Origin: a virus
Virus record (IMG/VR): IMGVR_UViG_3300031857_000844
Coordinates: 1-31,972 of that record
Strand: one strand, 5' to 3'
Length of the DNA stretch: 31,972 nt
Shown piece after piece: positions 1 through 31,972 of the stretch. Position numbers and translations under genes: made by a program. Below the pieces are notes generated by a model. That model made no database searches and was not told the DNA's origin. It worked only from the letters and a program-made list of their open reading frames with translations. Position 1 is the first letter of the stretch. Every line of letters starts with the position of its first letter.

Positions 1-1
1 T

Positions 2-2812
2 GTTGGTTGGACTTCTACGGAAACAACCACGAAAACCATTCCATTGACGCAGAGTGGGTTGGTGCAGGAAGGGGATAGCTATTTACGTATTGGTGGATTT
101 ACTCCAGCTTATTCTTCATCTAATACAAGGATTCATACATTAGTCAGTGGATCAATTCAAAATAGCCTTGGTTCTGATATTATATATGCAGACAATGCAA
201 CATCTGGAGCAACATTTACAGCAGCAACTGCTGGTATTTATAATTTTAGCTACAGTGCAGAGTTAGGAAGTGCTGTTGCAGGTGTGGGATTTTCAATAAA
301 TTCTACACAATTAAGCACAGACTTTTCATCTATTAATACAGCAAGTAAATTGCCTACAGGATTTGATGTAGGTTCATCTGGAGTAAATACAGTATCTACT
401 TCCGTGTATTTAGCTGTAGGTGATGTAATTAGATTACACGGTAATAGTGCATTTGGTGCTGCTGCAGGTCCATCATACTCATCTCTAGTAGTAACTAAAC
501 AAGGCTCCCTCAAGCAAATCTCAGTTTCCTCAGACCAAAAAATCACTATCCCAACTTCTGAGCTACGCTTCACAGGCTCTAGCTCAAGAGGAACTGCAGA
601 TTCTGGTACAAGAGTTAAGTTCGATACTTTAGCTAGTATTCGTGGCGATGCTTTTACTGTGACTAACGATGCTACTGGTACAATGCTAACTGTGACAAAA
701 AAAGGTATATTATCAGTAAATGCAAATCTTGTAACTGCTTCTGCAACTTATGCACAAATTATAGTTGCAGGAAGACCTATGTCTGCTTTTGATATTAGCG
801 GAAATGGCGGCTCTGGTTCTTGGGATGGCACAGTTAATATTGGAGATACTATTTATGTAGTTGCTGGCTTAAATCCAAATGGAAACTTAGCAATTTCTTT
901 TAATGCTATTCTACAAGAGCAAGACATAGCGGTTAGTGTTACTAACACGCTGCCACAGTTTTCTGAAAGCGATAGCTCGGTTAGAGTTGACACAGCGAAT
1001 GGATATGGGTCTACTGGTACGCTCACTCGTAGATTTAGCAATGTCAGGGATAATATTGGTACAGATATTGAGTATGCTGATAGTGCTACTAATGGAGCTA
1101 GTTTTACTGTTAGAAGTGCTGGTATTTATAACATTAGCTATAGCGATATGTTTGATTCAGCATCTAACGCTTATATGGGAATAACAAAAAACGCAAGCTC
1201 ACTAAGTACAGCAGTGTTTTCCCTTGCTGCTTCTGAAAGATTAGCTTTGACATATATGGATATTGCTGGAGCAAATGCAAGCTGCTCTTGGCAGGGATAT
1301 CTAGCCGTCGGGGATATAATTAGAGCACAAGTTGGTGCAGCAAACGCCACCGCAAACCCTTCACGCTCAACATTCACAATCTCCAAAGTCGGCAAGCCTA
1401 ACGTAACTGGTGTGGATGTAACTCCGTTTGTTAACGTGCCACAGCCTAAGACTCAGAGTTCTTTACATGTAGCTGGAGCAATTACTGCGAATAGTATTGT
1501 TACAAGTTTAACGTCTTTCTCAGCAGTCGATTCTGGAGTATATTCTGTAAATACAACTACTGGTATTTACACTGTATTAAAACCTGCTAATTTTACAATT
1601 AGTTACTCATCTTCAGCAAGTGGAGCAGCTTCTGTAACTGGGGTTGTTGTAATAAATTCAATCGACGTTGCTGTTGATACTACCGCACCAGCCGCTAATA
1701 ACTTCCAAAATGCAGTATGGACTGGATTATTAAACGCTGGTGATACTTTTTGGGCAAGAAGTGCAAACAACGCTTCTTCTAACCAGAAAATTATAGTTTC
1801 AGCAACAGCTCTCTCCGACCAAATCCTAACAGCTCCAGAAACATTCAGCACAGATACGGCATCCTTACAATACGCATCCTCAAGTTTATACAACTTGACG
1901 ACGCTGGCAAACGCTCCTGTAGGCACTTACATTACGTTTACGTATGCTCCGAATACAAATACAAGAACGCAGACAACGACTCCACCAAGTCAATCTCCAG
2001 CGGATATGAATGCAAATGGTATTCAAATCTTCACAAGAGCTTATAACGCAGCGAGTACGAGTGGGAACCCGAGTGCCATTGCGATACAGATTGGTAAGGG
2101 ACACAAGGGATTTAAAATTGGAGCTTATACCAATACAGTCGGTAAAATTACCCCAGCCAATTTAGATTTTTATACATCGGGTGCAAATACTGAAGTTGGT
2201 GCTTTAATTAAGGACTATTCAGAAACCACAGGAATATTAATCATAGATGCGGGGTATAGATCATCAGTATCAAATACTACACATGTATTTATTGGATCAG
2301 ATCAAACAAATCCAAACCCTATTCGACTTGATGTAAACGCAAGCAAGAATCCAGCATTGACTGGAATGAACCTTGAGAGAGTTAGTGCTAGAGCATTTAA
2401 TTCAGCAGGAACTAGCATTCCTTCTGCATCAAATACAACTATTACCTATAGTGGAACAACTTTTGATACACATGGAGCATTTAATACATCCACGGGGGTA
2501 TTTACTGCTCCAGAAACAGGTTACTATCAAATAAATGGCGCAATTGGATTTGCTAATTTTTCTTGGACCGCATCGCAAATTTTTGATATTTATTTTTTAA
2601 AAAATGGTATAACATTTGCAACTAAAAGACAAGTAATGCCTACGATTAGTGAAAGTTCTGGTACAAATTTAAGTGACGTTGTTTATTTGTTAAAAAGCGA
2701 TACTGTGACAATGCAAGTTAGACATACAAGAGGTACTGCAACTACATTAGAAGCTGGAGGTACTTATAATTATTTATCAATTGCAAAAGTCAATATCGGT
2801 AAAGGAAATTAA
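2..2812 (+). CDS. Tail fibre / appendage protein, repeat-rich, 5' partial
   Basis: The frame is open to the left window edge, reading VGWTSTETTTK before the TTG at 44, and there is no ribosome-binding site near that TTG, so the gene begins outside the window. The visible 936 residues are Ser/Thr/Ala/Gly-rich beta-structure with few Lys or Cys. Two related domains of about 120 residues (bases about 140-510 and 1010-1390) share the pattern Y-A-D-x-A-T-x-G-A-x-F-T and A-G-I-Y-N-x-S-Y-S. Each is followed by a second, less similar domain type (about 590-930 and 1440-1830), giving an A-B-A-B order. The C-terminal 145 residues (TGVFTAPETGYYQI...) look like a C1q/TNF-like jelly roll, a fold common at receptor-binding fibre tips. 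Chaperone-like genes follow directly. The role in host-surface binding is inferred from composition, domain type and neighbours; I recognise no specific named fibre. Confidence 0.8.
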   Translation, partial: VGWTSTETTTKTIPLTQSGLVQEGDSYLRIGGFTPAYSSSNTRIHTLVSGSIQNSLGSDIIYADNATSGATFTAATAGIYNFSYSAELGSAVAGVGFSINSTQLSTDFSSINTASKLPTGFDVGSSGVNTVSTSVYLAVGDVIRLHGNSAFGAAAGPSYSSLVVTKQGSLKQISVSSDQKITIPTSELRFTGSSSRGTADSGTRVKFDTLASIRGDAFTVTNDATGTMLTVTKKGILSVNANLVTASATYAQIIVAGRPMSAFDISGNGGSGSWDGTVNIGDTIYVVAGLNPNGNLAISFNAILQEQDIAVSVTNTLPQFSESDSSVRVDTANGYGSTGTLTRRFSNVRDNIGTDIEYADSATNGASFTVRSAGIYNISYSDMFDSASNAYMGITKNASSLSTAVFSLAASERLALTYMDIAGANASCSWQGYLAVGDIIRAQVGAANATANPSRSTFTISKVGKPNVTGVDVTPFVNVPQPKTQSSLHVAGAITANSIVTSLTSFSAVDSGVYSVNTTTGIYTVLKPANFTISYSSSASGAASVTGVVVINSIDVAVDTTAPAANNFQNAVWTGLLNAGDTFWARSANNASSNQKIIVSATALSDQILTAPETFSTDTASLQYASSSLYNLTTLANAPVGTYITFTYAPNTNTRTQTTTPPSQSPADMNANGIQIFTRAYNAASTSGNPSAIAIQIGKGHKGFKIGAYTNTVGKITPANLDFYTSGANTEVGALIKDYSETTGILIIDAGYRSSVSNTTHVFIGSDQTNPNPIRLDVNASKNPALTGMNLERVSARAFNSAGTSIPSASNTTITYSGTTFDTHGAFNTSTGVFTAPETGYYQINGAIGFANFSWTASQIFDIYFLKNGITFATKRQVMPTISESSGTNLSDVVYLLKSDTVTMQVRHTRGTATTLEAGGTYNYLSIAKVNIGKGN

Positions 2813-2813
2813 T

Positions 2814-3224
2814 ATGATACAAGTATCAATAAAAAGAAGTGGACAACTTACTAACCAAGCCTCTTTCCCAACAATGGAAGAAGCTCAAGCTTGGCTTTCT
2901 CACCACGAAGGCATGAAAAGCTTTGGCGAACCAGCTCAAACAATTCAGCAACAAGTTGAGCTTTCTCCAGCAGTTCTTGACGAAGAAGGCAATGAGCTTT
3001 CTCCAGCTGTAATGGAAATGCAGGAAATGCATATTCCGGGCAGCTATGAAGTAGAAGTTCTTGACATCTCAGCGGAGCTTGCGCAGCAAGCAATTAACGC
3101 AGAAGCACAAGCTTTTCTTGCGTCAACTGATTGGATGGTAATTAGAGCGGCTGAACGTGGAGAAGAACTTTCTCCAGAGTTTAAAGCCGAAAGACAAGCT
3201 GCGAGAGATCGCATAGTTAAGTAA
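2814..3224 (+). CDS. Tail fibre assembly chaperone-like protein
   Basis: 136 residues. The ATG at 2814 is chosen because AAAGGA lies 7 bases ahead and the fibre stop codon is at 2810-2812; a longer frame begins with a TTG inside the fibre gene. The N-terminal half (MIQVSIKRSG, then a Trp-containing helix AQAWLSHHEG) leads to GSYEVEVLDIS and a helical C-terminus with the pattern FLASTDWMVIRAAERG followed by ERQAARDRI. That A-x-T-D-W-x-x-x-R-x-x-E-x-G pattern is typical of phage tail-fibre assembly proteins of the Phage_tail_APC type. It probably helps the upstream fibre to fold or trimerise. The stop overlaps the next start (TAATG), so the two are probably translationally coupled. Family assignment is from motif memory, not a search. 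Confidence 0.72.
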   Translation: MIQVSIKRSGQLTNQASFPTMEEAQAWLSHHEGMKSFGEPAQTIQQQVELSPAVLDEEGNELSPAVMEMQEMHIPGSYEVEVLDISAELAQQAINAEAQAFLASTDWMVIRAAERGEELSPEFKAERQAARDRIVK

Positions 3225-3709
3225 TGTACAAGCTTATTGTTCGCCAAGGTGACATTGAGCAAGTACACGAGTTTGAAAGCTCTGAATTAGCTCAGCTTTA
3301 TCGAGACTATCATTTAGCTTTTGGACATTGGAATGGAATTTCCAAGTGGGTTGAAGAAAAAGACCTCACTCCAGAAAGTAGAAGATTTGTTGTGGATGAA
3401 AAAACAGAGCTTATTAACGGAGAAATTGTTCGTTTTTTTAAGCTTACGGAAGGAATTGAGCTTAAGATTGAAGAAGTAACTTCCAACTCTGTTGCAGAAG
3501 TTTGGAAGATTCTTAGAAAAAAAAGAAGTGAGCTTTTACAAATTACAGACTGGACGCAACTTGCTGATTGTGCTCTTACTACAGAAGAAAAAAAAGAGTA
3601 CAGAGCATATCGAAGTTATCTAAGAACTATCCCAGTGCTGTACGACGATTACACAGTGGTTTATGCAAAAGCCTATTCTTTTGAAGACTGGAAAAAAGGT
3701 AAGCGGTGA
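3224..3709 (+). CDS. Second tail assembly chaperone-like protein
   Basis: 161 residues, starting on the A of the preceding TAA. The N-terminal domain of about 85 residues is charged alpha/beta (MYKLIVRQGDIEQVHEFES, then GIELKIEEV). The C-terminus holds RSELLQITDWTQLADCALTTEEKKEYRAYR and then TIPV, broken here by a comma-free but recognisable pattern: R-x-x-L-L-x-x-T-D-W-T-Q-L-x-D followed by a Tyr-Arg-rich helix and I-P. This is the signature of the Phage_tail_APC family, seen in many fibre assembly proteins. Its stop overlaps the GTG start of the next gene. Its position between fibre genes fits a role in appendage assembly. Two different chaperone-like genes in tandem suggest they either act together or serve different fibres. 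Confidence 0.72.
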   Translation: MYKLIVRQGDIEQVHEFESSELAQLYRDYHLAFGHWNGISKWVEEKDLTPESRRFVVDEKTELINGEIVRFFKLTEGIELKIEEVTSNSVAEVWKILRKKRSELLQITDWTQLADCALTTEEKKEYRAYRSYLRTIPVLYDDYTVVYAKAYSFEDWKKGKR

Positions 3710-3984
3710 ATAGACTAAAAGAGTTTCAGCAAAAGTTTATGGAATGGTGTACTAAGAAAGGAATTGCAGTTCCTGTTTTGCGTGACCCCGTTTCTCAAAA
3801 GCCTTCAGCTTCGTTCACTCTTCTCGTCGTTTCATCTGGATTAGTTATCTTTGGACTTATAAATAAAGCCGCCAAGCTTGTAGAGGGCGTTGATATTCAA
3901 AACGCCTTACAGTTTTTCTACGCCTGTGCGGGATTGTACTTTGGTAGAAAACTTACTAATGATAATAAAGAGGGGGATAAATGA
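3706..3984 (+). CDS. Small membrane protein of the tail module, unknown role
   Basis: 92 residues from a GTG start (GTGAATAGA) that overlaps the previous TGA; no ATG is available before the hydrophobic part. The N-terminal 30 residues are basic and helical (KEFQQKFMEWCTKKG). A clear membrane segment follows (ASFTLLVVSSGLVIFGLI, about residues 35-52) and then a second, amphipathic or weaker one (ALQFFYACAGLYFGRKL). The C-terminus is charged (NDNKEGDK). Small proteins of this shape lie next to fibre genes in many phages and are sometimes annotated as holin-like. A holin role is possible, but the XhlA-like gene at 26,052 is a separate candidate for lysis. I would call it a membrane protein only. 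Confidence 0.72.
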   Translation: MNRLKEFQQKFMEWCTKKGIAVPVLRDPVSQKPSASFTLLVVSSGLVIFGLINKAAKLVEGVDIQNALQFFYACAGLYFGRKLTNDNKEGDK

Positions 3985-4337
3985 GCTTTATACTCGATAG
4001 CATACGTTTAAAAGAAATACTGGATGGAACAGAAACAGTTAACGCAGAGTGGTTTTCTCCAGCGTTTTCTTTAGATGACAGAGAGAATGAATTTTCCATT
4101 CAGATAAACTATGACAATGGAGTGGCTCCAAACATGAGCTTTATCCTACAGTTTTCTTCTGACAACATAAACTTCGCTGACATTGTTGAATCTACACAAG
4201 CTATTTCAGATCCTGCTGGGTCACACATTTGGGATGTGGCTGGTTCTGGAGCTTTATATGCCCGAGTTAAGATTGCAGTTTCAGCTGGATCTATAGACGT
4301 TACAAGAATATTTTACGCTGCTAAGCAGAGGCATTAA
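3981..4337 (+). CDS. Small beta-rich virion-associated protein
   Basis: 118 residues; ATG overlaps the previous stop (ATGA) and is preceded by AGGGGG. The sequence alternates hydrophobic and polar residues: NEFSIQINYDNG, MSFILQFSSDNINF, GSHIWDVAGSGALYARVKI, GSIDVTRIFY, with a basic tail KQRH. This suggests a single beta-sandwich of the kind found in small decoration or tail-accessory proteins. There is no signal peptide and no catalytic motif. It sits just ahead of a large fibre and is translationally coupled to the membrane protein before it. I recognise the general type from tailed phages but no named function; it could be an adaptor that attaches the next fibre. Confidence 0.65.
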   Translation: MSFILDSIRLKEILDGTETVNAEWFSPAFSLDDRENEFSIQINYDNGVAPNMSFILQFSSDNINFADIVESTQAISDPAGSHIWDVAGSGALYARVKIAVSAGSIDVTRIFYAAKQRH

Positions 4338-4339
4338 TT

Positions 4340-7189
4340 ATGGCACATACAGCAATACGACTTGGCTATGTTTCAGTATCTGGAGGCGGGAGCGGAGGAA
4401 TTGTTGAGTACGCTAATTTAGCAGCATTCCCCCCAATAGGTCAGTCTAGCACTGTTTACTTAGCTTTAGACACAAAAAAGATTTATAAATGGAGTTCTGG
4501 AGCTTATGTTCTAATTTCTCCTTCTGAGGTTACTTCAGTAAACACAGAGACTGGAGTTGTAGTTTTAGACAAGGCTGATATTGGTCTTGGAAATGTAGAC
4601 AATACTAGCGACGCTGATAAACCTATAAGCGATGACACTCAGGATGCGCTAGATTTAAAGATTGACTCAACGGAAAAAGGTGCAGCCAGTGGGGTTGCTC
4701 CACTCAATGCGTCATCTAAGATAGATTCCACTTATCTACCAAGCTATGTTGATGATGTTTTAGAGTTTGTTAATTTAGCAGCGTTTCCTCCAACTGGGGA
4801 AGCTGGTATTATATACTTAGCTTTAGATACAAATAAAATTTATAGATGGTCTGGCTCGGTTTACGTTGAAGTTTCTCAAGGTATTACAGATCACACCTTA
4901 TTAAGTAATATTGGTACAAACACCCACGCTGACATTGACAGTGCTTTAAATTTAATTATAAATGTAAATTGGACAGGCGATTATAACAACGGCACAACTT
5001 ACACAGTTGGCGACGGTGTAATGTATAATGGTGCTTCGTTCAGAATGATTGCATCAATTGGAGCTGCTGGTTATGCACCTCCAGCTTATCCGGGTAATTG
5101 GCTTCAAGTTACGGACTATGTTTCTCCAAATGATATAGGCCTTGGCAGTGTTGATAATACTTCAGATGCTGATAAACCAATTTCGGACGATACTCAAGAC
5201 GCTCTAGATTTAAAAGTAGACTTAGCTGGCGACATAATGACTGGCGAGCTTACAATGCAGGACGCTCCCATTGTTGTAGACTATACAACAACTCAAGGCT
5301 TTCCAACAACAACAGAATTAAATGCTAATTCTATTTTATTATTATCTAATAATGGTACAGACTCTAAAGAGCTAAATCAAACTTCCTCTACTTCTACTTT
5401 AAACAGAACAAATATTGCATCTGCCACTTCAGATGCGAATATGGTATTGAGCGTTGAAGATGGTGCTCCATATTTACTTGCTCAAACTACAGACTACGCA
5501 AATGATACTTTTAGCCAAACAACCTTAAGCTCTCAAAGCTTTGGAATAGATTTTACAGACAATACGACAGGTGTAAACTCAATAACTATATTTGGATCAG
5601 GTGCTTATACAATTCAAACCACGCAACCTGATAGCTCTTATGTTCTTATTGAAGGAACAAGTACAGGTACGTCTGCTACTCAATTCGATGGAGTTGACAC
5701 TAATCCATTAATGCCAACATTACCAGAGCATTACACTGTTAAAGAATATGTTGACAACTTAGTTAGTGGCGGAGAAACGGGCATTCTAGAGCGTTTTGAA
5801 GTAATGAAAGAGCCAACAGGCTTTATCGACAGAACAAGCTCTACGACTTCTTTTGTTGATCTTACAAGAGAATTTACAATTGCTCCAACAGGAGCTTCTT
5901 ATGATGTTTACGTGCAGGGAGATAAGTTTACTAAATCAGCTTCTGAAACTATTATTTTAGACAACTTAAGCGGAAACCACTACATATATTTTAACAGCCT
6001 AGGGAACTTGTCGTCTACTCAAATAATTAACTCTGATTTATTTCAGAACAATGCATTAATATCAGTTATATACTGGAACTCAGATACTTCTAGCCATACT
6101 TATTTTGCAGAAGAACGTCATGGGTTAAGTATGGATGGGGCAACTCACTCCTATCTACATACTGTATTTGGTGCGAGATACCTATCAGGTCTTGCTTTGC
6201 AAGGATTTACTGTTGACGGAAGTGGTAACTCTGATACTCACGCTCAATTCACAGCAGACTCTGGATCAATTAGAGACGAAGATCTTCTCATCACAATGTC
6301 GGCTCAGTCTCAGATTCCAGTTTTATACAGACAAGGACAATTATGGAGAAAGAAAGCTGCAGATAGCTTTCCAGTTATTTATAGCGGAACGGCTGGATAC
6401 ACTGGGGCCTCAAGTAGACTTCCATACAACCAGTTTACAGGCGGATCTTGGCAATTAACGGAAGTAGCAAATAACGCATTTGTACTTGTTCACTTTTTTG
6501 GTACGAATGATAAAGAAAATCCGATTGTTGCAATTCAAGGTATTGATACTTACGGTAACGTGACTGCGGCGAGACTTGCTGCCAGCACTGAAATTACAAG
6601 CTTATCCGGCCTTCCTTTTGCTGAATTTGTTGCTGTTGGTAGCGTTGTTTTTGAATCAGCAGATGGATATACCAACACGCCAAAAGCTATAGTAAGATCA
6701 GTAAATGGCGGAGATTATGTAGATTTTAGAGGAACTCAGCTTTATACTCCAGCGGGTGAGCCAACTACTCACGGATTACTTTCTGGCTTATCTAGCGACG
6801 ATCACTTACAATACCATACAGATGCTAGAGGTGACGCTAGGTACAATTTAAAATCCGCAGGAGATATTTCAGAAGGTTCCTTTTCTTTGGCAAATAACGA
6901 GCCTTTAGCAACTTCTATAACGGGGTTTGCTTTTGATAACGGAATTGTCAGGTCTTTTGAAGCACAACTCTCTATTAAAATTGATGCAACTTCTGATCTT
7001 TTCGAAGAGATTAAGATGTCTGGGATACAAAAAGGATCAAGCTGGGAAATAAGCCTACAATCCACTGGGGATGAATCTGGAGTTCAGTTTAGCATTACCA
7101 ATGCTGGGCAGATTCAATATACATCTCCAAACTATTCAGGATTTGTGTCTGGTGTCATTAAATTCAGGGCTTTAACTACTTCCGTATAA
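4340..7189 (+). CDS. Large modular tail fibre protein
   Basis: 949 residues. It starts 2 bases after the previous stop. The N-terminal third is built from repeated short fibre modules: EYANLAAFPPIG...VYLALDTKKIYKW (about residues 23-55) and its closer relative YVDDVLEFVNLAAFPPTG...IYLALDTNKIYRWSG (about 135-175), and two copies of IGLGNVDNTSDADKPISDD (bases about 4580-4660 and 5135-5215). Fibre-typical linkers HTLLSNIGTNTHADIDSAL and HGLLSGLSSDDHLQYHTD also appear. The middle, about residues 300-500, is a mainly beta region. The last 100 residues (ISEGSFSLANNEP to the end) look like a compact beta tip. A third copy of the YVDDVLEF module lies in the fibre at 8640. Function is host adsorption by inference. 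No enzymatic domain is evident. Confidence 0.82.
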   Translation: MAHTAIRLGYVSVSGGGSGGIVEYANLAAFPPIGQSSTVYLALDTKKIYKWSSGAYVLISPSEVTSVNTETGVVVLDKADIGLGNVDNTSDADKPISDDTQDALDLKIDSTEKGAASGVAPLNASSKIDSTYLPSYVDDVLEFVNLAAFPPTGEAGIIYLALDTNKIYRWSGSVYVEVSQGITDHTLLSNIGTNTHADIDSALNLIINVNWTGDYNNGTTYTVGDGVMYNGASFRMIASIGAAGYAPPAYPGNWLQVTDYVSPNDIGLGSVDNTSDADKPISDDTQDALDLKVDLAGDIMTGELTMQDAPIVVDYTTTQGFPTTTELNANSILLLSNNGTDSKELNQTSSTSTLNRTNIASATSDANMVLSVEDGAPYLLAQTTDYANDTFSQTTLSSQSFGIDFTDNTTGVNSITIFGSGAYTIQTTQPDSSYVLIEGTSTGTSATQFDGVDTNPLMPTLPEHYTVKEYVDNLVSGGETGILERFEVMKEPTGFIDRTSSTTSFVDLTREFTIAPTGASYDVYVQGDKFTKSASETIILDNLSGNHYIYFNSLGNLSSTQIINSDLFQNNALISVIYWNSDTSSHTYFAEERHGLSMDGATHSYLHTVFGARYLSGLALQGFTVDGSGNSDTHAQFTADSGSIRDEDLLITMSAQSQIPVLYRQGQLWRKKAADSFPVIYSGTAGYTGASSRLPYNQFTGGSWQLTEVANNAFVLVHFFGTNDKENPIVAIQGIDTYGNVTAARLAASTEITSLSGLPFAEFVAVGSVVFESADGYTNTPKAIVRSVNGGDYVDFRGTQLYTPAGEPTTHGLLSGLSSDDHLQYHTDARGDARYNLKSAGDISEGSFSLANNEPLATSITGFAFDNGIVRSFEAQLSIKIDATSDLFEEIKMSGIQKGSSWEISLQSTGDESGVQFSITNAGQIQYTSPNYSGFVSGVIKFRALTTSV

Positions 7190-7221
7190 GGTTTTTGCAA
7201 GCTTAGAGAAGCTTTGAAAAG
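7190..7221 (+). other. Short leader before promoter with AAGCTT pair
   Basis: The gap after the large fibre contains AAGCTTAGAGAAGCTT, in which two copies of the palindrome AAGCTT can pair to make a 6-bp stem with a 4-base loop. There is no T-run after it, so it is not a standard intrinsic terminator. It may be a weak processing or attenuation hairpin. Low confidence that it does anything. Confidence 0.25.
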
Positions 7222-7232
7222 CACCCTTATAT
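7222..7232 (+). promoter_or_regulatory. Putative phage late promoter, copy 1
   Basis: CACCCTTATAT, identical to cores at 12,201 and 18,984. It lies in the 56-bp gap after the large fibre and 13 bases before the ATG at 7246. Downstream bases ATTAGAGA align with TACAGAGG of copy 3 without a gap. The core resembles the Syn5 phage RNA polymerase promoter (ATTGGGCACCCGTAA), so a single-subunit phage polymerase is the likely user. That use is inferred. Confidence 0.62.
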
Positions 7233-7245
7233 ATTAGAGATTTTA

Positions 7246-8070
7246 ATGTCGGAAAATAAGAATTCGCAGTATGACCCGGGTTTGATTGTAAAGGAAGTTC
7301 ATGATTTTCATGGACAATCCATTCGTGTATCAAATTCTAGGTCTATAGCAGATAAGTATTACACTCACTTTAGAGTGACTTATAATTCAGACGCCCTTCC
7401 GACTCAGGTGATTTATTACAGAGGACTTACTCCTCACAAGACTACGGTAGTATGTGCAGCAGATGTGGCTAACTCCTTGCAATCTGACTACATATTAATC
7501 AGGTCTGCTCCAGATAATAAGCTATTTCATATCTGGTTTAATGTGAGTGGTTTAGGGGTTAACCCTGCTCCAGCTGGATCTACGGGAATCGAGATTCCTA
7601 TAAACACTGGGGATTCTGCGGCAATTGTAGCCACGGCTATAAGACTTGTAGTAAATTCTTTGTTTAGTGAATTTTTTGTTGTAAGTTCTTATAATTCGGT
7701 AGTGGAAGTGGTAACGACAAATAATGGAGTGGTTAATAATTCTCAGAATTTTGCCACTGGTTTTGTTTTAACTAACGTTGCTGGAACTCAAGAACTTGTA
7801 AATAAATTGAATATAGAATATCAAGGGGCAGACCCCTATTATAATGGGCAATTACTAAAGGGTTACAGGTTCAATGTTTTTACGGGAGAGTTTGAACATA
7901 ATGAACCTGCGTTGGACATTGTTTGGGATAATATGCAAACAACTTTTCCAACGATTACGAGCGAGTTGTACACCTATCGGTTTGACGGAGTTATCATCCA
8001 GACCGTTTTAGTAACGTACACAACGGCTCAGAAGAACATTATTCTGTCAGTTCAGAAAACGAGGTTCTAA
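7246..8070 (+). CDS. Virion structural protein, appendage base or adaptor candidate
   Basis: 274 residues, first gene after promoter copy 1; ATG at 7246 with only a weak AGAGA ahead of it. N-terminal region SQYDPGLIVKEVHDFHG is followed by beta-rich sequence. Residues about 95-150 hold NKLFHIWFNVSGLGVNPAPA, then TGIEIPINTGDSAAIVATAI, a module that recurs in phage structural proteins; a shorter relative, NKFACWFNISGTDVAPT, is in the nozzle-like protein at 13,836. The C-terminus (FPTITSELYTYRFDG, then QTVLVTYTTAQK) resembles beta-sandwich ends of tail proteins. It overlaps the next gene by one base (TAATG). It is probably part of the structure carrying the 8242 and 8640 products, with which it forms a closed transcription unit. 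Specific role unknown. Confidence 0.68.
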   Translation: MSENKNSQYDPGLIVKEVHDFHGQSIRVSNSRSIADKYYTHFRVTYNSDALPTQVIYYRGLTPHKTTVVCAADVANSLQSDYILIRSAPDNKLFHIWFNVSGLGVNPAPAGSTGIEIPINTGDSAAIVATAIRLVVNSLFSEFFVVSSYNSVVEVVTTNNGVVNNSQNFATGFVLTNVAGTQELVNKLNIEYQGADPYYNGQLLKGYRFNVFTGEFEHNEPALDIVWDNMQTTFPTITSELYTYRFDGVIIQTVLVTYTTAQKNIILSVQKTRF

Positions 8071-8255
8071 TGTCTTGGAAATTCGATCCGATTAGCGTAG
8101 ATCTCGTTTGGACAGTTACTAGCACTGAAATCATCGAATCTGGAACTCTGGATTTAGGTGCTTTAGGAAGTGACTTGTCGGTAGACACTGGAGATAGAAA
8201 CAATGACTCCTCTACTTTAGATCAGGGATTGAGAGTTATCGATGGCAGTATTTAG
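8070..8255 (+). CDS. Small acidic protein of the fibre unit
   Basis: 61 residues, starting on the last base of the previous TAA. Sequence begins MSWKFDPISVDLVW and ends DQGLRVIDGSI, with an acidic middle DLSVDTGDRNNDSS. No membrane segment, no Cys. The next gene begins inside its last 14 bases, which supports real coupled translation. Small proteins beginning MSWKFDP and carrying LDxG-DLSxDxGDRxNDSS patterns accompany appendage genes in other phages, as I recall, but without known function. I would treat it as a small structural or connector protein. Confidence 0.62.
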   Translation: MSWKFDPISVDLVWTVTSTEIIESGTLDLGALGSDLSVDTGDRNNDSSTLDQGLRVIDGSI

Positions 8256-8619
8256 AGTACCGAGAATAACTACGCTTCAAAGAGCCAGTCTTTTATTACA
8301 GATTGGAGAAGTTGTATATGATACTGACCAGAACGTGTTTTATGGTGGGAATGGAGTATCTAACGGCGGTTTTTTAATAGGGCAAGGCGTTGGAGTTGTA
8401 ATATCAAATATAACCTTAACGCCAACCGATATAGCAAATAAGTATGTAGTTTTGTCAAACACACCCTTTATCCCCAGTGCGGTTACATTAATACCAGCTG
8501 GAGGGATTGAGCAAATAAACGGCGTAGATTTTGAAGTCGTTGGTAATGAATTAAGGTGGAATGGCAAAGGTTTAGATGGGTTTTTAGAAGTTAACGATGT
8601 GTTGATTATTCAGCACTAA
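8242..8619 (+). CDS. Short tail protein with Mtd-like N-terminal module
   Basis: 125 residues, overlapping the previous gene by 14 bases. Residues 7-45 (RITTLQRASLLLQIGEVVYDTDQNVFYGGNGVSNGG, interrupted here only for description by its key points T-x-x-Q-R, G-E-V-V-Y-D-T-D and Y-G-G-N-G) are the small beta module found at the N-terminus of major tropism determinant and many fibre proteins, where it helps attach the fibre. The remaining 80 residues (ITLTPTDIANKYVVLS to VNDVLIIQH) align by eye with the C-terminus of the next gene product (FDLTATNISNGYIDLA to DNIYIRYQYLA). It therefore looks like a miniature fibre consisting of an attachment module and the same tip domain. Followed by a strong GGGAGGGG ribosome-binding site for the next gene. 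Confidence 0.72.
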   Translation: MAVFRVPRITTLQRASLLLQIGEVVYDTDQNVFYGGNGVSNGGFLIGQGVGVVISNITLTPTDIANKYVVLSNTPFIPSAVTLIPAGGIEQINGVDFEVVGNELRWNGKGLDGFLEVNDVLIIQH

Positions 8620-8639
8620 TTCTCTGGGAGGGGAAATAT

Positions 8640-9791
8640 ATGGCTCAGCAAATTAGAAAAAAGTTTATAGGCAATGATCAGGTTGGTGAAAACCAGCTCC
8701 TGATTGAATCAGGCGGAGCGGTTCGTGCGATGGACGGAGCTACTGAAGTAGATCTCGTCAGTATTTCGTCAAACGAAGTGTTCTTAAAAGGTATTAAGGT
8801 TTTAGATTCGTCTAACTTAATTCCTTCAGCAATCTTACCAAGTTACGTTGATGATGTTCTTGAGTTCGCAGACTTAGCATCATTTCCTGCAACTGGTGAG
8901 TCTGGAAAAATTTACGTCGCTATTGACACAAACAAACAGTACAGATGGTCTGGATCAGCTTATATCCAAATCACTTCTGGTGCAGTTGATTCTGTTAATG
9001 GTGAAACCGGCATTGTAGTTCTTACTGCTGGCGACATCCAAATGGACTCAGAAGCAACTTCGGTTGAGTCTAAGTTAATTTCATTACAAGGTGAAGTGGA
9101 TGCGGTAGAAGGGGATGTTGCGAATCTTGTAACGCTTAGCGGTGTTGCTGTTGATTCTACTGAATTAGGATCATTTACTGGTTCTACTATTCCAGATTCT
9201 CAAACAATCAAGCAAGCTCTACAAGCTCTTGAAACTGCTCACGAAGAAGTTGATCAGAATGCTAATGATTTAATATCTCTTTCTGGTGTTGCTGAAAACT
9301 CTGCGAATCTTGGTTCTTTCACAGGTTCTACAATTGCAGATAACCAAACTATCAAGTCTGCTCTACAAGACCTTGAAACAGCTCACGAGAATCACTTAAA
9401 TGATTCTACTGATGCTCACGACGCTTCTGCTATCTCTTTCAGCAATGGTGCTTCTGGACTTGCTGCTATTGATGTTCAAGCTGCTATCGACGAAGTTGAA
9501 GGAAGAGTTGATGCACTCGAAACTGCTCTTACTCCAACTTGGGGCAGAGAGAAGTTTGACTTAACAGCTACTAATATCTCTAACGGATACATTGATTTAG
9601 CTGAAGAAGTTATTGCCGAGTCTATTCACGCTTTCGTTGACAGACTTGCAATTCACCAAGCTGAAGACTTTACTGTTTCAGTAGTTGGCGGTGTTACTCG
9701 TATTACGTTTGCAGGTGATCTTGTTTCTCCGGGGCAGTCACAACTTGACGCATCGGACAACATTTACATTCGTTACCAGTATCTTGCTTAA
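8640..9791 (+). CDS. Tail fibre protein with tandem repeats, probably abundant
   Basis: 383 residues, ATG at 8640 behind GGGAGGGG, the strongest ribosome-binding site in the plus-strand part. Layout: basic N-terminus MAQQIRKKFIG (about 1-60, attachment); YVDDVLEFADLASFPATG with IYVAIDTNKQYRWSG (about 69-105), the module shared with the fibre at 4340; two repeats of about 45 residues each (LVTLSGVAVDSTELGSF... and LISLSGVAENSANLGSF..., with GSTIxDxQTIKxALQxLETAH); the linker DAHDASAISFSNGASGLAAI; a short helix EVEGRVDALE; and a beta tip (about 300-383). The helical repeats suggest a trimeric coiled-coil shaft. The gene ends 8 bases before a strong intrinsic terminator. Adsorption role inferred. 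Confidence 0.82.
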   Translation: MAQQIRKKFIGNDQVGENQLLIESGGAVRAMDGATEVDLVSISSNEVFLKGIKVLDSSNLIPSAILPSYVDDVLEFADLASFPATGESGKIYVAIDTNKQYRWSGSAYIQITSGAVDSVNGETGIVVLTAGDIQMDSEATSVESKLISLQGEVDAVEGDVANLVTLSGVAVDSTELGSFTGSTIPDSQTIKQALQALETAHEEVDQNANDLISLSGVAENSANLGSFTGSTIADNQTIKSALQDLETAHENHLNDSTDAHDASAISFSNGASGLAAIDVQAAIDEVEGRVDALETALTPTWGREKFDLTATNISNGYIDLAEEVIAESIHAFVDRLAIHQAEDFTVSVVGGVTRITFAGDLVSPGQSQLDASDNIYIRYQYLA

Positions 9792-9798
9792 TTTAATG

Positions 9799-9823
9799 GG
9801 GGAGGGAAACCTCCCCTCTTTTT
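9799..9823 (+). terminator. Strong intrinsic terminator
   Basis: A perfect 7-bp GC-rich stem GGGGAGG / CCTCCCC closed by a GAAA tetraloop (9806-9809), extendable by a G-U pair, followed by TCTTTTT. It begins 8 bases after the fibre stop codon and sits 9 bases before the next start. It ends the unit that begins at the promoter at 7222. Because genes 9832-12,196 have no promoter motif of their own, they probably rely on read-through. Confidence 0.88.
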
Positions 9824-9831
9824 GAGGTTAC

Positions 9832-11097
9832 ATGCCTATAGATATTAAAGCTAAGTTCATTGATGGGGAAATGGCTACTGACGCTGAACTTGCTGCAGTA
9901 GAGTCTAATCTTCAAGGTCAAATAACTACTTTAAACAACAACTCCCCGTTTCCGAATATGATATTCGTAAACGCAAAGTCAGACTTTCCAACGGCAGTTT
10001 CTGGGGTAATAACTCTTGCTGCTAACGTAACTTACTTCATAACCACAACTGTTGACTTAACTGGAGACAGGATTGTAGGTTCTCAAAATACGACGCTTAT
10101 TGGCGGTTCTTCTGAGAACTGCTTTTTGATATCCACAGGACTTAGTTCAAGTACCGCACTAATTTCTTCCAACTGGTCACTTCCAATGAGAAGCTTGTCC
10201 ATTACTCATGGAACGGCAATAAACTTAGACGCTACAGGAAACGCTAACCAAGCAATTGACTGGTTTGGTGTAAATTTTACAAACTGCGCTACCGTCGGTT
10301 TAGTTAAGTCTTACACTAATTTTATCATGACAGACTGCGCACTTCTCAGCTCAGCTAATATGAGCTTTGACGGTACAATGGGAACTGTGGGGTTTGACCA
10401 ATGTTTGTTTAGTGGAATAGCCGGACAGACTATTTTAAACTTTCCATCTACTTTAACCATTACAAGAAGAATAAGAGTTATCTATTCATCTTTTATTGCC
10501 TTTGGCGGAGCCACAGCTATTAACGTAGACGTTAACGCCATTATCCCAGTAGAGTCGTATATCCTCATTACGGTGAATTTTAGTGGAGGAGCTACTTATG
10601 TAGCTGGTGTCCAACACGACGATAATAAATCATTATTTCAAAATTGTAAAGGTATTTCAAACACTGCCGAAGTTGGGCAGATGTATTTCATTAACAATGC
10701 AACGCAAAATGCAATTGCAACACAGGCTGTTTTTGAAAAAATTGAAGGCACTACAACAGCCAGTGCTCAGAACGAAAAGTTTTCTCATACAAATAATCGA
10801 TTGACTTATACAGGCGGAATTACCAGAGAGTTTGTGATTACGGCTTCTTGTTCAGCTCAGGCAGTGCAAACAAACGCCACAACAATAACTGTTCGTATTG
10901 CTAAGAATGGTGTAACTATTGCTGAGTCTGAGTCTCAAGCAACAACTTCAGCAACAGGAAGAAATGAAAACTTCTACTGTCAAGCATTAGTTGAACTTGC
11001 TCAAAACGATTTTATTGAGCTTTTTATTGCGAATCAAACAAATGCCAACTCATTGCTAGTAACAGAGTTAAACGTATTAACTAGGTCGGCAGAATAA
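9832..11097 (+). CDS. Tail spike-like protein with predicted beta-helix
   Basis: 421 residues; ATG at 9832 with GAGG 5 bases ahead, in the tail of the terminator. N-terminus MPIDIKAKFIDGEMATDAEL then a short helix to LNNNSPFPN. Residues about 45-310 show short hydrophobic turns with many Asn, Ser, Thr and Gly (VSGVITLAANVTYFITT, GDRIVGSQNTTLIGGSS, WFGVNFTNCATVGLV, DCALLSSANMSF, FDQCLFSGIAGQTIL), the look of a right-handed parallel beta-helix as in phage spikes. The last 105 residues (LTYTGGITREFVITASCSAQ to LNVLTRSAE) are a C1q-like beta sandwich. No pectinase or sialidase motif is evident, so it may only bind, or may be an enzyme I cannot recognise. The next gene overlaps its stop (ATGA). 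Confidence 0.72.
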   Translation: MPIDIKAKFIDGEMATDAELAAVESNLQGQITTLNNNSPFPNMIFVNAKSDFPTAVSGVITLAANVTYFITTTVDLTGDRIVGSQNTTLIGGSSENCFLISTGLSSSTALISSNWSLPMRSLSITHGTAINLDATGNANQAIDWFGVNFTNCATVGLVKSYTNFIMTDCALLSSANMSFDGTMGTVGFDQCLFSGIAGQTILNFPSTLTITRRIRVIYSSFIAFGGATAINVDVNAIIPVESYILITVNFSGGATYVAGVQHDDNKSLFQNCKGISNTAEVGQMYFINNATQNAIATQAVFEKIEGTTTASAQNEKFSHTNNRLTYTGGITREFVITASCSAQAVQTNATTITVRIAKNGVTIAESESQATTSATGRNENFYCQALVELAQNDFIELFIANQTNANSLLVTELNVLTRSAE

Positions 11098-12080
11098 TGA
11101 AAAAAGTTAATGTTTATGTAAACAGCGTAGTAAGATGGGCGGCGTATAAAAAAGACGACGAGTATCAAGCATGGATTGACTACGCAGTTGCTAATAATCT
11201 TTGGGGTCAACCCGGATCTTACACCGTAGAAGTAGTAGATGCTACAGCAGAGCTTGAACAAAAAAGACAACAAGCAGAAGGCACAAAGAAGCTGGATTTT
11301 GATAATCATGCAAATAGTGTAGCAAATCCTCATAGTGTAACTAAAGCTCAAGTTGGGCTTGGTAATGTGGATGATGTTTCTGCTGCAAGCTTAAGAGATC
11401 GCTCCACTCACACAGGAACTCAATTATCCAGCACTATCTCTGATTTTAATGAAGCAGCGCAAGATGCTGTGGGAAATGCTTTATTAGATAGCTCGGACAT
11501 TGATTTTCAGTATCCAGATGTTAACAATCAAATAACGGCTGCCTTAACTACTACTGGAGTTACTCCCGGCACATACACTCAAGTAACTGTAGATAATAAA
11601 GGAAGAATTACTGCTGGAAGTAATATTGGATCTATTGTTAGGTATAAATACTGCACACTTACCTCAAATGCAAATTCTACCGTTAATTATGCGAGTGTCG
11701 CAGATCTAATAACAGATTCTCTACCAGTTGGTTTATATAGGTTTTCATTCTTTGGAAGAATGCAGTCTGGAGCAACTCAAACCGGGGTTGGTATTAGGGT
11801 GTCAAACGTAAGTGCTACAGTAACTACTTGCGCTGCTAAATGGTACATAGACCAAGGGGCAAATGGTACGGCTCAAGCTTTTCAATACAATCAATCTGCG
11901 GCCAACACTAACGTTACAAGTGCTTCGGTTGCCACAGCTAACGCTGCTTTTAACGTTGTCGGCGATGGTGTTTTTAATGTAACCACAGCTGGAACAGTTG
12001 CTATTCAAATAAGATCAGAAACAAATGGAACTGCTGCAACAATACTCACAGACTCTGTTTTTATTATGGAGTTATTATGA
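11097..12080 (+). CDS. Tail fibre with chaperone-like N-terminal domain
   Basis: 327 residues, ATG overlapping the previous TAA (TAATGA). Residues 1-60 (MKKVNVYVNSVVRWAAYKKD, then W-x-x-Y-A-x-x-N-N-L-W-G, then PGSYTVEVVDATAEL) resemble the N-terminal part of the assembly protein at 2814 (PGSYEVEVLDISAEL). This is followed by the standard fibre module NPHSVTKAQVGLGNVDDVSA (about 77-97), a shaft region, PGTYTQVTVDNKGRITAG (about 156-173, a fibre motif), and a 145-residue beta tip (LTSNANSTVNYASVADL to SVFIMELL). It therefore seems to combine a chaperone-related domain with a fibre in one chain. Adsorption is the likely role; the N-domain may be an attachment or folding domain. Confidence 0.75.
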   Translation: MKKVNVYVNSVVRWAAYKKDDEYQAWIDYAVANNLWGQPGSYTVEVVDATAELEQKRQQAEGTKKLDFDNHANSVANPHSVTKAQVGLGNVDDVSAASLRDRSTHTGTQLSSTISDFNEAAQDAVGNALLDSSDIDFQYPDVNNQITAALTTTGVTPGTYTQVTVDNKGRITAGSNIGSIVRYKYCTLTSNANSTVNYASVADLITDSLPVGLYRFSFFGRMQSGATQTGVGIRVSNVSATVTTCAAKWYIDQGANGTAQAFQYNQSAANTNVTSASVATANAAFNVVGDGVFNVTTAGTVAIQIRSETNGTAATILTDSVFIMELL

Positions 12081-12196
12081 TAATTAATGGAATTCAGGTT
12101 GAGTCAGAACAGCAATTAGAAGAACTTATGGTGGATATGGATGAAGAATCTAAAATAGGTTTACGAGCTTTATACCAAGAAGAACAGAACAAATAA
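12077..12196 (+). CDS. Small acidic protein, 39 residues
   Basis: Reads MIINGIQVESEQQLEELMVD then MDEESKIGLRALYQEEQNK. The ATG overlaps the previous TGA (ATGA) and GGAG lies 5 bases upstream, within the end of the fibre gene. The overlap, the ribosome-binding site and the compact ending 4 bases before the promoter core at 12,201 all support a real gene. A short beta start (IINGIQV) is followed by an acidic amphipathic helix. Similar small proteins starting MIING-I-x-V often follow fibre genes in phages, in my recollection, with no known function. Confidence 0.62.
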   Translation: MIINGIQVESEQQLEELMVDMDEESKIGLRALYQEEQNK

Positions 12197-12200
12197 GGAA

Positions 12201-12211
12201 CACCCTTATAT
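12201..12211 (+). promoter_or_regulatory. Putative phage late promoter, copy 2
   Basis: CACCCTTATAT, identical to copies at 7222 and 18,984, 4 bases after the small gene's stop and 26 bases before the ATG at 12,238. The upstream bases AAGGAA recall the AA/GG-rich upstream part of T7-like phage promoters. This is expected to drive the adaptor and nozzle genes. Confidence 0.65.
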
Positions 12212-12237
12212 TACGTAGCAAGAAGGAGCTATAGATT

Positions 12238-12621
12238 ATGAAAAAGAAAACACAAGCCAGAGCCGCAATGCTGGACGAATTGAAGAAAGAAATGTCAAAC
12301 GACTCCTACTCTCCAATGAAAGAGATGATGGGAAAGAAAGGACTAAAGAAAGTGTCTGTTATGTCAGACTCTCCAGAAGGTCTTCAAAAAGGTCTTTCTA
12401 TGGCTGAAAAGTTAATGAAGCTTAAGAAAGAGCAGAATGGCGAATCAGAAATGGAAGATGAGTCTTCTTGTAAAATGTGCAAAGGCAAGGGTTGTCCTGC
12501 TTGCGAATCAGAAGAATCAGAGTCTCCTGAAATGTCTGCTATGGACGAAATTTCTGAAATGTCTGATGAAGAAAAAATGGCAATGTTTGAATTGCTAAAA
12601 AAAGAACTAGGCAAAGCCTAA
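12238..12621 (+). CDS. Met-rich acidic protein with CxxCxGxGCxxC zinc-type motif
   Basis: 127 residues, first gene after promoter copy 2, with AAGGAG 9 bases before the ATG. It has 16 Met, many Glu/Ser/Lys and four Cys at residues 78, 81, 86 and 89 in CKMCKGKGCPAC. The motif CxxCxGxG is the zinc-binding unit of DnaJ-type zinc fingers; here one such unit runs straight into a second CxxC pair, enough for one metal site. The rest is predicted helical and charged (MLDELKKEM, GLSMAEKLMKLKKE, EEKMAMFELLKKELGK). It sits immediately before the head-tail adaptor. It might be a scaffold- or chaperone-like helper of connector assembly, but that is inference; I do not recognise the family. Confidence 0.72.
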   Translation: MKKKTQARAAMLDELKKEMSNDSYSPMKEMMGKKGLKKVSVMSDSPEGLQKGLSMAEKLMKLKKEQNGESEMEDESSCKMCKGKGCPACESEESESPEMSAMDEISEMSDEEKMAMFELLKKELGKA

Positions 12622-12632
12622 AAGGCTAGGAA

Positions 12633-13832
12633 ATGTCAAGCATTTTAAAAACAGGCGATTTGATACGCAGTATTAAACGCCGTGCGTTCATACCTAATTC
12701 TCAAGAAACCTTCACTGACGAAGATTTACTCAGAATGGCTACTGAAGAAGTCAACATTGGATTAGTAACACTTATCCAAAGAATGCACGAAGAACACCTC
12801 ATTTATTACGTGGATATCCCTTTAGAAGAAGATGTAAAGAGATATGCGATTCCTTCAAGAGCGCACGGGAATAAATTAAGAGATGTGGCTCTAGTGGATG
12901 AGAATGGTAATATTTTTGAAATGCACCGCTACTCCTTGTCGGAAGTATCAGACTTTACTAACACAACCACGTACATAAATAACCGTGGGTTTTACTTAGA
13001 AAATAATGATATTGTTCTTTCTAATTTCGACGTGAACTACGGAAACAGTCTCAGAGTCTACTTCTACATGCGTCCCAACTATTTAGTTGTCGAGTCTAAA
13101 GGTGCGACTGTAAATTCTGTAACGTTAACATCTGAAGTTGACCAAATCAATCCCAAGTCAGGCTCTATAACGTCCATAACCTCTGGGACACCGACAATCG
13201 TTGGAAGCTCCAGTCACGGACTCCAGAATGGTCAGCTAATTCAAATAACTGGCTCTAACACAACTCCTTCCATAGATGGTTTCCATGAAGTTACTTATGT
13301 GGATGCAAATACTTTTAGTATTCAATTTACTACTACTGTTATCGGATCTCCAACAGCAAATTTCGACACAGCCTTAAAAGTCAAAAAACTCAAGCTTTCC
13401 GCAATTCCTACGGCATTTGTGCAGAACAATTTATTCGACTTTGTTCAAAACACTTCTCCAAATAAAATAATTCACTACGATGCCAGATTCAATATTATAA
13501 ACCAAGTCACTAAAGACATAAGCTTTGTTGCTTCCGACATACCAAACGTAATTGCAGGAAACTACATTACCATAATGGAAGAGTCTATAGTTCCGAATAT
13601 ACCGACAGAGCTTCATCCCATACTCGCTCAAAGAGTGGCTGTTTCTTGCTTAGAAGCCATGGGAGATGAAAATAACAAGCAATCGGCTGAAAGAAAGCTT
13701 GCTAAAATGGAGCAAGACGCTGGAACATTTCTGGACAACAGAGTGGAAGGCGCAACACAAAAAATTAAATCAAGACACTCTCCTCTTGTTAACACACTTA
13801 ACACTTTAGGAAGACGTAATAGAAGGTGGTAA
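12633..13832 (+). CDS. Head-tail adaptor (tail tube A-like) protein
   Basis: 399 residues, ATG at 12,633 with CTAGGA just upstream. The N-terminus (GDLIRSIKRRAFIPNSQETF then TDEDLLRMATEEVNIGLV) and the following YYVDIPLEEDVKRYAIPSRA-x-GNKLRDVALVDENG are characteristic of podoviral head-tail adaptor proteins that sit below the portal. Residues about 176-238 hold an inserted beta module with S-S-H-G-L-x-N-G-Q-x-I-x-I-x-G-S-N and V-D-A-N-T-F-S-I, related to modules in the next protein. The helical C-terminus (TELHPILAQRVAVSCLEAMG, then KLAKMEQDAG and a basic end GRRNRRW) fits a ring-forming adaptor. Located directly ahead of the nozzle gene, as in other podoviruses. Adaptor role is well supported by order and sequence style. 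Confidence 0.78.
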   Translation: MSSILKTGDLIRSIKRRAFIPNSQETFTDEDLLRMATEEVNIGLVTLIQRMHEEHLIYYVDIPLEEDVKRYAIPSRAHGNKLRDVALVDENGNIFEMHRYSLSEVSDFTNTTTYINNRGFYLENNDIVLSNFDVNYGNSLRVYFYMRPNYLVVESKGATVNSVTLTSEVDQINPKSGSITSITSGTPTIVGSSSHGLQNGQLIQITGSNTTPSIDGFHEVTYVDANTFSIQFTTTVIGSPTANFDTALKVKKLKLSAIPTAFVQNNLFDFVQNTSPNKIIHYDARFNIINQVTKDISFVASDIPNVIAGNYITIMEESIVPNIPTELHPILAQRVAVSCLEAMGDENNKQSAERKLAKMEQDAGTFLDNRVEGATQKIKSRHSPLVNTLNTLGRRNRRW

Positions 13833-13835
13833 TCT

Positions 13836-16800
13836 GTGGCTGTATTAACTATTAACCGTGGGTTAGTGACTTCGCCAAATGAATTAGCAAAACCGGATGG
13901 TGCAGCTGATGTTTTGGATAACTGCGTCATAGACTTTGACAATATTGTTCAGAGTCGCAGAGGGTTTGCAGAGTTTGGAGTTAAGACCGACGACGACTCA
14001 ACTATAAAACAACTCATGACCTACAAAGGTCGAATACTAAGACACTTTAGTAATAAGTTAAGCTTTGACTCCAATGGGAATGGATCTTTCTTAAATTTTT
14101 CAGGCGCATATTCTGAGCTTGTTCAAATGCTTAGAATTAAGTATTTCGAGCTTAACTCAAATCTGTACTTCACCACAAGCGAAGGGATAAAAAAAATTTC
14201 TGCCAAATCGGCGAATGACTTTACAACTAATGCAGGATTCATAACTAATGCTGGGGCTGTAAAAGCTTTAGGATTGGAAGGTGTAATTATTCCCTCCGCT
14301 TCTGGTTTCTTACCCGCTCAATCAAAAGTTGGGTACAAAATTCTATGGGCAAAAAAAGATGCCAATGGAAACATTATTCGTGGAGTTCCAAGTTCTAGGT
14401 ACGTACTCACCAATACTTCAAAAGATATAAGTTCTGGAGAGGAGTTCACCATAACAGTGACTTCTGCTGGTGCTGGAATTCATAACACATTTGACTCTAC
14501 AACGGCTGTCGCAGCCACAGTAATCACAATTACCAACCACGGATTTACTGCTGGAACTAAGGTTAGATTTTATGGAACCATAGCTCCAGAGTTAAACAAA
14601 AATACAGACTACTACATAGTCAACGTAACAACCCCTAACGTGTTTGGAGTATCTCTCACGTCGGGAGGTGCAGCAATATCATTAACGGATATAGCTGGAA
14701 CTGCTTACGTTTATAGCGGTATTAATAACAGTCATTATTTTACTTTTGACACACCGTCTAACAAATTCGCTTGTTGGTTTAACATCTCTGGAACTGACGT
14801 TGCTCCAACTGCAACAGCTCTCGTAGGGAGAGATCTGAGAGAAGTAGAGATATTCAAAGTAGCCAATAAGACCGACATTAACTACATGGCAAAAATTGCC
14901 GAGACGATATCTTTGATTTCAGACGTTAAAGTAGTTTCCACATCCACTGAAGTCACTGTAACAAACATTGACGGAGGAAACGTAACAGACGCTTCCAAGG
15001 GTAACATTCTTGTAACCCCTCCAACTGCTGAGTTAATACAAATATCCAAAGTTTTTGACGGACAAACAGCCACTGGAATTCCTGCAAACACTTCTATCAC
15101 GTTTATTGTACCAACAGAAATCATAACAAACAACGATAGAGACTATTTCTACGAGATATACAGAACAGCAACTATAACAGTAGCTACGGGCTTGACGCTT
15201 AACGATATAGATCCCGGGGAAGAATTCCAGAAGGTAGCCGAGTCTCCCGTTGTAGAAAACTCATCTCCAATTCCTTCAAGCATAACATTTGAAGACATAG
15301 TTCCAGAAGCCTTCAGAGAGGGCGGGTTATTTTTATACACCAACCCAGTAACTGGAGAAGGTGCTTTGTATTCAAACGAACAGCCTCCAATAGCGCACGA
15401 CGTTGCGGTGTTTAAAAACTCTGCGTTCTACGCTAATACAAAAGAAAAGCACAGAATTCAGTTCAACATATTGTCGGTAAGTCAATTTACTTCTGGAGTG
15501 TCTAAGTTTTATATTACTAACTCCCAGACTGTCAGATCTTACACTTTTGTTGGAAGAAATGAAATAGTTGATTTCACCGCTAAGAAACAAGCTGAAACTA
15601 CAGGCGGATCTTATTTTGATGTTATGTCAGCTCAGGATAAAGTTAAATACCGTGTCTGGTTCGACAAAGGAACCATAGACCTAAGCTTTACTGAAGCGGC
15701 TGTAAACGCTGGAACTGATCAAATCACTATAACAGATCACGGACTAAATACTGACGACGAGATCACTATCTCTGGAGCAAGTTTACCCGCTGGATTGACA
15801 GCTGGAACTTACTACGTAATTCGAGTAAGCGATAACATATTTCAATTAAAAACAACCATAGGCGGCTCTGTATTTGACCTGTCGGCAGCGGCAGGAACGG
15901 CTAACTTAATTCACACTTCTGAAGCTCCAACTAACGATTCCTCAATTCTTCTCAGAGTTGCTCTGGAAGGGTATGACAATACAGTACAAGGATCTGTTGA
16001 CGCTTTTATTGGGGCATTCTTTGATGTTCCAGATTTTGAAGCCACAGACTTAGGATCTGGTGTAATACGTATTACCTATCAAGACAACGGCGATGCTAGT
16101 CCGGCAGTTCAATCCTCTCCAGCTTCTGGATGGATTACTCCAACTGTTTTTCAGCAAGGTCTTGGAGAGAATGCTGCGGCTAACGAAGTTCTTCTTTCAG
16201 GACTTGCTTCTCAAAGTTTGTCTGTTGAAGACACTGCAAGATCGCTGGAAAGAGTTATAAACAAAGACTCCTTGTCTCCAGTTAATGCATTTTACTTGTC
16301 TGGTCCATCTGACCTTCCGGGAATCATTCTCTTGGAAGCAAAGTCTCTTGTGGACGATCCAATATTTCTTGCATTTGGACACTCAACAACAACGCCTGTG
16401 TTTGAACCTTCTCTTCCTGTTGTGAGAACAGTTACAAACGTAACAACTCCAAATAGCATAACAACTTTAACAAACCACGAGTTCAGTGCTGGTCAAAGCA
16501 TTTACGCTTACATAAAGCCAGCGGCTATAGCTCCTATATTAGCTGGAAGAAAAACTGTAAACACAGCACCAACTCCAACCTCATTCACTGTAACAGGTTT
16601 TTCAACCTTAGTAAACTACTCCTCGTTTGATCAGGCTATTGTTTTTTCAGCCGATGTAGTTTCTGATAATTCTACAAATCCAAACAGAGTGTATTTCTCT
16701 AAGATTAACCAACCAGAGGCTGTTCCTTTTGTTAACTATATAGACATTGGCCCGAAGGATAAACCTATCCAGAGGGTTATGGCTTTAAGAGATAGTTTAG

Positions 16801-18164
16801 TTGTTTTAAAGGAAGACGGGGTTTACATTATATCAGGCCCAGCTGCTCCAAATTTCAGCGTGAGACTGTCCGATTCATCAGCCCTAACATTTGCTCCAGA
16901 CACGGCCACAAACCTCAATAACCTCATTTATGTGCTTACCAGCCAAGGTGTTGCCACTGTGTCAGAAACTGGAGTTGGAATCATCTCAAGAAACATAGAA
17001 AACAAGATACAGGAAGTTGCCAACGCTAAGTTTAATTACAAGCTAATGAGCTGGGGTATGTCCTCGGAATCTGATAGATGCTATTTAATCTGGCTTCCAG
17101 AAAAAACTACAGACACCTTCGCCACCCAAGCTTTTAGATACAACACATTTACAAGAACTTGGACTCGCTGGACAAAACCAGCCAATTGTGGAGTTGTTAA
17201 TCCAAGTGATGACAAGATTTACTTAGGTGATGCGTCAGGAAGACCTTATGTAGTTAAGGAAAGAAAAAACTTTGAAAGACAGGACTACGCAGACAGAGAA
17301 ATTATAAGAATTATAGGGTCTTCAGCTATTAGCGAATCTACTATAATATTATCCTCTGTTACAGAGCTTGAGCCGGGTGATGTCATAACTCAAGTTCAAT
17401 ACCTAGACATTAACAAGTTCAACAGACTTTTAAAAAAGCTTGACAGGGATTTTCTCCCGTCAAGCGATTACATCTCACTAAAGGCTACAACAGGGGATAG
17501 TTTTGCAACTAAACTGTTGCAGCTTTCTACTAAGCTTCAGGGAGAGGGAGTTATGGTTCCAACAAGCTCTAACTCAAACTCAGCAACGGTTATCAGAGAT
17601 GACTTTAACGCAATTGTAAACTATCTTAACAGCCCTGCTGCTTCTACTGGGTTTAAGAATTATAAAACAGTTACTGATGTTTTAACTTACGAAACTCTTA
17701 TAACAGCTGTGAATTCTAAAACCAACACTATCACAGTAAACTTTATGACTAAATTTGTGCAAGGGGATGTTAGTCTGTTCAAAGCAATTAAATGCTTGGT
17801 TCAGTACGCTCCTCAACATTTTGGAAAACCAGAGTCAACTAAGCAAGTCTCTGAGGGAACTTTTATTTTCGACCAGAATAACTTCTGGGGTGGAACAATG
17901 GCCTACGCTTCAGACAGATCTTTTGACTTTAAGTCGATAGAATTTTCTGGAAGAGGTCCGGGATACTGGGACGGATACAGCTGGGCAAACGCTGTGTTTG
18001 GCGGAGGCGGGAACGAAGTTCCAGTCAGAACTCTTGTCCCAATCGACAAAGCTAGATGCAGATACTTGCATGTCCAGTTTAGTCACAAGAATGCCAGAGA
18101 AGAGTGGAAACTCATTGGAGTTTCTTTAGAGCCAAGAGAAGTTTCTACCAGAGGATATCGCTAA
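13836..18164 (+). CDS. Very large tail nozzle (tail tube B-like) protein
   Basis: 1442 residues, GTG start at 13,836 with AAGGTGG upstream and 3 bases after the adaptor stop. The N-terminus (INRGLVTSPNELAKPDGAAD, then CVIDFDNIVQSRRGFAEFG) is typical of podoviral tail nozzle proteins. The C-terminal half contains a beta-propeller-like part (LVVLKEDGVYIISGP, IYVLTSQGVATVSETGVGII, YNTFTRTWTRWTKP, IYLGDASGRPYVV). At least three inserted beta modules with N/D-H-G-x-x-x-G/D-x-x-I/V lie at about residues 221-285, 618-695 and 866-922, and a WFNISG module at about 306-345. T7 gp12 is about 800 residues and P22 gp10 about 470, so this protein is unusually long, mainly because of insertions. It should form the tail nozzle and carry appendages. 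No cleavage motif recognised. Confidence 0.78.
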   Translation: MAVLTINRGLVTSPNELAKPDGAADVLDNCVIDFDNIVQSRRGFAEFGVKTDDDSTIKQLMTYKGRILRHFSNKLSFDSNGNGSFLNFSGAYSELVQMLRIKYFELNSNLYFTTSEGIKKISAKSANDFTTNAGFITNAGAVKALGLEGVIIPSASGFLPAQSKVGYKILWAKKDANGNIIRGVPSSRYVLTNTSKDISSGEEFTITVTSAGAGIHNTFDSTTAVAATVITITNHGFTAGTKVRFYGTIAPELNKNTDYYIVNVTTPNVFGVSLTSGGAAISLTDIAGTAYVYSGINNSHYFTFDTPSNKFACWFNISGTDVAPTATALVGRDLREVEIFKVANKTDINYMAKIAETISLISDVKVVSTSTEVTVTNIDGGNVTDASKGNILVTPPTAELIQISKVFDGQTATGIPANTSITFIVPTEIITNNDRDYFYEIYRTATITVATGLTLNDIDPGEEFQKVAESPVVENSSPIPSSITFEDIVPEAFREGGLFLYTNPVTGEGALYSNEQPPIAHDVAVFKNSAFYANTKEKHRIQFNILSVSQFTSGVSKFYITNSQTVRSYTFVGRNEIVDFTAKKQAETTGGSYFDVMSAQDKVKYRVWFDKGTIDLSFTEAAVNAGTDQITITDHGLNTDDEITISGASLPAGLTAGTYYVIRVSDNIFQLKTTIGGSVFDLSAAAGTANLIHTSEAPTNDSSILLRVALEGYDNTVQGSVDAFIGAFFDVPDFEATDLGSGVIRITYQDNGDASPAVQSSPASGWITPTVFQQGLGENAAANEVLLSGLASQSLSVEDTARSLERVINKDSLSPVNAFYLSGPSDLPGIILLEAKSLVDDPIFLAFGHSTTTPVFEPSLPVVRTVTNVTTPNSITTLTNHEFSAGQSIYAYIKPAAIAPILAGRKTVNTAPTPTSFTVTGFSTLVNYSSFDQAIVFSADVVSDNSTNPNRVYFSKINQPEAVPFVNYIDIGPKDKPIQRVMALRDSLVVLKEDGVYIISGPAAPNFSVRLSDSSALTFAPDTATNLNNLIYVLTSQGVATVSETGVGIISRNIENKIQEVANAKFNYKLMSWGMSSESDRCYLIWLPEKTTDTFATQAFRYNTFTRTWTRWTKPANCGVVNPSDDKIYLGDASGRPYVVKERKNFERQDYADREIIRIIGSSAISESTIILSSVTELEPGDVITQVQYLDINKFNRLLKKLDRDFLPSSDYISLKATTGDSFATKLLQLSTKLQGEGVMVPTSSNSNSATVIRDDFNAIVNYLNSPAASTGFKNYKTVTDVLTYETLITAVNSKTNTITVNFMTKFVQGDVSLFKAIKCLVQYAPQHFGKPESTKQVSEGTFIFDQNNFWGGTMAYASDRSFDFKSIEFSGRGPGYWDGYSWANAVFGGGGNEVPVRTLVPIDKARCRYLHVQFSHKNAREEWKLIGVSLEPREVSTRGYR

Positions 18165-18580
18165 TGCCAAAGCTTAGCGACATTAGAAGAATTATTCCAG
18201 AGGATGTGGACACTAAAGCCACTCCCGTTGACATTGTGGAAACCGTAGCTGGGTCATACAATGAGTTTGCTGATGAAATATATCAGGTAGTAAACGGTCA
18301 ATTGGATTTTGAAAATCTAGCTCGTGCCATGATTAGCCTTGAAATTTCATTTGACTCAACAGGAAAACCAGTTGGGAATTCTTCTATCAGCTCAAGACTT
18401 TCTTATGTTTCTATGCTGCATGTTGGGAAGGTTCAGAATGTAACTAGCCCTGCAACCAGAATAACTCAGATTCCATACATTGATTGGAGTTTGCAAGGTA
18501 ATGGGGTCATTAAGATAAATTATGGGGTTGGCTTTGTAGCTGGCAACAAATATAGATTGACTCTGGAACTTATTAAGTAA
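18164..18580 (+). CDS. Small virion protein following the nozzle gene
   Basis: 138 residues. The ATG at 18,164 overlaps the nozzle stop (TAATG) and has AGAGGA 8 bases upstream; a longer frame starting inside the nozzle gene has no such site. N-terminus MPKLSDIRRIIPEDVDTKAT; helical AGSYNEFADEIYQVVNGQLD; then beta-rich ISLEISFDSTGKPVGNSS, a G-K-V-Q-N-V-T-S segment and the end GVGFVAGNKYRLTLELIK. The plan (short helix pair, then N-L-F/x-L-x-V-x-x-D-x-x-G-x-P) recurs in small phage structural proteins next to nozzle genes, as I recall. Probably a nozzle cofactor or appendage anchor. It is the last gene before a 403-bp stretch without genes. Confidence 0.68.
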   Translation: MPKLSDIRRIIPEDVDTKATPVDIVETVAGSYNEFADEIYQVVNGQLDFENLARAMISLEISFDSTGKPVGNSSISSRLSYVSMLHVGKVQNVTSPATRITQIPYIDWSLQGNGVIKINYGVGFVAGNKYRLTLELIK

Positions 18581-18983
18581 CGCTCGACTTTTTTAGAGTC
18601 TCGCTTTTAGACATAGTAAGAGCTTAGAATACATCTATTTGTCAGCAAAACTCAGATGCATGGGAGTTGCCTAAGCTGAATTACCAAGTTCAGCACGTTC
18701 TACTAACACGTTGAATTCTCTACTTCCTAAGTTGGCCTTAGCGAAGATTTTTCTGCGTGTGGCTGGTTTATTTACCCAGCTCTCTGCGCATCCATGCTTT
18801 TCCTACCCAGTAACTTAATACCCTCCTGAGAAAAGACGAGGAATGTCAGTAGAAAGATAGTCCAAATTGCCCCTCATTTCATGGCGTATGGAGTTACCTT
18901 GTATAAGTAGTTTACACTAAGTTATTAAAAAAAGCAAACTTGTAACTAATTGATTTTGGGTTGAGTTGAAAAACGCCATATAA
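18581..18983 (+). other. 403-bp gene-free region with several hairpins; candidate non-coding RNA
   Basis: No frame longer than about a dozen codons starts on the plus strand here, in a genome where gaps are normally under 60 bp. Visible pairings: AACTC/GAGTT (18,649-18,653 with 18,664-18,668); GCTGAATT/AA-TTCAGC (18,675-18,694, one bulge); a 9-bp hairpin at 18,723-18,746; TGCG/CGCA (18,754-18,757 with 18,787-18,790) enclosing GGCTGG/CCAGCT (18,761-18,781); and an AT-rich nested stem around AAGTT/AACTT at about 18,907-18,946. Local GC looks higher than in the flanking leader. The segment could be a small RNA, a long structured 3' untranslated region, or the remnant of a lost gene. It ends at promoter copy 3. 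Confidence 0.5.
18723..18752 (+). terminator. Terminator-like hairpin within the gene-free region
   Basis: CTTC-CTAAG pairs with CTTAG-c-GAAG (9 bp with one bulged C) around a TTGGC loop and is followed by ATTTTT. It lies 142 bases after the last gene of the adaptor-nozzle block. It could end that transcript or the proposed RNA. The T-run is short and the stem carries a bulge, so strength is moderate. Confidence 0.5.
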
Positions 18984-18994
18984 CACCCTTATAT
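18984..18994 (+). promoter_or_regulatory. Putative phage late promoter, copy 3
   Basis: CACCCTTATAT in the context TAACACCCTTATATTACAGA, 18 bases before the ATG at 19,013, with AGAGGA as ribosome-binding site (18,998-19,003) directly after it. It shares 14 bases (CACCCTTATATTAC) with copy 2. Expected to drive the ejection-protein block 19,013-26,321. Confidence 0.66.
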
Positions 18995-19012
18995 TACAGA
19001 GGAAAAATACCT

Positions 19013-21409
19013 ATGGCAATTGTTAAAGACGAGGAAGAACAAAAAGGTCAAGGCACGAGTCAAGTGCTTGGACAAGGCATGGCTCAACCGGGTCAACAGC
19101 CTTCTCAACCTCAACCTCAACAAGCACAAGAAGGAAGTTCAACCCCTTCCATGATAGGCGGATCGGCTCCTCAAGCCCCTGCTCAAACACCAGCCGCCCC
19201 CAAGCAGCAAAAAGCTGGCACGGGAACTTTTGCCAATCTTAAAACTTATCTTCAAGCAGCTCAAGGCGGAGGCCAGCAGAGAGTGGCTCAGGCCGCAACT
19301 CAGCAGGTTCAAAGACTTGGAGCTGGTGCTCAGAAAGGGCTTCAGCAAGCCCAGAAAGCGTTTGAAACGAGAATGCAAGCAGGAAGCTTAAAGGGAATGG
19401 AAACTGCTGGACAAGAAGCTAAAGACATTGTTGGAACTGCTAGAGGAACAACTTACCAAGCTCCCGAACAACCAGCTCCACAAGCTGCTCAGGCTCCAGC
19501 TCAGCCAGTAGAGGGAGAGCAGCCAGCACAGCCAGCGCAACCAGCTCAGCCACAAGCCCCAGCACAACCTCAACAATATTTTTCTCCAGAACAACAACAG
19601 CGTTTTGCTGAAATTATTAACGCACAATACCAAGGTCCAGAATCTTTGCAACAAGCTGGTCTTTATGAGCAAGCAGCCCAAAAGGCTAGAACTGCGCAAC
19701 AAGCAGCACAGTTGACACAGACAGCTATGGGAAGAGAGCAGTTACTAAAGGATGTTTTTGGAAGAACCAGAGACTACGGCAGAGGTCTTTCTAAGTTAGA
19801 CGCTTTGCTTCTTAATGCTTCTGAGCAAGGAGTTAAACAGCTTCAACAACAAGCTCAGCCAGCTTTGAAAGCTCAAGAAGCCTTGCAAGCAGAGCAGAAC
19901 TTATCAGCAAACACAGCGGCTCAAAGAGCGCAAGCAATTCAACAAATTGCGTCCGGAGCAAGAACTGCTTTCACTGAAGGCAGAACAGCGGAAGAACAGG
20001 CTACAGAAAAACGCATTGACGACATGATTAAAACTCCGGCAATAGAGAAAGATGCTCAAGGAAATGTTGTTCTAGATGAATCTGGACAACCCAAGAAACT
20101 TCAAAAGTTAGATGCTCAAGGCAAGCCAATGGTTGATGCCGAAGGTAAGCCAGTTTATATGACTGAGTGGGATAGACTTCCAGAATACTTTAAGAACACT
20201 ATAAGAACTTCTGCAGAAACCAATAAACAAATACAAGCAGAAGGAATTAAAAAATTAGAAGAATCTACTGGGTTAAGTGGCAAAAGATTCGATGAACTTC
20301 CGGGGCAGATTTCCCAGATTCAAAAAAAGATTGACGATATCCAAAGAAGTATGCGTAAGAAAAATCCTAGGGAGCAATCTAAGGCTAAAGATAATATAAA
20401 TAAACTCTCTGAAAGTTTAAAAACTTTACAGGGTGAATTCGCTTCTTATAAAGACTTTGGAACTCAACTTCAAGGTCTTAGAAACATGGACATGAAACAG
20501 CTGAGACTTTCTCCAGAAGAGATGGCAACTCTCGGCATTAGTTCAGGAGAAGGACTCTATAATGTCGGTCAAGACTTAATTGGAAATGTAGAAGCTAGAA
20601 GAGAAAATATTATAACAAAAGATGAACTTAGTCGCCAATTAGCATTAGCGCAATTGGCAGGACTAGATAGGTCTAGTCAATTGGGTAAAGTGCTACAGTA
20701 TACAGATCTTGAAAAAGCTGGAACACAAGACTTAATGAGTTCTTTAGATACAAAAGCTATAAGAGAGTCTTTAAATAAAGCAGAGAAAGATTTTAGAGAA
20801 TATGCTGGAGGTAAGACAGTTACTGGCGAAGGAATGAAGAAAGACAAGGTAACTGGAAAGAAATATAGAGTATCTACACAGGCTAACTTAAAGGATGCTC
20901 TAAATAGATTAGGATATGATTTTGAATCAGAGCTTCCAAAGTATCAAGCTCCAGACTTATCTAGAACTCCGTATACTAGCGATCTTGATGTAGATAAAAA
21001 TACAATAATTGATGACATTACTCAAAACATAAAACCAACTGTAGATTTTAATAAAACATTAGACCCATATACCGACAGCGATTCTACATTAGCAAGAAAA
21101 GGCGGGTATGCCGCAGCTGATTATGGAACTTTAGGGATTACAGCCGGACTAAGAGGCTTAGGACTGGATATGCCCGGAGCAATTATGAGTGGTATAGATA
21201 CAGCCTTAGGAACTTCAATTTTTGGAGGAGGAGGAAATCCATCTAAAAATATTAAAACAGCAGCGGAACAAGCAAAAAGAAATTTGATAACTAATTTTCA
21301 ATCAACGCTAGAAAATGAAGGTTTTTATAATAGGGCTGCTTTAGATGAATCTCAAACCTCCTTAGCCAGACAAAAGGCTTTGATGGATCTATTAAGTAGG
21401 AAGGGATAG
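19013..21409 (+). CDS. Large Ala/Gln/Pro-rich internal virion (ejection) protein candidate
   Basis: 798 residues; ATG with AGAGGA 9 bases upstream. Residues 1-70 and about 145-190 are low-complexity Gln/Pro/Ala (PAQPAQPAQPQAPAQPQQ type). The middle (about 195-330) is helical and Gln/Ala-rich, with frequent QQA and AAQ. Residues about 340-390 carry a charged hairpin of DAQGN/DESGQPKK/DAEGKPVY repeats, and about 430-490 is a coiled coil (ISQIQKKIDDIQRSMRKKN). The C-terminal part contains a Gly-rich stretch (AADYGTLGITAGLRGLGLD, TSIFGGGGN) and ends in a helix. Size, composition and position between the nozzle gene and the holin-like gene match internal virion proteins that are ejected with DNA (T7 gp14-gp16 by analogy). 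No transglycosylase or protease motif is visible. Confidence 0.7.
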   Translation: MAIVKDEEEQKGQGTSQVLGQGMAQPGQQPSQPQPQQAQEGSSTPSMIGGSAPQAPAQTPAAPKQQKAGTGTFANLKTYLQAAQGGGQQRVAQAATQQVQRLGAGAQKGLQQAQKAFETRMQAGSLKGMETAGQEAKDIVGTARGTTYQAPEQPAPQAAQAPAQPVEGEQPAQPAQPAQPQAPAQPQQYFSPEQQQRFAEIINAQYQGPESLQQAGLYEQAAQKARTAQQAAQLTQTAMGREQLLKDVFGRTRDYGRGLSKLDALLLNASEQGVKQLQQQAQPALKAQEALQAEQNLSANTAAQRAQAIQQIASGARTAFTEGRTAEEQATEKRIDDMIKTPAIEKDAQGNVVLDESGQPKKLQKLDAQGKPMVDAEGKPVYMTEWDRLPEYFKNTIRTSAETNKQIQAEGIKKLEESTGLSGKRFDELPGQISQIQKKIDDIQRSMRKKNPREQSKAKDNINKLSESLKTLQGEFASYKDFGTQLQGLRNMDMKQLRLSPEEMATLGISSGEGLYNVGQDLIGNVEARRENIITKDELSRQLALAQLAGLDRSSQLGKVLQYTDLEKAGTQDLMSSLDTKAIRESLNKAEKDFREYAGGKTVTGEGMKKDKVTGKKYRVSTQANLKDALNRLGYDFESELPKYQAPDLSRTPYTSDLDVDKNTIIDDITQNIKPTVDFNKTLDPYTDSDSTLARKGGYAAADYGTLGITAGLRGLGLDMPGAIMSGIDTALGTSIFGGGGNPSKNIKTAAEQAKRNLITNFQSTLENEGFYNRAALDESQTSLARQKALMDLLSRKG

Positions 21410-21411
21410 AG

Positions 21412-21759
21412 ATGAGAAGTATGTATGCCGAATTTGTCCAAGAAATACTCGGATTTGAAACATTGGAAGATGAGGATAGTTTCGTTACTTATGAAATTCA
21501 AAAAGCAGGAAACATATTTTGTTTAAAAGTAATTAATATGTACATTGATAAAAAATCAAGAGGTAAAAATAAATCAGTTGAACTGCTTGATAAAATTAAA
21601 AAAATAGCACACAATCATAAGTGTAACAATATGTCTGCTCAAATAAATAAAATGACTAATGAGTTTATTCAACAAAGAACTACTCATATATGCAGACTTT
21701 ATGGCATGGAAAAAACATACGAGGATGAACAAATGATAATCTTTAGTAGGAGTATATAA
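21412..21759 (+). CDS. Small GNAT-like acetyltransferase candidate
   Basis: 115 residues; ATG at 21,412, two bases after the previous stop, with AGGAAGGG upstream; a second ATG at 21,421 is also possible. The middle (FCLKVINMYIDKKSRGKNKS then a long helix VELLDKIKKIA) matches the beta4-loop-alpha3 acetyl-CoA pyrophosphate-binding motif of GNAT enzymes (R/Q-x-x-G/K-x-G/A; here R50-G-K-N-K-S54). It continues with NNMSAQI, a helix, and LYGMEKTYEDEQMIIFSR, which mimics the GNAT ending ...Y-x-x-x-G-F. It is short of the usual 140-150 residues and the glycine of the motif is Ser/Lys here, so activity is uncertain. Its place inside the ejection operon, overlapping the next gene by one base, suggests a virion-linked role. 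Unknown substrate. Confidence 0.5.
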   Translation: MRSMYAEFVQEILGFETLEDEDSFVTYEIQKAGNIFCLKVINMYIDKKSRGKNKSVELLDKIKKIAHNHKCNNMSAQINKMTNEFIQQRTTHICRLYGMEKTYEDEQMIIFSRSI

Positions 21760-22739
21760 TGGCGGCTTTATTTGGTGGAGGAGATGCTGGGAAGAGTGAA
21801 ATGAGGAAGGCAACAAGACTCATGGAACAGAATGTTGCTCGTCTCGAATCTATTGGTATTCCAACTATAGAGGCTCAAAGAATTGCACTACAATCTCCAG
21901 AATTAGTAGGAATGCTTGAAGCGGAAGCTTTAGGGCCATCCCGTTTTGAGGAAATCTCAATGGACCCGAGACTCCAAGCCGCACAAATGGCAGCATTGGA
22001 GAATATCACAGGTGTAGCAGAAGCTGGTGGACTAGACGCTCAAACTAGATTAAACTTAGAAGAAGGTTTGGCAAGAGCAGCTGGAGCTGAGCAAGCTCGC
22101 TTGCAACAGCTTAAAGAAGATCCAACATTAGGTCAAGGACAAAGACTTGCGTTACAATCTCAAGCAGTTCAAGGAACTGGACAATCAGCAAGAAATGTTG
22201 CTCTGCAATCTGCAGCTCAAGCTCAACAGGCTAGAATGGCAGCGTTAGGGCAACAAGCTAATTTAGCTTCTGGAATGCAACAACAACAACTGGGGCTTGC
22301 AGGACAAAAAGCAAGCGCAGCTGACGCAATAGCACAATTCAATACACAGCAGAGGATGGGAGTACAAGCTCAGAATTTAGCTGCTAAACAAACAATAGCT
22401 AATCAGCAAGCTGCTACAAGAAATCAACAGGAAATGTACAATAAAGCATTACTTCAGCAGCAATTCCAAAATCAAATGGCTAAAGCTACTGGAGTTACTG
22501 GACAACAAACTAATCTAGCTAATTTATACGGACAACAAGCAGCGGCAGCTCAACAAGCTCAGCAAGCTATGACCAGCGGATTGTTTCAATTAGCAGGAAC
22601 AGCAGCGGGAGCTATGGTCGGAGGTCCAGCTGGAGCGGCAGTTGGTGGTCAAGTTGGGGCAGCAGCAGCTCCTAAACCAAGCACAAATTATGCTGTAAAC
22701 TGGCAACCCGGAAAAGATCCATACGGTAACGTAGGTTAA
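21759..22739 (+). CDS. Ala/Gln-rich ejection protein with C-terminal glycine zipper
   Basis: 326 residues, starting on the last base of the previous TAA. N-terminus MAALFGGGDAGKSEMRKATR. Residues about 65-275 are almost wholly helical with Ala, Gln and few aromatic residues (AAQAQQARMAALGQQANLAS, QQAAAAQQAQQAMTSG). Residues about 280-305 are a glycine-zipper hydrophobic segment (AGTAAGAMVGGPAGAAVGGQ), which can insert in a membrane. The C-terminus is PGKDPYGNVG. These traits match podoviral internal core proteins that make the trans-envelope channel during DNA ejection, T7 gp14 being the analogue by role. No enzyme motif. The assignment is by composition and context, not by sequence identity. 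Confidence 0.7.
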   Translation: MAALFGGGDAGKSEMRKATRLMEQNVARLESIGIPTIEAQRIALQSPELVGMLEAEALGPSRFEEISMDPRLQAAQMAALENITGVAEAGGLDAQTRLNLEEGLARAAGAEQARLQQLKEDPTLGQGQRLALQSQAVQGTGQSARNVALQSAAQAQQARMAALGQQANLASGMQQQQLGLAGQKASAADAIAQFNTQQRMGVQAQNLAAKQTIANQQAATRNQQEMYNKALLQQQFQNQMAKATGVTGQQTNLANLYGQQAAAAQQAQQAMTSGLFQLAGTAAGAMVGGPAGAAVGGQVGAAAAPKPSTNYAVNWQPGKDPYGNVG

Positions 22740-22748
22740 GGAACAATT

Positions 22749-24008
22749 ATGACATATAAATCTTTAGCAGATCTTATTAAACCTCAAGAAGAAGAACCAA
22801 TGATGAGTTCGATGGATCAATCTCAGCAAGATCGTTTGATGATTCCTCCAGCTCAGCCTGAAATAGAACCTCCAATGATTCCAAGCGAAACTCCACAGCC
22901 AGAAATGCAACAGCAAGCTCAAGTTCCAATGATGGCAGAAGCAGAGCCTTCTCAGCCTCAAGCAGCTCCAATGTCAAAATCTGAAGCTTTAATTGCTGAG
23001 TACAATAAGTTATTGGGAAAAAGCCAAGAAGACTTGGCAGAGGCTAGAAGAAGTGATAGAATGCTAAAAGTTGGCGGAGCTTTGGGAGATGCGTTAGCTA
23101 CTTACCTAAATGCACAAAGCCAAATGAATGTTAAAGCTCCGGGAGTTCAAGTTCAGCAAGGTGCTGGATTAGGCAAAGTTGCTGACATGTTTGCAACAGC
23201 TCCAGAAATCCAAAGTGATATTGCAGCAAGAAGAGAAGCAATGATGAAGCAGTATGGAGAGTTAGCTAAGGGCGAAAGAGCAGAGAAGAAACTGACCTCT
23301 GAAGAAAAAAGAGCTGAGAGTGCTGAAAAATTAAGAAGAGAAATAGCTGATAAAGAATTAAAAGCTTTAGAAAGTAAATCGAATCTTGCTTCTGAAAAAG
23401 AAGATAGACTTACTAGAACCGCCCAATTAAATGCTGCTAGAGGATTGTTAAAAGACGATCTGAGAGCTAAAAAAGCAGTAGAGCAGGGAATGGCACTAGA
23501 ATCCATAGAACCATTACTTAATGAAATAGAATCTGGAAATGAGATGTCAATTTCTACTTTAGGAAGTCAATTAGCTAGAGCTATGGGAGAAGTAGGTGTT
23601 TTAACAGATACTGATGTTATTAGATATGTACAAGGTCAAGCTTGGGGCACTAAATTAAAAGATTGGTGGGCAAGAGGTGCAGAAGGAGAGTTACCAAAAG
23701 AAGCAATTGAAGGTATTAGAAAAAATATTAAAGCAATTAAAAATAATTTAAGAAGTAATTTAACATCGGTATACTCCAACGCTGCTAGTAGAATGAAAAT
23801 AGCACATCCAGAATTAGATGATGCTACTATTAATGGATTACTAGGAACTCCTGCTTTAAAAATGGAACCTACAAAAGATCAAGAAACTAAAAAGTCAGAA
23901 AAATCAACTAAGCAAGTAGTTTCAAGGGCATATAGTCCATCACTTAAAAAAACAAGAATTATTTATTCTGATGGAACTGAGGAAATGGTAGATGGAAAGC
24001 AAAAATAA
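22749..24008 (+). CDS. Ejection protein candidate, Pro/Gln-rich start and helical body
   Basis: 419 residues, ATG with AAGGAA 5 bases upstream. Residues 1-75 are Met/Pro/Gln/Glu-rich and disordered (QPEIEPPMIPSETPQPEMQQ). Residues about 80-260 are long charged helices (EEKRAESAEKLRREIADKEL), likely coiled coil. A more ordered helical part follows (EPLLNEIESGNEMSISTLGS, VLTDTDVIRYVQGQAWG, DDATINGLLGTPALK), and a basic C-terminus ends in a small beta hairpin (KKTRIIYSDGTEEMVDG). The pattern STLGSQLARAMGE...GVLTDTDV resembles a region found in internal virion proteins of other podoviruses, as I recall. The next gene starts 17 bases before its end, indicating coupling. Confidence 0.67.
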   Translation: MTYKSLADLIKPQEEEPMMSSMDQSQQDRLMIPPAQPEIEPPMIPSETPQPEMQQQAQVPMMAEAEPSQPQAAPMSKSEALIAEYNKLLGKSQEDLAEARRSDRMLKVGGALGDALATYLNAQSQMNVKAPGVQVQQGAGLGKVADMFATAPEIQSDIAARREAMMKQYGELAKGERAEKKLTSEEKRAESAEKLRREIADKELKALESKSNLASEKEDRLTRTAQLNAARGLLKDDLRAKKAVEQGMALESIEPLLNEIESGNEMSISTLGSQLARAMGEVGVLTDTDVIRYVQGQAWGTKLKDWWARGAEGELPKEAIEGIRKNIKAIKNNLRSNLTSVYSNAASRMKIAHPELDDATINGLLGTPALKMEPTKDQETKKSEKSTKQVVSRAYSPSLKKTRIIYSDGTEEMVDGKQK

Positions 24009-26049
24009 AAAAGTACAAGAAGTTAACGACTGGGAAGAATTACCAATTGAAACGCAATCAGTTAACGACTGGGAAGAATTACCAATTGAATCCCCATCAT
24101 TGGAATCTAGTGTAAGTAAATTAAATCCTGCAGAGCAAGCTCTTGCTAACCAAATGAAAGGGAAAGCTGCTGCAATCACTGGAGGATTAGCTACTGAATT
24201 AACACGTAGAGGAGTTGTTGGTGCTGGACAGTATGGACTTGAAAAGATAGGAAAGCTAACTCCGCAAGAAATGGAAATGATATCTCAAGCTCCAGAAGAT
24301 TATAGAAAAGCTAGATCTTTTTCAGATCTTTTAGACCAATTTCAAGAACTAGGTCAGCAAACAAGACAAGCTGGTTTTGAAGCTAGAAGAAGAGGTGTTG
24401 AAAGTTTAAAAGGACTTGCACCTGTTAGTGGACAGGATATTATTCCTAGATTAGGTAATATCACTAAAGGTCCAATTATGGAACTTTCTCCAGAAGAAAT
24501 GCCACAAGCAAAAAAAATACCTAGTAAAAAAGCATTAGATTTTGAAAATTTATTAAAAGAAAAAGAAGCATTAGAAAATAAACTTGGAATTATTCAGGAA
24601 ACAGGAATTGAATCTATAGAAAGAAATAAAGAAATTAATTCTTTATCTGAAAAACTCAATAAAGTTAATTCTGAGTTAACAAAAACTATGCCAGAAGCTT
24701 CAAGATTTCCTACTGAAACAATATCACCAGATTTGAAGCAATTTGAAGAAGTTACGAATATTCCGGGAGAACTTTTACAAACTAGACCTGATTTACAGAA
24801 TAAAAAAATTCAAAAATCATTAGGATCAGTTTTAAAAGAAGAGATTGATTTTTTAAAAACAGGATCAATAACTCCGGAAAATGTTGCAAATTACGTTAGG
24901 AGCTTACAAGATGACTTAAGTTATAAAGTAGCTCCCAGTGAAACTGAAAAATTTAAACAAGAAATTGCTAGAAATGTTTCAGAATACTTAAAAGAATTAG
25001 AAGGGGCTGAAGGATATAAAAAAGGACAATCTCAGTCTCAAAAGGCCATACAACTTGAAAAAGGTATGAGAGAGTTTGGATTAGGGCTAGATACTGAAGG
25101 AAATATTAAAATTACAAATCCTAAAAAAATAGAAAATATCTATAAAACTGCAAACCAAAAAGAAATAGCTAGATTAAATAGGTATATCAATCAAGCACAA
25201 GAACTTCAATTAGAATTGAATGTCCCTTTACAGAGTGGAATAAATCCTGCTCAAATTGATAGATTTCAAACAGAATTACCTTTTTCCACTATTAAAAAAA
25301 CAGTAGAAGAAGCAAGAGATTTACCACTTATTTCAAGTGGTAAAAGAGCTTTAGGAGCCTCCGGTGGAGGGGCTTTAGGAGGAATTCCGGGATCTGTAGC
25401 AGGTTACTCTGGAGCAGGGGCACTTCCTACTGGTACAAAAGTACAAGAAGCTGTATCCTTAGCTAAAGGATCAAAAGCTTTTAAAGCAGCAGGAAAGGCA
25501 GCAAAATTTCTTGGACCTATAGGAGCCTTGGCATCAGCTGGGATGGCTTTTAAGGGAGTAGAAGAAGCGGGATTAGAGGGATTAGAAAAGTACGGAGTAA
25601 CAGCGGGAGAAGTTATAAATCCTATACCGTTTACAGATGTTACAGGTGCTTACATTGCTGGTAAAAAAGAATTAGAAAAGGGTGTTGTTCCAGCAGTAAA
25701 GGCGGCTGGAGAAGCTTACGTTAAACCATTTAAAGAAGCGTATCAAGAACCTACTAATATAGACTTCTCATCCGAAGCATTAAGAAGAATGGAGCGTGGA
25801 GAAACTATTCCAAAAGAAAAACAAGTTTTAGTATATAAAGGAACTTTAAAAGCTGATAATCCATCCGAGATATCTTCTATTACAAAAACTATGCAAGCTT
25901 CCCCAGACAAAGCATCTCAAGAATATAGCCGAGTTTTAAATCAAATCGTAGACGCACCAGCTTCTCAAAAAGAAGCCGTATTATTTGGGCTAAACCAACA
26001 ACCAGCATTCAGAGAGTTGGTAAGAAAAATTAAAGGCGAAGAGGAATAG
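23992..26049 (+). CDS. Large ejection protein candidate with glycine-zipper region
   Basis: 685 residues; ATG at 23,992 overlaps the previous gene by 17 bases. The first residues hold a 13-residue tandem repeat containing VNDWEELPIE twice (DNA repeat at 24,021-24,090). Residues about 180-390 are charged helices (LEFENLL-type, LKEKEALENKLGI, KEINSLSEKLNKVN). Residues about 446-525 are Gly/Ala-rich and hydrophobic (GASGGGALGGIPGSVAGYSG, KAAKFLGPIGALASAGMAFK), like a membrane-inserting zipper. A further helical part ends in REL-VRKIKGEEE. Position at the end of the ejection block and large size are consistent with the biggest internal core protein, but unlike T7 gp16 no lytic transglycosylase motif is visible. 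Function inferred. Confidence 0.68.
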   Translation: MESKNKKVQEVNDWEELPIETQSVNDWEELPIESPSLESSVSKLNPAEQALANQMKGKAAAITGGLATELTRRGVVGAGQYGLEKIGKLTPQEMEMISQAPEDYRKARSFSDLLDQFQELGQQTRQAGFEARRRGVESLKGLAPVSGQDIIPRLGNITKGPIMELSPEEMPQAKKIPSKKALDFENLLKEKEALENKLGIIQETGIESIERNKEINSLSEKLNKVNSELTKTMPEASRFPTETISPDLKQFEEVTNIPGELLQTRPDLQNKKIQKSLGSVLKEEIDFLKTGSITPENVANYVRSLQDDLSYKVAPSETEKFKQEIARNVSEYLKELEGAEGYKKGQSQSQKAIQLEKGMREFGLGLDTEGNIKITNPKKIENIYKTANQKEIARLNRYINQAQELQLELNVPLQSGINPAQIDRFQTELPFSTIKKTVEEARDLPLISSGKRALGASGGGALGGIPGSVAGYSGAGALPTGTKVQEAVSLAKGSKAFKAAGKAAKFLGPIGALASAGMAFKGVEEAGLEGLEKYGVTAGEVINPIPFTDVTGAYIAGKKELEKGVVPAVKAAGEAYVKPFKEAYQEPTNIDFSSEALRRMERGETIPKEKQVLVYKGTLKADNPSEISSITKTMQASPDKASQEYSRVLNQIVDAPASQKEAVLFGLNQQPAFRELVRKIKGEEE
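24021..24090 (+). repeat. 31-bp perfect tandem repeat, period 39 bp
   Basis: The 31 bases beginning AGTTAACGACTGGG occur at 24,021-24,051 and 24,060-24,090 without a mismatch, separated by 8 bases. They encode two copies of VNDWEELPIE near the start of the 685-residue ejection protein. Perfect identity at silent positions points to a recent duplication. The 39-bp period keeps the reading frame. Confidence 0.93.
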
Positions 26050-26051
26050 CT

Positions 26052-26321
26052 ATGAAAGAGAAGCTGGAAAAAATTGAAGAAAAGCTAGACAAAGTTGACG
26101 AGAAACTTTCCAGTATTGACGTAACTCTTGCCAAGCAAGCCAAGGACTTAGAACACCACATTTACCGCACAACACTAGCCGAAGAAAATTTAGACTTAAT
26201 TCGCCAAGAGATGGTTCCAGTTAAAAAGCACGTTGCTGTTATGGACGCAACTCTTAAAGTTATTGGCGCAATAGCTTCTATAGCTATGTTTATTATGGGC
26301 GCAGTAAAGCTTATTTTTTAG
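26052..26321 (+). CDS. XhlA-like holin-accessory membrane protein
   Basis: 89 residues, ATG 2 bases after the previous stop. Residues 1-40 are a charged coiled coil with heptads (LEKIEEKLDKVDEKLSSIDV then TLAKQAKDLEHHIYRT); residues 41-65 continue (ENLDLIRQEMVPVKKHVAVM); the last 22 residues (LKVIGAIASIAMFIMGAVKL) are one membrane segment. This layout, including I-D-V-T-L-x-x-Q and P-V-K-K-H-V, matches the small XhlA/haemolysin-type proteins that assist holins. It is the final gene of the plus-strand late operon, a usual place for lysis functions. No endolysin is visible in the window. Its last 11 bases overlap the end of the convergent gene 26,311-26,469. Confidence 0.75.
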   Translation: MKEKLEKIEEKLDKVDEKLSSIDVTLAKQAKDLEHHIYRTTLAEENLDLIRQEMVPVKKHVAVMDATLKVIGAIASIAMFIMGAVKLIF

Positions 26322-26469
26322 AACAAAACGCCCTAACCTTCACAGTCTTACTCTCCATCCCAACAAGCTTTTCAATGGCTTGCATGCAATTAACCATCGA
26401 TTCAAATTCTTGAGTTTCAAGCTCTACTGGAGTTGGTCCAGAAAGTAGCATAACGATTAAAATATACAT
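26311..26469 (-). CDS. Small secreted or membrane-anchored peptide with two cysteines
   Basis: 52 residues. I choose the ATG at 26,469 because AAAGGA lies 9 bases upstream; a GTG nine codons earlier has no such site. Sequence: hydrophobic start MYILIVMLLSGPTPVELETQ, then FESMVNCMQAIEKL, a short linker and VKVRAFCSKK. The first 12 residues could be a short signal or anchor. The two Cys (in VNC and AFC) suggest a disulfide in the periplasm. Small peptides with F-x-S-x-x-x-C and a terminal C-x-x are frequent in phages of Gram-negative bacteria, from memory, with unknown roles. It is the last gene of the minus-strand operon and overlaps the plus-strand gene 26,052-26,321 tail to tail. Confidence 0.62.
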   Translation of the reverse strand: MYILIVMLLSGPTPVELETQEFESMVNCMQAIEKLVGMESKTVKVRAFCSKK

Positions 26470-26482
26470 TACAATAATTCCT

Positions 26483-26899
26483 TTAAAAATCCACACTTAC
26501 AGCATGAGTTATTATTCCAATTGATACTAAGTTGTTCAAGTTCATTTCAAACGACTCAGTTTTAACTAAAGGAAGTTTGAAGTTAAATCCAACAACTGGA
26601 GTTATTCCATTGAAATGAGGGGGTATCATTCCTCTCTTCTCGAAAGTTTTTAAATTAGCGTTGTACCCACCAAGCATAAAATCAACGTTGTCATCAAGCC
26701 TGAAGCTTGAGACTGGTCCTACAATATTGCCACAGGCTGAATCTTTGCCCTTTAAAATACCTAGCTTGAAATCTTTATTTCCAGCCATAGCAATTACGTA
26801 TTCGTTATGTATTGTGCCAACATTATTTATAGTGTTGCAGTAATTAAGGCTTGGAGCCATGTAGTGATGAGTTATTCCCCCGTATATCAGTGAAACCAT
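26483..26899 (-). CDS. Possible outer-membrane beta-barrel protein lacking its own signal
   Basis: 138 residues; ATG at 26,899 with a very strong GGAGGAAAAGC directly ahead. The sequence consists of alternating strands and Gly/Asn turns: MVSLIYGGITHHYMAP, NYCNTINNVG, NEYVIAMAGN, FKLGILKGK, DNVDFMLGGYN, NGITPVVGFNFKLPL, and it ends HAVSVDF. A terminal Phe after alternating hydrophobic residues is the usual outer-membrane barrel signal. It begins at what looks like the first strand and has no signal peptide. The overlapping frame 26,844-27,002 does have a hydrophobic N-terminus, so the two may once have been one gene. PagP-like or acyloxyacyl-hydrolase-like small barrels encoded by phages are a possible comparison; no catalytic residues can be assigned. 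Confidence 0.6.
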   Translation of the reverse strand: MVSLIYGGITHHYMAPSLNYCNTINNVGTIHNEYVIAMAGNKDFKLGILKGKDSACGNIVGPVSSFRLDDNVDFMLGGYNANLKTFEKRGMIPPHFNGITPVVGFNFKLPLVKTESFEMNLNNLVSIGIITHAVSVDF

Positions 26900-27002
26900 G
26901 CTTTTCCTCCAGCCCAGCGTATAGCTTGTGACACGCTAAGAATCCTATCATGAAGGATAAAAACATGCAAGATATAAAAGTTCCCCAAGTCATGTCTTTC
27001 AT
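26844..27002 (-). CDS. Overlapping small hydrophobic (membrane or signal-like) reading frame
   Basis: 52 residues starting MKDMTWGTFISCMFLSFMIG and continuing FLACHKLYAGLEEKHGF. The ATG overlaps the TGA of the upstream gene (ATGA at 26,999-27,002), as for most genes of this operon, and the frame fills the otherwise empty 99-bp gap before overlapping the start of 26,483-26,899 by 56 bases in another frame. Residues 8-24 form one membrane or signal segment followed by A-C and Y-A-G, possible cleavage positions. No clear ribosome-binding site, so it depends on coupling. It may be a stand-alone membrane peptide, or the signal-peptide half of a secreted barrel protein whose frame has been shifted. 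Confidence 0.52.
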   Translation of the reverse strand: MKDMTWGTFISCMFLSFMIGFLACHKLYAGLEEKHGFTDIRGNNSSLHGSKP

Positions 27003-27550
27003 GACCCGACAATCCAGTGCTTTGTATTGGCTTTGTATTTTGGAAGTTCACTTGCTTCATATAATGCTTTGTCTAAGAACAATATTCTGTATTGGGGGTA
27101 TAGCATGAAGTATCCGTCCAGTGTCTGAACGGCATGAAGCTGTTTCCAATGGGTAGGATGTCTGGAGTATCCTTCTCCGACAAAATCAATGGTGAATAGA
27201 TAAGTACCTAATTTTGCATTTATCATAGTGGGGCGAACTTCACATTCAGCATACCTCAGACTTTCCATGCAAAACACATCAATGTCATCACTGATGCAGT
27301 CCCACATCTGAGCGTCAGGAAGCTGTAATTTGCCATTAATAACGTCTTCTCGAAACGTAATAGCATGTGCAGGAAGTCCTGTGAAAAGCGCACCTGTGTC
27401 CAATATAACACTAAACTGAAGGGCTTGATTCTGTCTTGCTCGCACAGACACTAAATGTCCACCAGTCTTCCCTTCTTTGTTGGAGTCGCAGTCAAAAAGG
27501 AAATAGTCCCAGACATATACTCGAATAGGAGGTAGATTAGCATTATTCAT
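26999..27550 (-). CDS. Unknown protein with retropepsin-like DTGA motif
   Basis: 183 residues; ATG at 27,550 with GGGAG 7 bases upstream, overlapping the preceding gene by 8 bases; a longer start lies in that gene. The N-terminal part reads PPIRVYVWDYFLFDCDSNKE then GGHLVSVRARQNQALQF. Residues 47-60 are SVILDTGALFTGLP: two hydrophobics, then D51-T-G-A, the active-site pattern of aspartic retropepsins. Further on come Trp/Cys-containing segments (MWDCISDDIDVFCMES), and FTIDFVGEGYSRHPTHWKQL. No second typical retropepsin hallmark (I-I/L-G-R/N) is obvious, so an enzyme cannot be claimed. Conserved-looking, soluble, no signal. I do not recognise a named family. Confidence 0.62.
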   Translation of the reverse strand: MNNANLPPIRVYVWDYFLFDCDSNKEGKTGGHLVSVRARQNQALQFSVILDTGALFTGLPAHAITFREDVINGKLQLPDAQMWDCISDDIDVFCMESLRYAECEVRPTMINAKLGTYLFTIDFVGEGYSRHPTHWKQLHAVQTLDGYFMLYPQYRILFLDKALYEASELPKYKANTKHWIVGS

Positions 27551-27734
27551 CTTCAGGCTCCCAAGCATTATCATTAACTCCGAAAGCAGGGAGTCTTACA
27601 GTTGGGGGCAACATGCCAGCTTTTTCTACAGCATCCAATACATCTTTTAAATCATCTTCCTCAAATAGGTAGTCTTGATAGAGTTTAGAATTAATAATAT
27701 TCTCAAGAATAGCTATCATCTCACTTCTTTTCAT
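27543..27734 (-). CDS. Small acidic protein with MKRSEM start
   Basis: 63 residues from the ATG at 27,734, overlapping the preceding gene by 14 bases. It begins MKRSEMIAILENIINSKLYQ, with charged helices and ends in AGMLPPTVRLPAFG plus an acidic tail WEPEDE. Small phage proteins starting M-K-R-S-E-M and carrying L-x-x-A/V-E-K/x-A-G-M-L/K-P-P are common in T7-like and other lytic phages and have no known function. The initiation could also be at the second Met (27,719), directly after the preceding stop, where AAGAAGTGAG precedes it; the family's usual start favours the first. Soluble, no Cys. Confidence 0.62.
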   Translation of the reverse strand: MKRSEMIAILENIINSKLYQDYLFEEDDLKDVLDAVEKAGMLPPTVRLPAFGVNDNAWEPEDE

Positions 27735-27912
27735 CTCTAACCAATACCTTATTGCCGTCAATGTCAAAAAACTCCATAGCTACAGATCCGTCCTCCAGCC
27801 ACTCCAATTTATAAGAGTTTACCAAATCTGGAGAATCAAACATGTCTTTTAAATCTTCCCAGTCTATATAGAACTGATTAGTTTCTTGGTCTTTTTTGAC
27901 TTTAAAATGCAT
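27721..27912 (-). CDS. Small acidic protein, unknown
   Basis: 63 residues from the ATG at 27,912, which overlaps the TGA of the preceding gene (TGATG); GAGGAG lies 2 bases ahead, and a GTG one codon earlier would be even closer. It reads MHFKVKKDQETNQFYIDWED, then LKDMFDSPDLVNSYKLEWLE and DGSVAMEFFDIDGNKVLVRD. Mixed alpha/beta, no membrane part, no Cys, no recognised family. Overlap with both neighbours indicates a translationally coupled chain. Confidence 0.58.
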   Translation of the reverse strand: MHFKVKKDQETNQFYIDWEDLKDMFDSPDLVNSYKLEWLEDGSVAMEFFDIDGNKVLVRDEKK

Positions 27913-28466
27913 CACTCCTCGCTTTCTGTAATGAGATCTTCAATTGTAGTATTTGTTATTTCATCAGAATTAGATACGTACTGGATTTCTTCAAAAGACT
28001 CAACCGTAATTCCCTTGGTGCAGTTATTCTGGATGTCGTAACGTCTTTTATAGTCGTCAGAGTTTATCTCTCTTTGGTCCCAAAAGCTATATGCCAGATT
28101 TCCCAGAGCCTTACTTTTTTCATTAAACTTAACAATTGCGGCTTCGACATCTTCAGGAAAGAATCCATTCTCGTTAAAAAACTTAACATTCTCAGGATTT
28201 TTTGTCATTCGTTTAGCTATTTTAAAGAGATGATTAGACTCAGAATCTGTGACAAAAGTAGAATGTACAAACTCTTTATAATAGGAATCTAGAAATTCTT
28301 TTTCTTCTGCGTTTAAAGGGCGTATTACACGCTCCCCGTCTAAGTTAAAAACTCCATTTACATACTCAGATTCTATAAAATCTTGCCTATGTAATCTGGC
28401 TCCTTTCTTACTCAAGTTCTGAAACTTTCTTTTGTGCTTTTTTACTTTTCCAATGTTGTTTGTCAT
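27912..28466 (-). CDS. Unknown basic-start protein
   Basis: 184 residues. N-terminus is strongly basic (MTNNIGKVKKHKRKFQNLSK then KGARLHRQDF), which could bind nucleic acid; then acidic and aromatic sequence EYVNGVFNLDGERVIRPLNA, KEFLDSYYKEFVHSTFVTDS, FFNENGFFPEDVEAAIVKFN, YSFWDQREINSDDYKRRYDI and an acidic tail. The ATG at 28,466 lies 59 bases inside the preceding gene with no good ribosome-binding site; AGAAAGGAG occurs after the preceding stop, which might serve a later non-ATG start such as the TTG at codon 18. I recall similar proteins (RPLN-x-E-E, QREINSxDYKRRYDIQNN) from other phages without assigned role. Function unknown. Confidence 0.6.
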   Translation of the reverse strand: MTNNIGKVKKHKRKFQNLSKKGARLHRQDFIESEYVNGVFNLDGERVIRPLNAEEKEFLDSYYKEFVHSTFVTDSESNHLFKIAKRMTKNPENVKFFNENGFFPEDVEAAIVKFNEKSKALGNLAYSFWDQREINSDDYKRRYDIQNNCTKGITVESFEEIQYVSNSDEITNTTIEDLITESEE

Positions 28467-28797
28467 ATTGTTTTGCAGCTTTTAGCAACTCCTCGTTAAC
28501 TTCAAATAGACCTTCTTTAAGCATGTAATATCTCTGGTTATTTCTTCGATAATCTGGAAAGTGTTTACCAAAAGTCTGAAAGAAAGTTATCTTCTTTGCT
28601 TTTCTTTTTGGCTGATCCACTCTCCAGATTGATCTGTAAATATAAAAAATCAAATAGTTTGGTATTGCTTGTGTTCCTGATTGAATTTCCAATTCGTTAA
28701 TAAAATCAAGAACATCTCTATTTTCAGACTTAGCCTTTACTTTAGAAGTTGACTTTTCCTGAACTAGCTTTAACAATTCCTCTATAGACTTTTCCAT
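28408..28797 (-). CDS. Predicted winged-helix-like DNA-associated protein
   Basis: 129 residues, ATG at 28,797 with AAGGTG upstream. After a helical N-terminus, residues about 30-95 read DVLDFINELEIQSGTQAIPN, YLIFYIYRSIWRVD, then basic PKRKAKKITFFQTFGKHFPD, YRRNNQRYYMLKEG. The layout (helix; G-x-x-x-I/V-P-x-x-x-I-Y-x-x-Y; basic turn; F-F-x-x-F-x-K-x-F; R-Y-Y-x-L) recalls winged-helix domains at the C-terminus of D5-type primase-helicases and small phage DNA-binding proteins. The end is Lys-rich. A structural DNA contact is inferred; it could equally be a small terminase-like or regulatory protein. It follows the protease gene by 9 bases. Confidence 0.6.
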   Translation of the reverse strand: MEKSIEELLKLVQEKSTSKVKAKSENRDVLDFINELEIQSGTQAIPNYLIFYIYRSIWRVDQPKRKAKKITFFQTFGKHFPDYRRNNQRYYMLKEGLFEVNEELLKAAKQYDKQHWKSKKAQKKVSELE

Positions 28798-28806
28798 TAT
28801 AGCACC

Positions 28807-29577
28807 TTAAAAAATTAAATTCAAATTCTTTCTTTTTAATTCTACAGCTCTTTTAATTTTTTCGATCTCCTCAGGCTTTACACTTCTGTTAAACTTAAAA
28901 CTTAGCGGAGCTGAGATTAAAGGACACTTAGAAAATTGTAAAGTTGCTATACCAAACGGAGTTCTAACATCTTGTTCGTAAGTTTCTCTCAGGAGATTAT
29001 CAGCACACTTCACGTTAGCCAAAGCATCTGCGTGTTTCTTGTCTACAGCTTCATTACCATTAAGCCACAGCTCATTCACAATAGCAGCGTCATAAGCTTC
29101 TTTGGTCATTCCAACTCTCTTAGAGGCTCGTTCTGACATTCCAGACAGGATTGACTGGATATGATTCACTCTAGAATTTAGCTCTCCGGGAACTTGTCCG
29201 GACACTCCGCTTAAGAAACCACGATGACTCATCAAAGTCCCAGAAGGAATAATGTACCGAGTTCCCAGCTCTTGAACAAACTGATATCCCATGGAAGCAG
29301 CAAAGATTGTGATAGTGTGGACAGGAATTCCTAAACTTTTAATTGAGTCTACAAATCGCAAGCCAGCTGTTACTGAACCTCCGGGAGTATCTAGAACTAA
29401 ATAGATAGGAGATGCTTTTAAAGACTTGGACATGATCTCTAAAGTCTTCTTAGACACAAGCTCTGAAGTTACTTGATCGTTAAATATAACAGAATTGTTT
29501 TCTGTCAGTGTAATGTTTACAGGTGCGGCATTAGCAATATTGCAGAGCAACGCCAATACTAACAAATACTTAATCAT
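28807..29577 (-). CDS. Secreted ClpP-like serine protease
   Basis: 256 residues; ATG with GGAGAA 6 bases upstream. Residues 1-17 (MIKYLLVLALLCNIANA) are a classic signal peptide, cleaved before APV. The body is a ClpP/crotonase-type fold: LVLDTPGGSVTAGLRFVD (residues 60-77, oxyanion loop GGS), ITIFAASMGYQF with the nucleophile Ser95, and SGTLMSHRGFLSG with His118. The third residue, Asp in ClpP, aligns with Glu169 in NELWLNGNEA. A C-terminal extension of about 60 residues follows. Cytoplasmic ClpP has no signal, so this enzyme probably acts in the periplasm or on the inner membrane's outer face. It might degrade host envelope proteins or block superinfection; these are inferences. It has its own short leader (29,578-29,654). 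Confidence 0.8.
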   Translation of the reverse strand: MIKYLLVLALLCNIANAAPVNITLTENNSVIFNDQVTSELVSKKTLEIMSKSLKASPIYLVLDTPGGSVTAGLRFVDSIKSLGIPVHTITIFAASMGYQFVQELGTRYIIPSGTLMSHRGFLSGVSGQVPGELNSRVNHIQSILSGMSERASKRVGMTKEAYDAAIVNELWLNGNEAVDKKHADALANVKCADNLLRETYEQDVRTPFGIATLQFSKCPLISAPLSFKFNRSVKPEEIEKIKRAVELKRKNLNLIF

Positions 29578-29592
29578 GAATTCTCCAATAAT

Positions 29593-29616
29593 AAAAAAAC
29601 AAACGTAATTGTTTGT
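29593..29616 (-). terminator. Weak terminator-like hairpin in protease leader
   Basis: Read on the minus strand, ACAAAC and GTTTGT form a 6-bp stem around AATTAC, followed by a T-run. The stem is AT-rich, so termination would be partial at most. It lies 16 bases before the protease start and could lower read-through from the upstream genes or act as a leader structure. Confidence 0.35.
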
Positions 29617-29627
29617 GTCTAAGTTAT

Positions 29628-29636
29628 ATCATAGCA
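29628..29636 (-). promoter_or_regulatory. Possible host-type extended -10 element
   Basis: On the minus strand the leader contains TGCTATGAT, an extended -10 sequence of bacterial sigma-70 promoters, 51 bases before the protease ATG. No good -35 is found at 16-18 bases, but extended -10 promoters can do without one. The weak hairpin at 29,593-29,616 lies between it and the gene. Confidence 0.3.
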
Positions 29637-29654
29637 TGTAAGAAAAAACAATAT

Positions 29655-29978
29655 TTATTTCTTACAACCTCCTACTAAAATAACTCCGTTCTCAAATCCA
29701 CCTCTTTCTAAGAACTTAGCTTCCCTTTTTGAGAATACTAAGTCAACTATATCTTGGTTGATAGCTAACGCCTTTATAACCTCTAAAAGATCTCCGATTT
29801 CTTCAGCCAACTCTTCTACGTTCTTTGCTTCTACAACTTCGTTCGCTTCTTCCAACACTTTGTTTTTTATAAACCCAAGCAATTCTTCCTGAGACGCAAT
29901 TCTAGTGTTTAAAGTTTCGCCTCGTTCCTTCAATACAAAGTCAGCAATCTTGTCACGAATGAGCTTTTCGTCAGTCAT
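29655..29978 (-). CDS. MazG-like nucleotide pyrophosphohydrolase
   Basis: 107 residues; ATG overlaps the previous TGA (ATGA) with AAGGAG 8 bases upstream. KLIRDKIADFV at residues 5-15 is the start typical of the small all-alpha NTP pyrophosphatases (the COG4997-type branch of the MazG superfamily). The metal-binding residues are visible as EEANE (Glu43, Glu44, Glu47) and EEIGD (Glu60, Asp63), followed by an amphipathic helix LLEVIKAL. Such enzymes cleave nucleoside triphosphates to monophosphates and are thought to remove non-canonical nucleotides; phage MazG homologues have also been linked with ppGpp levels. Cytoplasmic, soluble. It lies between the HNH nuclease and the protease, within the early-type operon. 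Confidence 0.82.
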   Translation of the reverse strand: MTDEKLIRDKIADFVLKERGETLNTRIASQEELLGFIKNKVLEEANEVVEAKNVEELAEEIGDLLEVIKALAINQDIVDLVFSKREAKFLERGGFENGVILVGGCKK

Positions 29979-30367
29979 TTCTTATTCTCCTTCCTAGCCT
30001 TTACCCTGTCAACACGTTCTTCTAAGCTCTTGCTCTTGTGGCAAATCCAACAAATATTCTGGACATTATCCTCTTCGCAAAACATTCTGGAGATTATTTT
30101 GTTCCAGTCTTTTTCTTTTCCAGAGTCTTCGACCGCTACAACTGGCTGTATATGATCAGCGTCCATTCTACCAGCAATGGCAGTAGGATGCTCTATTTGA
30201 ATAAGCTCAATCGATCTTTTTCCCGTGTAAATGATCTGATCACACAAAGGACACTGATGTAATTCAGGGCCTATCTTAGTCTTTTTTTTCGCTTTCAATA
30301 TTGGGGGCCACTGTTTTGTCAGCTTTCTTAGTGCTGACATTATTTTGGCTTCGAATCTCTTGTCCAT
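29975..30367 (-). CDS. HNH endonuclease-type protein
   Basis: 130 residues. A basic N-terminus (LRKLTKQWPPILKAKKKTKI) is followed by a zinc pair CPLC (Cys39, Cys42), the HNH core MDADHIQPVV (Asp71-His72), an insert KEKDWNKIISRMFCEEDN, and NVQNICWICHKSKS (Cys106, Cys109, His110). The arrangement C-x2-C ... D-H-I-x-P-V ... N-V-Q-x-x-C-x2-C-H-x-x-K is that of phage HNH nucleases with a structural zinc. It could nick or cut DNA for packaging or recombination, or be a mobile free-standing homing enzyme. It begins 92 bases inside the preceding gene and has only a poor ribosome-binding site, so the exact start (ATG at 30,367 or at 30,340) is uncertain. Confidence 0.78.
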   Translation of the reverse strand: MDKRFEAKIMSALRKLTKQWPPILKAKKKTKIGPELHQCPLCDQIIYTGKRSIELIQIEHPTAIAGRMDADHIQPVVAVEDSGKEKDWNKIISRMFCEEDNVQNICWICHKSKSLEERVDRVKARKENKK

Positions 30368-30698
30368 TTTTATTACCCACTTCCTTAACAGGAGCTTCTT
30401 TCTTTTCCTGTTTTTCTTGATGTCTAACTAATTTATCTTTTATGGCAGTAAGACCAAGATCTTGCAGTCTATTAAAATCATCAACCTGAGATAGACCTTT
30501 ATTATAAAGACTACTTCTAAACCAAAGTCCAACTGGAATTAAATACAAGCCGCCTTCCTCTGCTTCGATCAAAGTTCCTTGGTTGTTAGCTAGTATGGTT
30601 GCTTTTTTAGCTGTTACCCACTCTCTACTAGAAGCGTCTAAAGCTTCGCTATTTATGATTTGATCCAACTTAACTTTTATTCCCATATCTTTTTTCAT
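30276..30698 (-). CDS. Unknown protein with disordered basic tail
   Basis: 140 residues, ATG overlapping the preceding TGA (TGATG); a second Met at codon 5 is possible. Residues 1-85 look folded (VKLDQIINSEALDASSREWV, TILANNQGTLIEAEEGGLYL, PVGLWFRSSLYNKGLSQVDD, LQDLGLTAIKDKLV); residues 95-140 are Lys/Glu/Gln-rich and disordered. The long tail is read in a different frame from the first 30 codons of the HNH gene, so 92 bases serve two proteins. No family recognised. The composition of the tail may partly be dictated by the overlap. Confidence 0.57.
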   Translation of the reverse strand: MKKDMGIKVKLDQIINSEALDASSREWVTAKKATILANNQGTLIEAEEGGLYLIPVGLWFRSSLYNKGLSQVDDFNRLQDLGLTAIKDKLVRHQEKQEKKEAPVKEVGNKNGQEIRSQNNVSTKKADKTVAPNIESEKKD

Positions 30699-30982
30699 CA
30701 GTCTTCCTTTTTATTTTTTATAACAGCTCTGTACCCACAAGCAGCACCGCATAATTCTAATGATCCCATTGGTAATAGAGACACTTTAACTTTAGCCCCA
30801 CAACTAGGACATTCCTTTTCAACAGACTTCTTAATCTTGGGAGTCTCAACTTTCTCAACTTTACCAGTTTTTTCCTTTTCTCGCAACAACTTTTTTAATT
30901 TAGCATTTTCCTCTTTTAATTCCTTAACTTGTCTTTCAAGTGCGTACTCAAACTCTAGGTTAGCCTTGCGATTCCTTCCCAT
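30698..30982 (-). CDS. Coiled-coil zinc-ribbon protein
   Basis: 94 residues; ATG with AAAGGAGA 3-5 bases upstream, 23 bases inside the preceding gene. Residues 8-37 form a coiled coil (LEFEYALERQVKELKEENAK and on), then a Lys-rich linker, and a C-terminal metal site CPSCGAKVKV ... ELCGAACGYR with Cys58, Cys61, Cys78 and Cys82. A dimer carrying zinc ribbons, likely to touch DNA, RNA polymerase or RNA, is inferred. Phage transcription factors and helper proteins of this type exist, but I cannot name this one. It begins an overlap chain that runs through the HNH gene to the MazG-like gene. Confidence 0.66.
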   Translation of the reverse strand: MGRNRKANLEFEYALERQVKELKEENAKLKKLLREKEKTGKVEKVETPKIKKSVEKECPSCGAKVKVSLLPMGSLELCGAACGYRAVIKNKKED

Positions 30983-31511
30983 GACTCTCCTTTACGGAAT
31001 AACCATTTTCGTTAATTCTATGCTCCTCAAACCTAACTTTACCTTGTTGGATTAAAGAACGTATATTTCTTTGTTTCTCTGAAAGCTGGCTCGTCCCAAC
31101 CTTTATCTCAAGAAACACAATCTCATCCTCTGAAAAAACGACGTAATCGATTGGTCGAAACATCGGCACGAGATCTTTTACATTGTACTTAAAATCTTCA
31201 TGAAATGGAAGAACATTCTCAGAAATTAATCCAAGTCTCACGCTTTTACTTTGTTGCTGAGATTTAAGCTCAGAAAGCTCTTTTTCAATCTTGGAATAGT
31301 CTTCTTTAAGATGGTGTATCTTAGCTTCTTTTTCCCCAACAATCTCTCGGAAATGAGCCATGGGGATAATTGAGCCGTAATCTGGCACAAGCTTTTTATA
31401 AGCCTCTAATTGCTTTTTGTAAGAGTCTATGGTTTCTTTATGTTTTACAATTTGCTTAGCGTAAACATAAACCAAACATAGAATACAAATTAGAAATGCT
31501 ATAGCAGACAC
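30960..31511 (-). CDS. Membrane-anchored Holliday-junction-resolvase-like endonuclease
   Basis: 183 residues from the GTG at 31,511, which shares a base with the preceding TAG and has GAAGG 6 bases upstream; a TTG six codons earlier has no such site. Residues 2-18 (SAIAFLICILCLVYVYA) are a membrane anchor; 25-88 a coiled coil (KETIDSYKKQLEAYKKLV...ELSELKSQQQ); 92-165 the nuclease: LGLISENVLPFHEDFKYN, RPIDYVVF, EIVFLEIKVG, LSEKQRNIRSLIQQGKVRFE. Asp122 (PID) and Glu135-x-Lys137 (LEIK) are the PD-(D/E)xK residues. The pattern is that of the Endonuc_Holl family (COG4741), described as a secreted or membrane endonuclease related to archaeal Holliday resolvases. Possible roles: processing of phage DNA at the membrane or exclusion of incoming DNA; inferred. 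Confidence 0.8.
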   Translation of the reverse strand: MSAIAFLICILCLVYVYAKQIVKHKETIDSYKKQLEAYKKLVPDYGSIIPMAHFREIVGEKEAKIHHLKEDYSKIEKELSELKSQQQSKSVRLGLISENVLPFHEDFKYNVKDLVPMFRPIDYVVFSEDEIVFLEIKVGTSQLSEKQRNIRSLIQQGKVRFEEHRINENGYSVKESHGKESQG

Positions 31512-31729
31512 TAGATACCTTCGTGACAATAATTAATTACGTCTTCATATACATCTAACATGTACTGTATTTTAAAAGTACCCTCTGTTACACACGGTCC
31601 AAACTCCGGATATTCGTTATCGCAATATCTAATGATAACAAAACCATGCCCATCTCGCACAGTTTCAAAAACTCTTCCAGTTTTTGTAGAATAGTAAATA
31701 CCTTCTATCTCACTTGCGCTCTTTAACAT
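31511..31729 (-). CDS. Small acidic protein, unknown
   Basis: 72 residues from the ATG at 31,729, chosen because GGGAGGG sits 6 bases upstream; a TTG and an ATG earlier in frame have no such site. Sequence MLKSASEIEGIYYSTKTGRV, FETVRDGHGFVIIRYCDNEY, PEFGPCVTEGTFKIQYMLDV then YEDVINYCHEGI. Alternating strands and an acidic helix suggest a small alpha/beta protein with three Cys. Phage peptides with I-Y-x-S-T-K-T-G-R and F-V-I-I-R-x-C-D-x-E-Y-P-E-x-G-P are familiar, but without function. It is coupled to the nuclease (TAGTG). Confidence 0.62.
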   Translation of the reverse strand: MLKSASEIEGIYYSTKTGRVFETVRDGHGFVIIRYCDNEYPEFGPCVTEGTFKIQYMLDVYEDVINYCHEGI

Positions 31730-31883
31730 CGTACACCCTCCCATCAATATAAACAATATTTGTTTTTAAACTAGTCTTTGATACAAACTCAGTGGCTATA
31801 ATCCAGCCAACTATAGAAAGCGTTAGCACAAAAGAAATATAAAACCCAACTAAAAAACTTGTAGTGCATTTAATTAGTCTCAT
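31710..31883 (-). CDS. Small single-span membrane peptide
   Basis: 57 residues starting MRLIKCTTSFLVGFYISFVL and continuing TLSIVGWIIATEF. The ATG overlaps the TGA of the DUF3310-type gene (ATGA at 31,880-31,883). One membrane span (about residues 8-31) is followed by KTNIVYIDGRVYDVKERK, a short basic beta hairpin that would lie on the other side of the membrane or in the periplasm. The last 20 bases overlap the next gene. Typical of small early membrane proteins of phages; role unknown. Confidence 0.62.
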   Translation of the reverse strand: MRLIKCTTSFLVGFYISFVLTLSIVGWIIATEFVSKTSLKTNIVYIDGRVYDVKERK

Positions 31884-31972
31884 TTGTTCCCCATCTCGGC
31901 TATAAGCTTGTCTAAGTAAACCTTAGCTTTTTTCAAATCTTCTACACCATTCTTTTCTTTATAACGCCATAC
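31880..31972 (-). CDS. C-terminal end of a DUF3310-type protein (5' partial)
   Basis: Thirty residues, open to the right window edge: VWRYKEKNGVEDLKKAKVYL then DKLIAEMGNK. The W-R-Y/A-x-x-K-x-G-x-E-D-L-K-K-A-x-x-Y-L-x-x-L-I pattern is the characteristic C-terminus of the DUF3310 family (SaV-like), common in T7-like and other phages next to replication genes, function unsettled. It marks the minus operon as continuing beyond this window. Confidence 0.72.
   Translation of the reverse strand, partial: VWRYKEKNGVEDLKKAKVYLDKLIAEMGNK

Follow-up and report, generated by a model that had tools for sequence, protein, structure and literature searches.

The window analysed here is a stretch of 31,972 nt from a virus (positions 1 to 31,972 of the IMG/VR record IMGVR_UViG_3300031857_000844). 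In this window, a gap of 432 bp separates the stop codon at 18580 of a 158-aa frame from the ATG at 19013 of a 798-aa frame (Table 1). The longest frame wholly inside the gap was 35 aa in an open-reading-frame scan, which bears out the observation in an earlier note on this DNA that a 403-bp segment without any useful frame is kept here. The same note had stated that all other plus-strand gaps are shorter than 60 bp, which is wrong, as the gap at 12081-12237 is 157 bp long; it holds the window's second copy of the phage promoter motif. The gene upstream of the 432-bp gap had no PHROG or Pfam matches. A protein of 1442 aa is encoded by the plus-strand frame at 13836-18164; its one distant relative (33% identity) is in a Silvanigrella aquatica phage record (CP017838), and this similarity gives a hint of the host group of the lineage. 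Elsewhere in the window, a minus-strand cluster includes a ferredoxin-like protein (26999-27574; PHROG 3704, E 1.7e-28), which is a possible auxiliary metabolic gene, and the product of the minus-strand frame at 28807-29577 weakly resembles proteases of the head maturation and ATP-dependent kinds (PHROG 94, 133).

Table 1. Coordinates of the genes, promoters and RNA helices discussed in the text (positions in the window, except in the last line)
Feature	Position	Strand	Remarks
Upstream gene	18104..18580	+	ATG probably at 18164, then 138 aa; conserved neighbour of the RNA (alignment A1)
Downstream gene	19013..21409	+	798 aa; start rich in Q/A/P
Phage promoter TAACACCCTTATATTACAG for the 798-aa downstream gene	18981..18999	+	Conserved; lies in the final ~30 bp of the gap and accounts for part of it irrespective of the RNA
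Phage promoter motif AACACCCTTATATTACAG	12199-12216 and 18982-18999	+	Two sites in the window against 0.02 expected
Sigma70-like promoter candidate, weak, TTGCTT-17-TAAACT	18909..18937	-	7/12 matches, not above shuffles
Structured non-coding RNA (predicted), A type	18606..18900	-	5' end near 18900; conserved 3' tail ACUAUGUCUAAA at ~18606; alignment A5 (five homologues)
Helix 1 (AAGGU/AUCUU), closing the 5' hairpin (CUC/GAG)	18854..18900	-	Invariant in 6/6, hence without covariation evidence
Helix 3, central long-range stem around the core	18699..18853 (18845-18853 with 18699-18707)	-	Two-sided changes in 7/9 pairs; 100% paired
Helix 4, stem-loop arm of the core	18792..18841	-	Two-sided changes in 8/10 pairs
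Helices 5/6, hairpin with internal motifs CAGAGA ... AAU.AA ... CACA	18755..18790	-	Two-sided changes in 7/9 pairs
Helix 7	18675..18694	-	Two-sided changes in 5/6 pairs
H-type pseudoknot, helices 8 and 9 (3' part)	18632..18670	-	Two-sided changes in 10/11 pairs
DUF559 endonuclease-like ORF with zinc ribbon	L008 6748-7290	-	Between the class-B promoter region and the class-A RNA

The same locus was traced in other IMG/VR contigs through its flanking genes. Every relative retains the gap, with a length of 397-413 bp in close relatives, and it is again gene-free apart from a nuclease gene inserted in contig L008. Two classes of sequence occupy this position, which is called the late slot here: class B in ten distinct contigs, and class A in the window and L008. 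The two classes can be aligned at their common right-hand end only. A weak match of the 3' end of the window RNA in contig G008 led to a further set of RNAs, the C type, which were located by pattern scan elsewhere in four related phages (G002, G008, G010 and G015). The window, L008 and these four C-type RNAs form one family of six members with one common fold, referred to as the A/C family.

In the alignment of the six members (A5), the 53 pairs of a structure hand-drawn from the same alignment as was used for the pair counts are formed in 96.2% of cells, and 37 of them show two-sided changes, compared with 21.0 ± 2.7 in shuffled alignments, none of which (0 of 500) matched the real one. The covariation score of A5 was 0.738, against 0.260 when shuffled and 0.04-0.13 in slid controls. 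For class B (ten sequences, 58 pairs, the structure again hand-drawn from the alignment that was counted), 94.6% of cells are paired and two-sided changes occur in 22 pairs, compared with 8.6 ± 1.9 in shuffles; none of 500 shuffles was as good, and sliding the partners abolishes the signal. The class-A RNAs of the window and L008 are 82% identical over 327 bp, and this pair alone gives 10 compensatory and no broken pairs (-161.5, against -113.6 ± 6.6 with shuffled columns). The search for homologues and for compensating changes, both proposed as checks in the earlier note, was therefore answered positively on either count. The comparison of fold energy with shuffled sequence, proposed alongside them, was not, as the window sequence alone is not unusual (z -1.2 on the minus and -1.4 on the plus strand for the RNA interval, -0.15 and -1.17, respectively, for the whole gap). 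Shuffling alone would therefore miss this RNA, and it is the comparison of homologues that reveals it. The minimum-energy fold of the window's minus strand, calculated without the alignment, does give most of the covarying helices.

The ordinary fold energy of the single sequence is what could be put forward for a decayed gene or a chance structure. Such an origin has practically no probability left, because the length and position of the gap are kept in all relatives and the covariation, which refutes this reading, is far above both the shuffled and the slid controls. The gene in related phages of which this segment could be a decayed remnant, named in the earlier note as the counter-explanation, was not encountered either: the inserted nuclease excepted, no homologue has a gene in this place. 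Judged from the sequence comparison, the gap is a predicted structured non-coding RNA gene on the minus strand, of ~295 nt, from ~18900 down to 18606, and not a product of decay. That the RNA is structured and functional is almost certain. The functional structured RNA proposed earlier is thus upheld by homologues and covariation, with a different strand and different boundaries from those implied; the interval 18581-18983 had mixed two features, the minus-strand RNA and the plus-strand promoter beside it.

The A/C fold begins with a 5' hairpin closed by AAGGU/AUCUU, continues with a long stem in the centre, two arms and a further hairpin, and finishes with an H-type pseudoknot and a conserved tail (CUUACUAUGUCUAAA). 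Both hairpins that had been named from the window sequence are present and form part of the covariation structure, GCTGAATT/AA-TTCAGC as helix 7 and the TGCG..CGCA hairpin around GGCTGG/CCAGCT as helices 5/6. Helix 1 is mostly recovered in the minimum-energy fold. In helix 4, two pairs are broken in the window and L008, and in helix 8 of the window two pairs are unformed as aligned, where a bulged pairing can substitute. Covariance models built for the two domains of the family matched the window at 18754-18900 (R2, 1.2e-35) and 18606-18698 (R3, 6.4e-19), both on the minus strand, which places the 5' and 3' domains on one strand, as expected of an A/C member. As the window belongs to the training sets of both models, the independent evidence for its membership is the covariation in A5.

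The window RNA very probably lies on the minus strand. Each of the four C homologues begins with AAGGU, and on the RNA strand this start comes 6-9 nt after ACACCCTTATW. This phage promoter motif was found in 14 of 16 phage records, on a single strand within each and with few matches in controls, and an ORF starts 25-71 nt downstream of it at 19 of the 20 sampled sites. Contig G014 is without ACACCCTTATW and uses another motif, ATCGCTATWATA; four exact sites of it are present, each on the plus strand, and 6 nt separate the end of one of them from the class-B-like match at the second G014 locus. In L008, what follows the class-B promoter region (with TATATTTGTGAACGGAGACT) is now the ATG of the minus-strand nuclease ORF. 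Sigma70-like boxes are present at the place equivalent to that of the weak candidate in the window (TTTACA-17-TATACT in L008, TTGACA-17-TATACT in L036 and TTGCCA-17-TATATT in L006). In most late-slot loci such boxes lie 5-8 nt before the RNA start, mostly with a spacing of 17 bp, and in 11 of 12 loci the opposite strand does not score higher, few of the boxes being individually significant. It is from the position of the C-type promoters, the G014 motif, the L008 arrangement and the sigma70-like boxes that the minus strand was assigned for the window. The excess of G-U over A-C cells, 40:5 in class B and 16:5 in A/C, also speaks for this strand, with many of the G-U cells coming from invariant columns.

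The strand also bears on whether the element acts in cis, as an untranslated-region structure of the late message (a processing site, a stability element or a transcript end). Its location between two co-directional genes would suit such a role, and so would the stability of the plus strand, which RNAalifold slightly favours on the six-sequence MAFFT alignment (-108.6 vs -100.2). However, the C-type and L095 homologues start right after phage promoters and read in the orientation equivalent to the window's minus strand, the minus strand gives the better fold for class B (RNAalifold with seven of the ten sequences, -126.5 vs -112.6), and the class-B promoter of L008 heads a minus-strand ORF. 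Promoter position, the energies of class B and the arrangement in L008 were the grounds for rejecting a plus-strand RNA, and a cis element on this strand is very unlikely. For the protective 3' end suggested in the earlier note there is no specific support, and the related RNA copies at other places in the genomes speak against it.

These further copies are found in a second, small-gene region of related phages, in which one class or the other stands directly after the phage's own promoter. In G002 and G010, the late slot has class B, and class C is located among small ORFs. The late slot of G014 is likewise of class B, and the small-gene region of this phage has a class-B-like RNA (model E 2.7e-7). 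This second, diverged RNA of the G014 phage lies at ~2930-3240 on the plus strand of L095 (the model match being G014 4428-4544), within a gene-poor stretch of ~1 kb. The models do not cross-match: R1, the class B core model, gave no match above chance in the window RNA or in L008, and R2 gave none in the class-B loci. A/C and B have only two motifs in common, GUGAAA.AGAG close to the 5' end and, at the 3' end, ACUAUGUC; the two classes may be a single, very diverged family. In the class B alignment (A2, columns 103-105, 139-142 and 221-224), there are two potential pairing partners for the P6 loop (ACC/GCC/AGG), namely the P5 loop (GGU/GGC) and the 3' domain (GGUU/CCUU), which suggests a possible tertiary contact or alternative pseudoknot.

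An exchange of the two classes can be followed in L008. Its flank is 95% identical to that of L006, which carries class B, yet its RNA is of class A and is set apart from this flank by the nuclease ORF, and in place of a B-type RNA it has a window-type RNA together with the DUF559 nuclease gene. Free-standing homing endonucleases of phages, such as those of T4-like phages, can spread by intronless homing, and judging by this arrangement, L008 looks like a case of intronless homing that swapped B for A. The likeness to such endonucleases lies in a nuclease beside a conserved locus that is tied to the replacement of class B by class A; intronless homing would account for the exchange of the RNA, not for the RNA itself. 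It could also be argued that the RNA is a guide, scaffold or target belonging to a mobile element or nuclease system carried by the L008 endonuclease, as the DUF559 and zinc-ribbon ORF has, with an A-type RNA, replaced a class-B RNA and as A and B swap at one site. We regard this as improbable, because the ORF was found in one late-slot contig only while the others have the RNA without a nuclease, the 3' tail after the fold is conserved, unlike a variable guide, and intronless homing near a conserved locus would already account for L008. The adjacency of RNA and nuclease gene in L008 is reminiscent of the omega RNA of IscB/TnpB (HEARO). However, the nuclease is of the DUF559 type with a zinc ribbon rather than IscB/TnpB and is absent in the other relatives, and the window family has no HEARO match and no variable guide end.

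All late-slot copies are opposite to the late genes, and the RNA lies just upstream of a phage promoter pointing the other way. This could suggest antisense or interference, in which the minus transcript would pair or collide with the late plus message and tune the flanking genes. Antisense pairing, however, needs no conserved fold, yet dozens of pairs covary; the C-type copies follow a phage promoter on the late strand, and the slot is filled by different RNA classes. We therefore consider antisense action unlikely. The RNA is probably free-standing and acts in trans, as its two loci differ in orientation, promoters and RNA classes and each class is present at two genomic positions, and we infer that it is an independent transcript. 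Taken as a whole, the explanation that we favour, and find reasonably likely, is a stand-alone minus-strand RNA gene with its own promoter, giving a pseudoknotted RNA of ~295 nt that acts in trans. The gene would be transcribed from its own promoter on the minus strand, opposite to the late genes, and the phage promoter on the plus strand would then serve the next structural gene. The RNA would fold compactly with its pseudoknot, and related phages would have a further RNA, of the same class or of one that is interchangeable with it, directly after a phage promoter in the small-gene region.

The covarying helices with invariant purine-rich loops lead us to guess, tentatively, that this trans-acting RNA binds a protein or ribonucleoprotein, of host or phage, as a folded scaffold or decoy, and does not work by antisense pairing; no partner protein emerged from the analysis. 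It is more speculative, and somewhat doubtful, that two interchangeable RNA classes of different structure, with two fixed loci apiece in this lineage of ~80 kb and swapped between genomes, share one task in trans, for example to hold or imitate a host ribonucleoprotein. The late-slot copies are opposite to the late strand, on which the C-type copies lie, and the roles may therefore not be identical.

The window had no match in Rfam 15 at the gathering threshold, and weaker Rfam matches (E up to 1-10) in the window, L036, L090, L080, L095 and L110 were at chance level or absent. No Rfam model of group I or II introns, known ribozymes, tmRNA, RNase P or 6S RNA matched, and tmRNA was also absent by ARAGORN. 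A resemblance of the plus-strand 'AAGATAGTCC' to group I introns was dropped as it had no Rfam match, and a short ORF from the conserved AUGUCUAAA tail is not conserved, as it meets an immediate stop in L011, L028 and L033. No relatives of A, B or C were found by blastn in 50,697 phage records. The 40 matches of the class-B pattern, the one pattern used on cellular genomes, were judged to be chance, with none above background on the class-B profile; pattern matches in L039 and L107 were also attributed to chance, and marginal model matches in L120 and L129 were dropped because they resemble coding sequence. The Silvanigrella phage record, a distant tail-gene relative, had no R1 or R2 match, and its next gene follows ~30 bp after the tail gene. 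All confirmed members come from one lineage of metagenomic phages, of which the longest contigs are ~80 kb. A short search of open-licence papers yielded no description of the A/C family, which we regard as a previously undescribed RNA family whose nearest kind is the large structured phage RNAs GOLLD and ROOL.

Like the pRNA of phi29, the window RNA is a small structured phage RNA that could come from its own promoter. Its compact, pseudoknotted form and its neighbours, which are virion-gene-sized ORFs, speak for a packaging or virion RNA of this kind, acting within the motor or the capsid as a ring or scaffold. On the other hand, the window gave no match to the phi29 pRNA covariance model, nor an Rfam match of any kind; the contigs of up to ~80 kb are unlike phi29 in genome size, and a fixed motor part would hardly be expected at two loci and in two interchangeable classes that cannot be aligned. 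There is thus little chance that it is such an RNA, and neither packaging nor lysis timing, both proposed in the earlier note, has gained specific support.

The A/C family adds a further structured phage RNA whose fold is backed by dozens of compensating changes and which is small enough to study. It is present at one or more extra loci and is naturally exchanged with a second class. The exchange gives a direct handle on function, since a search for a common partner becomes feasible if classes A and B can substitute for one another; the natural variants, in turn, are ready-made compensating mutants.

GOLLD and ROOL are elaborate RNAs of phages and prophages, supported by covariation and of unknown function, with GOLLD rising during lysis (PMC12286853). 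The window RNA resembles them in being phage-encoded, elaborately structured and supported by covariation. It does not belong to either, as it matches neither model. Whereas GOLLD and ROOL are roughly 600-800 nt long and lie near tRNA genes, the window RNA is ~300 nt long in a window without a tRNA gene, has no Rfam match, and comes from a single phage lineage in which two RNA classes swap at two loci.
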